Assembly: GCA_027482225.1 (NCBI GenBank)
Contig: JAIXWD010000007.1
Span: 1 to 64,000, forward strand
DNA: 64,000 bases
Reading direction: 5' to 3'
Source: Bacteroidota bacterium
GTDB lineage: Bacteria > Bacteroidota > Bacteroidia > UKL13-3
Positions 1 to 64,000 of the stretch are shown here, one piece after another. Below the pieces are notes generated by a model, which did not search any database, was not told where the DNA came from, and saw nothing but the letters and a program-made list of their open reading frames with translations. Position numbers and translations under genes: made by a program. How positions within the stretch are numbered: the stretch's first letter is position 1; the number at the start of each line of letters is the position of its first letter.

Positions 1-106
1 AGCTTACCAATTAACAGAATTAAACGAGTTGAGCTCAGGTATGTACTTTGTACGCATCATTACAGCAAGTGGTAATAGTTATACCATCAAAACAATAAAG
101 AGATAA
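1..106 (+). CDS. T9SS type A sorting domain protein, 3' end only
   Basis: Only the last 34 codons are inside the window, read in the frame that starts at base 2 and stops with TAA at 104-106. The visible tail contains LSSGMYFVRI followed by a short basic end (TIKTIKR). That is the usual last beta-strand and turn of a Bacteroidota type IX secretion C-terminal sorting domain. The passenger domain lies upstream of the window, so the function of the whole protein is unknown. A strong intrinsic terminator follows 25 bases later, as expected for a gene end. Confidence 0.75.
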   Translation, partial: AYQLTELNELSSGMYFVRIITASGNSYTIKTIKR

Positions 107-130
107 GTTAGTGCACTAACCAATAAAACA

Positions 131-159
131 AAAAGCCGCTCCATGGAGCGGCTTTTTTT
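131..159 (+). terminator. Intrinsic terminator after the T9SS protein
   Basis: A perfect inverted repeat (AAAAGCCGCTCC / GGAGCGGCTTTT, 131-142 and 145-156) is followed by a T run. The A run on the left arm means it could also work on the minus strand. Confidence 0.85.
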
Positions 160-442
160 ATGCATTAACACAGTAAATCTGAGAATCGAGTGTTTTAATA
201 AAGGAAGTAATATGATTTTAAATTCTTCTTTTCATCAACATGACTTATACTCAACTCATCAATATTTAAATAATGGATTACTTTGTTTATAAATTTAAAT
301 GATTCTTTTAGATATATAAATTTTATAAAAAGGCATGATCTAAAACAACCACAAATCAGCAATAAAATTAAAATGTGGATGTGTAATTAATTAGAATGGC
401 ATGAGTATATCAATAATGTTTTGATTAACAGCAGAAATTAAG
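160..442. other. Non-coding AT-rich spacer
   Basis: About 280 bases between the first terminator and the 3' end of the response regulator. No open frame, RNA gene or repeat could be supported here. Confidence 0.5.
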
Positions 443-811
443 TTATTTATCTTTATTTAATAAAGCCTCTATACTTAAAATTAACTTACTTATTTCAAAT
501 GGCTTGGTAATGTATTTATTAGCTCCTAAATAAATGCCTCGACTTTCATCTTCTATTTCCGTTCGTGCAGTAAGTAAAATAACAGGTACGTGTGATAAAT
601 GAGTTTTTTTTATCCGTAGTAAAAAGTCGTAACCATCACAATTTGGCATCATGACATCGCACAAAATAAGGTCTGGTAAAAATTCCATTGCTTTATTAAG
701 ACCTTCAATACCATCTTGCGCCTTCACTAACATATAGCCATTAAGTTCCAGTAACTCCGCGGTATTATCCCTTAATCTTATTTCATCATCAATTAGTAGT
801 ATACGTTTCAT
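443..811 (-). CDS. Single-domain response regulator (CheY-like receiver)
   Basis: A 122-residue protein that is only a receiver domain. The acidic pair is D8/D9 and the phospho-acceptor is D52 (LILCDVMMP). The switch Thr is T81 (ILLTAR) and the conserved Lys is K103 (ITKPF). There is no output domain, so it probably acts by protein-protein contact or as a phosphorelay intermediate. It lies divergent from the large PAS histidine kinase at 992, 180 bases away, and that kinase lacks its own receiver domain, so the two are likely partners. The receiver identity is certain; the pairing is inferred from position. Confidence 0.9.
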   Translation of the reverse strand: MKRILLIDDEIRLRDNTAELLELNGYMLVKAQDGIEGLNKAMEFLPDLILCDVMMPNCDGYDFLLRIKKTHLSHVPVILLTARTEIEDESRGIYLGANKYITKPFEISKLILSIEALLNKDK

Positions 812-936
812 GATGAGTATTTATAATATACTTAAGTGAAGGTAAAAAAACTAATAGGATATAAGTAGTTTTTAACTTTACCTAGTTTAATATAAGTCAG
901 CGTGTAAATTATAATTTACTAATTTACAGTATTTTA

Positions 937-967
937 TTTGTAAGCACAAAGCTTATAGTTAAATTTG
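937..967 (+). promoter_or_regulatory. Bacteroidota-type promoter for the PAS histidine kinase
   Basis: A -33 TTTG (937-940), a 19-base spacer and a -7 TAAATTTG (960-967) match the Bacteroidota consensus TTTG-N19-TAnnTTTG. The predicted transcript start is near 973, leaving a leader of about 18 bases before the ATG at 992. Confidence 0.65.
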
Positions 968-991
968 AAATTCTTTAATTTGTAGTTAAAC

Positions 992-3900
992 ATGAGTTCA
1001 GCTCTTTTCAAAAATAGACCAATACAATTACTACGTGCACTAGCCGAGTCGTCCAAACTCATGTTGAGTAATGGATCTCAAAAGCATGTAATAAATAAAG
1101 TGCTCTCTATTTTAGGTGAAACAGCTTTAGTTGACAGGGTTTATGTTTTTAAGAATAGATATACGGATGGCGTGTTAACTCATATGAATCATGAGTTTGA
1201 ATGGTGTGGTGAAGGTATTGATTGTTATATTGATAATCCTGAATTACAAAATATTCCTTGGGAAAACTATGAAGATTTAAAGCCTATTCTAGCTGGTGGT
1301 AATCAATTTAAAGCCAATACCAAGGAGTTAACAAATGATTTGTTTCGGCAAGCGCTAGAATTGCAAAACATAAAAAGTGTTTTGTTGATGCCCATTTTTA
1401 CTGATTATTTATTTTGGGGTTGGGTAGGTTTTGATGATTGTAAAAACGAAAGAAATTGGGACGAGGTAGATTTAATGACCTTGTCTTCCATCGCATCAAA
1501 CATGGGTGCATTCATTCAAAGAAAAATGCTCAGAAAACAGCTTGATGAGCAACACGCAAAACTTGAACAACAAAAGATTTTATACGAAGGTATTATAAAT
1601 AATGTTCCTGCTGATATTGTAGTAATAGGTAATGATGGTAAATATAAGTTTGCAAGTAAAACAGCTATAAAAAATGATGAAACTCGAAATTGGATTATTG
1701 GTAAAACAGATGCAGAATATTGCGAATACCGAAATAAACCAATAGATATAGCAGCAAAACGGGAAGCGCAAATTAAGTTTGTAACTAACAATTTACATCC
1801 AGTTACACACGAAGAAAAATTTGGATTTGGTATAGATGAAAAGCATTATTTAAGAATTCTTCATCCTGTTTTAAATGAAGATAAAAAGCTAGACTATTTG
1901 GTAGGTTATGGTATGGATATAACCGAACTAAAACAACGTGATGAACTGATTTTAAAACAACATCGTGCTATAGATAATTCTCCTGTTGGTATAGCATTAT
2001 TAGATAAAGAAGGCAAATTCTATTATATGAATAAATCACATGCCGAAATTTTTGAGTATAAAATTGATGAGTTAATTGGTAAGAAATGGCATGTATTATA
2101 TAATCAGGATGAAATTGATAAAATAACTAACGTGTACTTTCCTGTTTTGGCAGAAAAGAAAACATGGAGCGGTGAGACATTAGGAATAACTAAACTTGGT
2201 AAACCACGATTGCAAAATATTACATTAAGCATGTTTGATGATGGAGGTTTGGTATGTATTACGCGAGATATTACGGAAACAAAGAATGAATTAAATAAAC
2301 TTCAAAGCGCCACACAAAAATTAGATTTAGCAATGAAAGCTTCCAATTTAGGAATGTGGACTTGGAATATTTCTGAAAAGCATATAGTATTTACTGAAGT
2401 TGCGTTAAATATGATTCAATATAGTCTGAAAGATTACCCATTTATAAGTAAGATAGACTGGCTAGAATTAGTGAATCCAGAGGATAGACCAATGGTTGAA
2501 AAAGCTGTTGAATTACATTTCAATTCAATTCATCAAAATGAAGAAAAATTATACAATGCCGAATATAGAATTCGTAAAAAAGACGGTAATTACATTTGGG
2601 TATTAAGTATTGGAAAGGTAACCAAGTTTGATGACAAAGGTATACCATTAGAAATGATTGGTTTTATATTAGATGTAAATAAACAAAAGGAACTAGACGA
2701 AAAGATAAAAGAAAACGAAAAGCGATATAGAGATTTAGTAGAGAGTTTAAAAGAGGTTATTTTCCAGACTGATAACGAAGGTTGTTGGACTTTTCTTAAT
2801 CAAAGTTGGCAAGAAATAACTGGGTTTGATATTGAAGATTCTATTGGCCAAAGAGCTAGTAAATTTATGCATGGTGATGATATTTCTAAATTCTTGAATA
2901 TTCGTGAACGTCTTTTTGATGAAGGAGCTGAAAGTGTTAATGATGAAATCAGGTTTATTGATAAAAATGGCCACATATTGTGGTTTGATTTTCATGTTTC
3001 ACTTCATAAGGATTTAATTGGTAATCCAATCGGGGTAGTAGGTTCTGCTGAGAATATTACCTTCCGCAAAGAGGTTTCTGCTGAATTAGAGTTGAATCGT
3101 GAGTTGTTGCAAAAAGTAATCTCATCAATAGATGATGTTATTTGGTCATATGATATTACTAATGATAATTTATCATACATAAGTCCATCATGCCAAAACA
3201 TGACCGGATTTCATGACGAAGATTTTTATAAGAAAGCAATTGATTGGTATGATTTAATAAACAAAGATTCAGTAAGCAAATTAAGAAAGTCGGATGATGA
3301 TTTACATAAAGGCATTATTCAAACCAGAGACATGGTATATCAATTAAGTTTCGGAAATCCTGTTAAACACAAATGGGTTAGAGATCAAGCCAAATTGATT
3401 TGCGATGAAAATGGTAAACCTGCCCGTGTAGATGGTGTTACAATTGATATCACAGACTTGATACATGCTGAACAACAATTGAAAATTAGTGAAGAGAAGT
3501 ACCGATTGATTTCAGAGAATATCCAAGATGTTGTGTCTATTTTAGACGTAGAAGGGAAAGTTCGCTATATATCTCCGTCTGCTGAGCGAGTTACTGGATA
3601 TCCGCATGAGTCCTTATTGGAAAGCAATATTTTTGATGCAATTCACCCTGAAGATCAAAGTTTGGTGAGTAGCTTTTTGAAAAATGTTGCTAAAAGCAAA
3701 GGTGACGATAAAATTAGTTTCCGCTTTTTGAAAGCCAATGGGGAGCAAATGTGGTTAGAAACCATAGTTACCGTTCTTACAAGTTCTTCTAATAAAAAAA
3801 ATATTTTATTACAAGCATCCTCAAGAGATATAACTCTTCGTAAAAAAGCCGAAATAGAATTAACCAAAGCACTTCAAAAAGAAAAGGAACTTGGTGAATT

Positions 3901-4600
3901 GAAATCACGTTTTGTAAGTATGGCCTCTCACGAATTTCGAACACCATTGTCAACAATTAGGGTAGGAGCCGAGTTAATTAAGGCATACATAGAAATGGAT
4001 GAGATTGGATTGACAACAAAAATGAATGCTAAAGTTAGTGATAAGTTAGAAGAAATTATGATTGATGTAGATCGCATTTCTGAGTTGATGGCCGATATTT
4101 TAACAATGGGTAAAATAGAAGCAAGTAAAGTGCCATTTAATCCTTCAGTTATTTCGATATACAATTATATAAATGATTACATCAATCAAGAAGCACCTAA
4201 ACAACTTAATGAAAAGCAGGTAATTTGTAATTTGGAAGAATTAACAGAAACGGTTTCAATTGATATTAAATTGATGAATCAGGTTTTACAAAATACCATA
4301 AGCAATGCCATAAAATATTCTGCTGCAGATACTGCTATTGAGTTTAATTTATTTAAGAATGAACTTGACAAAGTGGTTTTCGAAGTAAAGGATATTGGTA
4401 TTGGTATTCCCGAAAAGGATTTAAACTTTTTATTCGAATCATTTTATAGGGCAACTAACGTGGAAAATATACCAGGAACTGGATTAGGCCTATCAATTAT
4501 GAAGTTGTTTATGGAAATGCATGGTGGTGAAATAGAAATAGATAGTGTAGTAAATTTAGGTACCACTGTAAGACTTATTTTGCCATTGAATTACGATTAA
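992..4600 (+). CDS. Multi-PAS soluble sensor histidine kinase
   Basis: A 1202-residue protein with no membrane segment. In order it has an N-terminal GAF-like domain (about 10-178) and six PAS/PAC units starting near residues 195, 324, 448, 578, 707 and 837. Many of the PAS units end with the typical DIT linker. These are followed by a HisKA dimerisation helix with phospho-acceptor H980 (SHEFRTPL) and a HATPase_c domain (N box near 1100, DIGIGIP near 1134, GTGLGLS near 1162). It lacks a receiver domain, so it must pass phosphate to a separate regulator. The two response regulators that flank it on the opposite strand are the obvious candidates. The stimulus is unknown; stacked PAS domains suggest several cytoplasmic signals such as redox, light or small ligands. 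Confidence 0.92.
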   Translation: MSSALFKNRPIQLLRALAESSKLMLSNGSQKHVINKVLSILGETALVDRVYVFKNRYTDGVLTHMNHEFEWCGEGIDCYIDNPELQNIPWENYEDLKPILAGGNQFKANTKELTNDLFRQALELQNIKSVLLMPIFTDYLFWGWVGFDDCKNERNWDEVDLMTLSSIASNMGAFIQRKMLRKQLDEQHAKLEQQKILYEGIINNVPADIVVIGNDGKYKFASKTAIKNDETRNWIIGKTDAEYCEYRNKPIDIAAKREAQIKFVTNNLHPVTHEEKFGFGIDEKHYLRILHPVLNEDKKLDYLVGYGMDITELKQRDELILKQHRAIDNSPVGIALLDKEGKFYYMNKSHAEIFEYKIDELIGKKWHVLYNQDEIDKITNVYFPVLAEKKTWSGETLGITKLGKPRLQNITLSMFDDGGLVCITRDITETKNELNKLQSATQKLDLAMKASNLGMWTWNISEKHIVFTEVALNMIQYSLKDYPFISKIDWLELVNPEDRPMVEKAVELHFNSIHQNEEKLYNAEYRIRKKDGNYIWVLSIGKVTKFDDKGIPLEMIGFILDVNKQKELDEKIKENEKRYRDLVESLKEVIFQTDNEGCWTFLNQSWQEITGFDIEDSIGQRASKFMHGDDISKFLNIRERLFDEGAESVNDEIRFIDKNGHILWFDFHVSLHKDLIGNPIGVVGSAENITFRKEVSAELELNRELLQKVISSIDDVIWSYDITNDNLSYISPSCQNMTGFHDEDFYKKAIDWYDLINKDSVSKLRKSDDDLHKGIIQTRDMVYQLSFGNPVKHKWVRDQAKLICDENGKPARVDGVTIDITDLIHAEQQLKISEEKYRLISENIQDVVSILDVEGKVRYISPSAERVTGYPHESLLESNIFDAIHPEDQSLVSSFLKNVAKSKGDDKISFRFLKANGEQMWLETIVTVLTSSSNKKNILLQASSRDITLRKKAEIELTKALQKEKELGELKSRFVSMASHEFRTPLSTIRVGAELIKAYIEMDEIGLTTKMNAKVSDKLEEIMIDVDRISELMADILTMGKIEASKVPFNPSVISIYNYINDYINQEAPKQLNEKQVICNLEELTETVSIDIKLMNQVLQNTISNAIKYSAADTAIEFNLFKNELDKVVFEVKDIGIGIPEKDLNFLFESFYRATNVENIPGTGLGLSIMKLFMEMHGGEIEIDSVVNLGTTVRLILPLNYD

Positions 4601-4711
4601 AACTGCACTATTTTATAATTATTTTGTATTATTATATATTAATATGAATTTAATAATCATTTAACTAAATTAGCGTTTGTAAACAAGTTTTTTGTTTTCA
4701 TAGATTAGGGC

Positions 4712-4749
4712 TAAAGGCGGTACTATTTATTTAGTGCCGCTTTTTTTTT
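4712..4749 (+). terminator. Intrinsic terminator after the histidine kinase
   Basis: The stem GCGGTAC (4717-4723) / GTGCCGC (4734-4740), with one G-T pair, is followed by nine T residues. Confidence 0.85.
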
Positions 4750-4800
4750 GAAAAATTGTATTTGACAGATGCGATTAAATATTGTTAATCAACTTAACAA

Positions 4801-5550
4801 TTAAATGTCATGTATTTTTGAGTTGCTTTTTTTGGGGTTTTGGCCAAAATAATCCTTAAATGACTTCGAGAAGTATGATACGCTGTTAAATCCCAAGCTA
4901 AATGCAATTTCTGAAACATTGGCGTGTTGATCTTCAATCATTTGCTTTGCACGCTCAAGTCTATATTCACGTATAAATTGATTGGTAGATTTATTGGTGA
5001 TTTGTTTTACTTTTTTGTGAATAGACGAAGTGCTAAAATTAAGCGCCAAAGCTAGCATATACACGTCAAGTTTTTCGTTAGATATGTTTGCCTCAATTAT
5101 TGTTCTTAATTTAGATAAAAAGGTTTGGTCTGATGATTCGAAAGTATGTTTGTTTGGCGTACTAAGTGCATTTACCATTTGGCGCTTTCCTAACTCTAGT
5201 AGGTTGTTTACTTTCTGAAGTAACTCTTTGGTTTCAAATGGCTTAGTAATATAATCTACGGCACCTGTTTCTAATCCCCTGATTTTATCAGCTAAACTAT
5301 TTTTTGCAGTTAAGAAAATAACAGGAATGTGCTTGTACTCTACCTTAGCCCTCAATTTTTCAATCATGGTTATGCCATCCATATCTGGCATCATTATATC
5401 AGCAACCACAATATTGGGTTTATACTTCATTATCTTATTCAAACCATCACTACCGTTTTCACTTGATATAGTTTCATAATCGTAAAGTTCAAATAGCTCA
5501 ACGAGGTTCTTTCTAATTCCAAAATTATCTTCAATAATAGCTACTAGCAT
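4801..5550 (-). CDS. Response regulator with AraC-type DNA-binding domain
   Basis: A 249-residue transcription factor. The N-terminal receiver domain (1-120) has acidic E7/D8, phospho-acceptor D51 (VVADIMMPDMDG), T81 and K103 (YITKPFE). A short linker leads to an AraC/XylS-type double helix-turn-helix (about 145-245), including the signature region EIAFSLGFNSVSYFSKSFKDYFG. It lies convergent to the multi-PAS kinase and 200 bases beyond its end, and is the likely DNA-binding output of that kinase. In Bacteroidota this layout is usually fused into one hybrid protein; here kinase and regulators are separate genes. Target genes are unknown. Confidence 0.93.
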   Translation of the reverse strand: MLVAIIEDNFGIRKNLVELFELYDYETISSENGSDGLNKIMKYKPNIVVADIMMPDMDGITMIEKLRAKVEYKHIPVIFLTAKNSLADKIRGLETGAVDYITKPFETKELLQKVNNLLELGKRQMVNALSTPNKHTFESSDQTFLSKLRTIIEANISNEKLDVYMLALALNFSTSSIHKKVKQITNKSTNQFIREYRLERAKQMIEDQHANVSEIAFSLGFNSVSYFSKSFKDYFGQNPKKSNSKIHDI

Positions 5551-5595
5551 TAGTCAGTCATAAAGTAACTTCTTCGAATATAAGATTTTTTTTCC

Positions 5596-7383
5596 TTAAT
5601 CTAATTTCAAAACTGCCATAAATGCGCTTTGTGGTATTTCTACACTTCCAACCTGACGCATTCGTTTTTTTCCTTCTTTTTGTTTTTCCAATAATTTACG
5701 TTTACGACTTATGTCACCACCATAACATTTGGCTGTTACGTCTTTACGCAAGGCTTTAATGGTTTCTCGGGCAATTACTTTAGCGCCAATACTCGCCTGA
5801 ATAGGAATTTCAAATTGGTGACGGGGAATTAATTCCCTTAGTTTTTCGCAAATTTTCTTACCCCAATCATAAGCTCGCTCTCTGTGTATAATTGCAGATA
5901 GGGCATCTACATTATCTTTATTTAATAAGATATCTAATTTAACTAGATCAGAAATAACATAACCAATCGGATGATAATCAAATGAAGCATATCCTTTAGA
6001 TATGGTTTTTAATTTATCAAAGAAATCAAATACCACCTCAGCCAAAGGCATGTCAAACTTTAATTCAACACGCACTGCAGTTAAGTATACTTGGCTTTTT
6101 AAAATACCACGTTTACCCAAACATAAGCCCATGATAGGCCCAACAAAATCAGAAGAGGTAATAATTGTTGCAGAAATAAATGGTTCTTCAACGTGGTCAA
6201 TGTAGTTCGATTCAGGTAAATCACTTGGATTATTAACGATAATCATTTCACCTTTGTTTGTATAACAATGATAACTTACGTTAGGCACTGTTGTTATTAC
6301 CGTCATGCCAAATTCTCTTTCCAATCGTTCTTGAATAATTTCCATGTGTAACATGCCCAAAAATCCACAACGAAAACCAAATCCTAATGCAGCCGAACTC
6401 TCGGGCTCAAATGTTAGAGAAGCATCATTAAGTTGTAGCTTGTACATGCTTTCGCGTAACTCTTCAAAATCCTCGGTTTCAACCGGGTAAATACCGGCAA
6501 ATACCATTGGTTTTACATCTTCAAAACCAATTATACCTTCTTCGCATGGCCTTTCAGAGTGGGTTAAAGTATCACCTACTTTTACCTCACGTGCTTCTTT
6601 TATACCCGAAATAATATAACCAACGTCACCTGCTTTTACTTCACTGCGTGGCTCCATACTTAAACGTAAAACACCCACTTCATCAGCTAAGTATTCTTTA
6701 CCGGTTGCTAAGAATTTAACCTTGTCTCCTTTTTTTATTACACCATCATGTACACGGAAATAAGCTATAATACCGCGAAATGAGTTGTATACTGAATCAA
6801 AAATTAATGCTTTTAATGGTTTCTTTTCATCGCCTTTGGGTGCAGGAACACGATCAACTATGGCGTGTAAAATTTCATGAACACCTTGGCCTGTTTTACC
6901 ACTTGCACGCAATATATCCTCGTACTTGCAACCGATTAAATCAATAATTTGATCGCTTACTTCTTCGGGCATACTATGCGGTAAGTCAATTTTATTTAAG
7001 ATTGGAATAATCTCCAATCCTTGCTCAATAGCTAAATATAAATTACTAATTGTTTGTGCCTGTATTCCTTGACTTGAGTCAACAATTAACAATGCACCAT
7101 CACATGCAGCAATGCTTCGCGAAACTTCATAACTAAAATCTACGTGGCCTGGTGTGTCAATTAAATTTAATACATATTTTTTGCCATCACGTTCATAATT
7201 CATTTGTATAGCATGACTTTTAATGGTAATTCCGCGCTCTTTTTCCAAATCCATATCATCAAGCACCTGTGCTTCCATGTCACGCTTGCTAACAGTTTGG
7301 GTATATTCCAATAAACGGTCGGCTAAAGTGCTTTTTCCATGATCAATATGTGCTATGATGCAAAAGTTTCTGATGTTTTCCAT
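5596..7383 (-). CDS. lepA: Elongation factor 4 (LepA), ribosome back-translocating GTPase
   Basis: The 595-residue protein is a translational GTPase. It has the P-loop region [14 protein letters not shown], the switch [10 protein letters not shown] and the NKID motif. These are followed by domain II, the EF-G-like domains and the LepA-specific C-terminal domain ending near [14 protein letters not shown]. It acts on stalled or mistranslocated ribosomes in the cytoplasm. The frame stays open for nine codons further upstream, but the ATG at 7383 ([12 protein letters not shown]) gives the normal family length and N-terminus, so I chose it. The next gene upstream on the same strand starts at 8234 and ends 95 bases away. 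Confidence 0.97.
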
Positions 7384-7478
7384 TGCCGCGAAAATACTAA
7401 ATTGTATCACTTATTTTATAGAATATCAAAGTGTAGGTTAAAAATAAACGAAACATGAATTTGATTAGCGATTGTGAA

Positions 7479-8234
7479 TTAGTTCCCTAATTCTAAAAAT
7501 CTGGCTCTTGCATCACAAATTATTGCAGTTGCAATACCTGCATTTAGGCTTTCAGCTTTACCAACACGAGGAATGGTAATTGAATTTGTGATGTAAGGTA
7601 TTAATTTATCTGAAATGCCCTTGCCTTCGTTTCCTATAAGTAAAATTCCTTGTTTGCTAATACGAGTTTGATATAAAGATTCTCCATTCATCAATGCTCC
7701 ATAAACAGGTAAAGTATTATTATTAAATAATTCATCTAAAGCGGTGCAATAAACGTTTACCCTAGCAAATGAACCCATAGTAGCTTGTATGGTTTTGGGG
7801 TTTAAAACATCTACACAATCATTACTACAAACTATATTCTTTATGCCATACCAATCGGCTATACGTATAATAGTACCCATATTTCCGGGGTCTTGAATGC
7901 CATCAAGCACAATGGTAAATTGTTTTTTTAAAATTTCAGGTGTAAATTCTTGTTCAAGTACCTCAACTAAGGCCAAAACTTCTTGTGGAGTTTGCAATAA
8001 ACTTATTTTTTTAAGTTCTTCGGCTGTAACTATGATTAACTCGGTATTGTTTTTAATATCTTGCGCAAAAGCATTAGCCCAGTTTGGTGTAGCTACAATG
8101 CAATTTATATGATAGTTTGATGTTAATAACTCAGTAACTTGTTTTTTACCTTCCACCACAAAAAGCTTTAATTCGCTACGGTGCTTTTTTAGATTTAACG
8201 ACTGTATAAGTTTGATGCGTGCTTTTGAAAACAT
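7479..8234 (-). CDS. TrmH/SpoU-family RNA 2'-O-methyltransferase
   Basis: A 251-residue SPOUT methyltransferase that uses S-adenosylmethionine on rRNA or tRNA. The three SpoU motifs are visible: DPGNMGTIIRIADWYG, ILLIGNEGKGIS and ITIPRVGKAESLNAGIATAI, which form the knotted cofactor site. An N-terminal substrate-binding domain (L30e-like, about 1-95) precedes them. The frame is open for 71 codons further upstream, but that extension lies inside tamL on the other strand. The ATG at 8234 (MFSKARIKLIQSL) fits the family. Its start overlaps the start of the divergent tamL gene by 20 bases. The exact nucleotide modified is not known. Confidence 0.92.
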   Translation of the reverse strand: MFSKARIKLIQSLNLKKHRSELKLFVVEGKKQVTELLTSNYHINCIVATPNWANAFAQDIKNNTELIIVTAEELKKISLLQTPQEVLALVEVLEQEFTPEILKKQFTIVLDGIQDPGNMGTIIRIADWYGIKNIVCSNDCVDVLNPKTIQATMGSFARVNVYCTALDELFNNNTLPVYGALMNGESLYQTRISKQGILLIGNEGKGISDKLIPYITNSITIPRVGKAESLNAGIATAIICDARARFLELGN

Positions 8235-10530
8235 ATATAAATACCTTACTCTAGTGCTTTTAGCATTAGTACTAAACGCGTGCAATATAACCAAACAACT
8301 GCGTGACTCCCAACAACTATTATATAATGGTAGCACAATTAAAGTTGAAGGTGAGACTAGAAATGACGTTATTAACCCAATTGGAGACAATTTAAAACAA
8401 AAACCAAACAAGCGATTTATAGGCATAACCAAACTTAAAATGCGCATGTATTACTTTGGATCAAAGCATGGTGATAGCAAAATAGGAGTATACATGCGCG
8501 ATAAATACGGGGAATTGCCTGTAATTCTCGACACTGCTTTTATTGAATCATCAGTAAAAGCCATGAAAGGTTATTTGAAAAGCCGTGGTTTTTATTACCC
8601 TACTATTAACTATGATATCAAATCTCGCAGACAAAGGGCAACTGTACAATATTCAATAAATACTGGTCATGTTTATCATATAGGTTCATACCAAATAAAT
8701 TGTGCAGATAAAAAATTATACGACATACTAATTGCAAACGAAAAAGATGCACTTGTTATGCGAGGTAATAGATTAAAGCAAGATGTGTTGTTAGATGAAC
8801 AGAAAAGAATTGTTACCTTGTTACGTAATTATGGATATTATACTTTTAGTGCCGAGTTTATTAGTTTTGATGTAGATACAGCGAATAACAATTGGAATGT
8901 AAATGTATCTCTAAATGTATTGAATAAGGGGATTTTTGAGGTACATAAAGTGCATATAAACAGAAATGTTTATATCAATATAGAACCAAATTATGATGTT
9001 AATGGATTTAAAAATATTGATACCATAAAAGCACCTTCATTTTATTACGTGCCCAATCGATTCAAATTAAACTATAAGGTGTTAGAGCAAAATATGTTTT
9101 TAACACCAGGTAATGTGTTTAATCAGGAAGTATTGTCTTCAACATATAATCGTCTTGGTGATTTATCGGTATTTCGTTACATCAACATTACCCCAAAACC
9201 TTATCTGCAAAATGATACCCAATACATAGATTATTACTTGAAGTTATCGCCAAATGTAAAATATGATTACATTATAGAGCCACAGGCAATTTATAGCGAT
9301 CAAAACAATACTTTTACCAATCAATCAAGCACAGGTAATTATGGTGTTGCTGGTATTTTACAGTTTAATAACCGCAACACATTTACAAATGCAGAATTAC
9401 TTAAACTCACTTATCGTTCTTCATTCGAAGCGCAAGGAAAAGTAAATGGTTCTCGTTGGTTTAATGCCACAGAGCAAAGTTTAACCGCTAGTTTAACCTT
9501 TCCACGTTTGTTACTGTTTCCTAAAATAGATAAGAACTACAGGTTTGTTAATACAAAATCGATATTAACCACATCAGGTATATATGAGTTAAATACCAAT
9601 TTTGAAAGACGGGTATTTACAAGTGGTATCATCTACCAACTTAATAAAAAATACATCTCATTTTATTTCACACCTTTTGAGGTAAGTTATACCCGAAATA
9701 CTGTGAACTCAGATACATTACAATCTTTAATCAATAAGGATATTTATCTGTTCAGTATGTTTAGTAACAACCTTATTTTAGGAGGAAGATTTGGTTTTAC
9801 TTATTCCAATAAAGCCAAAAGTAAGAGTAATAAACATGTGTTTTTACGTTGGGATGTTTTAGAACTAAGCGGAAACACAGCAACAGCGCTTAATAAGTTG
9901 TTTGATAGACCATTTAACGAAACCAATACTTACAATATTTTAGGTGTTAATTATTCTCAATTTGCTAAAACTGCATTAGATTTTAGATATAATATTAAGC
10001 AAGATGAAAACAATGCAACAGTTTTTAGGATCTTTGCTGGGGTGGGTATACCTTATGGAAATTCTCCGAGATTTTTACCTTTTGAAAGACGATTTTGGGT
10101 TGGTGGTGCAAATAGTTTAAGGGCTTGGCTTCCTCGTTCTCTTGGACCTGGGGGGTATTATGAATTTGGTCAAATTGACTTTAGTGGTGATGTTAAACTT
10201 GAGTTTAATGCAGAGTTTAGGTTTAATATGTATAACCGTTGGCTTGAAGGAGCTGTTTTTGTTGATGCTGGTAATGTATGGATGGCAAACAAGGATGATA
10301 AAAGACCTTTGGCTAACTTCGAATTTAATCGCTTTGCAAAAGAGTTAGGTATTGGAAGCGGTTTCGGTACTCGTTTAAATTTTGATATCATACTAGTTCG
10401 TTTAGATTTTGCTATTCCTTTACACGACCCAAGTTATAATGTTGGTAGTAGGTGGGTGATAACTAATTTTAATCAAGATTGGTTGTTCAATAATATTAAC
10501 TTCAATTTTGGTATAGGTTATCCATTTTAA
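8215..10530 (+). CDS. tamL: BamA/TamA-family outer membrane lipoprotein (TamL-like)
   Basis: A 771-residue Omp85-superfamily protein. The N-terminus is a lipoprotein signal with a lipobox-like LVLNAC, putting the lipidated Cys at 23. POTRA-like repeats (about 30-330) follow, then a 16-strand barrel. The barrel contains WVGGANSLRAW, the counterpart of the VRGF loop motif, and the chain ends in a terminal Phe (GIGYPF). In Bacteroidota the lipid-anchored TamA relative works with TamB in outer membrane assembly. No tamB is in this window. The ATG at 8215 is preceded by an in-frame TTG at 8212; ATG is preferred. The first 20 bases overlap the divergent methyltransferase gene. Confidence 0.88.
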   Translation: MRAFENIYKYLTLVLLALVLNACNITKQLRDSQQLLYNGSTIKVEGETRNDVINPIGDNLKQKPNKRFIGITKLKMRMYYFGSKHGDSKIGVYMRDKYGELPVILDTAFIESSVKAMKGYLKSRGFYYPTINYDIKSRRQRATVQYSINTGHVYHIGSYQINCADKKLYDILIANEKDALVMRGNRLKQDVLLDEQKRIVTLLRNYGYYTFSAEFISFDVDTANNNWNVNVSLNVLNKGIFEVHKVHINRNVYINIEPNYDVNGFKNIDTIKAPSFYYVPNRFKLNYKVLEQNMFLTPGNVFNQEVLSSTYNRLGDLSVFRYINITPKPYLQNDTQYIDYYLKLSPNVKYDYIIEPQAIYSDQNNTFTNQSSTGNYGVAGILQFNNRNTFTNAELLKLTYRSSFEAQGKVNGSRWFNATEQSLTASLTFPRLLLFPKIDKNYRFVNTKSILTTSGIYELNTNFERRVFTSGIIYQLNKKYISFYFTPFEVSYTRNTVNSDTLQSLINKDIYLFSMFSNNLILGGRFGFTYSNKAKSKSNKHVFLRWDVLELSGNTATALNKLFDRPFNETNTYNILGVNYSQFAKTALDFRYNIKQDENNATVFRIFAGVGIPYGNSPRFLPFERRFWVGGANSLRAWLPRSLGPGGYYEFGQIDFSGDVKLEFNAEFRFNMYNRWLEGAVFVDAGNVWMANKDDKRPLANFEFNRFAKELGIGSGFGTRLNFDIILVRLDFAIPLHDPSYNVGSRWVITNFNQDWLFNNINFNFGIGYPF

Positions 10531-10540
10531 TTTAAAAATA

Positions 10541-10570
10541 AAAAAAGCGGCAACTATTAATTACCGCTTT
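10541..10570. terminator. Bidirectional terminator between tamL and the PepSY-like gene
   Basis: The hairpin AAAAAAGCGG / CCGCTTT, with an A run on one side and a T run on the other, lies between two convergent genes and can serve both. Confidence 0.75.
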
Positions 10571-10591
10571 ATGTTTTAAATTATTTGAAAA

Positions 10592-11041
10592 TTAATGGCT
10601 AAAAGATCTGCCGTTCATTAAAAAATATTCAGTTAAAATATTTTGCCCTTTGGTGATTTCAACTGCATACAGTTTTCCGTTGCTGCTCAATTCTATCATT
10701 GCTTTGGTAATACCATACTCTGGATATGTAGTTTTAAGCTGGTTTACAACCAAAACAGGTAATTCGTTAAAATCTATAATAGTAAATGTTCTGATCCATT
10801 TTCCATCAGCACTATATTGCGATTCATATGTACGGTTGTTGTCAATGTACTTTACTTTAAAAATAGTTATGGTTTCTTTTTCCCAAAGTGTATCATTGGC
10901 ACCTGAAGAATTTTGACTAATGTAAGATTTAATTACGGGCTCAGGTACTGTACTTTTTTTAATGGGTTGACTGGTTTTGGTTTGAGCAATGGCGGCAAAA
11001 CCCAATACAGAAAGGATAGTGCTAAATAATATTTTTTTCAT
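10592..11041 (-). CDS. PepSY-like (DUF2874) exported protein
   Basis: A 149-residue protein with a Sec signal peptide (MKKILFSTILSVLGFAAIAQ) and one PepSY-like, BLIP-type unit of about 110 residues. Motifs typical of this family are VKYIDNNRTYESQYSADGKW and the final YAVEITKGQNILTEYFLMNG. The family is common in Bacteroidota and located in the periplasm, but its biochemical role is unknown. The gene stands alone, convergent with tamL and divergent from lon. Confidence 0.75.
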   Translation of the reverse strand: MKKILFSTILSVLGFAAIAQTKTSQPIKKSTVPEPVIKSYISQNSSGANDTLWEKETITIFKVKYIDNNRTYESQYSADGKWIRTFTIIDFNELPVLVVNQLKTTYPEYGITKAMIELSSNGKLYAVEITKGQNILTEYFLMNGRSFSH

Positions 11042-11154
11042 GAGTTTGAGTTGTTACGTGCAATATAACCAACAAAATGTATTTTGCAATACATGGCATA
11101 GTGATTGAACTAATAAAACACCATTAATTACCTTACCAATAAAAAAACAGCAGA

Positions 11155-13614
11155 ATGGATATGAATAATGATATAAACTTCATGTTATCAGGAGTTATGA
11201 ATGATGATGGCGACAATCCAGAATACATTTCTTTACTGTCTCAAGAAGAGGAAGAAGAAATGAATAAGGAAATTTTGCCCGAAACTCTGCCAATTTTGCC
11301 GTTGCGCAATACTGTGCTTTTTCCGGGCGTAGTAATACCCATTACTGTTGGAAGAGATAAATCTATTAACCTAATTAAGGATGCGTACAAAGGCACCAAA
11401 ATGGTTGGTGTTGTTTCTCAAACCAATGCAGATATTGAAGATCCTGAGTTTAACGACTTGCATAAAGTAGGTACGGTTGCACAAATAATAAAAATGTTGC
11501 GCATGCCTGATGGCAGCACCACTGTTATTATACAAGGTAAAAAACGTTTCCGCTTATTAGAGTGCAAGCAAACTGAGCCCTATTTTGTTGCAAAAATAGC
11601 TTCGTTTGATGAAGTCATAATGGAAGTGAATGAAAATGCAACAGCTTTAATTTCCTCTGTTAAAGATTTAGCTAATCAAATTATTAATCTATCTCCGCAT
11701 ATACCAACAGAAGCCAGTATTGCACTCAAAAATATTGATAGCCCAAGTTTTTTATTAAACTTCATATCATCTAACTTAAATGTTGATTTAATAGCTAAAC
11801 AACAATTGTTGGAGTTGGATGACATCAATGCGCGTGGCAATAAAATATTGGAACATTTGAGTAAAGAAATTCAAATGTTGCAACTCAAAAATCAAATCCA
11901 AACGAAGGTTAAAGGCGATTTAGATAAGCAACAACGTGATTACTTTTTACAACAACAAATAAAAGCACTACAAGAAGAGTTGGGTGGAGATTCGCCTGAA
12001 CGTGATATTGATAATTTTTTAAAATTAGGCGAAGAGAAGAATTGGAGTAAAGAGGTTTTTGAGTCGTTTATAAAAGAAGTTGAACGTCTTCGCAGAATGA
12101 ACCCAATGGCTCCTGATTATGGTTTACAACATAGTTATTTACAGTTATTACTCGATTTACCTTGGAATGAATTTACCAATGATCGTTTTGATTTAAAAAA
12201 TGCAAAAAAGATTTTAGATGAAGACCATTTTGGTTTGGATAAAGTAAAGGAGCGTATTCTAGAATACTTGGCTGTTTTAAAGCTTAAAGGCGATATGAAA
12301 AGTCCAATACTTTGCCTTTACGGCCCTCCAGGTGTAGGTAAAACCAGTTTGGGTAAAAGTATTGCCAAGGCTTTAGGTCGAAAGTATGCACGTATTGCAT
12401 TGGGTGGCTTGCACGATGAAAGTGAAATTCGAGGTCACCGAAGAACTTATATTGGCGCCATGCCCGGACGTATCATTCAAAATCTTAAAAAAGTGAAAAG
12501 CAGTAACCCTGTTTTTGTGCTTGATGAAATTGATAAAATTAGTAGTGATTTTCGTGGTGATCCATCTAGTGCTTTGTTAGAGGTACTTGATCCTGAACAA
12601 AACAACACCTTCCACGATAACTTTGTAGAAATAGAATACGATTTAAGTAATGTATTGTTTATAGCTACTGCAAACTCTTTAGATACCATTCAACCTGCTT
12701 TGTTAGATAGAATGGAAATTATAGAAATTAATGGCTATACATTAGAAGAAAAAGTACAAATAGCTAATAAATACTTATTGCCTAAACAACTAGAGAATCA
12801 TGGTTTAACTGCCAAAGATTTAAAGGTTGATAATAAATCAATTGAGAAAATCATTGACCAATACACCCGAGAAAGTGGCGTAAGGGGGCTTGACAAGCAA
12901 ATAGCTCAATTGGCCAGATATGCTGCCAAAGAAAAGGTAATGAACAATGCCAAACAACTTAATGTATCTTTAGATAATGTGAGTAAGATTTTAGGCGTTG
13001 AAAAAGTGGATAAAGAAACTTATGCAGACAACTCGCATGCTGGCGTGGTAACTGGTTTAGCTTGGACATCAGTAGGAGGAGAGATTTTATTTATTGAAAG
13101 CAGTTTAACCCAGGGCACAGGTAAACTAACCTTAACTGGTAAATTGGGTGATGTGATGAAAGAATCGGCTATAACAGCATTAACCTACTTAAAAGCACAT
13201 GCCCAAGACTTTAAAATAGATGTTCGTTTGTTTGAAAAGTATGATGTTCATATTCACGTGCCTGCTGGTGCTGTTCCTAAAGATGGCCCCTCTGCTGGTG
13301 TTACTATTCTTACTTCGTTAACCAGTTTGTTTACCCAACGCAAAGTAAAATCTCAATTGGCCATGACAGGCGAAATAACTTTACGTGGCAGGGTTTTACC
13401 AATTGGTGGTGTTAAAGAAAAGATATTAGCAGCTAAACGTGCGGGTATTACTGATATTCTGTTACCAGAATCAAACAGAAAAGATGTGGAAGACATTGCT
13501 AAAACTTACACTAAAGGACTTAAGTTTAAATACGTTAGTGATATGATGGATGTTGTGAAATATAGCCTTACTAAAGATAAAGTTGCAAATCCTATTGCAT
13601 TTGTATTTAATTAA
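11155..13614 (+). CDS. lon: ATP-dependent protease Lon
   Basis: An 819-residue LonA protease. It has an N-terminal substrate-binding LON domain (about 40-235), a coiled-coil region, and an AAA+ domain with Walker [10 protein letters not shown] and Walker [13 protein letters not shown]-terminal serine-lysine protease domain follows. The catalytic Ser is S713 (KDGPSAGV) and the Lys is K756 in GGVKEK, the same 43-residue spacing as E. coli S679/K722. It degrades misfolded and regulatory proteins in the cytoplasm. The N-terminus has a short acidic extension ([11 protein letters not shown]) before the LON domain, common in Bacteroidota Lon. It is a single-gene unit with its own terminator. Confidence 0.97.
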
Positions 13615-13635
13615 ATATAAGCACTAAATCATAAT

Positions 13636-13675
13636 AAAATCTTCTGTTAACACTTCATTTAACAGAAGATTTTTT
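13636..13675 (+). terminator. Intrinsic terminator after lon
   Basis: Long inverted repeat AAAATCTTCTGTTAA (13636-13650) / TTAACAGAAGATTTTT (13659-13674). Confidence 0.88.
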
Positions 13676-13701
13676 ATTTATACCTCATTGTAAATAGACA
13701 T

Positions 13702-13736
13702 AAAAAAAACACCGCGTATGAACGAGGTGTTTTTTT
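13702..13736. terminator. Bidirectional terminator, mainly for the DUF6580 gene
   Basis: The stem AAAAAACACC / GGTGTTTTTT encloses a 12-base loop. It lies just beyond the stop of the minus-strand gene at 13756, and its A run on the plus strand is the T run for that gene. Confidence 0.7.
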
Positions 13737-13755
13737 ATAATAAAGTAGTGACTAA

Positions 13756-14295
13756 TTAATCTTGAACCAATTTTGGTACGTTTATTTGAACCAAATAAAA
13801 TGCACCAAATAACATTGAGCTGTAAAATAAATCGGCAGCTGCTGACGGTGTAAAGAAAGGAATAGCTGCAACGTAGCATGTAACCAAACCACTAAAGTTA
13901 GTAGTGTAAAGCGCAGGAGTAGTATAAAAACCGCTCATCCAAACCATAAAGTTTGTAATGATGAAGAATACTACCGAGGCAGCAACAGAAGATGCACCTA
14001 TACGCAAAACACTTTTATCGTTACGCATATTCATTCCTAATGCAGTTATTAAAGCAAAAGATGCGTATACAGTAATGATTTGTTCAGGAAAGTTCCATCC
14101 TGCGAAACCCATTAAGGCATCACTTAAAATCATGGCTAAAATTGGAATGATAAAAGCCAAAACACGGTTGCTAATGTATGCACCTGCAAAAAGAGCAATA
14201 GCACCAAGAGGCGTAAAATTAGGCGCATGCGGTAACAATCTGGCAGCTGCTGCTACTAAAATAAAGGCTGTAATAATTAAAAGTTTTTTATTCAT
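13756..14295 (-). CDS. DUF6580-family integral membrane protein
   Basis: A 179-residue protein with about five hydrophobic segments. It has the family-typical start (RLLPHAPNFTPLGAIALFAGAYI) and the segment MILSDALMGFAGWNFPEQIITVYASFAL. Topology and size resemble the S-components of ECF-type vitamin transporters, so a substrate-capture role is possible, but no substrate can be read from the sequence. No energy-coupling module genes are nearby. It is divergent from the M16 peptidase and has its own terminator. Confidence 0.75.
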   Translation of the reverse strand: MNKKLLIITAFILVAAAARLLPHAPNFTPLGAIALFAGAYISNRVLAFIIPILAMILSDALMGFAGWNFPEQIITVYASFALITALGMNMRNDKSVLRIGASSVAASVVFFIITNFMVWMSGFYTTPALYTTNFSGLVTCYVAAIPFFTPSAAADLFYSSMLFGAFYLVQINVPKLVQD

Positions 14296-14510
14296 AAAAA
14301 GTAAGTTTAAAACAAAGAATATTTTTTAACGGTGTTGCGAAAGTAATGCGCAGTATGAATAAAACAAAATACCACCATGCAGATGTTGTACACAAAATAA
14401 CCAACACATGAAATAACCATTAAATGAATAAACCTTACCGCTAAAAAAATAAATTGGCGCAGTTTAATTAAAATACTGAAATTGCACGTCAAAGCAACAA
14501 TTGTTTTACA

Positions 14511-17369
14511 ATGAAAAAATTACTAATTAGTGGTTTACTTGCCTTAGCGTTGGGCTCAAAAGTAACAGCACAAACAGGTACAGCAGCTGCTTTACCGAAC
14601 CAACCAGTATTACTCGATAAAGTAACAGCCAAACCTGGTGAACTTGTAATCGCTTACGAAAAATGGCGTTTACCCAATGGTTTAACATTATTTATTCATG
14701 AAGACCACTCAGATCCTGTGGCTCATATTGAGGTTACTTATCATGTGGGTTCTGCGCGCGAAACTCCAGGTAAATCTGGTTTTGCCCACTTCTTTGAACA
14801 CATGATGTTTCAAGGTTCTGATAACGTAGCTGATGAAGAGCATTTTAAAATAGTTCAAACAGCGGGTGGAAACATGAATGGTACAACCAACCATGATAGA
14901 ACCAATTATTTCCAGTCGGTACCTAAAAATTATGTAGAAACTGCATTGTGGTTAGAAGCTGATCGTATGGGTTTTTTATTGGATGCTGTAACACAGAAAA
15001 AATTTGAAACACAGCGTGCTACAGTAAAAAATGAAAAAGACCAACGTATTACCAATGTTCCTTATGGTATGCGCGATGAAATTAAAAACACCATTTTATA
15101 TCCGCCTAATCACCCATACTATTGGCCAACAATTGGTTTTGTTGAAGACTTAAATAGAGTAGGGGTAGACGATTTAAAGAATTTCTTTATGCGTTGGTAC
15201 GGACCAAACAATGCAAGCATTGTTGTTGCTGGTGATGTTACTCCTGCTGAAGTATTAAAATTAACTGAAAAGTATTTCGGTTCAATTCCTCGTGGTCCGG
15301 AAGTGCGCAAGCAACGTGTTGACCCAGTGCGTTTGGCTGATAATGTGTATGCTAATTATGGTGATAAAGTATACTTGCCAATGTTGCAATTTACTTATCC
15401 AACAGTACCAGCTTACCATCAAGATGAAGCGGCATTAGATATATTAGGAAGTGTTTTAGGTGAAGGTAATAATTCGATTTTTTACAAAAACTTTGTTAAA
15501 ACAGAAAAAGCACTTCAAGCCGCAACTTTCCATGGTGTAGGGTATGGCAACGAGTTAGCGGGTGAGTTTAATATCATTGTTGTGAGTTTCCCTGATGGTG
15601 AGACAGACATTGAAGCTTTGGTAAGAAAAACCCTTGACGAGTTTGATGCTGCCGGTATTGATGATGAAGCGCTAATTCGTGCAAAAGCAGGTATTGAGAC
15701 CCAAGTAATGCAAAGTATGCAGAGTGTTGCCGGTAAAGCAAGTATGATTAGCCAGATGTACTACACACTTGGTGATAAAAAATGGAATGTAAATGATGAG
15801 TTAGTTCGCTACCAAAAAGTAACCAAAGAAGACGTGATGCGTGTTTACCGTCAATACGTTAAAGGTAAATTTGCCGCCATTGTAAATATATTTCCTAAAA
15901 ATGCCAACGCAGCAAGTAATAAAGAAGAAACAAAACCTGTTGAAACTTCAGGTCAGGCTGTTAAAGGCGAGTTAGAATACAAAGGATTAAGCTATAAAAA
16001 ACCTACAGATAATTTTGATCGCAGCAAACGTCCGGATATTGGTACAGCGCCTTCTCCTATAGTTCCTGCTATTTATGAAGATAAATTTGCAAACGGAATT
16101 AAAGTATTGGGTACCGAAACAAGTGAGTTACCAATAGTGTCTTTATACTTTAGTATTAAAGGTGGTAACATCGCAATGAACGACCAGTCAAAAACTGGTT
16201 TAGCTTCAATTACTGCCGATATGATGGGACAAGCTTCACAAAACTTTACGTCAGAGCAATTTGAAGCAGAGTTGCAAAAAATAGGTAGTACCATACGATT
16301 TAATGCAGGCGATGAAAACACTTATATATCTGTTACCTCACAAACAAAAAATCTAGACAAAACTTTAGCCTTATTGGAAGAAAAATTACTTCGTCCTAAA
16401 TTTACTCCTGAGGATTTTAAAAGGATTCAGAAGTCAACAGCACAAAGCATTAATTCAGCTAAATTTGATGCAGGAGATTTGGCTGAGAAAGCATACGCAA
16501 AGCTAATCTACGGTCAAAAATCTATCATGGCCGAACCAACTGAAGGTACATTTAAAACCATAAAATCATTTACAGTAAAAGATGTACAAGCATATTACGA
16601 TAAGTTTTATACTCCTGAGTTAACTAACTTGATTATAGTAGGTGATGTTAAACAAGCCGAGATCATGCCTAAGTTACAGTTCCTAAATAAATGGAGCAAA
16701 AAAAATACCGTATTGCCTAATGTTACTTTAAGTGCACCTGTTGTAGAAAAGACTCAAATTTATTTGGTTGATAAATACAAGTCGTCACAAAGTGAAATAC
16801 GTGTTGGTTACCTAGCCTTACCATACGATTTTAATGGTAAATACTTTAAAGCCCGTGTTATGAATTTCCCGTTAAGTGGTAATTTTAACAGCCGCATTAA
16901 CCAAAATATTCGTGAAGATAAAGGCTTTACTTATGGTATATATGGCAGTTTTGCTGGTAGTGATGTAGCAGGTCCGTTTACCATTGGTTGTGGTGTACGC
17001 GGAACAGCAACGGATAGCGCTATCAAAGAAATTTTCTACGAGTTAAACAAATACCGCTCAAGTGGTATTACGGATGAGGAATTAGATTTTGCTAAAAAAT
17101 CGCTTCGTTCGGGTGATGCATTACGTTATGAAACTCCTTTTCAAAAAGCCAGTTTCTTAAGTATCATCGCAGAACGTAACTTACCTAAAAATTACATCGA
17201 TCAACAAAACAATTTGTTATCAACTTTAACCAATGAAGAAATTAATAAATTGGCAAACGAATTATTGCCAACTGATAAAATGATTATTGTGGTGGTGGGT
17301 GATAAAGAAAAAATTGCTGAACCATTAATGAAACTTGGTTACAAAGTAATTGATTACAAGGTTGAGTAA
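14511..17369 (+). CDS. Exported M16-family zinc metallopeptidase (two-domain)
   Basis: A 952-residue insulinase/pitrilysin-type peptidase with a Sec signal peptide (MKKLLISGLLALALGSKVTAQ). The inverted zinc motif HFFEH gives zinc ligands H93 and H97 with catalytic E96. A second M16 half (about 500-940) lacks HxxEH but keeps the C-terminal substrate-binding Arg/Tyr region (REDKGFTYGIYGSF). This active plus inactive pairing in one chain is normal for the clamshell M16 fold. It probably degrades peptides in the periplasm. It is a single-gene unit closed by a strong terminator. Confidence 0.93.
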   Translation: MKKLLISGLLALALGSKVTAQTGTAAALPNQPVLLDKVTAKPGELVIAYEKWRLPNGLTLFIHEDHSDPVAHIEVTYHVGSARETPGKSGFAHFFEHMMFQGSDNVADEEHFKIVQTAGGNMNGTTNHDRTNYFQSVPKNYVETALWLEADRMGFLLDAVTQKKFETQRATVKNEKDQRITNVPYGMRDEIKNTILYPPNHPYYWPTIGFVEDLNRVGVDDLKNFFMRWYGPNNASIVVAGDVTPAEVLKLTEKYFGSIPRGPEVRKQRVDPVRLADNVYANYGDKVYLPMLQFTYPTVPAYHQDEAALDILGSVLGEGNNSIFYKNFVKTEKALQAATFHGVGYGNELAGEFNIIVVSFPDGETDIEALVRKTLDEFDAAGIDDEALIRAKAGIETQVMQSMQSVAGKASMISQMYYTLGDKKWNVNDELVRYQKVTKEDVMRVYRQYVKGKFAAIVNIFPKNANAASNKEETKPVETSGQAVKGELEYKGLSYKKPTDNFDRSKRPDIGTAPSPIVPAIYEDKFANGIKVLGTETSELPIVSLYFSIKGGNIAMNDQSKTGLASITADMMGQASQNFTSEQFEAELQKIGSTIRFNAGDENTYISVTSQTKNLDKTLALLEEKLLRPKFTPEDFKRIQKSTAQSINSAKFDAGDLAEKAYAKLIYGQKSIMAEPTEGTFKTIKSFTVKDVQAYYDKFYTPELTNLIIVGDVKQAEIMPKLQFLNKWSKKNTVLPNVTLSAPVVEKTQIYLVDKYKSSQSEIRVGYLALPYDFNGKYFKARVMNFPLSGNFNSRINQNIREDKGFTYGIYGSFAGSDVAGPFTIGCGVRGTATDSAIKEIFYELNKYRSSGITDEELDFAKKSLRSGDALRYETPFQKASFLSIIAERNLPKNYIDQQNNLLSTLTNEEINKLANELLPTDKMIIVVVGDKEKIAEPLMKLGYKVIDYKVE

Positions 17370-17394
17370 CGATTAAGAAATTGAAAAATAAATA

Positions 17395-17426
17395 AGCCCG
17401 CCCCGATTATCGGGGCGGGCTTTTTT
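17395..17426 (+). terminator. Strong intrinsic terminator after the M16 peptidase
   Basis: GC-rich stem GCCCGCCCCGAT / ATCGGGGCGGGC followed by six T residues. Confidence 0.92.
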
Positions 17427-17535
17427 GTATTTAGGCAGTTTGTTATATAAAGCGAGTTTATACTATTACGATTACAAGGAGATAGGCACAAACCTGTTTA
17501 CAAGAGTAAACTGGTCTTGAACCTATGATGCCAAC

Positions 17536-17565
17536 AAAAAAGCCTCCCATGTGGAGGCTTTTTTT
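17536..17565. terminator. Bidirectional terminator for the LamG T9SS gene
   Basis: The stem AAAAAAGCCTCC / GGAGGCTTTTTTT has a 5-base loop. It lies just beyond the stop of the minus-strand gene at 17582. Confidence 0.85.
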
Positions 17566-17581
17566 CTAATGTTGATTATTG

Positions 17582-18634
17582 TTATTGTAATAGTATCTTT
17601 CTAATATCAATAATATTTCCGCTGTTATCAATTAGCTGGAGGAAATACATGCCATTACCTCCCCAATTAGTAATATCAATATTGAATAGCTGTTGGTTAA
17701 CTGTACTTAGGAAAACTTGTTGACCCAAAGAGTTCATTATCTTGATTGAATACCCATTCATTTTACTCAAATTACCATTATCAATTGTGATCTTGTCTTT
17801 TGTTGGGTTAGGGTAAACTTTTAATGTGTTTTCAAATGTAATTGGGTTGTATCCGGTACGGTTTACATTAATGATAAGGGTATCGGTTACCGATATTTTT
17901 TCAAAACATAAATTAGCATTGTAAAGTGCTTTTATCTCTGATTCTGTTAATGCACGATTCCATATACCGATGTCGTCTAATCTGCCAATGAATTTTTCTA
18001 TGGGTAAATTATCCCCATTACCAAATTTAATGAAACTGCCAGCCTGTACACCTTGCTTGTTACTTTGAGAATTTGAAGAATCTACAAATTGGCCATTTAT
18101 ATATAAATAATTTATTTTGTTAAAATTCCTTAAAACTACATGATGCCAATTATTATAGCTAGCATTACCATTTACATGACCATCTTCTTGCTGTTGACCA
18201 GGTATATTGTGGTTAATCAAAAAGTAAGAAAGAAATTTCGGCCTTGAACCAATTGGGAAAATTTCAGCTTGCATTACTATACCGGAATTTTCAGTTTCTA
18301 TAAAAGTTGGATAATTAATATTTGAAGAAAGTGTGTCTATATAAACCCAAACTGATACTGTAAAATTATTTATGAATTGAGAATTTGCAACATTATTTAC
18401 TCGTATCTGTGAATTGTTAAAATTATATGCATTATTGGGATTCCCAAATCTATCAGCAGTTAAAGTTGCACCATTCACTGTTCCATTATTCCCATTTCCA
18501 CTTGCATCATTTGCATTACCGTTAAACGGCCAATAACCAACTAAACCATTTGTTGGTACATAGCTTGGCACTTGTGCCAATGCTAAATTTACGAATCCGA
18601 AGATTGCAATTGCGGTGTAAAATACTTTTTTCAT
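17582..18634 (-). CDS. Secreted LamG-like (concanavalin A fold) protein with T9SS sorting domain
   Basis: A 350-residue protein. A signal peptide (MKKVFYTAIAIFGFVNLALAQ) precedes a LamG/laminin-G3 jelly-roll domain (about 30-240). That domain shows GLVGYWPFNGNANDASGNGNNG, NNWHHVVLRNF and LDDIGIWNRALTESEI. A type A T9SS sorting domain follows from about 272 (LKVYPNPTKD to the basic end RKILLQ). It is probably exported across the outer membrane and binds glycans or another surface ligand. It is divergent from the small XRE regulator; a palindrome sits in the spacer of its candidate promoter, so that regulator may control it. Confidence 0.9.
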   Translation of the reverse strand: MKKVFYTAIAIFGFVNLALAQVPSYVPTNGLVGYWPFNGNANDASGNGNNGTVNGATLTADRFGNPNNAYNFNNSQIRVNNVANSQFINNFTVSVWVYIDTLSSNINYPTFIETENSGIVMQAEIFPIGSRPKFLSYFLINHNIPGQQQEDGHVNGNASYNNWHHVVLRNFNKINYLYINGQFVDSSNSQSNKQGVQAGSFIKFGNGDNLPIEKFIGRLDDIGIWNRALTESEIKALYNANLCFEKISVTDTLIINVNRTGYNPITFENTLKVYPNPTKDKITIDNGNLSKMNGYSIKIMNSLGQQVFLSTVNQQLFNIDITNWGGNGMYFLQLIDNSGNIIDIRKILLQ

Positions 18635-18683
18635 TTTAATAATTATTTTATTGTTTAATCTACAACTATTATGTCGTTTACAA

Positions 18684-18713
18684 CAAAAGTAACCATATAT
18701 GGTTAGTATACAA
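18684..18713 (-). promoter_or_regulatory. Promoter of the LamG gene with a 16-bp palindrome in its spacer
   Basis: On the minus strand a -33 TTG (18713-18711), a 19-base spacer and a -7 TACTTTTG (18691-18684) match the Bacteroidota promoter. A perfect palindrome TAACCATATATGGTTA (18690-18705) occupies the spacer and touches the -7 box. This is where a repressor would be expected to bind, and the XRE protein encoded divergently at 18745 is the obvious candidate. Confidence 0.6.
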
Positions 18714-18744
18714 GTGGTTTATTATTACAAATTGTTGGGCTTAA

Positions 18745-19002
18745 ATGGAAAAAATAGGCTACAACATTTTGTTCGGTGACTTTGTAAGATTTAAAAGGTC
18801 TCAAGAAGGCATGTCTCAATCTGATTTAGCGGATTTAATGGGTAATAATTTTCAAAACATATCTCGACTTGAACGTGGTTTAATTACACCTACACTTTAT
18901 TGGGTTCAAAATCTTGCAGATGCATTTGATTTAAAACTAAGTGAGTTGATTTTAGAATTTGAGCTGTTTGTTAAGAATCAGGGAAAACAGAAATCAAAAT
19001 AA
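18745..19002 (+). CDS. XRE-family helix-turn-helix regulator
   Basis: An 85-residue protein that is essentially one Cro/C1-type HTH domain (about 11-68). The recognition region is MSQSDLADLMGNNFQNISRLERGLITPTLYWVQNLADAF. There is no sensor domain. Size and fold resemble controller proteins and small repressors. It is divergent from the LamG T9SS gene across a 110-base spacer that holds a 16-bp palindrome. No toxin, restriction or phage gene adjoins it, so it is not obviously an antitoxin. Confidence 0.85.
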   Translation: MEKIGYNILFGDFVRFKRSQEGMSQSDLADLMGNNFQNISRLERGLITPTLYWVQNLADAFDLKLSELILEFELFVKNQGKQKSK

Positions 19003-19042
19003 AAAAAGTTTTCTTTCTCTGTTCCAAGTTGCGAACGGAGTA

Positions 19043-20173
19043 TTACATATTAAAATACAACGCCTTTAATTTTTCATATTCGGTTTCCCAATTAAAATGG
19101 GTTTGAGCTGCGTGTAAATTATTTTGTGCCAAGGTATTTAAATAACTTCCTGATTTCATCATAGCCATTACCGTGTTTGCAATTTCTACAGCCGTGTTTG
19201 TATTTACGCATAAACCTAAGGCATGCGTTTCAACCATGTTTTTATACAATACGTGTCCAGAACTAATTACGGGTAAACCAATATGCATGTACTCGTACAT
19301 TTTACGTGGCAACGATTGCGAAACATTTAAGTTATCCGAAACAAAACTTAACCCAATATTACAATCAACAGATAACTTGTAGCCTTCTTGCACATCCATA
19401 AATCCTGTAAACTGAACCTTGTCTTTTATGGCTTCCATAAAAGGCCATTGTTTCATTTGTTGTTGGATGTGCGGGTCAATCCAACCAACCATTTTTAGGT
19501 TTGCATCAATACCGTTTTTGTTAAGTATAGCCAAAGCCTCCAACATTTGTTTACAGCAATATTGCTCATCAATACTGCCCATATAAAACAAGTTAATGCG
19601 GTTGTTTTTTACTTCGCGGTTGGTGTTAATAAAGTTTTTAAACAGTTGGTTTGATGCATAATTACGCACCAAAGTGGTTTGTTTATTGGGGTAACGATAT
19701 TGGTATACTTTGGTATACGATTGTTCTGCTAAAATAAGTTCGAAGTTTCGCGTAGCAAGGGCATCAAAAAATAAATACAACTTTATAAATAAACCTTTAA
19801 GCGGTAACCAGTTTTTATCTTTTAGGCTTTCTGTTACGTTTTCATGTATATCATACACCACCTTTTTACCCTTACGTTTTAGTAACCACGCAAACGGAAT
19901 AAGTTCAGGATCGTGAAAGTGGTAAATGTCTGCGTTTTCTTGTTTAGCTAGTTTACATACTTCTCGGGTGGTATGTAAAATACGTTTTAACCTAGAAACA
20001 GGTTTAGGTATTCCTATAAGTTTAACTCCGTTTATGGTGGTATTTAGTTTACCTATTGCAATTAATGTTACATCAAAATCGTTCGCTAACCAGGCGCATT
20101 CGCGATAAAATACGCGGGTATCGCTTTGGTTGTGCACGCTGCTAAAATGACAAACTTTTATTTTTTTGCTCAC
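19043..20173 (-). CDS. Glycosyltransferase family 4
   Basis: A 376-residue GT-B fold retaining glycosyltransferase. Its N-terminal acceptor domain begins KKIKVCHFSSVHNQSDTRVF. In the C-terminal donor domain the nucleotide-sugar site carries the conserved EYMHIGLPVISS segment, equivalent to the EX7E region. It is the last gene of a four-gene operon: its start is 2 bases after the stop of the preceding glycosyltransferase. It likely adds a sugar during surface polysaccharide or glycolipid assembly in the cytoplasm; donor and acceptor are unknown. Confidence 0.9.
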   Translation of the reverse strand: MSKKIKVCHFSSVHNQSDTRVFYRECAWLANDFDVTLIAIGKLNTTINGVKLIGIPKPVSRLKRILHTTREVCKLAKQENADIYHFHDPELIPFAWLLKRKGKKVVYDIHENVTESLKDKNWLPLKGLFIKLYLFFDALATRNFELILAEQSYTKVYQYRYPNKQTTLVRNYASNQLFKNFINTNREVKNNRINLFYMGSIDEQYCCKQMLEALAILNKNGIDANLKMVGWIDPHIQQQMKQWPFMEAIKDKVQFTGFMDVQEGYKLSVDCNIGLSFVSDNLNVSQSLPRKMYEYMHIGLPVISSGHVLYKNMVETHALGLCVNTNTAVEIANTVMAMMKSGSYLNTLAQNNLHAAQTHFNWETEYEKLKALYFNM

Positions 20174-20175
20174 CT

Positions 20176-21309
20176 TTATTTTGCCAAATTTAAAAGTTGA
20201 TTACATAAATTTTGCCAAGTAAATCGCTGCTTTTCTTGTTTGGCTGCATTGGTAAATTCTTGTTCTTTATGTTGGGTGTAAAAGTTATAAATGGCATCGG
20301 CAATTTCTTGTTCGCTAACATTACACACAAAACCCACTTTATTGTTAGGTACCAATTCGGCTAACCCTCCCACATTGGTTACAATCATGGGTTTATTGTA
20401 ATAATAGGCAATTTGCGTTACTCCACTTTGTGTGGCGTTTAAGTATGGTTGAACCACCACATCGCTGGCACAAAAGTAGGTAGACACTTGGTTGTTGGGA
20501 ATAAAATCATCGCAAACAATAACCCTATCATTTAACCCAAGTTTTTCTATTTGCTCGAGGTAAGGGTTTTTATCTTCGTAAAACTCACCCGCAACAATTA
20601 GTTTAAGGTTTAAAGCTTTTAAACGTTCATCGGCAAATGCATTTAACAACAACCATAAGCCTTTGTATTTTCTAATAAATCCAAAAAATAGCAAGTAGTT
20701 GGTGGCTCCATCCAAACCAAGTAATTGTTTTGCTTCATTTTTACCAATAGCTCTTCCAAATGTATCGTACATTGGGTGAGGCACGTAGGCAATTGGCTGT
20801 GTAAGTTTAAGGTTTATTAAATCTTGTTTTACCGATTCGCTCATGGTTAAAAATCCATCGCATACAGGTAAAAAATAGTTGGTAAAAGCAGCATCAAAAA
20901 ACTTTCTTTCGTGTGGTATAACATTATCTGTAATGGCTAAAACTTTGGTATGTGCGTTGCTTTTAATTAATCGCGCAATGGTGCCAAATGCTGGAGCCAT
21001 AAAACTCATCCAATATCTAAAAATAACAATATCGTATTTGGCTTTTTTGTATTTTAAGCCAACACTTATCCAATTTAAAGGGTTAATGGAGTTGATTTCT
21101 GTATGTATGGTAATGTTGCTTGGAGCACTATCTGAAGAAAGTTGTGTTTTGCCTGGAAACAAGAGTTTGGGGTACTGAAGCGAGAAACTCAAGATGTCGC
21201 ATTCGTATCCAGCCTCCTTTAATACTGCGGCTAAACGTTCGTTGTAAGTAGCTAATCCACCACGCAAAGGATGGGCTGGGCCTACTATTAAAATTCTTTT
21301 TTTACTCAC
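20176..21309 (-). CDS. Glycosyltransferase family 4
   Basis: A 377-residue GT-B glycosyltransferase. The glycine-rich acceptor loop is HPLRGGLATYNERLA near the N-terminus. The donor domain contains LLFFGFIRKYKGLWLLLNAF and the loop QIAYYYNKPMIVTNVGGLAELV. Its first 8 bases overlap the end of the GT2 gene and its stop is 2 bases from the next GT4, so translation is probably coupled. Substrates are unknown. Confidence 0.9.
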   Translation of the reverse strand: MSKKRILIVGPAHPLRGGLATYNERLAAVLKEAGYECDILSFSLQYPKLLFPGKTQLSSDSAPSNITIHTEINSINPLNWISVGLKYKKAKYDIVIFRYWMSFMAPAFGTIARLIKSNAHTKVLAITDNVIPHERKFFDAAFTNYFLPVCDGFLTMSESVKQDLINLKLTQPIAYVPHPMYDTFGRAIGKNEAKQLLGLDGATNYLLFFGFIRKYKGLWLLLNAFADERLKALNLKLIVAGEFYEDKNPYLEQIEKLGLNDRVIVCDDFIPNNQVSTYFCASDVVVQPYLNATQSGVTQIAYYYNKPMIVTNVGGLAELVPNNKVGFVCNVSEQEIADAIYNFYTQHKEQEFTNAAKQEKQRFTWQNLCNQLLNLAK

Positions 21310-22270
21310 CTAAGCGTTGTTTAATTCCGTAGTGATTTCTGTCGTTTGCATTGCGTGAAATCATTTCGCCTATAAACCCTGCTAAAAACAATTGCACACC
21401 AATAATTAAAAGTACCAAGGCCAAATAAAATAATGGCATATCAGTTACGCCACGTTGCTCAATAAGTTGGTATGAGTTGTATATTTTTTCGCCAAGTAAA
21501 ATGCAGGTAATTAAAAATCCAGTAAAGAAACTTAAGGTTCCTAATACACCAAAGAAATGCATGGGCTTTTTGCCAAACTTACTTACAAAGAATATGGTCA
21601 GTAAATCAAGAAAACCATTGATAAAACGCTCTAACCCAAACTTGGTTGTTCCGTATTTACGCTCGCGGTGTTGCACTATTTTTTCGGTAATTTTAGTGTA
21701 ACCTGCCCATTTTGCAATTACGGGGATATAACGGTGCATTTCGTTATATACTTCAATGTTTTTTACTACTTCGTGGTGGTAGCTTTTTAAACCACAATTA
21801 AAATCATGTAGGTTATTGATACCACTCATTTTACGGGTGGCCCAATTAAACAATTTGGTAGGAAGTGTTTTGGTAATGGGGTCGTAGCGTTTCTTTTTCC
21901 AACCACTTACAATATCATAACCATCATTTACAATCATGTTGTAAAGGTCAGGTATTTCATCGGGCGAGTCTTGTAAATCCGCATCCATGGTAATTACTAC
22001 ATGGCCATGGCATTGATGAAAACCAACATTTAATGCAGCACTTTTTCCGTAATTTCTTCTAAAGCGAATACCTTTTATGTTTGGATTGTTATGATGCAAT
22101 TGTTCAATTACTTGCCAAGATTTATCTGTGCTGCCATCATCAATCATTACCACTTCATAGGTATACTTGTTTTCGAGCATTACACGCTCAATCCAACTTA
22201 CCAATTCGGGTAACGATTCTTCCTCGTTTATTAGCGGTATAATTATAGAGATATCTATTGCTTGTTGCAT
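21302..22270 (-). CDS. Membrane-anchored glycosyltransferase family 2 (DPM1/GtrB-like)
   Basis: A 322-residue inverting GT-A enzyme. The catalytic domain starts DISIIIPLINEEESLPELV and has the metal-binding DxD in VITMDADLQDSPDE. Two C-terminal transmembrane helices (about 232-258 and 272-300) end in NRNHYGIKQR, which is typical of polyprenyl-phosphate glycosyltransferases. It probably moves a sugar from a nucleotide donor to undecaprenyl phosphate at the inner membrane, feeding the two GT4 enzymes downstream. The DUF4199 membrane protein is 7 bases upstream. Confidence 0.9.
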   Translation of the reverse strand: MQQAIDISIIIPLINEEESLPELVSWIERVMLENKYTYEVVMIDDGSTDKSWQVIEQLHHNNPNIKGIRFRRNYGKSAALNVGFHQCHGHVVITMDADLQDSPDEIPDLYNMIVNDGYDIVSGWKKKRYDPITKTLPTKLFNWATRKMSGINNLHDFNCGLKSYHHEVVKNIEVYNEMHRYIPVIAKWAGYTKITEKIVQHRERKYGTTKFGLERFINGFLDLLTIFFVSKFGKKPMHFFGVLGTLSFFTGFLITCILLGEKIYNSYQLIEQRGVTDMPLFYLALVLLIIGVQLFLAGFIGEMISRNANDRNHYGIKQRLGE

Positions 22271-22277
22271 TGATGTA

Positions 22278-22817
22278 TTATTCGAAAGTTACAGGTTCTT
22301 TTTTGGTAAATATAGAAGCAATCAAGGCATAAATAAACATTTGGAACATGGTACCTATAGCACCAAAAAATGTCATGGCTGCTGGGCTGTTAAATAATTT
22401 GGCCATTTGCATGGTACGTTCTATTTCTTCATCTGATTTGCCGGCATTGGCCATTTGTTCTGCTTGGGTTTCCCATATTTTAACCAACAACTCAGGGTTA
22501 ATATAGGCGAAAAATATGAAGGTGTAAAAACTAATAATGAGTGCAGCTGGCAATGCCATTTGCATCATAAATCCAAGTGATTTTTTGTAAGAAATAATAC
22601 CATCTAAATCTTGGTCTCTGCGCACTTTGGTAGCGGCATATAAAATGTATACACTGGTAATAACAGCAAGTAACAATTGAATAATACCAATAACCGACCA
22701 AGTGCCTTCTGCCGATTTGGGGTTAATCAGATAGAATACAAGATTTATTGCGATCGTTGAAAATGCGAGAATTAGCGCGTACTTTAAGGCTAAGGGCCAA
22801 CCTGATTTGGTTTCCAT
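22278..22817 (-). CDS. DUF4199 integral membrane protein
   Basis: A 179-residue protein with four predicted membrane helices and a hydrophilic loop (AEQMANAGKSDEEIERTMQMAK) between the third and fourth, the pattern of DUF4199. It is the first gene of the operon, 7 bases before the GT2 gene. In Bacteroidota this family is often found next to such a GT2, which suggests a helper role in lipid-linked sugar handling, but no activity is known. Confidence 0.82.
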   Translation of the reverse strand: METKSGWPLALKYALILAFSTIAINLVFYLINPKSAEGTWSVIGIIQLLLAVITSVYILYAATKVRRDQDLDGIISYKKSLGFMMQMALPAALIISFYTFIFFAYINPELLVKIWETQAEQMANAGKSDEEIERTMQMAKLFNSPAAMTFFGAIGTMFQMFIYALIASIFTKKEPVTFE

Positions 22818-22884
22818 TTAATATTGTTTTTTTCAAATTAACTAAAATTTTACTTCATAACGAAAGGCCATGTTAAATTTATAT

Positions 22885-22892
22885 TATTTTTG
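22885..22892 (+). promoter_or_regulatory. -7 promoter element of the BtuF-like gene
   Basis: TATTTTTG matches TAnnTTTG and lies 30 bases upstream of the ATG at 22923. No good -33 TTTG is seen at the ideal distance. Its position argues against an in-frame TTG at 22890 as the start, because that TTG lies inside the promoter. Confidence 0.45.
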
Positions 22893-22922
22893 AATTCTAC
22901 ATGTATATCAAATTACTCCATT

Positions 22923-23765
22923 ATGAATGTTAAAAACCCACAGCCTGAAAAGGTATCTATGACAAAAAACTTAACAGATCAAATTGGAAGATTAGTTACT
23001 TTTCCTGACTCACCTAAGCGCATTATCTCCTTGGTTCCATCCCAAACTGAATTGTTATACGATTTGGGATTAAAGGATGAGGTGGTGGGTCAAACACTTT
23101 TTTGTATTCATCCCTCGGCCATGCGAGATGTAAAACCATTGGTTGGAGGAACAAAAAATGTGAAGATAGATAGGGTAGATGCTTTAAATCCGGATTTGAT
23201 TATTGCAAATAAAGAAGAGAACGACAAAGCACAAATTGAAGAGTTAATGGATAAATACCCAGTTTGGGTAAGTGATATCAAAACGCTTGATGATGCCATA
23301 CAAATGGTAAACCAAGTTGGGTTATTGGTAAACAAGTCTGTTGAGGCCAATGTCATTGCAACTTCCATTTATGATTCGTTTAATGCATTTAAGACCGACA
23401 ACACAAACCCTATTAAGGGTAAAAGTGTGTTGTACTTGATTTGGCGTAAACCATGGATGGGTGCTGGAAACGATAATTTTATCAATGAAATGCTATCTTC
23501 CATGGGGTTGGTTAATTCAACAACCGAAAAAATGGGTAGATATCCTGAGTTATCAAACCAAGAGATTACCACATTAAACCCCGACTTTATTTTCTTATCA
23601 AGCGAGCCTTATCCATTTAAAGAAAAACACATGGATGAGCTGCAACAATTATGTCCACAATCAAAAATTATTTTAGTTGATGGTGAGCTATTTAGTTGGT
23701 ATGGCAGTCGTTTGCAGTATAGTGTGAAATACTTTAATACACTTATAGCACAACTAAGCAGTTAA
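22923..23765 (+). CDS. BtuF-like periplasmic-binding-fold (helical backbone metal receptor) protein
   Basis: A 280-residue protein of the class III solute-binding fold used for cobalamin and iron-siderophore uptake. It shows RIISLVPSQTELLYDLGL, VGGTKNVKIDRVDALNPDLIIANKEEN and the helical linker region that joins the two lobes. No signal peptide or lipobox is visible from either candidate start (22923 or the in-frame ATG at 22959). It may therefore be cytoplasmic, or act other than as a classical binding protein. No ABC permease or ATPase is next to it. The EamA gene starts 18 bases downstream. Cobalamin is a guess supported only by the adenosyltransferase 0.9 kb away. Confidence 0.8.
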   Translation: MNVKNPQPEKVSMTKNLTDQIGRLVTFPDSPKRIISLVPSQTELLYDLGLKDEVVGQTLFCIHPSAMRDVKPLVGGTKNVKIDRVDALNPDLIIANKEENDKAQIEELMDKYPVWVSDIKTLDDAIQMVNQVGLLVNKSVEANVIATSIYDSFNAFKTDNTNPIKGKSVLYLIWRKPWMGAGNDNFINEMLSSMGLVNSTTEKMGRYPELSNQEITTLNPDFIFLSSEPYPFKEKHMDELQQLCPQSKIILVDGELFSWYGSRLQYSVKYFNTLIAQLSS

Positions 23766-23783
23766 AATTGCTATTGTTGCATT

Positions 23784-24677
23784 ATGAATGCTAACGTAAA
23801 GGCTTGGCTGGCATATGGTGGTGTGGCTTTCTTCTGGGGTACTACTTTTCTAGCAATACGCATAGGTGTGCAAAGTTTCCCGCCATTTATTATGGCTGGT
23901 ATGCGCCACAGCATAGGTGGATTAATTATTTGTACTTTCTTTTTGCTCAAAGGTTATCAGTTACCAAGTTGGAGTCAATTTAAAGTATATGTAATAAACG
24001 GAATACTGATGCTGGTTATTGGTAATGGCTTAGTAACTTGGGCCGAAATGCACATAAGCAGTGGATTAGCTGCATTAATTTGTGCGCTAACTCCGTTGAG
24101 TATTATAGGAGTAAATGCATTATTTGGCGCCAATAAAGAACCCCTTAAACCATTGGCATGGATTGGAATTGGTGCTTGTTTGGGGGCTCAATTTATTATT
24201 TTTAGAGACAACCTATCTGAATTAGCCAACCCCGATTATGTATTGGGAATTGTTTTTATTTTAATTGCCATATTGGGATGGGGTGGAGGCAGTATATACA
24301 GTAAAAATAAAAATACAGGGTTAAACCCTTTTTATGGTGCAGGTTTACAGATGCTAAGTGCAGGTGCTATGCTACTCATATTTGGCTCGTTAATGGGCGA
24401 ATGGCAAAATTTTAAACCTACACAGGAGGGTATAAATGCGGTAGTATATTTGGTAATTTTTGGTAGTTTAGTAGGTTACGGGAGTTATATGTATGTGCTC
24501 AAAGCTTTACCAGCTACCATAGTAAGTACTTACGCATACATCAATACCATTGTAGCGGTAATTTTAGGTTGGCTTTGGCTTGATGAGAAATTGAACCTTT
24601 CTATAGCAATAGCAGTTGTATTAACCATTGCAGGAGTTTGGCTTGTTAACAAAAGCTTTACCAATAAAACAAATTAA
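23784..24677 (+). CDS. EamA-family (DMT superfamily) transporter
   Basis: A 297-residue membrane protein with ten hydrophobic segments arranged as two EamA repeats of five. Characteristic starts are AFFWGTTFLAIRIG in the first repeat and YVLKALPATIVSTYAYINTIVAVILGWLWLDEKL at the end of the second. It probably exports a small metabolite or amino acid. It likely shares a transcript with the BtuF-like gene 18 bases upstream and is convergent with the cobalamin adenosyltransferase, 6 bases away. Confidence 0.9.
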   Translation: MNANVKAWLAYGGVAFFWGTTFLAIRIGVQSFPPFIMAGMRHSIGGLIICTFFLLKGYQLPSWSQFKVYVINGILMLVIGNGLVTWAEMHISSGLAALICALTPLSIIGVNALFGANKEPLKPLAWIGIGACLGAQFIIFRDNLSELANPDYVLGIVFILIAILGWGGGSIYSKNKNTGLNPFYGAGLQMLSAGAMLLIFGSLMGEWQNFKPTQEGINAVVYLVIFGSLVGYGSYMYVLKALPATIVSTYAYINTIVAVILGWLWLDEKLNLSIAIAVVLTIAGVWLVNKSFTNKTN

Positions 24678-24683
24678 CAAACG

Positions 24684-25238
24684 TTAAATTCTAGGTTTCC
24701 AAACTGTTTCCTTAGCACCTGCATCATGCACTACCTTGCGCGATAAAATGAATAAGTAATCGCTTAATCTATTGAGGTACCTAACAATAATTTCTGGCAC
24801 TTCTGTTTCAGTTGATAAGTGCACAACAATACGCTCTGCCCTGCGGCAAATACAGCGTGCAACATGGCAATGCGATGCAACAATGTTTCCTCCAGGCAGT
24901 ATAAAGTTTTTTAGTTCTGGTAAATCAGCATCCATACGGTCCATTTCCTTTTCTAATAATTCTACATCAGCCTCATGTACATCGGGTATTTTCATTTTAG
25001 ATTTTACAGGATCACTTGCTAAAACAGAACCTATGGTAAATAAACGATCTTGAATTTCGTACAATACTTTGGCTTTTTCGTTATCGTTTAAGCCGTCAAT
25101 AATCAAACCCAAATAACTGTTCAGTTCATCTACTGTGCCGTAACTTTCAATACGTAAGTGAAACTTAGGTACACGTACGCCACCAATTAATGAGGTTTCA
25201 CCTGTATCTCCTGTTTTTGTATAAATTTTAAATGTCAT
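24684..25238 (-). CDS. Corrinoid (cob(I)alamin) adenosyltransferase, PduO type
   Basis: A 184-residue enzyme that transfers the adenosyl group of ATP to cob(I)alamin to make coenzyme B12. The N-terminal ATP-binding motif is KIYTKTGDTGETSLIGG. The helical body carries LPGGNIVASHCHVARCICRRAERIVV and NRLSDYLFILSR, both hallmarks of the PduO/MMAB class. The gene lies 23 bases downstream of the FAD reductase gene on the same strand and is probably cotranscribed with it. It points to B12 salvage together with the nearby BtuF-like gene. Confidence 0.94.
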   Translation of the reverse strand: MTFKIYTKTGDTGETSLIGGVRVPKFHLRIESYGTVDELNSYLGLIIDGLNDNEKAKVLYEIQDRLFTIGSVLASDPVKSKMKIPDVHEADVELLEKEMDRMDADLPELKNFILPGGNIVASHCHVARCICRRAERIVVHLSTETEVPEIIVRYLNRLSDYLFILSRKVVHDAGAKETVWKPRI

Positions 25239-25261
25239 TTTTATTTATTATTAACCTGTAA

Positions 25262-26437
25262 TTAGTAAAACAGTTTAGTAATCTGTTTATTCACCCAAGG
25301 TATGTTTCCAATCTTAATTAAGGTATTAATTAATCTAACCCTATTGCCTAATAACCGCTGTAAGTAATAATGGTTTTTAAAATTTCCCCACATTTTTTTG
25401 TACACGCGTTCATCGTAGGCTTTTAGGGTGTTGGCACTAAAATCGTTTTGCGCCATACTTTTTAATATTTGTTCGGCAGCAAATTTCCCACTTTCCATGG
25501 CTGTTTCAATACCTTCACCACTAAACGGATCTATTAACGAGGCGGCATCACCACAAAGCATATACCTATGGCCACTTATGGCATATTTTCTTGAACCTAA
25601 TGGCAAACCAAATCCTTTCACATCCTCCAAAGCCGTAGCATCTTTAAATCTATTGTGTACTTCAGGAATCATATTAATAATATCATGCAAACTCGCTTTT
25701 AGGTCAATTTTATTTTCGGCAATGGTTTGGCTTAACATCCCAAAACCTACATTGGCTTCGTTGTTACTTAACGGAAAAATCCAAAAGTATCCTGGCAAGT
25801 ATCCTTTTAAAAAATATACTTCTAGTGCATTTCCTTCTAAACCTTTTACATTGCTGTAATATTGCCTAACCGCACCACTGTAATGTTTACGGTCAATTTT
25901 AAACTGCGCTAGTTTTTTTGCAACAATACTGTGTGCCCCATCGCAACCCACCAAAACTTTACCTCTAATTATTGTACCATCGGCAAGGGTTACTTCGGCA
26001 AAATCGTTAGTTGTATTTACCTCTTTTACTTTACAGTTTTGTATTATCTTGTTATTGGCGTTTTGTTGGGCTATTTCAAACAACCAATGATCAAAATCTT
26101 TTCTGCGTATACAATGACCTGTTTTAGAAAACGAAAAGGATAAACTTTTAAAGTTGGGGCTGTATAATTTTGCTTGGGTGATATTGGTTTTGGGTGCAAA
26201 ATCTAACAAGCGTGTTTCCAGTTCAGGAGCAATTTGACGCAATACGCGTTTGGTAACCGAGCTTACTGCATCACCGCAAATTTTATCGCGAGGAAAAGTA
26301 TCCTTATCGAGTAGTGTTACTTTTAGTCCGCTATTTTTTAAAGTAATTGCGCATGTTGAACCAGCAGGCCCTGCGCCAACAATTATAACATCAACCAGTA
26401 TTGTGTTGTTCAATTTTTTTTGTTTGAGTTGATGCAA
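25262..26437 (-). CDS. FAD-dependent oxidoreductase of the geranylgeranyl reductase family
   Basis: A 391-residue flavoprotein. The N-terminal FAD-binding motif is DVIIVGAGPAGSTCAITL, followed by the DKDTFPRDKICGDAV loop. The second FAD motif is RYMLCGDAASLIDPFSGEGIETAMESG. This arrangement is that of geranylgeranyl reductase and related lipid-saturating or hydroxylating enzymes. The substrate may be a polyprenyl chain or other lipid. Upstream lies the divergent serine hydrolase. Confidence 0.88.
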   Translation of the reverse strand: MHQLKQKKLNNTILVDVIIVGAGPAGSTCAITLKNSGLKVTLLDKDTFPRDKICGDAVSSVTKRVLRQIAPELETRLLDFAPKTNITQAKLYSPNFKSLSFSFSKTGHCIRRKDFDHWLFEIAQQNANNKIIQNCKVKEVNTTNDFAEVTLADGTIIRGKVLVGCDGAHSIVAKKLAQFKIDRKHYSGAVRQYYSNVKGLEGNALEVYFLKGYLPGYFWIFPLSNNEANVGFGMLSQTIAENKIDLKASLHDIINMIPEVHNRFKDATALEDVKGFGLPLGSRKYAISGHRYMLCGDAASLIDPFSGEGIETAMESGKFAAEQILKSMAQNDFSANTLKAYDERVYKKMWGNFKNHYYLQRLLGNRVRLINTLIKIGNIPWVNKQITKLFY

Positions 26438-26548
26438 GTATACAAATTCCTATAATTATTATGACTTACACATGGTTTATTAATGCCAAGTAATTTATTT
26501 TTTGTATCCAAAATAATCTTTGTTACAATTTAATAGATTAAACCTATT

Positions 26549-26576
26549 ATTGTTTAGTTGGTCATAACTAAACAAT
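26549..26576. promoter_or_regulatory. Inverted repeat upstream of the serine hydrolase
   Basis: A perfect 11-bp inverted repeat ATTGTTTAGTT / AACTAAACAAT with a 6-base centre (GGTCAT) ends 15 bases before the ATG at 26592. It has no T run, so it is not a terminator. It could be an operator or a 5' mRNA hairpin hiding the start region. No known factor is assigned. Confidence 0.5.
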
Positions 26577-26591
26577 TATTTACTACCGATT

Positions 26592-27908
26592 ATGAAGAAA
26601 TACACACTTTTATTGATGTTTGTTTTATTAGTTAACGTGCTTTTTGCGCAACTTTATTTTCCACCAACAACCGGTAATACTTGGGAAACAGTTAGTGCAC
26701 AAAGTATAGGATGGAACACGGCTCGAATAGATAGTCTGTATCGATTGTTGGATGAAAAAAATACCAAAGCATTCATTGTTTTAAAAGATGGTAAAATGGT
26801 TATCGAAAAATATTTTGATACTTTCACTCAAGATTCTGCTTGGTATTGGGCATCTGCAGGAAAAAGTTTAGCAGCGTTTCTAACAGGTATTGCACAAGAT
26901 CAAGGTATACTGAGTATAAATGACTCGGTTAGTAAATACTTAGGTTTGGGTTGGAGCAGTTGTACTCCTGATAAAGAGAGGTTAATTACTATTAAACACC
27001 AGTTAACCATGACAACAGGTCTTGATTACCAAGTTCCAGATCAAGATTGCACTGATCCAAGTTGTTTAAAATTTAAGGCTGATGCAGGAAGTTTTTGGTA
27101 TTACCACAATGCACCTTATCTCCTTGTTCACGATGTAATAGCAGCAGCATCTAACAAAACATTTCAGCAATTTACCACGCAAAATTTAAGTGTCAAAACG
27201 GGAATTAATGGATTATGGATTGACCATATTTTTTACTCTAAACCAAGGTCTATGGCGCGTTTTGGTTTGTTGATGTTAAACAAGGGCGTTTGGGGAACAG
27301 ATACGATTTTAAAAAGTAAAGAATATTTTAACCAAATGACCAATACAACTCAGCAACATAATCAAGCTTATGGTTATTTGTGGTGGTTAAACGAAAAAAG
27401 CAGTTTTAAATTACCCGCATCCACACTCACATTTCAAGGTAAAGTTTGCCCTCCAGCACCAGATGGTTTGTTGATGGCATTGGGTAAAAATGATCAGAAA
27501 ATATATGTATGGCCTGAAAGAAACATTGTAGTTATTAGAATGGGCAATGCAGCTAATGGAGGCGAACTTGTTCCAATAACCTTTGACACTACTTTATGGA
27601 ATGAACTAAATAAGTTAATGGCTGTGGAATACACGGGTATAAATAAAGAAGCAATTGTAGAAAACGAAATAAACATCTGGCCTAATCCTGCACAAAAGGA
27701 ATTAAACTTAACTACAAGCAACCCACATCAACCATTAACCGTGTGTTTATATAACATTAGCGGACAGTTGGTTTTTGAAGAAACCTACAAATGTCAAATA
27801 CCTCAAGTTACTATCAATACAAGTAATTTTAGTAAAGGCATATATACTTTGCGTGTCACATCAAGCCATAAAACAATCATTAAAAAATTGGCAATAAATA
27901 ATGATTGA
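26592..27908 (+). CDS. Secreted serine hydrolase (class C beta-lactamase fold) with T9SS sorting domain
   Basis: A 438-residue protein. A signal peptide (MKKYTLLLMFVLLVNVLFAQ) leads into a penicillin-binding/beta-lactamase fold domain (about 35-340). The nucleophile motif SxxK is S88-A-G-K91 (WYWASAGKSLAAFL), and YGYLWW is the likely later motif of this family. A type A T9SS sorting domain begins at about 356 (INIWPNPAQKELNL) and ends in a basic tail. It is probably an extracellular esterase or peptidase rather than a resistance enzyme. Confidence 0.9.
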   Translation: MKKYTLLLMFVLLVNVLFAQLYFPPTTGNTWETVSAQSIGWNTARIDSLYRLLDEKNTKAFIVLKDGKMVIEKYFDTFTQDSAWYWASAGKSLAAFLTGIAQDQGILSINDSVSKYLGLGWSSCTPDKERLITIKHQLTMTTGLDYQVPDQDCTDPSCLKFKADAGSFWYYHNAPYLLVHDVIAAASNKTFQQFTTQNLSVKTGINGLWIDHIFYSKPRSMARFGLLMLNKGVWGTDTILKSKEYFNQMTNTTQQHNQAYGYLWWLNEKSSFKLPASTLTFQGKVCPPAPDGLLMALGKNDQKIYVWPERNIVVIRMGNAANGGELVPITFDTTLWNELNKLMAVEYTGINKEAIVENEINIWPNPAQKELNLTTSNPHQPLTVCLYNISGQLVFEETYKCQIPQVTINTSNFSKGIYTLRVTSSHKTIIKKLAINND

Positions 27909-28363
27909 TTAAGTTGTTTAATACTTTGACTGTTTTAAAATCTATTCCATATTTATATAAAATTTCGAATAGGGGTAGAGCTTCCATTAATATTTTACAT
28001 AGTATGGAAAAGTATTCGTTCAAATACCTAGAAGTAGGTTTTTGGGTTTGCTCCAAACATGCTCCATTTTTGTTATCCTTTATAAAACGATTGAATAACA
28101 ATTCCTATTGTATTTATAATACCTTCAAAATAGCTTCCAATAAATTGATTATCCTCAGTTAAAAGTAATTTGTAATTAATTATTTGATTTTTAAAATATA
28201 TCGATGTTGGAATTAATTCATTTCAATTAAACATAAGGAAAAATAGCCCTTTTCAACTTGTATTATAATTTCATTGACTATTGAACACCAATTGAGAACA
28301 ATTTTAGAATTAAATTGTTGCTAAAAAGTAATCGGCCAGTTTAGATTTAGTTTAAATAAATAA
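27909..28363. other. AT-rich spacer before the suf operon
   Basis: About 450 bases with no convincing gene. Two short open frames (27905-28162 on plus, 27880-28101 on minus) overlap each other and have no recognisable features. A weak hairpin ACCTA-GAAG-TAGGT followed by five T residues (28026-28043) could end the serine hydrolase transcript. A second small hairpin GTTTG-CTC-CAAAC follows it. Confidence 0.45.
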
Positions 28364-28382
28364 TAAATTTGTGCTACGTTTG
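28364..28382 (+). promoter_or_regulatory. Tandem -7 elements upstream of sufB
   Basis: Two sequences match TAnnTTTG: TAAATTTG (28364-28371) and TACGTTTG (28375-28382). They lie 25 and 14 bases before the sufB ATG. The first has a weak -33 (TTTA, 28340-28343). They may give two start sites, but only one need be real. Confidence 0.45.
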
Positions 28383-28396
28383 CAATACAAAATCAT

Positions 28397-29842
28397 ATGG
28401 CAGAAGAAGTAGATATTATAGATCAGGTGGTTGGCCAAGAGTATAAGTACGGATTCACCACCAATATAGAAATGGAAACGGCCCCGAAGGGCCTAACAGA
28501 GGATACCATTCGTTTTATCTCGTCAAAAAAGACTGAACCAGAATGGATGCTCGAATACCGTTTAAAAGCATTTAGATATTGGCAAAGCTTAAGTTCACCA
28601 AGTTGGCAAAATTTTAGTTATCCAGCTGTTGATTATCAGGATATTATTTATTATGCAGCTCCCAAAGAAAAGATAACTTTAGATAGTTTAGATCAGGTAG
28701 ATCCTGAATTATTGAAGACTTTCGAAAAACTGGGTATATCATTAAGCGAACAAAAGCGCTTAACTGGAGTGGCTGTTGATGCTGTTTTCGATTCGGTATC
28801 TATTGCAACCACATTTAAAGACCAGCTCAAAGAAAAAGGCATTATTTTTTGCTCTATGAGCGAAGCAGTGCACGAACATCCTGATTTGGTTAAAAAATAC
28901 TTGAGTTCTGTTGTACCTTATACGGATAATTTTTTTGCCGCATTAAATGCAGCAGTATTTAGTGATGGTTCATTTGTATACATTCCCAAAGGCGTTCGTT
29001 GCCCAATGGAATTATCTACATATTTCCGTATTAATGCTGAAAACACTGGTCAGTTTGAGCGCACATTAATTATTGCCGATGAAGGTTCATATGTGAGTTA
29101 CCTAGAAGGTTGTACTGCACCTATGCGTGATGAAAATCAATTACACGCTGCTGTGGTTGAATTAGTCGCCTTAGAAAATGCAGAAATAAAATATTCAACT
29201 GTTCAAAATTGGTACCCTGGGGATAAAAACGGAAAAGGCGGTATTTACAATTTTGTTACTAAGCGCGGTATTTGTTTGGGTGATTATGCCAAAATTAGTT
29301 GGACCCAAGTGGAAACTGGCAGTGCCATTACATGGAAGTACCCAAGTTGTATCCTAAAAGGTGATAATTCAGTGGGCGAGTTTTTTTCTGTGGCTGTAAC
29401 CAATAACATGCAACAAGCTGATACAGGTACCAAGATGATTCATATTGGTAAAAATACTAAAAGTAGAATTGTATCAAAAGGTATATCAGCTGGTAAATCG
29501 CATAACACGTATCGTGGATTGGTTAAGGTAAATAAAAAGGCCGATAAAGCACGTAACCACACCCAATGCGATAGCATGTTAATTGGTGATAGAAGTGGTG
29601 CACATACATTTCCATACATTGAAATAAACAATAAAAGTGCGATGGTTGAACACGAGGCAAGTACTAGTAAAATTGGTGAAGATCAGATATTTTATTGTAA
29701 CCAACGTGGAATCGGTACCGAAGAAGCCATTGGTTTAATAGTAAATGGTTTTTGCCGTGAGGTGTTAAATCAATTGCCAATGGAGTTTGCAGTTGAAGCA
29801 CAAAAATTACTGGCTGTATCATTAGAAGGATCAGTAGGATAA
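28397..29842 (+). CDS. sufB: Fe-S cluster assembly scaffold protein SufB
   Basis: A 481-residue SUF scaffold subunit of normal length. Characteristic segments include [41 protein letters not shown] and the C-terminal [22 protein letters not shown]. These form the right-handed beta-helix that, with SufC and SufD, builds iron-sulfur clusters in the cytoplasm. It is the first gene of a sufB-C-D-S-E-T run, all on one strand. A 127-base spacer with folded repeats separates it from sufC. Confidence 0.98.
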
Positions 29843-29969
29843 AGGAAGGTTTTTTGCTATTGGCCTATAGCTTTTAGCAGCAAGAATAAAGAGATATTAA
29901 TTAAAGAGTTAAATACAAATAGCTAACGCTATTAGCTAACATCTAATAGCCGAAAGCCAAAAGCATCAT
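29843..29969. repeat. Hairpin-rich repeat spacer between sufB and sufC
   Basis: The spacer holds several overlapping inverted repeats built from GCTATT/AATAGC units. These include AATAGC-TAAC-GCTATT (29918-29933) and the mutually exclusive GCTATTAG / CTAATAGC (29928-29935 with 29943-29950). It resembles short palindromic intergenic repeats that can stabilise or punctuate an mRNA. No T run is present, so it is not a simple terminator. Confidence 0.5.
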
Positions 29970-30734
29970 ATGTTAGAGATAAAAGAATTAAAAGCAGAAA
30001 TTGAAGGAAAGAAAATTCTTAACGGAATAAATTTGGTTGTAAAACCAGGAGAAGTTCACGCTGTAATGGGTCCTAATGGAGCCGGAAAAAGTACCCTATC
30101 AGCTGTGTTAGCTGGCAGAGCAGATTATGCAGTAACAGGAGGTGAAGTTAGCTTTAACGGTAAAGATTTATTGGATATGACTCCAGAGGACAGGGCACGC
30201 GAAGGTGTGTTTTTGGCATTTCAATATCCAGTAGAAATTCCAGGTGTAAGCACAACCAATTTTTTAAAAACAGCCATTAACGAAAAACGTAAATACTTAG
30301 GTTTAGAGCCTATGGAAGCAACTGCTTTCTTAAAGTTTATGCGTGAAAAAATGGAGTTAATGGAAATGGATAAAGCATTAACTAGCCGTAGTTTAAACGA
30401 AGGTTTTAGTGGTGGAGAGAAAAAACGTAATGAGGTTTTTCAAATGGCCATGTTAGAACCTAAGTTAACCATTATGGATGAAACCGATTCGGGTTTAGAT
30501 ATTGATGCATTGCGATTGGTATCTGCAGGCGTTAATAAATTAAAAGATGGCGAACGTTCATTCGTTGTTATTACACACTACCAACGTTTATTAGATTATA
30601 TCGTACCTGATTTTGTTCATGTGTTGTACAAAGGCAGAATTGTAAAAAGTGGTGATGCCTCTTTGGCCAAAGAACTTGAAGCTAAAGGTTACGATTGGAT
30701 TAAAGCAGAAGTTGAACAAGATGCTAACGCTTAA
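29970..30734 (+). CDS. sufC: Fe-S cluster assembly ATPase SufC
   Basis: A 254-residue ABC-type ATPase of the SUF complex. It has Walker A GPNGAGKST (residues 34-42), the signature LNEGFSGGEKKRNE and Walker B LTIMDETDSGLDIDALR; the DETDSGLD form is typical of SufC. It hydrolyses ATP to change the shape of the SufBCD scaffold. It is cytoplasmic, with no membrane partner. Confidence 0.98.
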   Translation: MLEIKELKAEIEGKKILNGINLVVKPGEVHAVMGPNGAGKSTLSAVLAGRADYAVTGGEVSFNGKDLLDMTPEDRAREGVFLAFQYPVEIPGVSTTNFLKTAINEKRKYLGLEPMEATAFLKFMREKMELMEMDKALTSRSLNEGFSGGEKKRNEVFQMAMLEPKLTIMDETDSGLDIDALRLVSAGVNKLKDGERSFVVITHYQRLLDYIVPDFVHVLYKGRIVKSGDASLAKELEAKGYDWIKAEVEQDANA

Positions 30735-30855
30735 TTTAATAATATTTGATCATAAGTTTTAGGTTTAAACCCAATAAAAAACTTTTCAATTCGAATTTTG
30801 GAATGAGTAACCCCTTTACACATGCGTCATTTCGAATCATAAACAATAATTTACC

Positions 30856-32142
30856 ATGTTATTAGAAACCATAAAAAAAGATTTCATACAATACAAAGAC
30901 CAAGCTGAGCCAGGTAATTTTTTAGCCTTACGCGAAGCTGCTTTTGCAGAGTTTGAAAAGTTGGGTTTCCCTACCACCAAGCACGAGGAGTGGAAGTATA
31001 CCAATTTGAAATCTATAACTGACAAAACATTTCAGTCAACCTGCGAGATAAAAAGTTTAGTTAATGAATTGTTTAACGCTTCTATAGAATCAAAACTTAC
31101 AGCCAACTTTTTGGTGTTTGTTAACGGCTCACTTGTAAATGAACTATCAAAAATTATTGAGAAAGATAACAGCATTGTTATTTCAAGTTTAGCTAATGCG
31201 CGCAAAAAACATCAAGACATTTTTAACCAACATTTTGGCAAGTATGCCATGGTAGAAGGTCAGGCAATGAATGCTTTAAACACGGCTTTGTTAAGTGATG
31301 GCGCTTTTGTTTTTGTACCTAAAGGTAAAACCGTAGTGCATCCTGTTGTTATTTTTAACATCAGTGATGCTTCTGATTTAAATGTATTGGCCCAACCACG
31401 TAACTTAATTGTGGTGGAAGAGCAAAGTACGTTAACTATTGTAGAAACATATTACGCAACAGGCACAAATGCTTCGTTAACCAATGTTGTAACAGAAACC
31501 TATGCTGGCAAGCAAGCACACGTTGAGCATTATAAAATTCAACAACAAGCAGGTGCATGTTATCAAAATAACTTCACACAATTTTTTCAGGAAGCTGATA
31601 CCAATATTAACCATGTAACGCTTACACTTGATGGAACTTTAGTTCGTAACAACCTTCATTTTTACATGAATGGTGAAAACTGCAATAGCTTGCTTTATGG
31701 ACTATATGTTACCGATAATAATGATCTTGTAGATAACCATACCCGAGTTGATCATGCCAAACCAAATTGCTTTAGTGACGAAAAATATAAAGGTATTTTA
31801 AAAGGCCATTCAACAGCTGTGTTTAATGGTAAAATAATGGTTCATTTAGATGCTCAAAAAACTAATGCATACCAACGCAACCAAAATATTTTATTAAGCG
31901 ATGATGCCACTGTTAATACAAAACCGCAATTAGAAATTTTTGCTGATGATGTAAAATGTACACACGGTGCTACTGTTGGTGAACTAGATGAGGAATCTAT
32001 GTTTTATTTACGAAGCAGAGGTATACCTGAAGATGTGGCACGTAAATTATTGTTAACCGCCTATGCAGTTGATATTGCTGAGAAAATTAAAATACCAGAG
32101 TTGGTGGAATTGCTGGAGCAAAAAATTGACGGGAAATTATAG
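30856..32142 (+). CDS. sufD: Fe-S cluster assembly protein SufD
   Basis: A 428-residue paralogue of SufB. An N-terminal helical part contains FPTTKHEEWKYTNLKSI, a hallmark of SufD. The beta-helix core ends with KCTHGATVGELDEESMFYLRSRGI. It forms the SufBC2D scaffold. The gap from sufC is 121 bases and includes a short sequence, TGCGTCATTTCGAAT, resembling fragments of dispersed Bacteroidota intergenic repeats. Confidence 0.97.
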   Translation: MLLETIKKDFIQYKDQAEPGNFLALREAAFAEFEKLGFPTTKHEEWKYTNLKSITDKTFQSTCEIKSLVNELFNASIESKLTANFLVFVNGSLVNELSKIIEKDNSIVISSLANARKKHQDIFNQHFGKYAMVEGQAMNALNTALLSDGAFVFVPKGKTVVHPVVIFNISDASDLNVLAQPRNLIVVEEQSTLTIVETYYATGTNASLTNVVTETYAGKQAHVEHYKIQQQAGACYQNNFTQFFQEADTNINHVTLTLDGTLVRNNLHFYMNGENCNSLLYGLYVTDNNDLVDNHTRVDHAKPNCFSDEKYKGILKGHSTAVFNGKIMVHLDAQKTNAYQRNQNILLSDDATVNTKPQLEIFADDVKCTHGATVGELDEESMFYLRSRGIPEDVARKLLLTAYAVDIAEKIKIPELVELLEQKIDGKL

Positions 32143-32293
32143 GAGAGTGTAAGTTAGAATGTAAAGAGAGTTGGATAAAAAAGATTTTTAGGATTTGATA
32201 AAAATTCTCACTGCATAAAACTTCGCTGAAAATATTTAGATCATTAATGAAATGTGCCCCCAAAAAATAAAATCTGTGTTAATATAATAGTCA

Positions 32294-33532
32294 ATGCTAA
32301 ACAATATCAATAACATACGCTTACAGTTTCCTATACTTCATCAAGAAGTTAATGGAAAACCTTTGGTGTATTTTGATAATGCCGCAACCACGCAAAAGCC
32401 CAAATTGGTTATTGATGCATTGCAACGTTATTATGAGTTAGATAATGCCAATATTCACAGAGCAGCGCATACCTTAGCAGCTCGATCAACAGAGTACTTT
32501 GAAGCAACACGTAAAACCATACAACAATTTATAAATGCTAAAGAAGAAGCCGAGTGTATTTTTACTAAAGGTGTAACTGAAAGCATAAATTTGGTAGCAC
32601 AAACTTGGGGTAAAGCCAATTTAAAAGCAGGTGATGAGGTTTTGGTTACCACCATGGAACACCACAGTAACATTGTCCCATGGCAAATGATTTGCGAAGA
32701 AAAAGGAGCCATATTAAAGGTTATACCAATAAGTAATTCGGGTGACTTGTTGATGGAGGAGTTTGATAAACTGCTAACATCTAAAACCAAAATGGTGGCT
32801 TGTGTATGGGTAAGTAACGCGCTTGGAACCATTAACCCCGTTAAAGAAATTATACAAAAAGCCCACGCAGTGGGAGCCATAGTATTGTTAGATGGTGCAC
32901 AAGCATGCTCGCATTTGCAAGTTGACGTGCAGGCTTTAGGTTGCGATTTTTTAACCATTTCATCTCATAAACTATACGGCCCAACTGGAGTAGGAGTATT
33001 GTATGGTAAACGTGAGTTGCTAGAAGCCATGCCTCCATACCAAGGTGGTGGCGAAATGATAAAAGAAGTAACATTCGAGAAAACAACCTATAACGAAATT
33101 CCTTATAAGTTTGAGGCTGGTACACCAAATATTGGTGGTGTAATTGCTTTTAAATATGCATTAGATTTTGTGAATGAGTTAGGTAAAGAAAATATAGCCA
33201 AACACGAAGACCATTTGTTAAAGCATTTTGTTGATGGTGTAACTCAAATTAACCTATTAAATAATCATGCAATAACCTTGGTTGGACAGGCTAATAATAA
33301 GGTATCGGTGCAATCGTTTACCATTAACAACATGCATCATTTTGATGTTGGTATGATGTTGGATGCCAAAGGAATTGCAGTAAGAACTGGGCACCATTGC
33401 ACACAACCTTTAATGCAACGTTTTAACCTAGAAGGTACTGTTCGTGCATCATTTGCGCTTTATAATACCACTGCAGAAGTAGATGTTTTGCTTCAGGCGC
33501 TGGGTTCAATTGTTAAATTTTCAAACAGATAA
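32294..33532 (+). CDS. sufS: Cysteine desulfurase SufS
   Basis: A 412-residue class II (CsdB/SufS-type) PLP enzyme that takes sulfur from L-cysteine. The PLP lysine is K226 (TISSHKLYGPTGVGVLYG). The persulfide cysteine is C369 in the loop RTGHHCTQPLM, and the RAGHHC-like context assigns it to the SufS group that hands sulfur to SufE. The gene is 5 bases upstream of sufE, so the two are translationally close. A 151-base spacer separates it from sufD. Confidence 0.97.
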   Translation: MLNNINNIRLQFPILHQEVNGKPLVYFDNAATTQKPKLVIDALQRYYELDNANIHRAAHTLAARSTEYFEATRKTIQQFINAKEEAECIFTKGVTESINLVAQTWGKANLKAGDEVLVTTMEHHSNIVPWQMICEEKGAILKVIPISNSGDLLMEEFDKLLTSKTKMVACVWVSNALGTINPVKEIIQKAHAVGAIVLLDGAQACSHLQVDVQALGCDFLTISSHKLYGPTGVGVLYGKRELLEAMPPYQGGGEMIKEVTFEKTTYNEIPYKFEAGTPNIGGVIAFKYALDFVNELGKENIAKHEDHLLKHFVDGVTQINLLNNHAITLVGQANNKVSVQSFTINNMHHFDVGMMLDAKGIAVRTGHHCTQPLMQRFNLEGTVRASFALYNTTAEVDVLLQALGSIVKFSNR

Positions 33533-33537
33533 TTACC

Positions 33538-33963
33538 TTGACAACAACCGATATACAAAACGAAATTATAGATAATTTTTCGCTGTTTGAAGGCGATATG
33601 GAAAGCACTTTATTTTACTTAATGGATTTAGGTAAAAAATTACCTGCCATGCCCGATGAACATAAAACTGAAACCTATATAGTTAAAGGTTGCCAAAGTA
33701 AAGTATGGGTTTTTCCTACGTTTATTGATGGCAAAGTACATTTTGAAGCCGATAGCAATACCGAAATAACAAAAGGCTTGGTGTATTTGTTATGGAGTAT
33801 TTGGAATGCAAAAACACCTGAAGAGATTTTAAACAGTGAGTTGTTTTTTATTGATAAAATTGGCATGAGCAGCATGATTGGAAGCCAACGCAGTAATGGT
33901 TTTGCTAATATGATCAAGCAAATGAAATTATACGCACTGGCCTATAAAACTAAAGGTGCTTAG
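33538..33963 (+). CDS. sufE: Sulfur acceptor protein SufE
   Basis: A 141-residue SufE. The persulfide acceptor is C52 (YIVKGCQSKVWV). The C-terminal helix region RSNGFANMIKQMK is conserved. The start is the TTG at 33538. The first in-frame ATG is 20 codons later and would remove the conserved N-terminal helix (IQNEIIDNFSLF), so the TTG is preferred. It accepts sulfur from SufS and passes it to SufB. Confidence 0.93.
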   Translation: MTTTDIQNEIIDNFSLFEGDMESTLFYLMDLGKKLPAMPDEHKTETYIVKGCQSKVWVFPTFIDGKVHFEADSNTEITKGLVYLLWSIWNAKTPEEILNSELFFIDKIGMSSMIGSQRSNGFANMIKQMKLYALAYKTKGA

Positions 33964-34023
33964 TGCTGTTTTAACTTAGGACTAAAAATAGATTAAATAA
34001 AAAGCGAGAGCTTATAAATAGTT

Positions 34024-34359
34024 ATGGAAGAAACGACTAAACCAGCCAAAAACTTTGTTGATGTTCAAAACGAAGCTATTCAGGTTATACAAACTGTGTA
34101 CGATCCTGAAATACCCGTAAACATTTACGAGTTGGGTTTAATATATGAAGTAAACGTAAACAATGATTTAGATATAGAAATTATCATGTCGTTAACATCA
34201 CCTTTTTGTCCGGCTGCACAAAGTATGCCTGCTGAAATAAAAGAGAAGCTCCTTACCATTGAAGGAGTAAATAATGTGGAAGTGAAAATTACTTTCGATC
34301 CTGCTTGGAGTCAAGATTTAATGAGTGAAAGTGCCAAACTTCAATTAGGGTTTTTATAA
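34024..34359 (+). CDS. MIP18/DUF59-family Fe-S maturation protein (SufT-like)
   Basis: A 111-residue protein with the family motifs YDPEIPVNIYELGLIYEV and LTSPFCPAAQSMP, the latter holding the conserved cysteine. Members at the end of SUF operons (SufT) help transfer clusters to target proteins. It is the last gene of the cluster, 60 bases after sufE and followed by a terminator. I am sure of the family; the SufT role is inferred from position. Confidence 0.92.
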   Translation: MEETTKPAKNFVDVQNEAIQVIQTVYDPEIPVNIYELGLIYEVNVNNDLDIEIIMSLTSPFCPAAQSMPAEIKEKLLTIEGVNNVEVKITFDPAWSQDLMSESAKLQLGFL

Positions 34360-34489
34360 TACCAATTGTAATTTATTTTTAGTTTAAAAATTTATTACAT
34401 TTACAGTAGTAAGTGCACCGTTAATTTAAATTGTACTTTAGGTTTAAGCTAAAATTAAACAAAATTTACTTTAAATGGTATAAATTATT

Positions 34490-34522
34490 TAAGCCCCGAT
34501 ACCAATGTGTATCGGGGCTTTT
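34490..34522 (+). terminator. Intrinsic terminator of the suf operon
   Basis: The stem AAGCCCCGATAC / GTATCGGGGCTT is followed by TTTT. It lies 130 bases after the last suf gene; the AT-rich stretch between (34360-34489) holds no gene. Confidence 0.85.
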
Positions 34523-34550
34523 GTCATATTATTATAAAAGTAGTCAAAAG

Positions 34551-34581
34551 TTTGTTTGGTGATAATATTTCAATAACTTTG
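34551..34581 (+). promoter_or_regulatory. Bacteroidota-type promoter for the M36 peptidase
   Basis: TTTG (34551-34554), a 19-base spacer and TAACTTTG (34574-34581) match the consensus. The predicted transcript start is only about 5 bases before the ATG at 34592, so the leader is very short. Confidence 0.65.
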
Positions 34582-34591
34582 ATTTAACACA

Positions 34592-37162
34592 ATGAAAAAC
34601 AAACTATACACACTACTATTAGGTGCCTTTTTAACACTGGGTGTTGAGGCACAAGAATCTACTCAAACTAAAATAAAAAGTGCTTTGCTGATGCATGGCC
34701 TTGCTCCTACAGACGTTGAGGATGTTATTATTACCAATCAATACACCACCAAACACAATGGCGTTACACATGTTTATTTCCGCCAAAAATACCAAGGTGT
34801 TGAGGTTTTTAATGGTGTTGGTAGTATTCATTTAAAAAACAACCAAACGGTTACTTTTAACCAAAACTTTGTTAAAAATATTGCAGTTAAAGCGCAAGCA
34901 CTTAAAGTAGTTGTAACACCAAATACTGCAGTGTATTCAACAGCAAATCATTTGGCATTACAAGCCCCTGCGGTGTTAGCTAAAACTTCATTTCCTTTGG
35001 TTGATTATAAACTATCTTTAAAAGATGAAGCGGTTTCTACAGAACCTATTCATGTACAATTGTATTATTACCTAACCGAAGCAGGTGTTTTAAAATTAAC
35101 CTACAACACCAATTGGCTAGATGCTAAAACCAACAATTGGTGGAACGTAAGGGTTGATGCTGGTAATGGTGAAGTAATTGATAAAAACAACTGGAGTGTA
35201 AGTTGTAATAACCAACAACATCATCATTCGGCAACCTTTGTTTCAACACAAACAAATAAAAAACAAACCACACCAAGTACGTTGAAAAAACGTAGCGATG
35301 GAGCAACATATCATGCATTGCCTTTAGGTGTTGAAAGCCCGAATCATGGCAGCCGTAAAATATTGGTAAACCCAAGTGATTCATTGGCTTCGCCATTTGG
35401 TTGGCACGATACGGATGCGGTTTCAGGTGCTGATTATACGATTACGGCAGGTAACAATGTGTATGCTTCCGAAGATAGAGATAATAATAATATTGCAGGT
35501 TACAGCCCGGATGGTGGTGCTAATTTAAACTTCGATTATCCTTATAATATGCTAGGCTTAAATAGTAACAATTTAAATGCTGCTATTACCAACTTATTTG
35601 TATGGAATAACTTTATGCATGATGTTATGTATCATTATGGATTTGATGAAGAGTCGGGTAATTTTCAGTTTAACAACTATGGTAGAGGTGGTATAGGAAA
35701 TGATGCTGTTAATGCTGATGCGCAAGATGGTAGTGGAACAGGAAATGCAAATTTTTCTACACCTCCAGATGGTCAAAAACCAAGAATGCAAATGTATTTG
35801 TGGCCGCGTGCAGGAGTAGCTATTTCACCCTCGCTAAAAATGAAGGATAATACAAAAACCGATTCAACTGCAGCTGTTATTTCTGCTTTTGGTTTAAAAA
35901 CCTTCAATATAGAAAACAAGCGATTGATTTTAGTAAATGATAGTACCACCAATACCTTGGGTTGTAATGCCTTTGTGGGTGATTATACAGGTAAAGTAGT
36001 ATTAATAGACAGAGGCTCTTGCAACTATGCAATTAAAGTTAGAAATGCACAAAATGCTGGTGCAATTATGGTTATTGTAGCTAATTCAAGCACACAAGCT
36101 CCTTTTCAAATGACAGGAACAGGAACATCCGATATCACGATACCATCTGTTATGATTAGTAAAGCAGTTGGTGATGCATTAAAAGCACGAATGTTGGTTG
36201 ATAGCGTGTTTGTATCGTTAAATACAAATTTGGATTTTTCAGGTGTGTATGATAGTGATCTTGATAATGCTGTAATTGCTCACGAATTTGGTCATGGTAT
36301 TTCTACCCGTTTAACTGGTGGACCTGCAAATTCAAATTGTTTAACCAATCAAGAGCAAGCAGGCGAGGGTTGGAGCGACTTTTTTGGCCTAGTACTAACA
36401 CATGGAGCTATGGATTCTGTAGAGCGTGCTCGTGGTGTTGGAACATGGTTAAGCTACCAACCAATATCTGGTTTAGGTATTCGTACTTACCGTTACAGCC
36501 GCAACATGACCACCAATCCATTTACTTACAACTCGGTTAAAACAGCAGCAGTTCCTCATGGTGTAGGTTCTGTATGGTGCAGCATGTTGTATGATATGTA
36601 TTGGAATTTAATTGATAAATATGGCTACGACAGTAACTTGTATACTGGTAAAGGGGGCAATAACCGCGCTTTACAATTGGTAATAGATGGATTAAAATTA
36701 CAGCCATGTAACCCTGGATTTATTGATGCACGTGATGCTATTTTAGCTGCGGATAAAATGAATAACAATGGTGCTGATAGTGCTTTAATTTGGAGCACTT
36801 TTGCACGCAGAGGTTTAGGCTATTCGGCTAATCAAGGAGTTTCTACTTCACGTACAGATGGAACAGAGGCATTTGATTTGCCACCAACTATTTCAACTGG
36901 CTTAAATTCATTAAACAAAGAAAGTGGCATGAGTTTTTGGCCAAACCCTAACCAAGGCGAATTTGAAATATTGATGCCTAAAGGCGCAACTACCATTAAT
37001 GTGGAGTTGTATGACATTACTGGTAAACAAGTGTTCAACCAAACGTTAGCTGGTACCGAAACCGTTACCATTAACGCCAAAGGATTGCCAATTGGTGTGT
37101 ACGTTTTAAAAACACAAAGCAACGGTAAGGTATTTACAGGTAAGTTGTTAATTACTGAATAA
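34592..37162 (+). CDS. Secreted M36 (fungalysin-type) metallopeptidase with PA insert and T9SS sorting domain
   Basis: An 856-residue exported protease. A signal peptide (MKNKLYTLLLGAFLTLGVEAQ) leads into an FTP-like propeptide region, then the peptidase. The zinc motif is H564-E-F-G-H568 (VIAHEFGHGIS), and GEGWSDFFGL downstream supplies the third zinc ligand. A protease-associated (PA) domain is inserted before the zinc motif (about 430-545: VVLIDRGSCNYAIKVRNAQNAGA). The tail is a type A T9SS sorting domain (MSFWPNPNQGEFEI to VFTGKLLITE). It probably digests extracellular protein. Confidence 0.95.
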   Translation: MKNKLYTLLLGAFLTLGVEAQESTQTKIKSALLMHGLAPTDVEDVIITNQYTTKHNGVTHVYFRQKYQGVEVFNGVGSIHLKNNQTVTFNQNFVKNIAVKAQALKVVVTPNTAVYSTANHLALQAPAVLAKTSFPLVDYKLSLKDEAVSTEPIHVQLYYYLTEAGVLKLTYNTNWLDAKTNNWWNVRVDAGNGEVIDKNNWSVSCNNQQHHHSATFVSTQTNKKQTTPSTLKKRSDGATYHALPLGVESPNHGSRKILVNPSDSLASPFGWHDTDAVSGADYTITAGNNVYASEDRDNNNIAGYSPDGGANLNFDYPYNMLGLNSNNLNAAITNLFVWNNFMHDVMYHYGFDEESGNFQFNNYGRGGIGNDAVNADAQDGSGTGNANFSTPPDGQKPRMQMYLWPRAGVAISPSLKMKDNTKTDSTAAVISAFGLKTFNIENKRLILVNDSTTNTLGCNAFVGDYTGKVVLIDRGSCNYAIKVRNAQNAGAIMVIVANSSTQAPFQMTGTGTSDITIPSVMISKAVGDALKARMLVDSVFVSLNTNLDFSGVYDSDLDNAVIAHEFGHGISTRLTGGPANSNCLTNQEQAGEGWSDFFGLVLTHGAMDSVERARGVGTWLSYQPISGLGIRTYRYSRNMTTNPFTYNSVKTAAVPHGVGSVWCSMLYDMYWNLIDKYGYDSNLYTGKGGNNRALQLVIDGLKLQPCNPGFIDARDAILAADKMNNNGADSALIWSTFARRGLGYSANQGVSTSRTDGTEAFDLPPTISTGLNSLNKESGMSFWPNPNQGEFEILMPKGATTINVELYDITGKQVFNQTLAGTETVTINAKGLPIGVYVLKTQSNGKVFTGKLLITE

Positions 37163-37183
37163 TACCAACCTTAATTAAAATAT

Positions 37184-37217
37184 AAAGCGAGGCTTCTGAA
37201 AAGAAGCCTCGCTTTTT
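37184..37217 (+). terminator. Intrinsic terminator after the M36 peptidase
   Basis: Fourteen-base arms AAAGCGAGGCTTCT / AGAAGCCTCGCTTT are followed by more T residues. The remaining spacer up to 37438 shows no gene; it contains TCTAACCACAA and TTGTGGTTAAGA, an imperfect inverted repeat. Confidence 0.9.
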
Positions 37218-37438
37218 TGTTGCTATAAAATATTGATTGGTTTCTAACCACAACGAATACTTCAATTACACTGCTTCATTAGCCAATATGAAATTTTGAT
37301 GTTTAGAAAACTTGTTTTATCATGATGAACTTTGTGGTTAAGATTTTACCAATAGGAGCTCCAAGGTTTGCTTGAAGTAAACAAGTTGGATTATGAATGA
37401 GTTGGGTGTAATTTGGATGCTATCCAATTAGATGAGCA

Positions 37439-38299
37439 TTATTTAAACAAACCAATTACTTTTTTAACTGTGGTTATCAAAGCAACCATTAACAAACCTC
37501 CTATAATGCCAAAAGTAGTTTCTTTTAATAGTGCAGGCCACGCTGGTAAAAAGTGATGTAAGTACTCAATATTATGTACAAATATGCCACCCGAAACCAA
37601 TATTAAAGCAATGGTACCAACTACGGCAAAAGTTTTAATAACAATGGGTAACGTTTTAACCAACAATACACCAAGAGTATTTAAAAATCCTTGCTCACCA
37701 GATTTTCTTATGAAACGAAAACCCAAGTCATCCATGCGCACAATTAATGCAACAATACCATACACACCAACAGTTGCTATAACAGATACAACAGATACCG
37801 TGAGTATTTGTATCGATAAAGGCCTATCCAGAACTGTACTTAAGGCTATAATCACTATTTCAACAGAAAGAATAAAATCGGTGGTTATGGCTGATTTAAT
37901 TTTTACTTTTTCTAGTGCAGCATCTTCTTGCGTTATTTCGGTAGTTTCATTGGCTTGGTGTTTTTTATGAAAGAAATATTCAATCATTTTCTCTACTCCC
38001 TCATAGGCCAAATAAAACCCGCCAAGTACCAATACTATTTTAATGGCAACTGGTAAAAACAGTTGCAGCAATAAGGCAATCGGAACTATAATAAGTTTAT
38101 TAATAAATGAGCCTTTGGTAATTGCCCATAGAACGGGTATTTCTCTTGATGAAACAAAGCCTGTTGATTTTTCTGCATTTACGGCAAGGTCATCGCCTAA
38201 AATTCCCGCAGTTTTTTGAGTGGCTACTTTAGCTGTAACAGCCACATCATCCATTAAAGTTGCGATATCATCTAAAATCGCAAAAAATCCTGATGCCAT
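37439..38299 (-). CDS. DUF808-family inner membrane protein (YedI-like)
   Basis: A 286-residue protein with the family-typical N-terminus MASGFFAILDDIATLMDDVAVTAKVATQKTAGILGDDLAVNAEK. About seven membrane helices follow. The family is widespread and of unknown function. It is the first gene in a 10-kb run of minus-strand genes, 100 bases beyond the end of the condensin operon. It is probably a separate unit. Confidence 0.88.
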   Translation of the reverse strand: MASGFFAILDDIATLMDDVAVTAKVATQKTAGILGDDLAVNAEKSTGFVSSREIPVLWAITKGSFINKLIIVPIALLLQLFLPVAIKIVLVLGGFYLAYEGVEKMIEYFFHKKHQANETTEITQEDAALEKVKIKSAITTDFILSVEIVIIALSTVLDRPLSIQILTVSVVSVIATVGVYGIVALIVRMDDLGFRFIRKSGEQGFLNTLGVLLVKTLPIVIKTFAVVGTIALILVSGGIFVHNIEYLHHFLPAWPALLKETTFGIIGGLLMVALITTVKKVIGLFK

Positions 38300-38400
38300 G
38301 TGTTGCTTATTTTATCTAATTGCGAAAATAAAGAAATATTACTGGCACTAATGCCATTGACGTGTACCGCACGTTTTATAATTTTTAATTGAAACAGCGA

Positions 38401-38943
38401 TTATTCGTTATCGTCTTCAGTTCCTGTTGCAGCCAACTTGCCTTTAGCAAAGTTTTTGGCAAAATCCATAAACACTTTGTATGCAGGAGTGAACGTGAAC
38501 TTTTTATCGCTGTTGCGGTCAATAATATTTCTGCGGTTTAGCGTACCTAAAAACTGCTTTCGTGCTTCGCTGTTTTTAAGCTGGTTGTTGTTTAAAATCA
38601 AATCAGTATACGATGAGTTGTCTAATAAGTTGTCTACCATCTCTGCATCAAACTCGGCATATTGAATTTCATCTAAGAAATTTTTACCTTCTTTATCCAA
38701 CTCATAACAAAGCAAACCAATAAAAATACAAATATCACGACTTAACATTTCCATGGTTTCTTCGCTAATTAAATAGGCATAATCCGATTTAATGTCGAGG
38801 TAGAAATCAAATGTTTCTTTAAAAAACTTGCCATAAAAATCGGCATTGTTCTTTAGTTCAATAAACTTGGCATCTGTGGCTAAAACAAACTTGCCATCCA
38901 ATAAATCGCCTACAATTTCTTTATGATATCTAGGAAAGTCCAT
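38401..38943 (-). CDS. MksE-like condensin subunit
   Basis: A 180-residue helical protein beginning DFPRYHKEIVGDLLDGKF, with a C-terminal winged-helix-like part (LGTLNRRNIIDRNSDKKFTFTPAYKVFMDF) and an acidic tail. Size, position and this N-terminal pattern resemble MksE/MukE (KITE-type) subunits that bind the kleisin. Its start overlaps the end of the kleisin-like gene by 14 bases, so the two are translationally coupled. It is the last gene of the three-gene set. The assignment is by recalled family resemblance and operon position, without an alignment. Confidence 0.7.
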   Translation of the reverse strand: MDFPRYHKEIVGDLLDGKFVLATDAKFIELKNNADFYGKFFKETFDFYLDIKSDYAYLISEETMEMLSRDICIFIGLLCYELDKEGKNFLDEIQYAEFDAEMVDNLLDNSSYTDLILNNNQLKNSEARKQFLGTLNRRNIIDRNSDKKFTFTPAYKVFMDFAKNFAKGKLAATGTEDDNE

Positions 38944-40126
38944 GTCGTTTAATTTTAATTTTTGGTACGCGTAAATTCATATCTGAAGTTCTAATCACTT
39001 GCCTATCGGCAGTTGGATCGAACTCTAATTCAATGTCATCTTCAAATAATAGGGTAGAGAGGGAGAAAAATTTCTCGGTTTCAATATCCTTGTATTCGCT
39101 TCTTAAAGTAACACCCGCCCACTCAAAGAAGTTAGGCATAGGTAATTCTTTCATTAATTGCTCCCGATAAAATTCTTTGTTAAAAATCCATTTATCGCTG
39201 GCACTTAAGTTAGGATCTTCCAAATACACATCATCGTTTTGCATGTATTGTTGAACATACTCTAACGAGTTAAAGTACATGGCGTTGTTATAAGGGTAAG
39301 CCCTGATAGATTTTTGCACAAATGGTGTTTCTGATTTGTTCGGGTTTTTCAAAAATTCAATCCAGCCTGTTAATATCATCGATTCGCTTCTGATGCGCTC
39401 AATCAATGGCAATAATTCGTTGGTTAGTATTTTTGATTGACGAAGTAAATCATCATTGGTTTGCACCAAAAAAACATACAATTTTTCAAATTGCTGACGG
39501 GCCATTTCGTCATCAAAATTTAACCTGCGTATGTTTATGTATTGCGAAATATCAAGCAACCTATTGGTAATGGAGTTGGCATTACTTACATCTAAAATAG
39601 TATTTAACGGGGTGATGTAATAATCAATCCAAAAACTTGCTTTGCGTACTTTTTCGCGGTAATCTATTTTATCAACGTTTGATTTTAACTCTTTGGTTTC
39701 GGCAATTAAACGAAGCGTATTTTTTTCAACAGCTTCAGTAAAATCGCGTACCTCGTTATTTAAATCGCTGATGCGTTGTAATAAAATGTTGCGGTCTTTG
39801 TTAATGCCCTCTTTAATTTTTTTGAACAACGATGTTACCGAGTGTTCATATTTTTCAATGGTTTCGGGTAATAATGGTTTAAACTCACTTAAAATAAATT
39901 CCAAAAACTTAAAATACATAGGTCGTATTTCAAAGTCGTCTGCAATCTTTTTAAAGAATTTATACTCAATCAGCTTATTTAAAATATCGCTGTCGTGCTC
40001 GGCTAAAATCGCATTCAAATCCTCTCGTCTAACCAAGCCGTCTTTCGATTGCAAGTCAAACAATTCCTTGATGATATCAAAGTAATTGGAGAGGAAATTT
40101 AATATGGTCCGTGGTTCTGTTCTCAT
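38930..40126 (-). CDS. MksF-like kleisin subunit
   Basis: A 398-residue protein. An N-terminal winged-helix-like domain (about 5-90, with LVRREDLNAILAEHDSDILNKLIEYKFF) is followed by a long helical, coiled-coil-prone middle (95-270) and a C-terminal domain rich in charged strands (RVPKIKIKR). This fits the kleisin of MukF/MksF type that bridges the SMC heads. It lies 20 bases downstream of the SMC-like gene and overlaps the MksE-like gene by 14 bases. No nuclease motif is seen in it. Confidence 0.68.
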   Translation of the reverse strand: MRTEPRTILNFLSNYFDIIKELFDLQSKDGLVRREDLNAILAEHDSDILNKLIEYKFFKKIADDFEIRPMYFKFLEFILSEFKPLLPETIEKYEHSVTSLFKKIKEGINKDRNILLQRISDLNNEVRDFTEAVEKNTLRLIAETKELKSNVDKIDYREKVRKASFWIDYYITPLNTILDVSNANSITNRLLDISQYINIRRLNFDDEMARQQFEKLYVFLVQTNDDLLRQSKILTNELLPLIERIRSESMILTGWIEFLKNPNKSETPFVQKSIRAYPYNNAMYFNSLEYVQQYMQNDDVYLEDPNLSASDKWIFNKEFYREQLMKELPMPNFFEWAGVTLRSEYKDIETEKFFSLSTLLFEDDIELEFDPTADRQVIRTSDMNLRVPKIKIKRHGLS

Positions 40127-40146
40127 ACTTATAATTTAGATAACAG

Positions 40147-42807
40147 TTACACTTCTAATTTTAAACTTTTATCAACCACCTCGCCATAGGCCGCATTGGT
40201 TTTTTCGTTGATGTTGATTTTACCCGAATTGCGGAAAATGAAATAGTATTTACCAAAGCCAGGAACTGCATCAGGGGCAGCAAAAATTGGGATAAAGTAA
40301 TGCTCTTTACAGAAGCGCACCAACTCCGGACGGTTTTGCTTATCAATAGTAGCTACCTCATCAATAAACAAGGCGATACGGTTTTCATGATCGGCTACAG
40401 CTAATCGGTTAATGATGTTCATTACAATCACCAAACGAATCATTTTATCGGTACCATCACTTTCAATTTGCTGACTTAAATCTACTTGTTTGGTGCTTCC
40501 TTTACGGCTTAAGTGTAAGGTAATATCAAACAAATCATCAAACTCAATTTTTTGTCCGCTTTCTAAATAATGATCCAACACTTTTAAGTTTTCACTGTTA
40601 TCAAATTCAAACATCAGCTGTCCGCTAATTTGTTGAATTTGGCTAATCTTGCGAACCTCTTCAACCAATCGCTTGTTGTCAATTAACTCTATGGTTAACG
40701 ATTCAATATCAGATATACGGGTTTGCGATAGTTTGGTGTTAAACTTATTGTATAAAAACTCCTTAAATTCTTCGTAACGCTTAAGTAACGTGTATGCTGG
40801 GTTTGCAAATTGGGTTGAAATACTTTCAAGTAAAGACTGCACGCTGCGTTCTTTATCTTCAATTAAAGCAACTTCTTCTTCAACGTATTTAATAAAATCA
40901 TTTTCATCAGCAAAGGTGCTTTGTAATTTATCACGCAATTTTTCAAATAAATGGTCTTTGTTTGATTTGATGGTGATGCGATCTTGCCAGTTTAATTTAA
41001 TTTTATTGTAAAGCTGATCCAAGCTTTCGTTGGTTTCAAACTCATCACCAACCAAGCCTAACTCATCAATTTCATGCTTCATTTCTATCAGCTTATTGAT
41101 GCGTTCTTGGCGTTTTTGTTTTTCATCTAACAAATCGCGCAACTCATTACTTTTACGTGCAATGGTTTTAGTAATTTGTTTTTGTTCGCTTTCATATTTC
41201 TCCTTTTCCACCATCAAATCATTCAAATCGCCTTTAAGGCGCTCTAAGGCCTTAACCAAGGTAGGTTTAGCTTTAATGCGCCCAATTTTATTTTTGATGG
41301 TTTCAATTTCGGCACCAATTCTTTGTAACTCGTTGTTTGATGCTTCTAAATCCTGAACAACTTTTAATAAACTTTCTTGCTGTATTTTATCTTCCTTAAG
41401 TGCAGCTAATTCTTCTTTTAATTCATCAATATTCTTAAAGTCTTTAATTACAATGTTTTTTGAAATATCAATCTGACCATCAAATACACTAAGCGTTTGA
41501 CTTATCTTGTGTATTTGTTTCATCACTTGGTCGCCCGGTAAACTGCTTACTTGCTCACTTAAAATGGAGTTTAACAATTTACGGTTTTCAACCGAGCCCG
41601 AAATTTTATTGATAAGAAGGTTACTGTAATTTTTAACCTGCATTTCAACGCGCGAAATTTGATCGTTGATGCGCACAATTTTATTTTCAATTTGCTGGCT
41701 GTTTAAGCGCTGCAATTCGGCCATGGTAATGCGGCTTTCAATATTCTTACGCTGTTGATCGAAGTTGGCCAACTGCTCGATTAAAATATTAATGGGCTCG
41801 TAAGCATCAATCTCTTTAATCTCGTTTTCTTTTTCGTGAAGCAGTTGCGTGCGCGAGTTAATCTCTGCTTCTTTTCCACCAATTTTACGGTCTAAATCGG
41901 CTTTAGCAGGAATCAACTCCTCGTTCATTTCTGTATTTAACCTGCCAATGGCCTTGTCTTTTTCGTGCAATTGAACTTGCAACTCGGGCATGGTGTGTTT
42001 GTAGTTGTTCTCAAAACCATAAAACAACTCACCAATAATGCGGGCTTTGGCGTTATACTGACTAACCAATTCGCGGAATTCGTCAAACTCATTCTTTACC
42101 GATTTAAGGTTACGAATTTCGTTGTTCACCCGTTTTAAGTCGTTGATGTCTTTTTTATTTTTTTGCGAAAAGTTTAAGGTTTCGTTCTCGCGGTTATCGG
42201 CTACAATAAGCGCCTCTTTTAGGTTTTTATTGGTAATTAATTTGGTGTTAATTAAGTAACGGTAAATACGCGAAAAGTTATTGCTTATCCCTTCGCTACG
42301 CACGCTGTCATCAAGCCAAACTACACCATTGTTACGTTTACCACGTTGGTAAACAAACTGAAACACCTCACGTTTGTCTTTAAATTGTTCAAGCGCTAAA
42401 CCACTGGCTGCAATTTTTTCTTTTACCTCTTCAAACTTTAACAAGCGTTTGTCGGTATCAACAAAAAATTCCTCTTTGTATTCGCTATCAAACTTATAGT
42501 ACTCTAAGTTACTGTCGCTATCGCGTTTAACAATAATGCTGTAGTATGATTTTTTGAAAACCTCAAAAACAATAAAACTTTGGTTGTGATTAGGGAAATA
42601 ATGGTGAATGGTTTCTTTATCGCCCTTACGGTTACCACTAAAACTCATTTTTTGTCCATCAATAATAAACAAAAAGTTAAGGGCATAAATAAGGGTACTT
42701 TTACCAATATTATTGGGGCCTACCAATTGCAAACTATCGCAATCGTCAAGCCTAATTTCGGCTTTACCATATACCTTACTATTAAGTATAATTACACGTG
42801 TTAGCAT
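40147..42807 (-). CDS. SMC-like ATPase of a MukBEF/Mks-type condensin
   Basis: An 886-residue ABC-type ATPase. The N-terminal half-head carries Walker A GPNNIGKST (residues 30-38, in LQLVGPNNIGKSTLIYALNF). Long coiled coils (about 230-720) follow, then the C-terminal half-head with a degenerate signature (QIESDGTDKMIRLV) and Walker B IALFIDEVATIDKQN. It is shorter than MukB (about 1480) and shorter than typical Wadjet JetC, so the arms are short. It starts the operon; the kleisin-like and MksE-like genes follow. It probably loads onto DNA and extrudes loops; whether it serves the chromosome or defends against plasmids cannot be read here. Confidence 0.82.
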   Translation of the reverse strand: MLTRVIILNSKVYGKAEIRLDDCDSLQLVGPNNIGKSTLIYALNFLFIIDGQKMSFSGNRKGDKETIHHYFPNHNQSFIVFEVFKKSYYSIIVKRDSDSNLEYYKFDSEYKEEFFVDTDKRLLKFEEVKEKIAASGLALEQFKDKREVFQFVYQRGKRNNGVVWLDDSVRSEGISNNFSRIYRYLINTKLITNKNLKEALIVADNRENETLNFSQKNKKDINDLKRVNNEIRNLKSVKNEFDEFRELVSQYNAKARIIGELFYGFENNYKHTMPELQVQLHEKDKAIGRLNTEMNEELIPAKADLDRKIGGKEAEINSRTQLLHEKENEIKEIDAYEPINILIEQLANFDQQRKNIESRITMAELQRLNSQQIENKIVRINDQISRVEMQVKNYSNLLINKISGSVENRKLLNSILSEQVSSLPGDQVMKQIHKISQTLSVFDGQIDISKNIVIKDFKNIDELKEELAALKEDKIQQESLLKVVQDLEASNNELQRIGAEIETIKNKIGRIKAKPTLVKALERLKGDLNDLMVEKEKYESEQKQITKTIARKSNELRDLLDEKQKRQERINKLIEMKHEIDELGLVGDEFETNESLDQLYNKIKLNWQDRITIKSNKDHLFEKLRDKLQSTFADENDFIKYVEEEVALIEDKERSVQSLLESISTQFANPAYTLLKRYEEFKEFLYNKFNTKLSQTRISDIESLTIELIDNKRLVEEVRKISQIQQISGQLMFEFDNSENLKVLDHYLESGQKIEFDDLFDITLHLSRKGSTKQVDLSQQIESDGTDKMIRLVIVMNIINRLAVADHENRIALFIDEVATIDKQNRPELVRFCKEHYFIPIFAAPDAVPGFGKYYFIFRNSGKININEKTNAAYGEVVDKSLKLEV

Positions 42808-43181
42808 AATTTATTTGAAAATAATTTTGGTACAAGGTAATTGCTGCAATTGGCTAGTTACCCACCATTTTTGCACAGTTTGCAAGGAGTTGAAAGTGTT
42901 TGGATTGGGGAGGAGGGCGCTGAAAATGCGCAATACCAGGTTAATTTAAAATAATGATTAAAATTACTTTGGCTGCCAAGGGAATACTTAATTAAGCAAA
43001 GCGTTATAAAAAACCTCCTTTAAATAACATATTTTAATGATATCGATGTATCACCTATTACTTGTTATGGAATAATATTTTACATATAGCCTAAACAATA
43101 CTTTGGAATAAAAGAGAATTACTAATTACTAGGGCACCAGTTTGTTTGGTATTCGCTAATTTTAATGTTCCCAAATGGACA
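42808..43181. other. Spacer between HepT and the condensin operon
   Basis: About 370 bases without a supported gene. It must hold the condensin promoter, but only an imperfect -7 (minus-strand TTACCTTG near 42840) is visible. A small hairpin GCGC-TGAAAAT-GCGC lies near 42920. Confidence 0.4.
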
Positions 43182-43523
43182 TCATTTAATATTGTTTAAC
43201 AGCATATTTATTTCTATATCCAAATTTGGAATTTCTCTGATAACAATTGCCCAAATAATATCTTCCGAAACACTGTCGTAACCGTGACTAATTCTATTTC
43301 GGGTATCAACAATTTTTCTTGCGTTTGCTATTGGATAGTTTGGGTCAATTTTTAGTATGCGATGAACGGCTTCTCCTATTATCTCAATGTTTCGTTCAAT
43401 TGCACGTTTGGTTTTGGTGTCTTTTTGAAACGCGAGGAAGTTTTTTTTATCTGGAAGAAATTCATTGATTTCGTTTATAGCCAACTTAATGTCAGCAAGA
43501 GAAGAAGCGATTTCAAATTCCAT
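43182..43523 (-). CDS. HepT-like HEPN-domain toxin (DUF86)
   Basis: A 113-residue all-helical HEPN protein. The ribonuclease motif RX4HXY is intact as R75-N-R-I-S-H80-G-Y82. In the type VII system HepT is the toxin and its partner MntA inactivates it by adding AMP to a tyrosine near this motif. Its start overlaps the end of the mntA-like gene by 11 bases. Family and pairing are clear; activity is inferred. Confidence 0.9.
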   Translation of the reverse strand: MEFEIASSLADIKLAINEINEFLPDKKNFLAFQKDTKTKRAIERNIEIIGEAVHRILKIDPNYPIANARKIVDTRNRISHGYDSVSEDIIWAIVIREIPNLDIEINMLLNNIK

Positions 43524-43815
43524 AGACGAGAATTTTGGTTTGATCTATTTCTTTTTTTAAGAAAGGATTTCTGATTGCTTTTTGTTCCAGAAGGTCAACC
43601 TGTCTATTAAATAAGGCCTCAAGTTGCTCTTTCAAGTTAAAATAACTTTCTGAGTAGGCAAGTGGATCTGTTTCAGCAATATCAACCAACATGTCTACAT
43701 CACTATCAACTTTAAATTTATCATTGGTTACCGACCCAAATGCAAATAGCGACCGAACCTTGTTCGAGGCGCAGATGGCTTTTATTTGATCTATGTGAGT
43801 AGCTAATAAATTCAT
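43513..43815 (-). CDS. MntA-like minimal nucleotidyltransferase antitoxin
   Basis: A 100-residue nucleotidyltransferase-fold protein with the motif GSX10DXD (G27-S28 ... D39-V-D41) needed for AMP transfer. It precedes and overlaps the HepT-like toxin by 11 bases, the standard order of MntA-HepT modules. A -7 element (TACATTTG, minus strand, 43828-43821) lies so close to the ATG that the transcript would be nearly leaderless. Confidence 0.9.
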   Translation of the reverse strand: MNLLATHIDQIKAICASNKVRSLFAFGSVTNDKFKVDSDVDMLVDIAETDPLAYSESYFNLKEQLEALFNRQVDLLEQKAIRNPFLKKEIDQTKILVYGI

Positions 43816-43820
43816 AATAA

Positions 43821-43828
43821 CAAATGTA
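43821..43828 (-). promoter_or_regulatory. -7 element of the mntA-hepT operon
   Basis: Minus-strand TACATTTG matches TAnnTTTG and ends 6 bases before the start codon. No -33 is seen at the ideal distance. Confidence 0.4.
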
Positions 43829-44023
43829 ACATTTTAACTCCAATTGAAATGCATGGTTTATAATACTTTTAAAAGAACACAATTAAACCACAAAAAAATT
43901 ATGTAGCTTAATATATTAACGCTGTTGCCGTTTTGCATGCCCTTATTTATTAATAATCTATATCCAAAAACAAGTATCAGTGAATACACCCGACATGATT
44001 GAGTTATTCGTGGATGTAATTGT

Positions 44024-44815
44024 TTATTTCAACCGCACTAAAACGCCTTTTCGTTTTACTATGTTTTTGTAGTCCCATTCAATTTCTGTTGATTTTTTTA
44101 GCCAACGCTTAAGGTCTTTGGTGTTAATGTCGCTTAAAACATCATAAAATACCGATGCATCTTTAAACTTTCCACTCTTAATGTCTAAATCTGTTTCATC
44201 AAAACTTGCTCCGCTCCAAAACATTAACCTCATGCCACGCTTTTGCTTGCTGTATCCCACTATGGGGTTGCCGTCTATAAACCATACTGGATGGCCATGC
44301 CACACTTTATTTTCTGCTTTGGGCAAGCCTTTGCAAATTTCCTTTAACAACAAGTCGCAAATCAATTTGTCTGTTGTGTTTTGTTGGCTATTGTAATGCA
44401 AAATATCTTGGCTGATTTTTTTTGCTTTTGCCTGTTTAACTGGTTTAGGCTTGCTTGTATCCTTGTCTTCTTCAACCCTAAACTTTACTATTTTTTTTAT
44501 TAAGGTAAGCGGTAAAGGTTTATCAATGGGAAACTGAATCGCTCCTTTTGAGGTGTTGTACTTTTTAAGTTCTTCTTTAAAATGAACAATGGGTTTGGGT
44601 GTAGGGTAGAAGCCGATGTGTTGTTTGTATGCGGCATAATAAACCAACACCTTGTTTTGTTTAAACGCAGGCATGCCGTAGCTTATGGTTTCAGTTGCCA
44701 TTGGTGCAGCTTGCTTTATGGTATGCCTCAGTTGTTCAAGGGTATTTTTAAGGTGGTCAGGACACGATTTATGGTACGCGTCTATGTTAGTTATTTTTAA
44801 TTTAAGCTTGTCCAT
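44024..44815 (-). CDS. Double DUF1801 (YdhG-like) protein
   Basis: A 263-residue protein made of two DUF1801-type domains joined by a Lys/Pro-rich linker (about 118-138). The first (1-115) has the classic KSCPDHLKNTLEQLRHTIKQAAPMATETISYGMPAF and HIGFYPTPKPI. The second (about 145-263) has KVWHGHPVWFIDGNPIVGYSKQKRGMRLMFWSG. Single-domain relatives resemble frataxin-like iron chaperones, but the function is not settled. It is flanked by toxin-antitoxin modules on both sides, on the same strand. Confidence 0.8.
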   Translation of the reverse strand: MDKLKLKITNIDAYHKSCPDHLKNTLEQLRHTIKQAAPMATETISYGMPAFKQNKVLVYYAAYKQHIGFYPTPKPIVHFKEELKKYNTSKGAIQFPIDKPLPLTLIKKIVKFRVEEDKDTSKPKPVKQAKAKKISQDILHYNSQQNTTDKLICDLLLKEICKGLPKAENKVWHGHPVWFIDGNPIVGYSKQKRGMRLMFWSGASFDETDLDIKSGKFKDASVFYDVLSDINTKDLKRWLKKSTEIEWDYKNIVKRKGVLVRLK

Positions 44816-44864
44816 TTATGAGGTTGTTACTCGTTTTGGTTTGGTGTTGTTCTTTAACTTTTGT

Positions 44865-45045
44865 CGCTTAATTAAGAGTGGTGTTTTTAGTGCAAAATTG
44901 GTGTTCTGCAAAAAAAAATGCTTTAAACAATAAACCGCTAATTTCAATAAAGTGCAATTAAATAATACATTTCTATTCACGCTTTATCATCTTTTGTGTC
45001 GTAAGTATTTTGTTTTCGTTGTTCAAAATCGCAATAGCATATTTT
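44865..45045. repeat. Left copy of the direct repeat flanking hipBST
   Basis: About 180 bases clearly similar to 46792-46970 in the same orientation. Identical runs are 31 bases (44876-44906 with 46804-46834) and 18 bases (45012-45029 with 46939-46956), at nearly equal spacing (136 and 135 bases apart). Diverged stretches between them show the duplication is not recent. Confidence 0.85.
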
Positions 45046-45060
45046 ATTGGTTGTTGTTTG
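44973..45060 (-). pseudogene. Remnant 3' end of a T9SS sorting-domain gene
   Basis: Minus-strand translation gives YAIAILNNENKILTTQKM followed by IKRE and a TAG at 44975-44973. The intact neighbour at 46900 ends YLITILNNENELLTSQKI followed by IKVE. The frame is lost upstream, where the hipT-like gene ends (stop at 45061). So only about 30 codons of a second sorting-domain gene survive. Confidence 0.75.
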
Positions 45061-46005
45061 CTAATTCAGCCTATCAAAACGATGTTGTATTAGGTTTTTA
45101 AATGCAGCTTTCGAGTCGGTGCTTAAGAAACTGATATCAATAAACTCGAACCAACTATTTTTAGCTTTTGCCATTTTCTTAAAAATATTTTCTTGCTGCT
45201 TTTCATCAAGCCCAAGTGTTGTGAATGCCGATATAAAATCATTTCGATTTATTTTTTTCTTTCTGCCATTCAATGTTAGTGCAAGGTCTTCATCATCATT
45301 TGGATTAACCAGCGCAGTAGCTACTAAATCGTATGCAGGCGAGAATATAGGACCAATATCTGGTTGATGTATCAATGAAAAATTTTTGAGGTGCATATCT
45401 GCATTGCCTGTAAGAAATGAAAACAAAACCAATTCAAAGAAATTAACCAAATCCAATCCTGGGTTAGCAGCATATTTCAATATGGCCTTTGCTACTTGTT
45501 CGTGCGATCCGCGGTATTTATCTTCTGTTAATCGTTCGGTAAGCTGGCACATATCTTCCATGTGCAGTTTTTCCTTTTCTTTTCTATCAATACGTTTGGT
45601 TATGTATGCAAGGTTGCCTGAAGTTAATCTGATTAGGCTATGGGGAACAACCTTAATTTTTGCAATTTTTGCAAAGTGCATGGTTAGGTCTTCCACTTCG
45701 GGCAGTTCAGGATAATGCGGTGAAGCGGGCTTTAAAATATATCCACCCCGCATTCCTACAATGGTAAATTTTTTGGCCAATTTGGGTTGCTTTGCCGATG
45801 CCAAATGCAAAGATAATTTTGGTTGAACTCCCGTAACAGCAGTTTGTGTTTGAATCACCTGAGCTGCCAACTCCTTCATGTTGTTTTCCGAGTAAGGTAA
45901 AATAGGAGGGATGGTTACACCAAAAATATTTTTACTGCAGCTTGAATGAAAATCTGTTTCATTTTCAACCAAAAGTTGATAACAATAAAGACAACGTTTA
46001 CTCAT
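45061..46005 (-). CDS. HipT-like serine/threonine kinase toxin
   Basis: A 314-residue HipA-C type kinase. An N-terminal Cys cluster (C5, C8, H20, C23: CxxC-x11-HxxC) looks like a small zinc ribbon. The G-loop region is VTGVQPKLSLHL, the catalytic loop is GNADMHLKNF (D203, N208) and the metal-binding Asp is D226 (AYDLVAT). It lacks the HipA N-terminal subdomain, which is encoded separately just upstream, as in tripartite HipBST. Known HipT from E. coli phosphorylates tryptophanyl-tRNA synthetase; the target here is unknown. The start overlaps the HipS-like gene by 4 bases (ATGA). Confidence 0.88.
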   Translation of the reverse strand: MSKRCLYCYQLLVENETDFHSSCSKNIFGVTIPPILPYSENNMKELAAQVIQTQTAVTGVQPKLSLHLASAKQPKLAKKFTIVGMRGGYILKPASPHYPELPEVEDLTMHFAKIAKIKVVPHSLIRLTSGNLAYITKRIDRKEKEKLHMEDMCQLTERLTEDKYRGSHEQVAKAILKYAANPGLDLVNFFELVLFSFLTGNADMHLKNFSLIHQPDIGPIFSPAYDLVATALVNPNDDEDLALTLNGRKKKINRNDFISAFTTLGLDEKQQENIFKKMAKAKNSWFEFIDISFLSTDSKAAFKNLIQHRFDRLN

Positions 46006-46331
46006 TCTTCATTTTCTTTTATTGGGTAAACACTAATGGCTCCTATACAGTCTTTGCAGCAAGCAAGCAGTAAACCCATGCGGTCTCTTGGATTTAGTTT
46101 CCAGTTATTTTCGGCAATGTCCAACAACCATCCTTCAGGAATTAGTCCATCAAAGAAGGGGAACAAAATAGTTGAATGAAATGGGTTGGTTTGTAATGGC
46201 AATGTTAAACTCACAGGCATTGGCTTTTCGCTATTTAAATAAGACTCATCATATATAAATTGATAGCCATCTTCATTTTGAATTAAAATGCCAGCCGTGA
46301 TTTCATTTATTTTTATTTCTGCTTTTCTCAT
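46002..46331 (-). CDS. HipS-like protein (separate HipA N-terminal domain)
   Basis: A 109-residue protein matching the N-terminal subdomain 1 of HipA. Visible features are SLTLPLQTNPFHSTILFPFFDGLIPEGWLLDIAEN and DRMGLLLACCKDCIGAISV. In HipBST systems this piece is the antitoxin that inhibits HipT. The frame is open 21 codons further upstream, but the ATG at 46331 (MRKAEIKINEITAG) fits the family and follows hipB by 19 bases. It overlaps hipT by 4 bases. Confidence 0.87.
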   Translation of the reverse strand: MRKAEIKINEITAGILIQNEDGYQFIYDESYLNSEKPMPVSLTLPLQTNPFHSTILFPFFDGLIPEGWLLDIAENNWKLNPRDRMGLLLACCKDCIGAISVYPIKENEE

Positions 46332-46350
46332 TTTTATTCGCTGCTTCTGT

Positions 46351-46554
46351 TTAAAATTTCTTTTCAGATTTAACAGCACCAACTTCGTAACCAAATAATT
46401 TAAGTACTTGGTTTACTTTATCTATACGTAGCGATTCTTTTCCTTGCTCCATTTCGCGCAGGAAACGAAGACCAACACCTGCTTTTTCTGCGAGCTCAGG
46501 CTGTGTTAGTTTTGCCGCATTTCTTTTTTCTTTTACAAATAAACTTAGTTTCAT
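46351..46554 (-). CDS. HipB-like XRE DNA-binding protein
   Basis: A 67-residue HTH protein (LTQPELAEKAGVGLRFLREMEQGK) at the head of the hipB-S-T operon. It probably represses the operon by binding the four operators just upstream and bridges to HipS/HipT. It is shorter than classical HipB (88 residues) and lacks a long C-terminal tail. Confidence 0.9.
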   Translation of the reverse strand: MKLSLFVKEKRNAAKLTQPELAEKAGVGLRFLREMEQGKESLRIDKVNQVLKLFGYEVGAVKSEKKF

Positions 46555-46556
46555 TA

Positions 46557-46576
46557 TTATACCTTTTCGGGTACAA
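46557..46576. promoter_or_regulatory. hipBST operator 1
   Basis: TTATACC-N6-GGTACAA, one base off perfect symmetry. It lies 3 bases from the hipB start codon and overlaps the -7 element, covering the predicted transcript start. Confidence 0.8.
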
Positions 46577-46581
46577 ATATA
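46574..46581 (-). promoter_or_regulatory. -7 element of the hipBST promoter
   Basis: Minus-strand TATATTTG (46581-46574) matches TAnnTTTG, 20 bases upstream of the hipB ATG. The matching -33 region falls inside operator 2, so bound repressor would cover both elements. Confidence 0.6.
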
Positions 46582-46589
46582 GGCAAATT

Positions 46590-46625
46590 ATCTTATTTTA
46601 TACCATATAGGGTATAAAATAAGAT
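46590..46625. promoter_or_regulatory. hipBST operator 2 in a 36-bp palindrome
   Basis: The operator TTATACC-N6-GGTATAA (46598-46617) is embedded in a longer perfect palindrome with 15-base arms (ATCTTATTTTATACC and its complement) around a 6-base centre. Confidence 0.85.
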
Positions 46626-46638
46626 TTGACAAAGCATA

Positions 46639-46658
46639 TTATACCTTAAAGGGTATAA
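46639..46658. promoter_or_regulatory. hipBST operator 3
   Basis: TTATACC-TTAAAG-GGTATAA, perfectly symmetric arms. It starts 41 bases from operator 2. Confidence 0.85.
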
Positions 46659-46678
46659 AAACCGGCTTTTGGGCTAAA

Positions 46679-46698
46679 TTATACCTTAAAGGGTGTAA
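46679..46698. promoter_or_regulatory. hipBST operator 4
   Basis: TTATACC-TTAAAG-GGTGTAA, one mismatch, the same centre as operator 3. It starts 40 bases from operator 3. Confidence 0.8.
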
Positions 46699-46791
46699 TT
46701 TAATGCTTAATTCTACATGCAATTGTTCAATATCAGTTGGTAAACCAACATAATCTTAAACTGGTTTTACCTTTGGTGGTATGTCGTTTTA

Positions 46792-46970
46792 CCGCTTAAT
46801 TATGAGTGGTGTTTTTAGTGCAAAATTGGTGTTCATCACAAAACTTGTACTAAACAAAAAACCGCTTCTTTCTAAAAAGTGCCATTAAATAAAACCATGC
46901 TATTCAACCTTTATTATTTTTTGACTAGTTAGTAACTCGTTTTCGTTGTTCAAAATTGTAATCAAATATT
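46792..46970. repeat. Right copy of the direct repeat flanking hipBST
   Basis: This copy includes the real 3' end of the T9SS gene (stop at 46900) and about 108 bases downstream of it. Its partner is 44865-45045. Together they bracket the hipBST genes and their operators. Confidence 0.85.
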
Positions 46971-47493
46971 GCCCTGCTGCAATATCTAAAATAGAAATGA
47001 CTTGTTGGTCTGTGGTGAATGATTTCACCATTTTACCATGTAAGTCTGCTACGATAATGGTCTTATTGCCTTTTATAGGAATAGTGATGTGGTCATTTGT
47101 CGGGTTTGGGAATATGATTAATTTATGATCTAATTTATTGTTTTCAACGACTGAAGTTGTACGAACTTTAAGCGCTTTTTTAACTATAGAATTTGTAGCG
47201 CCAATATCCAGCTTAACATAGTAAATACCTTCAACTAAGCTATCGCCATTCAAGTTCATGTGGTAAGAACCCATTGGCAAAACGGTAGATTGATAAAACG
47301 TCCTCATTGTTTGTCCTAATGAGTTAAAAACTTGAAGTGTAATGGTGTCTGATTTTACCAAATCAAAATGTATGGTGGTTGAGGTAATAAATGGGTTTGG
47401 ATAAATGGTTAAACTGTCAATTGTTTTAGAAAAAGTTGTCCCACCAATAATGGTAAAAAGTGTGATTAAAAGTAGGTGGATCCGTTTGGTCAT
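46900..47493 (-). CDS. Small exported protein made of two T9SS sorting domains
   Basis: A 197-residue protein. A signal peptide (about 1-23, LLLITLFTIIGGTTFS) is followed directly by a first type A sorting-like domain (LTIYPNPFITSTTIHF to IVKKALKV, about 28-110). A second one follows (LIIFPNPTNDHITIP to QKIIKVE, about 124-197). There is no passenger domain. It may be a gene that lost its cargo, or a domain used for another purpose. Its 3' end forms part of the direct repeat that flanks hipBST. Confidence 0.8.
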   Translation of the reverse strand: MTKRIHLLLITLFTIIGGTTFSKTIDSLTIYPNPFITSTTIHFDLVKSDTITLQVFNSLGQTMRTFYQSTVLPMGSYHMNLNGDSLVEGIYYVKLDIGATNSIVKKALKVRTTSVVENNKLDHKLIIFPNPTNDHITIPIKGNKTIIVADLHGKMVKSFTTDQQVISILDIAAGQYLITILNNENELLTSQKIIKVE

Positions 47494-47597
47494 ATGGGGT
47501 TAATTGTTTGATTTAATACATGGCTAATTAAAGCAATAAATTTTTTAATAGCAAGGGTAATTTTTAAGGGTAGGTTAACTAATTTATTTAAGGTAAA

Positions 47598-47708
47598 CCC
47601 GGCTTAAGGATTGCAGCGTAAAGCCCCGAAGCGAGGTACGAGCAAGGACTTGCAGCGTAAAGCCTGGCCCCAAACGCAGCTTTAGCGAAGTGCAGGGGAA
47701 AGCCCCAA
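47598..47708. repeat. GC-richer intergenic repeat upstream of the TraB/GumN gene
   Basis: The stretch contains two near-identical units AAGGATTGCAGCGTAAAGCC (47606-47625) and AAGGACTTGCAGCGTAAAGC (47644-47663). Between and after them are GCCCCGAAGCGAGG and CGCAGCTTTAGCGAAGTGCAGGGG. Its base composition differs from the surrounding AT-rich spacer. It resembles dispersed intergenic repeats in Bacteroidota genomes. No coding frame is supported. Confidence 0.6.
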
Positions 47709-47806
47709 CATATGGGCTAAAAGGTATTTTATTTACATGTATGTTGCAAAAAGTGCTGTTAATTATTTACATTTTATATAATTTGCGCGTTACCAATCTT
47801 ACCCAA

Positions 47807-50800
47807 ATGACCAAACGGATCTATCTACTTTTAAGCACCTTTTTATTAGGATTATTTTTTACTTTAACTGCTTTTGCCCAACCCCTACAAAAAGGTTTGT
47901 TGTGGGAAATTAGGGGCAAGGGTTTAACCAAGCCTTCTTATTTATATGGCACCATGCATGTAAGCAGTAAATTGGCATTTAACTTAAGCGATTCGTTTTT
48001 TACGGCCATTAAAAATTGCGATAGGGTAGCGTTAGAAAGTTCGCCAGAAAATTGGCTGGAGGAGTTTTTAAGCACTGAGTTTATGAGCTACACCATGCGC
48101 AACCAAAGCAGTGAGGCTAGGGGTAACGATAACCCCATTACCATAAATGATTTTACGTGGTTTAAAGAATTTTATGCCAAAGGGTATATTCAAGAGGCTT
48201 TGTCTCGAGACCCAGATGTGTTAAACCAATTGATGTTTAGGCACACGGGAAGTAAACAAGATTTTGAGGAGGATACGTACCTTGATTTATATATTTTTCA
48301 GACGGCCAGTAGGTTAAAAAAAATGGTGGTATCGGTTGAAGATTTGGATGAGAGTTTAAAGTTGGTGATGCAATCATACACCGATATGTACCCTGAGGGT
48401 AAAGAACGGAAGTACAACAAAGATTTTGATCGTTTGTTGGAAGATTACTACCGCCAAGCCGATTTGAATAAGTTGGACTCGTTAATGCAAAAGCAAGGCT
48501 ACAGCGAAACTTATTTTGAGCGCATGCTTTATGTGCGTAATAAAAACATGGTGCAACGCATGGATTCGTTGATGCGTTTGGGTACCTTGTTTACCGGTAT
48601 TGGTGCTGCGCATTTGCCAGGCGAAAAGGGGGTGATTAGTTTACTTACCCAAATGGGTTACCAGGTGCGTGCTGTAAATTTAGGATTGCGCAATGCGGCT
48701 TTACGTGGTAAGTTAGATAAAATTGAAGTGCCTATAACTTATCAAAAATTTACTTCGGCCGATGGCCGTTTTAGTGTTGATGTACCTGGTAAGTTGTTGG
48801 TAATGCCTGATAACAGTGTTAGTCAGCAGTACTTAAGAACCGATATGATAAATGGTTCGTTTTATTCGGTTAACCGCATAAGAACCTTTGCTCCGTTTAT
48901 TAATTTTACCGAAGAGCAGTTTAAAAAAAGCATTGATAGTTTGTTGTACGAGTTTATTCCTGGAGATATACAAAGCTTTAAGCCCACCACAGTGAGCGGT
49001 TTTAAGGCGTATGATATTACCAATAAAACCAAACGTGGCAACCTGCAACGCTATTGCATTGTGTTTACTCCTTTTGAGTTGTTTGTGTTTAAAGCAGGTG
49101 GAAATGGAACCTACATAAAAAAGAATGCAGCACCATTTTTTAGCACCATTGTTATTCATGAACCAGCTGCGGCAACTGCCTCGTTTAGCAGCAACAAAGA
49201 AGGGTTTTCCATTAACTTACCGGTAACTCCGTTAGCCAATTTCGAAAATTCAACTTTAACCAATTATACCCCTAACTCTCATATTTTTCAGGCGGTTGAT
49301 GCAGATGGAATTAAATACTTTTTACTAAACCAAGTAGCCATTAATACCACTTACTTAGAAGAAGATAGCGTAGAAATTAATTTGGTTGAACGAGGTTACC
49401 TAGAAGGAACAGGACTTACCTTAACCACCCGTAAATACAGCAGTTTAGGTGGTTATCCAATTTTATCTTGTACTTATAAGCACCCAAACAGAGATACTAA
49501 AATGGCGGCCATTTATGTGCTAAGGGGCAGCCATGTGTATGCGTTTTCTGCATGGTGCACCAGCGATGAACAATTGAAAAAAGCGGTTGATGTGTTGAAC
49601 ACCTTTAAGTTGGTTGATGTGGTTTCGGCTCCCGGAAAACCACGAATAGATACGGTGCATAAATTTTCGGTGGTATCGCCAATTCCTATTCCACCGGATG
49701 TAAACAGCTACAATTTCTCGTTTAAAAAACGCGATGAAAAAAGTAACCACACCGGACAAAGTGAGTACATTAATTACTTTGATGCGGAAACTGGTGAGCG
49801 TGTTGAACTGCGCTGGCAGCGTTTGCACAAGTATTTTATGAGCAAAGACACCGCTAAGTTTTGGAAAAGTGAGTTAGAGGAAATGAACCCGCGTAATGAT
49901 TACAAACAGCAAGTAACTTACTACAATAAAAATGGAGCGGTGTGTGCTGATGTATTGTTTACTGATACCAACACAAGCCGCATGATGCTTTCGAAAGTAA
50001 TTATTAAAGGCAGGTACATTTATACCTTATTGGCCCATACCGATACCATTACCAGAGGAAATAATTTTGTGCGTACGTTTTTTGAAACATTTCAATCAAC
50101 CGATACATCAAAAATGGTACTGCCATTTGTAGATAAAACAGGCATGTTATTAAGCGATTTGTTAAGCGATGACAGTACAACCTATGCACAAGCCCGCGAT
50201 TTAGTTGGCCGTACGCAGTTTCAAGGAAAAAGCTACTTGCCCATTGCCGAAACCCTAGGTAAGCTTAAAGAGGATAAGTATAAAAAGGACATGCGCATTG
50301 AGTTGGTAAATGAAATTGGTTTTAGAAAAGATGAAAAAGCCATTTCGTACTTAACCAAAGAGTATAAAAATGCAGGTGACGATTACGATTACCAAGTAGC
50401 AATTTTACGTGCCTTGGCATCTATTAACAGCAACAACTCGTATAAAGCTTGTAAAGATTTGTTAGTTGCCGAACCACCTTTTGCTAGCGATAACTCGTTA
50501 TACAGCCGCTTGTTTGATTATATTGAAACGGGAGATACCTTATGGAATAGAAAACAATTTATACCTGATGTATTAAAGTTGGGCGAAAACGAAGAGTATA
50601 AAATTTACGTTCACCGCATGTTGGCTGAGGCCATTGATAGCAGTATGGTAACTGCTTTAGCTTATCAACCCTACCTAAATGGTGTAATTAACGATGCCAA
50701 AAAAGTATTAAAGCAAGAGTTAACTGAAGACGAAAAAGAGAGCTACTCCCGCAACTACGATTTAGAAATGTATAACCGCATTTTGATTAAACATTTTGAT

Positions 50801-51388
50801 GATGCACAAGTTAAGACATATTTTAACAAGCAACTTAAAGCCAAAAACTACCACGTAAAAGGTTATGCTGTAGCCATTATGTTGGCCAATAAAAAGCCTG
50901 TGCACGATACCATTATTTATAACCTAAGTAGCAACATGGATTCGCGTTTAAGTTTTTATTTTGCACTTAAAAACAACAAGCAGTTAGATAAAATGCCAAA
51001 GGAGTTTACCCAACAAGAGGCCCTTGTTTATTGCTATGCGCGTAACATAGTTAAACCAAACAGTGACGATACCAAGCTTGATTCTTTGGTATTGTTGGCT
51101 AAAACAACCACATATTTTAAATCAACTACGGGCAACATGTATTTTTATAAATACAAATTAAGTACAAGTGATGATTGGAAAATATATACCGTAGGTATGC
51201 AAACTGCCGATACCACCCAATACCAATTTGTGTATTTTTTAAATGGGAAAAGCAAAGCTGATTTTGATGAGCAACAAACCATACAGGAGCAGTTTTCTAA
51301 AGCAATAGAAATAGGAAAAGAATCGGCACGTAACGAGAAATACAATAACAATGATTATGATTTTGATGAAAATGTACTTTTCGATTAA
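47807..51388 (+). CDS. Very large TraB/GumN-type protein with HEAT-like C-terminal region
   Basis: A 1193-residue exported protein. A signal peptide (MTKRIYLLLSTFLLGLFFTLTAFAQ) leads into a TraB/GumN domain (about 28-295). That domain starts LLWEIRGKGLTKPSYLYGTMHVSSK and ends FTGIGAAHLPGEKGVISLL, with the usual GTMH and GxxH motifs. This family is thought to be metal-dependent peptidase-like, mostly about 300 residues. The long remainder holds two or more repeated beta-rich units (VDVPGKLLVM, FSINLPVTPLANF) and a helical HEAT-like region (about 830-1000). The frame is open 39 codons upstream, but the ATG at 47807 begins the signal peptide. Confidence 0.82.
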   Translation: MTKRIYLLLSTFLLGLFFTLTAFAQPLQKGLLWEIRGKGLTKPSYLYGTMHVSSKLAFNLSDSFFTAIKNCDRVALESSPENWLEEFLSTEFMSYTMRNQSSEARGNDNPITINDFTWFKEFYAKGYIQEALSRDPDVLNQLMFRHTGSKQDFEEDTYLDLYIFQTASRLKKMVVSVEDLDESLKLVMQSYTDMYPEGKERKYNKDFDRLLEDYYRQADLNKLDSLMQKQGYSETYFERMLYVRNKNMVQRMDSLMRLGTLFTGIGAAHLPGEKGVISLLTQMGYQVRAVNLGLRNAALRGKLDKIEVPITYQKFTSADGRFSVDVPGKLLVMPDNSVSQQYLRTDMINGSFYSVNRIRTFAPFINFTEEQFKKSIDSLLYEFIPGDIQSFKPTTVSGFKAYDITNKTKRGNLQRYCIVFTPFELFVFKAGGNGTYIKKNAAPFFSTIVIHEPAAATASFSSNKEGFSINLPVTPLANFENSTLTNYTPNSHIFQAVDADGIKYFLLNQVAINTTYLEEDSVEINLVERGYLEGTGLTLTTRKYSSLGGYPILSCTYKHPNRDTKMAAIYVLRGSHVYAFSAWCTSDEQLKKAVDVLNTFKLVDVVSAPGKPRIDTVHKFSVVSPIPIPPDVNSYNFSFKKRDEKSNHTGQSEYINYFDAETGERVELRWQRLHKYFMSKDTAKFWKSELEEMNPRNDYKQQVTYYNKNGAVCADVLFTDTNTSRMMLSKVIIKGRYIYTLLAHTDTITRGNNFVRTFFETFQSTDTSKMVLPFVDKTGMLLSDLLSDDSTTYAQARDLVGRTQFQGKSYLPIAETLGKLKEDKYKKDMRIELVNEIGFRKDEKAISYLTKEYKNAGDDYDYQVAILRALASINSNNSYKACKDLLVAEPPFASDNSLYSRLFDYIETGDTLWNRKQFIPDVLKLGENEEYKIYVHRMLAEAIDSSMVTALAYQPYLNGVINDAKKVLKQELTEDEKESYSRNYDLEMYNRILIKHFDDAQVKTYFNKQLKAKNYHVKGYAVAIMLANKKPVHDTIIYNLSSNMDSRLSFYFALKNNKQLDKMPKEFTQQEALVYCYARNIVKPNSDDTKLDSLVLLAKTTTYFKSTTGNMYFYKYKLSTSDDWKIYTVGMQTADTTQYQFVYFLNGKSKADFDEQQTIQEQFSKAIEIGKESARNEKYNNNDYDFDENVLFD

Positions 51389-51429
51389 TCAATCATCATA
51401 AAATTAAAACATAAAGAGCGGCACACGGC

Positions 51430-52473
51430 ATGTATAGATTTTTATTGGTAACCATTTTTATTTTTAATTTAGGGTTAGCGGTATTTGCCCAACAAACGGT
51501 TTCTAAAATTGCGTTTGGATCGTGTGCAAACCAAGCCAGTGAGTTGCCTATTTATAATGTGGTGGTGGCCCACAAGCCCGATTTATTTGTGTTTTTAGGC
51601 GATAACGTTTATGGCGATACCCATAATATGGATACCCTTGCCGCTATTTATAAACGCATGGGTAATAAACCTACTTTTAAAAACCTAAAAAACAATGTGC
51701 CGCTTATTGCTACCTGGGACGATCATGATTATGGCGAGAATGATGCAGGGAGACATTTTGCAGAAAAAGAAAAATCGAAAGAGGTGATGCTCGATTTTTT
51801 TGATGAACCCAAAGAATCGGAACGAAGAAATAGAGCTGGCATTTACACCTCATATTATTACCAAAAAGAAGGGAAAACAATACAAGTAATATTACTGGAT
51901 TGCCGCACGTTTAGAGACGACTTAATACGTTTTAATAAGAAGAAAAAACAGCGCAAAAACGGTAGGCATCAACATTATTATACACCACATACAACTGCCG
52001 ATTCTACCTTTTTAGGCAAGGCACAATGGAAATGGTTGGAAGAAGAATTAACTAAACCTGCTGATGTAAGAATAATAGCAAGCAGTTCGCAATTTGGTAT
52101 TGAGTATAATGGTTACGAGTCGTGGGCCAATTTCCCTCACGAGCAAAAACGCATGTTTGAATTGGTTAAAAAGACCAAAGCAAACGGAGTATTGTTTATT
52201 AGTGGTGATGTGCATTATGCCGAATTATCTAAGGTTAATTATCCGGGATTGTATCCTATATACGACCTAACGGCCAGCGGATTATCATCTACTTGGAAGT
52301 TTGCTACACCAAATAAAAATAGGATTTGTGGCGCTGTTATGCAAAATCATTTCGGACTAATAACCATTAATTGGGCCTTGCCCGATCCGTTGTTGCAGTT
52401 AGAAATTTGGGATGTAGAAAATAAGCGATGCATCTGTTACCAAGTGTCCTTAAGTCAGCTTACATTTAAATAG
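51430..52473 (+). CDS. PhoD-like metallophosphatase (alkaline phosphatase D family)
   Basis: A 347-residue exported enzyme. A signal peptide (MYRFLLVTIFIFNLGLAVFAQ) is followed by the metal-site motifs IAFGSCANQ, FLGDNVYGD, ATWDDHDYGENDAG and FISGDVHYAEL. It likely cleaves phosphate mono- or diesters in the periplasm. It lies 41 bases after the TraB/GumN gene on the same strand and may be cotranscribed with it. Confidence 0.92.
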   Translation: MYRFLLVTIFIFNLGLAVFAQQTVSKIAFGSCANQASELPIYNVVVAHKPDLFVFLGDNVYGDTHNMDTLAAIYKRMGNKPTFKNLKNNVPLIATWDDHDYGENDAGRHFAEKEKSKEVMLDFFDEPKESERRNRAGIYTSYYYQKEGKTIQVILLDCRTFRDDLIRFNKKKKQRKNGRHQHYYTPHTTADSTFLGKAQWKWLEEELTKPADVRIIASSSQFGIEYNGYESWANFPHEQKRMFELVKKTKANGVLFISGDVHYAELSKVNYPGLYPIYDLTASGLSSTWKFATPNKNRICGAVMQNHFGLITINWALPDPLLQLEIWDVENKRCICYQVSLSQLTFK

Positions 52474-52550
52474 CCAACCAAACGTACATACAGTTTATAC
52501 TTTTACTTTGTAATGTTTAGCTAAGTAGGTTACTTTATTGTATTGGTTTA

Positions 52551-53510
52551 TTAAAATGCATGAACCCAATTAACCAGCTCATCGCGCCACACCAAAATAA
52601 ATACGCCAACCATACAAATGGCTGCCGCTATTATAGAAGGCCCGTTAATGCGTTCTCGTCCGCTGATGATGGCGGCTAACATAACCGTAATGGGCAATAA
52701 GCTAAAAATGGTTTGAGCAATACCCACAGGAATTAACGAGGCTGCAAATAAACTAAAAGAAACACCCATTACGGGGCCAAACAAGGTGCCCGTTAACAAG
52801 GGGGTAATAATGGCTTTTGATGCTGTCATGGTTTTAAACTCAAGCCAAATATTTTTCCTAAAAACAGCGATGCTATATGCTGCTATGGTACCAATACTCA
52901 TGCGAATCCAAGTGGCGTGCACTGCACTTAAGTCGGCACCCGTTTGGTGGGTAATATTCAATCCTTTTTTAGCACAAACTAATCCTAAGCCTTGACCAAC
53001 GGCACCCAAAATGGCAAACGTAATTCCTTTCACTACTTGGCTTTTGTCAATGCTTTTATCGTTGATTTTTTGGGTTGATTGTATAAACCAAATAATACCA
53101 CCTGTGCTAATCATCATGCCTAAAACACCAACGCCATTAATGCTTTCACCTAAAATAATGATACCTAAAAGTAAGGCAGCAACAGGGGCAAAGGTGCTAA
53201 ATAAACTGGTGCGGCTACTGCCTAAAATGCTGTATGCGGTAAATGCAAAATAATCGCCAAGGGTTAAACCAATAATGCCGCTTAAGCCAAGCCAAACCCA
53301 TTCTGCAAAAGTAGGTAAGGTAAATAATTCGATGAAGGTAACTTTAAAAAACAGCACAACTACCGCACTTAGCAACAAGGCTGCAAAAAATAACCTTACC
53401 CGATTAACGGCAGCCGGATCAGCGCGTTTACTGGCTATGGTAAACGCAAAAGTACCAACTGTCCAACAAATTAATGTGGCGAATGCTGCTGTTAGTCCGC
53501 TACTCAGCAT
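52551..53510 (-). CDS. EamA-family (DMT superfamily) transporter
   Basis: A 319-residue membrane protein with ten hydrophobic segments in two EamA repeats (first: LICWTVGTFAFTIASKRADPAAVNRVRLFFAALLL). An in-frame TTG at 53522 lies upstream, but the ATG at 53510 (MLSSGLTAAF) is the better start and leaves 4 bases to the preceding metallohydrolase gene. It probably exports a small metabolite. It is the second gene of a two-gene operon. Confidence 0.87.
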   Translation of the reverse strand: MLSSGLTAAFATLICWTVGTFAFTIASKRADPAAVNRVRLFFAALLLSAVVVLFFKVTFIELFTLPTFAEWVWLGLSGIIGLTLGDYFAFTAYSILGSSRTSLFSTFAPVAALLLGIIILGESINGVGVLGMMISTGGIIWFIQSTQKINDKSIDKSQVVKGITFAILGAVGQGLGLVCAKKGLNITHQTGADLSAVHATWIRMSIGTIAAYSIAVFRKNIWLEFKTMTASKAIITPLLTGTLFGPVMGVSFSLFAASLIPVGIAQTIFSLLPITVMLAAIISGRERINGPSIIAAAICMVGVFILVWRDELVNWVHAF

Positions 53511-53514
53511 ATGG

Positions 53515-54921
53515 TTATGCAATTAAAAATTCATCTCCCATATCGGGTATTTCAACATGATTTATGCCTTCTTGAGCTAGCATATCTTGCATGGCTATTA
53601 AGTTAGGCTCATCGCCATGTACTAAAAATATACGCTTTAAATTGGGGTTGCTGCATAATTTAATGTAGCGGAAAATTTCATCTTTATCTGGATGCGAACT
53701 GAATACATCTGTGCGTGCAATTTTACTGTATACTTTATAATCTTTACCCTTAATACCAATTACACCTTGGCCAGATAACAAACGATGACCAAGCGTTCCT
53801 TCGGCACAAAAGCCAGCAATTAAAATAGTACTGAATGGGTTTTGAATGTTGTTTTTTACGTGTTCTTGAATTCGTCCACCTTCAACCATACCTGCAGCAG
53901 ATATGATGATGCATGAATCGGTATAATTGGCAACTTGTTCGTGCCTATCTAAGTTATCAATCCATTTTAAGCCTTCAAAATCAAACAAATCGCCATGCTG
54001 TTTTAAAAATGCAGCAGCTTCATTATTCAATAATTCGGGGTGTTTGCTGTATACATGTGTTGATTTGATGGCCAATGGGCTATCAACAAAAACCTTAACC
54101 TGTGGCAACAAACCTTTTTTGGCCAATTTGCATAACACATGCACAATGCTTTGTGTACGCCCAACACTAAAAGCAGGAATAATTAATTTTCCGCGTACTT
54201 TAACAATGGCTTCATCAATGTATTTCAATAAGTCTTGCTCGGCAAGTTCTGATGAAGTATGCTTACGTCCGCCATAGGTAGTTTCAGATATTAAATAATC
54301 TAGATTCTGCATGGGTGTTGGCGTGCGGATAAGCTCTGCATGGTCGCGACCCAAATCGCCACTAAACCCTACACGGGTAGTTTTGCCATTTAAGGTATAC
54401 TCAACCACAACACTTGCCGCACCTAATAAATGTCCAGCTTCAATCAACTCAATGCTAATATCTTCTTGTACTTTAAACTTACGGTTAAATGGTAAAGTTA
54501 CCACCCTGTCCATTGCTACGCCAACCTCGCGCTCTAAGTATATAGGGCGGGGTACATGTGCTTTGCGGTGTTTGGGTGCACGGTTATATAAATATTTAAA
54601 TTCGTTTAGTTGAATGTTGGCACTATCAAAAAGCAAATGTTTGCTCAGTTCAAGTGTTGGTTCGGTACAAATAATTTGGCCTTTGTAACCGCGGTTAACC
54701 AAGGTTGGAATATTACCACTGTGATCAATGTGGGCATGTGTAAGTATCACTAAGTCTAATTCTGCAGGATTAAAAGGAAAGTCAAAAGCATCTTCATTCA
54801 TTTCACGCTTTTGTTCGTAATTCATACCGCAATCAACCAAAATTTTGTAACCGTTATCTAAAGTAAGCATGTGCATACTTCCAGTTACTTGTTTGGCTGC
54901 GCCCCAAAAAGTTAATTTCAT
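53515..54921 (-). CDS. MBL-fold beta-CASP metallohydrolase (RNase-like)
   Basis: A 468-residue protein. A metallo-beta-lactamase domain carries LTHAHIDHSGN and FSGDLGRDHAE. The beta-CASP insert (about 200-330) and an RNA-specificity motif region (FCAEGTLGHRLLSGQ ... VFSSHPDKDE) follow. This is the CPSF/KH-RNase J-like architecture that cuts or trims RNA, with two zinc ions. It is cytoplasmic. The EamA gene follows 4 bases later. Confidence 0.92.
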   Translation of the reverse strand: MKLTFWGAAKQVTGSMHMLTLDNGYKILVDCGMNYEQKREMNEDAFDFPFNPAELDLVILTHAHIDHSGNIPTLVNRGYKGQIICTEPTLELSKHLLFDSANIQLNEFKYLYNRAPKHRKAHVPRPIYLEREVGVAMDRVVTLPFNRKFKVQEDISIELIEAGHLLGAASVVVEYTLNGKTTRVGFSGDLGRDHAELIRTPTPMQNLDYLISETTYGGRKHTSSELAEQDLLKYIDEAIVKVRGKLIIPAFSVGRTQSIVHVLCKLAKKGLLPQVKVFVDSPLAIKSTHVYSKHPELLNNEAAAFLKQHGDLFDFEGLKWIDNLDRHEQVANYTDSCIIISAAGMVEGGRIQEHVKNNIQNPFSTILIAGFCAEGTLGHRLLSGQGVIGIKGKDYKVYSKIARTDVFSSHPDKDEIFRYIKLCSNPNLKRIFLVHGDEPNLIAMQDMLAQEGINHVEIPDMGDEFLIA

Positions 54922-55098
54922 CTTATGTTTATGTTCTAAATATGTTTGGGGTGGGGTAGAATTGTGATGAAGAATATTTGCTTTAAACGCTTCAATCTAA
55001 CAGCTGTAAACAAGATGTTTTATCTACTAAACCCAAACTTGTTATAAAGTAAAGGTAATCTTATTGGCTATTTGCCAATTAAAAATTTCCTGCAAAAT

Positions 55099-55129
55099 AG
55101 CTTTTAAAAGCTTATAATTCCTAACTTTG
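55099..55129 (+). promoter_or_regulatory. upp promoter region with a 14-bp palindrome
   Basis: A -7 TAACTTTG (55122-55129) lies 5 bases before the upp ATG. A perfect palindrome AGCTTTTAAAAGCT (55099-55112) sits where the -33 would be and may be an operator. No standard TTTG is seen at -33. Confidence 0.45.
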
Positions 55130-55134
55130 GTTTT

Positions 55135-55788
55135 ATGGAATTGATAAATTTGTCGGAACAAAACAGTTTGTTACAACAGTATGTAAGTGAATTACGTGAT
55201 GTTAACCTGCAAACCGACCGCTTGCGTTTTAGAAAAAACATTGAACGTATTGGTCAAATAATGGCCTACGAAATCAGCAAAACCTTGAGTTGGAAAACGG
55301 TTGAAGTAACCACTCCTTTGGGCACGCATCAATCAACCAGGTTGGTTGAGCAACCAGTTTTAGCAACTATTTTACGAGCAGGTTTAAGTATGCATCAAGG
55401 CATTCTAAACTTTTTTGATCAGGCTGATTCTGCTTTCATATCTGCTTACCGTAAGCATACCAATGAAACTGATTTTGATATTGTAGTTGAATATTTAGCT
55501 AGCCCAGATATTAATGATAAAGTGGTATTACTGATTGATCCCATGTTGGCCACAGGGCAAAGTATTGAATTAACTTACAAAGCCTTGCTGCGTTATGGAA
55601 AGCCTAAGCAGTTACATGTGGTAAGTTTAATTGCCTCTAAGCCTGGTATTGAATATTTAATGAGCCACTTACAAGGGCATAAACTATGGGTAGCTGCAGT
55701 TGATGATGCATTAAACGACCATGGTTATATTTTACCCGGTTTAGGTGATGCAGGCGATTTAAGTTTTGGCGAAAAAATGGAACGTTAA
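55135..55788 (+). CDS. upp: Uracil phosphoribosyltransferase
   Basis: A 217-residue PRPP-dependent transferase that makes UMP from uracil. The PRPP-binding loop is VLLIDPMLATGQSIE, and the C-terminal uracil site shows HGYILPGLGDAGD, the hallmark of Upp. It is cytoplasmic, in pyrimidine salvage. A single gene with its own promoter. Confidence 0.95.
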   Translation: MELINLSEQNSLLQQYVSELRDVNLQTDRLRFRKNIERIGQIMAYEISKTLSWKTVEVTTPLGTHQSTRLVEQPVLATILRAGLSMHQGILNFFDQADSAFISAYRKHTNETDFDIVVEYLASPDINDKVVLLIDPMLATGQSIELTYKALLRYGKPKQLHVVSLIASKPGIEYLMSHLQGHKLWVAAVDDALNDHGYILPGLGDAGDLSFGEKMER

Positions 55789-55985
55789 TCTTTTCATTCT
55801 TTAGTAATTAATTGTTGTTTGTACAATAAACGCATATTGATAGGGCTAATCATTTGGTTTATAGTATGGTGGGTTTGATTAACCAAAAAGTTGGGTAAGA
55901 AGTTTGTAAAGTGGATTAAAAACATATATTTGCCATGCAAGACGGATGAATAATCGTTAAATCCTAACCCTAAAATATTAGAGTA

Positions 55986-56366
55986 ATGTCTAAAAGAAAA
56001 AAAATTCGCTTAGAGTACCCAATCAAATCTTCACCTGCTATTTTATACAATAGCATCAGTACTCCATCTGGCTTATCAACTTGGTTTGCCGATGATGTAG
56101 ATATTTATAACAATAACTATAAGTTTAAATGGGACGGTGATGAGCAAATAGCTGAGTTACTTAAAAAGACTGCCTCTAAAGGAATGAAGTTTAGGTGGAA
56201 AACAGCAAAATCAGATGAATATTTTGAATTTGAAATTATACAAGATGAGTTAACAGATGATGTGGCTTTAGTAGTAACAGATTTTGTTGATGAGTCGGAC
56301 GAAGAAAATGCCACTCAATTGTGGGATAGTCAGGTTCACGAACTTAAAACATCATTAGGAGGCTAA
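55986..56366 (+). CDS. START-like (SRPBCC/AHSA1) domain protein
   Basis: A 126-residue protein of the small START/AHSA1-like fold, starting KKIRLEYPIKSSPAILYNSISTPSGLSTWFADDV. The Ala/Ser-rich ligand-cavity pattern and WDSQVHELKTSLGG tail are usual in Bacteroidota. The role is unknown; relatives bind lipids or chaperone partners. Its stop codon forms the loop of the terminator hairpin. Confidence 0.85.
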   Translation: MSKRKKIRLEYPIKSSPAILYNSISTPSGLSTWFADDVDIYNNNYKFKWDGDEQIAELLKKTASKGMKFRWKTAKSDEYFEFEIIQDELTDDVALVVTDFVDESDEENATQLWDSQVHELKTSLGG

Positions 56367-56378
56367 GCCTCCTTTTTT
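56357..56378 (+). terminator. Terminator overlapping the START-like gene's stop codon
   Basis: The hairpin AGGAGGC-TAA-GCCTCCT is followed by a T run. The last codons and the TAA (56364-56366) form the left arm and loop. Confidence 0.85.
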
Positions 56379-56505
56379 TATGCCCAATATACAAGGTTAT
56401 TAGCTTACTGTATTAAACTTTCTATACCTATTTGTGGTGCTTTTATTTGAGCTGTAGGGAAATTACACGAAAGATCTTTTCACGAAAGAAAAAGAAACTA
56501 AATCA

Positions 56506-56551
56506 TTGCTAAAATAATTAGCAAAAACATACGTATTATTTGCTAATTTTG
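56506..56551 (+). promoter_or_regulatory. umuDC promoter and SOS-like operator
   Basis: Three half-sites are seen: TTGCTAA (56506-56512), TTAGCAA (56518-56524) and TTGCTAA (56540-56546). The outer two arms of a longer inverted repeat ATTAGCAAA / TTTGCTAAT (56517-56525, 56539-56547) flank the centre. The -7 TAATTTTG (56544-56551) overlaps the last half-site. This is a plausible LexA-type operator controlling the polymerase genes. Confidence 0.6.
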
Positions 56552-56560
56552 TTGGCATAT

Positions 56561-57010
56561 ATGGCGGTGCATAAATTATACGATACCATTACGCTTGATA
56601 TTTATTCTGCCCTATCTGAATCGGTGCTGGAGTTGCCGTTTATAGAGGGCGGTATTAGTGCTGGCTTTCCTTCGCCTGCACTTGATTTTATTGATTTAAA
56701 AATAGACCTTAACAAACATGTGGTTAAACATCCATCTTCTACTTTTTATGGTAGGGTAAAGGGTGTTTCTATGATAGATGCAGGAATACACGATGGTGAT
56801 TTATTGGTAATAGATAAAAGTTTAGAACCCAAACACGGCAAAATAGGCGTGTGTTACATTGATGGAGAGTTTACTGTAAAACGGATCTTTATTAAAAATG
56901 GTGAGCTTTGGTTGATGCCTGCAAATTCTGCATATGAGCCTATTCGTATTACTCCCGAAAATGAATTGTTGGTATGGGGTATTGTTACCCACGTAATAAA
57001 AGCCTTTTAA
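56561..57010 (+). CDS. umuD: UmuD-like S24 self-cleaving protein
   Basis: A 149-residue LexA/UmuD-type peptidase. The cleavage site is A34-G35 ([11 protein letters not shown]). The Ser-Lys dyad is S70 (GRVKGVSM) and K107 (EFTVKRIF). RecA-stimulated self-cleavage turns it into the active polymerase V subunit. The ATG at 56561 ([10 protein letters not shown]) is chosen over an in-frame upstream TTG because that one lies inside the promoter. umuC starts one base after its stop. Confidence 0.93.
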
Positions 57011-57011
57011 C

Positions 57012-58271
57012 ATGTTTGCTTTAGCTGATTGTAATAACTTTTATGCCTCATGCGAACGTGTTTTTCGTCCTGATTTAATTGGTAAACCTGTGGTTGTTTT
57101 ATCAAACAACGATGGTTGTGTAATAGCACGTAGTAACGAGGCCAAAGCATTGGGTATACCAATGGGTGCCCCAGCATTTGAATTTGAGACGTTATTTAGT
57201 AAGCACCAAGTGCAGGTGTTTTCGGCAAACTTTGCATTGTATGGCGACATGAGTAACCGTGTGATGAATATTTTGGGTGAGTACACACCTGAAATGGAAA
57301 TTTACAGCATTGATGAAGCCTTTTTAAAGTTGCAAGGATTTAAGTACGTAGATTTACATGTTTATGGGTTAAACATGCAGAAGCGTGTTACCAAAAGTAC
57401 GGGTATACCTGTAAGTATCGGCATTGCACCAACAAAGTCGTTGGCTAAAATTGCCAATAAAATTGCTAAAAAATATACCCAACAAACACGTAGTGTACAC
57501 ATTATAAACACTGATGAAGTGCGTATTAAAGCGCTTAAATGGACAAAAGTTGAGGATGTTTGGGGTATAGGAAGGCAGCATGCCAAAAGGTTGTATGCAC
57601 TTGGCATAAATAACGCACTAGATTTTGCGCAAATGGATAAAGATTGGGTTCAAAAACACATGTCAATAGTTGGGTTGCGCCTGCATCAAGACTTAAATGG
57701 AATACCAACTTTTGATTTAGAGGAAGTACAACCCAAAAAGAACATTGCCACCACACGTTCATTTGATAAAAACTTTACCACACTTGATGAGCTAAAGGAA
57801 CGTGTAACGACCTTTGCCGTGAGTTGTGCCGAAAAGTTACGCAAGCAGGGGAGTTGTTGTAACTCGCTTTCTGTTTTTTTACATACCAATAGGTTTCGTA
57901 ATGATTTACCTCAATATGCACGCAGTATGGTTGTGCAATTGCCCTTTGCTAGCAACTCAAACTACGAATTGGTAAAATATGCGAACATTGCCTTAGAACG
58001 TATTTATAAACCAGGTTATCATTACAAAAAAGCGGGCGTAATTGTATTCGATTTTACTCCAGAAGATGCCACGCAGTTAACCATTTTTGGAAACGGTAAT
58101 CCCAACCATACGGCTATTATGCAAACAATAGATAAACTAAATGCCTTATATGGCCGACAAAAGATTAAGCTCGCTTCTCAAGATTTAAAGCGCATGTGGG
58201 TTATGAAACAAGAGAAACTATCGCCACGATACACCACTAATTTAAAGGATATTATTACAGTGAAATGTTAA
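57012..58271 (+). CDS. umuC: Error-prone DNA polymerase V catalytic subunit UmuC
   Basis: A 419-residue Y-family polymerase. The catalytic acids are D6 ([17 protein letters not shown]), D101 and E102 (YSIDEAF). The steric-gate and finger segments ([21 protein letters not shown]) and the little-finger domain follow. With processed UmuD it carries out translesion synthesis during SOS. It is the second gene of the umuDC operon, separated from umuD by one base. Confidence 0.96.
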
Positions 58272-58410
58272 AGTAATATCTGGTTATTGAGGTACTTTTT
58301 ATTGAACAAGAAATTAAATAGGGAAGATTTACTGGCTTAGTGTTTCGAAATTTAGGAAGAAGCAAATTACCAAGCTTTGGGCTTTATGGTAAGCCCTAAA
58401 CTTATATAAT

Positions 58411-58443
58411 AAATGAGGCTGTGATGAACACACAGCCTCATTT
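58411..58443. terminator. Hairpin between umuC and the DegP gene
   Basis: The arms AAATGAGGCTGTG / CACAGCCTCATTT (13 bases) lie between two convergent genes. The U run is weak on both strands. Confidence 0.65.
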
Positions 58444-58468
58444 ATACTTTTACTCATGGTATTGTTAT

Positions 58469-59914
58469 TTAGTATGAGTAAAAGGAATAAAAGCCTCTGC
58501 TACCATTGGCATATATGCCTTCAATTAATAATTGTCCTTTGCCATTTTCCAGTTCTTTTATTAAATCCTCTGCTTTGGTGTATGATTTTTTATTAAACGA
58601 GGTAATGATAAAATCTTCTGGAATACCCATATTTCTAATTCTGCCGTTTTTTATGTTGCTAATTTTTATACCTGCTGGTATGCGGTACTTTTCGGCTTCT
58701 ACTTTTGATATTACTGTGAAATCAGCACCTAGAACTGTTGAGCTAACGCTTTGTTTACGCGTAATTTCAGTATTGCCTTCCCGGTTAATTAATTTCACAT
58801 ACATATCTAGGCTATTGCCATCTCTTAATAAGGTAATTTTAACCCTATCACCAGGACGGTAGTAACTAACTTGCTCATCAAAAAATGCCTTACTTTCAAT
58901 TTCACGCTCATTTACTTTAACAATAACATCACCATTTTTTATACCTGCATTTTCGCTAGGGCCACTCGGCAAAACATATTGTACATATACACCAAGGTTA
59001 TTGTTGATGTTTAATTTTTCGGCAAGGGGAGCATCAATATCAATAATATCCATGCCTGTAAAGCCACGTTGTACTTCCTTGTACTCGATTAAATCGCGCA
59101 CAATTTTTTGTACTAGGTTTGATGGAATGGCAAACCCATAACCACTGTATGCACCAGTATTTGAAGCTATAGCGGTATTGATGCCAACCAGCTCGCCATT
59201 TGTATTTACTAGTGCACCTCCGCTATTTCCTGGATTAATTGCGGCATCTGTTTGTATAAAACTTTCAATAGGAAAACGGTTGTTTACTACATTAATGTTT
59301 CGGCCTTTAGCACTTACAATACCTGCAGTTACCGTACTGGTTAAATTAAAAGGATTACCAACTGCCAATACCCATTGGCCAATTTTTACATCATCACTAT
59401 TACCAAAAGGAATGTGCTGTAATCCTTTGCCTTCAATTTTTAATAAAGCTAAATCTGTAGAGCCATCGGTGCCAACAACTTTGGCTTTATAACTGTGCTT
59501 ATTGTTGTTGGTAATTACTTCAATTACATCAGCATCTTTTACTACATGCAGGTTTGTTACAATATAGCCGTCAGCACTAATAATTACACCACTTCCCGAA
59601 CTAGTAACAGGGCCACGTCTGCCAAAAAAATCCCAAGCCGACCAAAAATCATAATACGGATCAGAGGCTTGTTGATTGCTTATGGTTTTAATAAAAACTA
59701 CAGTTGGGGTAGTAATAGCTGATGCTTTAATCATATCATCGCTACTTGCTACTTGTATGCCTTTATTATCTACATTATTATAAATGGCTTGTGTTTGGTT
59801 GTTTGAAGCACCTTGAGTTAAAATAACCCTATTAGGTAATAAAAAATAAAAACTTGCGGCACCCGCCAAACCACTGGCAAATCCTAGCGCAATTAAACTT
59901 AGTTTTGTTCTCAT
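58469..59914 (-). CDS. DegP/HtrA-type periplasmic serine protease
   Basis: A 481-residue trypsin-like protease with an N-terminal signal anchor (about 5-35). The catalytic triad is H123 (VTNLHVV), D154 (STDLALL) and S231 (NPGNSGGAL). A PDZ domain follows (about 285-375) and a shorter, degenerate PDZ-like region ends the protein (about 400-475). It probably degrades misfolded envelope proteins. A good promoter lies just upstream. Confidence 0.95.
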   Translation of the reverse strand: MRTKLSLIALGFASGLAGAASFYFLLPNRVILTQGASNNQTQAIYNNVDNKGIQVASSDDMIKASAITTPTVVFIKTISNQQASDPYYDFWSAWDFFGRRGPVTSSGSGVIISADGYIVTNLHVVKDADVIEVITNNNKHSYKAKVVGTDGSTDLALLKIEGKGLQHIPFGNSDDVKIGQWVLAVGNPFNLTSTVTAGIVSAKGRNINVVNNRFPIESFIQTDAAINPGNSGGALVNTNGELVGINTAIASNTGAYSGYGFAIPSNLVQKIVRDLIEYKEVQRGFTGMDIIDIDAPLAEKLNINNNLGVYVQYVLPSGPSENAGIKNGDVIVKVNEREIESKAFFDEQVSYYRPGDRVKITLLRDGNSLDMYVKLINREGNTEITRKQSVSSTVLGADFTVISKVEAEKYRIPAGIKISNIKNGRIRNMGIPEDFIITSFNKKSYTKAEDLIKELENGKGQLLIEGIYANGSRGFYSFYSY

Positions 59915-59935
59915 TTATGGTCTGTTTAGTTTTGC

Positions 59936-59968
59936 AAAATTATACATTAGCATGTCAAAAAATCAAAC
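59936..59968 (-). promoter_or_regulatory. Bacteroidota-type promoter for the DegP gene
   Basis: On the minus strand TTTG (59968-59965), a 21-base spacer and TAATTTTG (59943-59936) match the consensus. The predicted leader is about 15 bases. Confidence 0.55.
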
Positions 59969-59976
59969 GGAAATGC

Positions 59977-61119
59977 TTATTTTTTGGTATAAACAATGTT
60001 TGCTTTTAGCACTAAATAATGAAGTGTTTGATTAGGGGTATTAGTAATCAAACTGATTTGTTTTTCAATTTTTCCTATGTCGTAGTTGGTGTTGTATAAT
60101 ACTGTAATAGTAGCTTTCTTGCCTTTTTTAATGGGTTTGCTATAATCGTAATCAGTTGTGGTGCAGCCGCAAGTGCTAAATATTTTGCGCACAAATAAAG
60201 GGCTCTTGCCTCGGTTGGTAATGGTAAAATTAACAGTATGGGTTGATTGAGTGTTTACTTGGCCTAAGTCAACAACAGGTGTTATGGCTTCAAAAATTGG
60301 AGGATGTGCTTTTTCTTTTTCGCTTAGATTATCAAAATCTTCAACAATATTAGCACGTATTAAAAACTTCTTTTTGGGCTCTAGGCTATCATCCGTATGA
60401 ATAATCACTTCGTCTAGCTTTTTTCCGAAATCATTGGCTTCTTTAGCCCTGTACTTGAATTTAAGCCCTAGCCCTGAATTTGGCAAAATGTAATCTTTAT
60501 CTTTGGTAACACTCATGTATGATGGTGTTTTAACACCTAATATTTTAATTGTTTTTTGGGTAGGGTTATATATTGTTCTAAGAGTAGAATCTGTTGCATA
60601 ATTAAAAATAGCAGGGAACATGACTTCATAAGAATCAAAAAGTGTATTGCCTTGTTTTGATGGAAATGTTTTGGCTACCCTTGCGTTAATATCATCAACA
60701 AAAATGCTAAATTTTAAATAATACACATTAGGCTCTCCATCTGTAAAAACAGTTATGGTTTTGGTTTGTGTACCACTCAAATCTTTAGGGTAAAAATATA
60801 TTTCAATTTCACCATTTTGGTTAAATGCAATTGGTTTATTGTCCCATTTAGGCTTAGAGCAACTACAATCGGGCTTTATGTTTAAAATGGTGGTTTTCCC
60901 TTTTCCAATATTTCGGTATTTGTAAATCACTTTAATGGGTTCTTCCTTGTCTTGAATGGAGCCTAAGCTTATAAATGTTTGTTCGAAAAATAATGCACCC
61001 TTTTCTGTTACAGCTTTGGGTTTAGGTTGGTTAGTATTGTTTTTTTGCGCATAAGTTACTGGTGTAAATAACACAAGTATAACAGCGGCAATTATGGTGT
61101 ATGATAATATTTTGTTCAT
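59977..61119 (-). CDS. Exported protein with two DUF1573 domains
   Basis: A 380-residue protein. A signal peptide (about 1-24) is followed by two DUF1573 Ig-like domains of the ASPM/SPD-2/hydin type. Each has the cysteine-pair motif typical of the family: NIKPDCSCSKPKW in the first and KIFSTCGCTTTDYD in the second. The family is common in Bacteroidota, often in the envelope, with unknown role. It is a single gene between the DegP protease and the omega-amidase. Confidence 0.85.
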   Translation of the reverse strand: MNKILSYTIIAAVILVLFTPVTYAQKNNTNQPKPKAVTEKGALFFEQTFISLGSIQDKEEPIKVIYKYRNIGKGKTTILNIKPDCSCSKPKWDNKPIAFNQNGEIEIYFYPKDLSGTQTKTITVFTDGEPNVYYLKFSIFVDDINARVAKTFPSKQGNTLFDSYEVMFPAIFNYATDSTLRTIYNPTQKTIKILGVKTPSYMSVTKDKDYILPNSGLGLKFKYRAKEANDFGKKLDEVIIHTDDSLEPKKKFLIRANIVEDFDNLSEKEKAHPPIFEAITPVVDLGQVNTQSTHTVNFTITNRGKSPLFVRKIFSTCGCTTTDYDYSKPIKKGKKATITVLYNTNYDIGKIEKQISLITNTPNQTLHYLVLKANIVYTKK

Positions 61120-61164
61120 AATAGGTATTATTAGTTTAAGGCTATTTGTATATTGATTTAAAAA

Positions 61165-61953
61165 TTAAGGTTTGAGTTGCATGGTAAATAGGTCTGCATC
61201 GGCAGTTACCGGAAAGTCTATTCGGTATTGATTTATTATTTCTTTATTTATAATATGAATGGCAGTATCTTCTATCATTGCTTTTTGGTAAACAATATTT
61301 CCTAACGGATCAATTATACTGGAGTTGCCACTGTGGTTAACTTGGTTTCCATCTTCACCAACGCGGTTAACCGCCACAACATAACATTGGTTTTCAATGG
61401 CCCTAGCTTGTAACAAAATTTTCCAATGCTCAGCTCTTCTTTCTGGCCAATTGGCTACAATAAATAGGGCATCGTAATCGCATGCTGCAGTTCTTCTTGC
61501 CCAAACAGGGAAACGTAAATCATAACAAACCAATAACCTAATTGCAAAGCCTTTATATTGAATTATTACCAACTCATTACCTGCCTTGTAGTGGTTGTGT
61601 TCTTTGCCAATACTAAACAAGTGATGTTTGTTATATGCATGATAAGTACCATTTGGATTCATCCAAATAAACCTATTGTAAATATCATTGTGTTTCGTAT
61701 TCATCATTATGCTGCCACAAATTGCTGTATTATATTGCTTTGCCATTTGCTGCATCCATTGCATGGTTATACCATCAGGCTTTTCGGCTAAACTGGTATT
61801 CATACTAAACCCAGTTGTAAAAGTTTCGGGCAGTATAATTACATCAATGGGTTGGTTAATTGCTGCAATTTTTTGGGTAAACATGTCCAAATTAGCTGTT
61901 GGATTTTCCCAATGCAGATTAGTTTGTATGGTAGCAATAACTAGTTTGCTCAT
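61165..61953 (-). CDS. Omega-amidase (nitrilase superfamily, YafV-like)
   Basis: A 262-residue amidohydrolase with the nitrilase triad E43 (ILPETFTTGFSMN), K109 (AYNKHHLF) and C143 (LLVCYDLRFP). YafV-like enzymes hydrolyse 2-oxoglutaramate and related amides formed by glutamine transaminases. The ATG at 61953 is chosen over an in-frame upstream start because it overlaps the preceding aminotransferase stop by 4 bases (ATGA), the usual coupled arrangement, and gives the family N-terminus MSKLVIATIQTNLHW. Confidence 0.92.
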   Translation of the reverse strand: MSKLVIATIQTNLHWENPTANLDMFTQKIAAINQPIDVIILPETFTTGFSMNTSLAEKPDGITMQWMQQMAKQYNTAICGSIMMNTKHNDIYNRFIWMNPNGTYHAYNKHHLFSIGKEHNHYKAGNELVIIQYKGFAIRLLVCYDLRFPVWARRTAACDYDALFIVANWPERRAEHWKILLQARAIENQCYVVAVNRVGEDGNQVNHSGNSSIIDPLGNIVYQKAMIEDTAIHIINKEIINQYRIDFPVTADADLFTMQLKP

Positions 61954-63104
61954 ATTCTGTGTAATTTTTCTGCTGCTTTTTCGAGGGTTTCTTTCTGTTT
62001 CGCAAAACAAAATCGCAGCACGTGATGATCAATATTTTTATGATAAAACACGGATGTTGGTACAGATGCAATTTTATATTCTTTAGTTAAACGAATGGCA
62101 TAATCGGTATCTTTTTCTTTTGTTATTTTACTGTAATTCAGCAACTGAAAATAAGAACCTAGGCATGGCATTATCTTAAACTTGCTACCTTTAATCAATT
62201 GCTGAAAATAATCTCTTTTCTCCTGATAAAAAGCAGACAGCTGCAAGTAGGCATCCTTATCATCCAAATAATCGGCTATCGCATACTGCACCGGTGTATT
62301 TGCACTAAAGCACATAAACTGATGTACTTTTCTAAACTCAGTAGTTAGGTTACTTGGTGCTAATACATAACCCATTTTCCAACCTGTGGTGTGGAAAGTT
62401 TTGCCAAAAGATGAAACAATGATACTACGCTCTGCTAATTTAGGATAACGTGCAACACTTTGGTGTTCAACGCCATCAAAAATAATGTGTTCGTATACTT
62501 CATCACTTAAAACAATGATTTCTGAGTTTTTAACTATCTTTTCTAAGCGCTGCATATCCTGAGCGCCTAATGTTGTTCCCGTTGGGTTATGAGGCGTATT
62601 GATAATGATCATTTTAGTTTTGTAGGTCACTAACTTTTTAACCTCATCCCAATCGATCTTATAATTAGGGTATTTTAACTCAGCAAAAACAGCACGACCA
62701 CCATTAACATGAATGGCAGGTAAATAGCTATCGTAGCAAGGTTCAATAATAATAACCTCATCGCCTTCTCCAATAAAGGCACTGATGGCCGCGTAAAGTG
62801 CATGGGTTCCACCGGGAGTAACCGTAATTTCTGTTTCGGGGTTATATATTGCGCTATACATTGCTTGTGTTTTTTCGGCAATTTTTTCGCGTAATGTCAT
62901 TACTCCTGGCATAGGTGCATATTGGTTGAAACCAGCTTTCATGTAATGGTTTACCAACTCTACTAACTTAGCGCTGCATTCAAAATCGGGAAAACCTTGT
63001 GCTAAATTAATGGCATTATGTTCTGTGGCTAAAGCACTCATCACACTAAATATGGTAGTACCTGTTTTTGGGAGTTTTGATTTGATGGATCCGGGAAACT
63101 GCAT
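61950..63104 (-). CDS. PLP aminotransferase (methionine/glutamine transaminase, YbdL-like)
   Basis: A 384-residue class I aminotransferase. The PLP lysine is K235 (IVSSFGKTFHTTGWKMGYV), with the Asn and Asp of the cofactor site in NTPHNPTGTTL and VLSDEVYEHI. The start and INLAQGFPDFECS pattern match YbdL and kynurenine/glutamine transaminases. It likely transaminates methionine or 4-methylthio-2-oxobutyrate with glutamine; the omega-amidase encoded next removes the oxo-amide product and makes the reaction one-way. It is first in this two-gene operon. Confidence 0.92.
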   Translation of the reverse strand: MQFPGSIKSKLPKTGTTIFSVMSALATEHNAINLAQGFPDFECSAKLVELVNHYMKAGFNQYAPMPGVMTLREKIAEKTQAMYSAIYNPETEITVTPGGTHALYAAISAFIGEGDEVIIIEPCYDSYLPAIHVNGGRAVFAELKYPNYKIDWDEVKKLVTYKTKMIIINTPHNPTGTTLGAQDMQRLEKIVKNSEIIVLSDEVYEHIIFDGVEHQSVARYPKLAERSIIVSSFGKTFHTTGWKMGYVLAPSNLTTEFRKVHQFMCFSANTPVQYAIADYLDDKDAYLQLSAFYQEKRDYFQQLIKGSKFKIMPCLGSYFQLLNYSKITKEKDTDYAIRLTKEYKIASVPTSVFYHKNIDHHVLRFCFAKQKETLEKAAEKLHRI

Positions 63105-63241
63105 AATCTTTCGCTATCAATTAAAGTTCTAAAATACTTGTAAATATTAAAGATTTACAAGTTTAGGCTCAAAAAAATATAAACCTTAAATAAATATCTT
63201 GTAGCTGTGCATTTTATAGTTTAGGGTTGGTCATATTCTGC

Positions 63242-63249
63242 TATATTTG
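63242..63249 (+). promoter_or_regulatory. -7 element of the ABC-F gene
   Basis: TATATTTG matches TAnnTTTG, 10 bases before the ATG at 63260. A weak -33 (TTTA, 63220-63223) lies 18 bases upstream of it. Confidence 0.45.
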
Positions 63250-63259
63250 CGCCATTAAA

Positions 63260-64000
63260 ATGATAGCATTAACAGATATTGGATTTGAATTTGGCGGACG
63301 CTTTTTATACCGCAACGCAAATTGGCATATTAAACCAAACGAACGTATTGGATTGATTGGAATGAACGGAACAGGTAAATCTACCTTGTTACGTGTAATA
63401 AATGGTGAGTACCAACTAACGGAAGGGAATATTTCTAAACCACGCGATTTAACCATAGGTTTTTTAAACCAAGATCAATTAAGTTTTGAAACTGAGGCCT
63501 CTATTTTGCAAGTAGCAATGAGTGCTTTTCAACGCCAACTCGATTTAGAGATTGAAATTGAAAAGATACTTAAGGTGATGGAAACGGATTACAGCGATGA
63601 GGTTTTAAATAAATTAAGTTATTTACAAACAGAGTTCGATGCGTTGGATGGTTACAATATTCACCATAAATGCGAAAAGGTGTTGGAAGGGCTAGGTTTT
63701 ACAACATCTCAACTACAACAACCGTATAAAAAGTTTTCAGGTGGTTGGCGTATGCGTGTTATGTTGGCCAAGTTATTACTGCAAAATCCCAACTTATTAA
63801 TGCTTGATGAGCCCACTAACCACTTGGATTTACCAACTATTGAGTGGTTAGAAAACTATTTGAGGGATTACAACGGAACTGTAATTGTAGTATCACACGA
63901 TAGAGAGTTTTTGGATAAAATGGTTACCAAAATTGTTGAGGTAAGCATGCAAAAAATTAATGAATACAGTGGTAACTATAGTTATTATTTAGAATCGAAG
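63260..64000 (+). CDS. ABC-F family ATPase, 5' part (cut by window end)
   Basis: The first 247 codons of an ABC-F protein. The first ATPase domain is complete: Walker A GMNGTGKST, signature FSGGWRMRVMLAKLLLQNP and Walker B LLMLDEPTNHLDL, followed by VVSHDREFLD. The linker begins at the window edge. ABC-F proteins act on the ribosome in translation or antibiotic protection and have no membrane domain. The subgroup cannot be told without the second half. Confidence 0.93.
   Translation, partial: MIALTDIGFEFGGRFLYRNANWHIKPNERIGLIGMNGTGKSTLLRVINGEYQLTEGNISKPRDLTIGFLNQDQLSFETEASILQVAMSAFQRQLDLEIEIEKILKVMETDYSDEVLNKLSYLQTEFDALDGYNIHHKCEKVLEGLGFTTSQLQQPYKKFSGGWRMRVMLAKLLLQNPNLLMLDEPTNHLDLPTIEWLENYLRDYNGTVIVVSHDREFLDKMVTKIVEVSMQKINEYSGNYSYYLESK

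Follow-up and report, generated by a model that had tools for sequence, protein, structure and literature searches.

The umuDC promoter in the window, the stretch of 64,000 nucleotides of Bacteroidota DNA analyzed here, carries an operator region of the non-canonical LexA (ncLexA) type, belonging to the known CTAA-N5-TTAG group for which both motif and regulator were published earlier. We regard it as very likely that this region serves as the SOS operator of umuDC, with protein P0001 binding to one operator, probably also to a second one, and leaving the DNA upon a RecA-dependent trigger. This reading is supported by the occurrence of perfect N5 sites only at umuDC and recA and of a site with one mismatch at the gene encoding P0001. 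The motif is thereby found at umuDC, at recA, and at the gene for a phage-like protein that takes the place of LexA in another lineage of the Bacteroidota. The new findings are modest and comprise a tandem arrangement of operators and a putative site upstream of dprA.

Three half-sites were located in the umuDC promoter: TTGCTAA at positions 56506-56512 (plus strand), TTAGCAA at 56518-56524, and TTGCTAA at 56540-56546, the third one overlapping the -7 box TAATTTTG (56544-56551, plus strand), as described in the initial annotation. The first two half-sites make up operator 1 (TTGCTAA-AATAA-TTAGCAA; 56506-56524, not assigned to a strand), in which the CTAA and TTAG arms are exactly five bases apart, show no mismatch, and are extended by matching flanks. 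Half-site 3 is the beginning of a probable operator 2 (TTGCTAA-TTTTG-TTGGCAT; 56540-56558, likewise not assigned to a strand), which is degenerate with two mismatches in 14 positions, contains the -7 box, and has its center 34 bp away from that of operator 1. Flavobacterial -7 boxes have the consensus TAnnTTTG and are placed at -12 to -5 (PMC9723704); transcription was therefore assumed to start at position 56556 on the plus strand, leaving a leader of 5 nt, with operator 1 extending from about -50 to -32. The umuD gene (56561-57010, plus strand, 149 aa) most likely starts with the ATG at 56561, and its product matches Peptidase_S24 only, with no DNA-binding domain match in Pfam. It is followed by umuC (57012-58271, plus strand, 419 aa) encoding IMS, IMS_C, and DUF4113 domains; UmuC is the only match to the IMS family in the genome, which leaves no imuB or dinB among the IMS-family matches.

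The frequency of the motif was compared with chance expectations. Taken alone, the 7-mer shows no enrichment in the 64-kb window (21 found, 24.4 expected). TTGCTAA-N5-TTAGCAA occurs in the 2.72-Mb genome in two perfect copies, one in front of umuDC and one in front of recA, as compared to 0.097 per 2.723 Mb and 2.3e-5 in the umuDC intergenic region expected under a first-order Markov model; hence, the inward N5 pair lies far above chance. When the spacing of the inward 7-mers was varied over the 17 remaining values within N3-N20, two genome places were found in total, which is about the chance level. The sole N5 copy with one mismatch is located on contig C7 directly upstream of a gene encoding a protein with HTH_3 and S24 domains. 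The search for the motif at other DNA damage genes of the genome, proposed in the initial annotation, was thus successful for recA and for the likely repressor gene.

Less stringent searches were of little use. The bare core GCTAA-N5-TTAGC was found at ten genome places as compared to four for a reversed control, namely four at umuDC, recA, ncLexA, and dprA, four in open frames, and two between genes; the full motif with up to three mismatches gave 567 places versus 323 for the control. The bare core was therefore discarded as a poor predictor of the regulon. A set of 38 places with at most two mismatches and at most one core mismatch, which left out the recA site and all places with two or more core mismatches, contained 31 places inside open frames of at least 110 aa. 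The seven places outside such frames comprise the two operators at umuDC, one site each at ncLexA and dprA, and three more to which we ascribe no role; judging gene names by eye, we take these three to lie near a sufC-like gene, near a folC-like gene, and between a pair of divergent genes.

The genome encodes two proteins matching Peptidase_S24, namely UmuD and P0001; no canonical LexA was found among them, and neither has a match to the LexA DNA-binding domain in Pfam. P0001 (256 aa, contig C7) consists of an N-terminal HTH_3 and a C-terminal Peptidase_S24 domain. Unlike canonical LexA it lacks the winged helix, and it reached 21.9 bits against the lexA equivalog with a cut-off of 110.95; the palindromic operator over promoters of DNA damage genes and the S24 repressor are features shared with the canonical SOS box. 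All 40 aligned relatives conserve the S24 self-cleavage residues Ala106-Gly107, Ser143, and Lys182 without exception. Based on its HTH_3 and S24 domains, the operator motif, and the target genes, P0001 is likely the ncLexA of this genome. The N-terminus of ncLexA was modeled as CI-like (PMC8565304), and a sequence search of the PDB with ncLexA returned five relatives, all in the HTH domain only. The promoter of P0001 itself carries a second site, TTACCAA-N5-TTAGTAT, 23 bp away from the primary one.

In the initial annotation, the umuDC element was regarded as a possible clear example of the SOS box of Bacteroidota, which it called less well described than the SOS boxes of other phyla. The reading as SOS box was upheld by the motif at recA and at the gene of a likely LexA-like repressor. 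The box itself had already been described, since CTAA-N5-TTAG was published in 2021 as the operator of the Bacteroidetes ncLexA (PMC8565304). According to that study, one regulator of the CTAA-N5-TTAG group bound specifically in EMSA and lost binding when either arm or the length of the spacer was changed; target genes were induced by mitomycin as determined by RT-qPCR; and promoters carrying two or more sites are mentioned. The system studied here resembles the published one in its core arms, the N5 spacer, and the targets umuDC, recA, and the regulator gene itself, as well as in the HTH_3 and S24 domains of the regulator with conserved Ala-Gly and Ser-Lys residues (PMC8565304). It differs in the extension of the arms to TTGCTAA and TTAGCAA, a degenerate second site that covers the -7 box at a distance of 34 bp, and the putative dprA target. 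Binding and induction by mitomycin would be carried over to this organism by analogy with the relatives examined in PMC8565304.

Conservation of the sites was analyzed in related genomes. A core-perfect site was present in 16 of 30 ncLexA promoters, and these 16 belong to the 17 promoters whose proteins are at least 59% identical. Wider ncLexA sets were less uniform, with core-perfect sites in 21/40 and, among the matches listed, 43/100 promoters; in the set of 40, the ncLexA promoter of genome G092, with 68% protein identity, has no core-perfect site. The site was accordingly missing in 14/30, 19/40, and 57/100 (among the matches listed). Six of 26 recA promoters carry a core-perfect site, and these six represent all members of the genus with a RecA match. 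A class-wide analysis of umuD, counting 79 places rather than 79 genomes, revealed an operator site at 20 places including the window, as compared to 2 of 78 control stretches located farther upstream. For umuC, a core-perfect site within 800 bp upstream was found at 6 of 80 loci, of which L078 (site at -739) is doubtful. The two-site arrangement of the window recurs in genomes G004 and G005, whose umuDC promoter sequences are the same as those of records L070 and L071. G002 and G003 belong to the same genus and have other umuD types without a comparable site nearby; the best site within 300 bp of umuD in G002 has three mismatches and is located at -285. These two umuD genes and the frequent lack of a core-perfect site at ncLexA relatives count against the SOS operator reading. 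An early comparison of umuD promoters left out L058.

Two of these genomes deserve a remark. In G005 (L050/L071), the similarity to the window begins at position 56505, one base before operator 1, and the sequence upstream differs, so umuDC and its operator seem to sit in another genomic place; the right-hand end of the similarity is uninformative because the contig ends at the umuC stop codon. G003 showed no RecA match at 1e-80 and no ncLexA match at a listed completeness of 99%, and is perhaps a fragmented or mixed bin.

At ncLexA promoters, second operators often lie at a fixed distance from the first. In an earlier set of 40 ncLexA promoters, 19 without a core-perfect primary site were excluded, and 16 of the remaining 21, including the genome's own ncLexA gene, had a second site at 23 bp; several umuD promoters across the class likewise carry two sites 23-25 bp apart. 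Before new data were collected, we predicted two preferred spacings for the second sites of ncLexA promoters, one of 22-26 bp and one of 33-36 bp; from the earlier set, G033 was known at that time. The new set comprised 100 ncLexA promoters among the matches listed, 57 of which were excluded because they have no core-perfect primary site. A second site at 22-23 bp was present in 25 of the other 43 promoters (among the matches listed), whereas 300 rounds with shuffled flanks yielded 0.1 such pairs on average and never more than two. Among the same 43 listed promoters, none had a second site at 24-26 bp or at 33-36 bp; five had one at 58-59 bp, all in family f33, and other spacings were single cases. 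The first half of the prediction, 22-26 bp, was strongly borne out and the second half, 33-36 bp, was not borne out at all. The pairs at 22-23 bp belong to eight families (f1, f20, f23, f29, f35, f37, f40, and f41, among the matches listed); species within one family are not independent in these counts. A primary site is present at 18 umuD places; among these, a second one was located at 23 bp (four, all f35), 25 bp (one), 19 bp (one), and 34 bp (the window). No second site of comparable quality was found at recA and dprA of the checked genus members (10 loci). A spacing of 34 bp corresponds to 23 bp plus about one helical turn and was seen in a single umuDC type; as the new set showed no excess at 33-36 bp, the spacing of the window stays a single case.

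Two deviating arrangements were observed in these sets. Loci L406, L410, L411, L417, and L420 of family f33 have two good ncLexA sites 58-59 bp apart, which perhaps reflect a spacing by more whole turns or two promoters. The ncLexA promoter L356 of genome G349 carries three sites at -222, -41, and -18, the last two being 23 bp apart; it did not enter the count of 22-23 bp pairs, as the best score was that of the far site.

The fixed spacing suggests, by analogy with lambda CI, that dimers contact each other on one face of the helix. Adjacent lambda operators are about 23-24 bp apart from center to center, and lambda CI tolerates whole extra helical turns between operators. P0001 shares with the CI protein acting at OR1-OR3 a phage-type HTH and an S24 C-terminal domain; it differs in serving a host regulon rather than a prophage switch and in the 34-bp distance of the pair in the window. 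We tentatively propose, with somewhat less than even confidence, that ncLexA of Bacteroidia uses tandem operators in helical phase and binds cooperatively, so that umuDC and the regulator gene would be switched more sharply than recA and dprA with their single sites. This proposal is weakened by the missing 33-36 bp sites and by operator 2 being no better conserved than the linker in the comparison with G004. The occurrence of a fixed second-operator spacing in eight families leads to the prediction of cooperative, phase-dependent binding, and the tandem spacing is relevant to a possible origin of this SOS repressor from a phage repressor. In the available main text of PMC8565304, nothing was found on a fixed spacing of 22-23 bp, cooperativity, or tandem binding, and a literature search combining LexA, tandem operator, cooperative, and SOS returned nothing.

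The spacing of 22-23 bp could also result from packing of two sites around a promoter with the -7 box between them, an explanation we rate as a serious one of somewhat below even probability. Families f1, f20, and f41 indeed have a TAnnTTTG-like box exactly in the short linker, and the absence of any 33-36 bp match in the new set fits packing as well. However, inspection by eye indicated that the upstream site of f40 seems to contain the -7-like box while the spacing is still 23 bp, and that the linker of f23 lacks TTTG at a spacing of still 22 bp; furthermore, a spacing of 23 bp was seen at the umuD promoters of f35 as well.

Positions 56540-56558 probably represent a second, weaker operator over the -7 box, as judged from the sequence. 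TTGGCAT, located at N5 distance from half-site 3, matches TTAGCAA in five of seven positions; an equally good match is found at 2.5% of the window positions, and such a partner at N5 distance is absent from all 18 TTGCTAA copies found elsewhere in the window (operator 1 excluded). Alternatively, operator 1 would be the only functional site, and half-site 3 a coincidence owed to the -7 box TAATTTTG and the sequence around it. We consider this rather unlikely, though there are several points in its favor: operator 2 is degenerate, equally good right halves are found at 2.5% of positions, and recA and dprA of this genome have single sites. Moreover, a comparison with G004 revealed changes at 2 of 19 positions in operator 2 and at 2 of 15 in the linker; therefore, the conservation argument for operator 2 is modest, and the conservation of TTGGCAT, located near the start codon, may have other reasons. 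On the other hand, TTGGCAT is kept in all three species with this umuDC type, whereas the linker (56525-56539) varies at 5 of 15 positions. The umuDC promoter of Pedobacter cryotolerans (L140) carries a core-perfect site, CTAATTTTGTTAG, over a similar -7 box beside the ATG, and ncLexA promoters, that of this genome among them, commonly carry tandem sites. Half-site 3 reads TTACTAA in G004, a form common in sites of ncLexA promoters, and the -7 box there, TAAATTTG, still conforms to TAnnTTTG; half-site 2 reads TTAGCAC in G005.

The initial annotation had left open whether the inner pair with 5-base or the outer pair with 15-base spacing is bound. This question is resolved in favor of the inner N5 pair formed by half-sites 1 and 2, because the published ncLexA does not tolerate changes of the spacer and no enrichment of outward pairs was seen in this genome. 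As the rival palindrome, TTAGCAA-N15-TTGCTAA (56518-56546), with half-site 1 as an accessory element, would span the region from -33 to -7 and is the only outward match for N8-25 in the genome. One match over 18 spacings is, however, about what chance predicts (0.097 per spacing), the pair is absent at recA and ncLexA, and its arms are altered in both G004 (half-site 3) and G005 (half-site 2). Together with the loss of binding upon spacer changes reported for ncLexA (PMC8565304), this makes it very improbable that the outer pair is the bound palindrome, and it was rejected.

Our preferred model for umuDC regulation thus starts from the inner pair. A P0001 dimer would bind operator 1 (56506-56524), and a second dimer would probably occupy operator 2 (56540-56558) covering the -7 box and the presumed transcription start; dimers on both operators would block transcription of umuDC. 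Once DNA is damaged, ncLexA would respond to RecA filaments by cleaving itself at Ala106-Gly107 and thereby leave the operators empty, so that recA, umuDC, ncLexA itself, and probably dprA would be expressed. A non-LexA S24 repressor acting on error-prone polymerases is also known from the UmuDAb-DdrR system of Acinetobacter (PMC11332147); UmuDAb is derived from UmuD and its operator needs a GTnAC core (PMC11332147), whereas the ncLexA site depends on its arms (PMC8565304). A UmuD-like repressor had been considered in the initial annotation; despite the precedent of UmuDAb as a UmuD-derived repressor of error-prone polymerase genes, it is most improbable that UmuD itself is the repressor here, since UmuD of the window has an S24 match only and no N-terminal DNA-binding domain (Pfam), no DNA-binding domain was reported for any Bacteroidetes UmuD examined in the 2021 study (PMC8565304), and the separate HTH_3 and S24 protein P0001, whose gene on contig C7 is itself preceded by a site of this kind, is most likely the regulator instead.

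A further candidate target is dprA. The site of this genome (G000, contig C18, positions 254915-254933; L039, positions 1516-1534) is weaker than those of umuDC and recA. In six of eight dprA promoters of the genus (L039, L217, L218, L219, L221, and L239), a core-perfect site begins 66-87 nt upstream of the gene, as compared to none of 14 outside the genus; this count left out three of 25 rows, namely the partial G005, G054, and G047. From these sequence data, dprA is a putative SOS target of the ncLexA regulon; if real, it would extend the regulon to a gene of DNA processing. The gene is not named in the available main text of PMC8565304, and no report of such a regulation of dprA was found in the titles and abstracts of the papers listed by literature searches.

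Finally, a diverged palindrome, TTGCT-N9-AGCAW, was observed upstream of ncLexA in L167 (G016) and L168 (G027) and upstream of recA in L186 (G016). It has kept the outer arms and lost the inner AA/TT, and possibly represents a shifted motif in genus g9.
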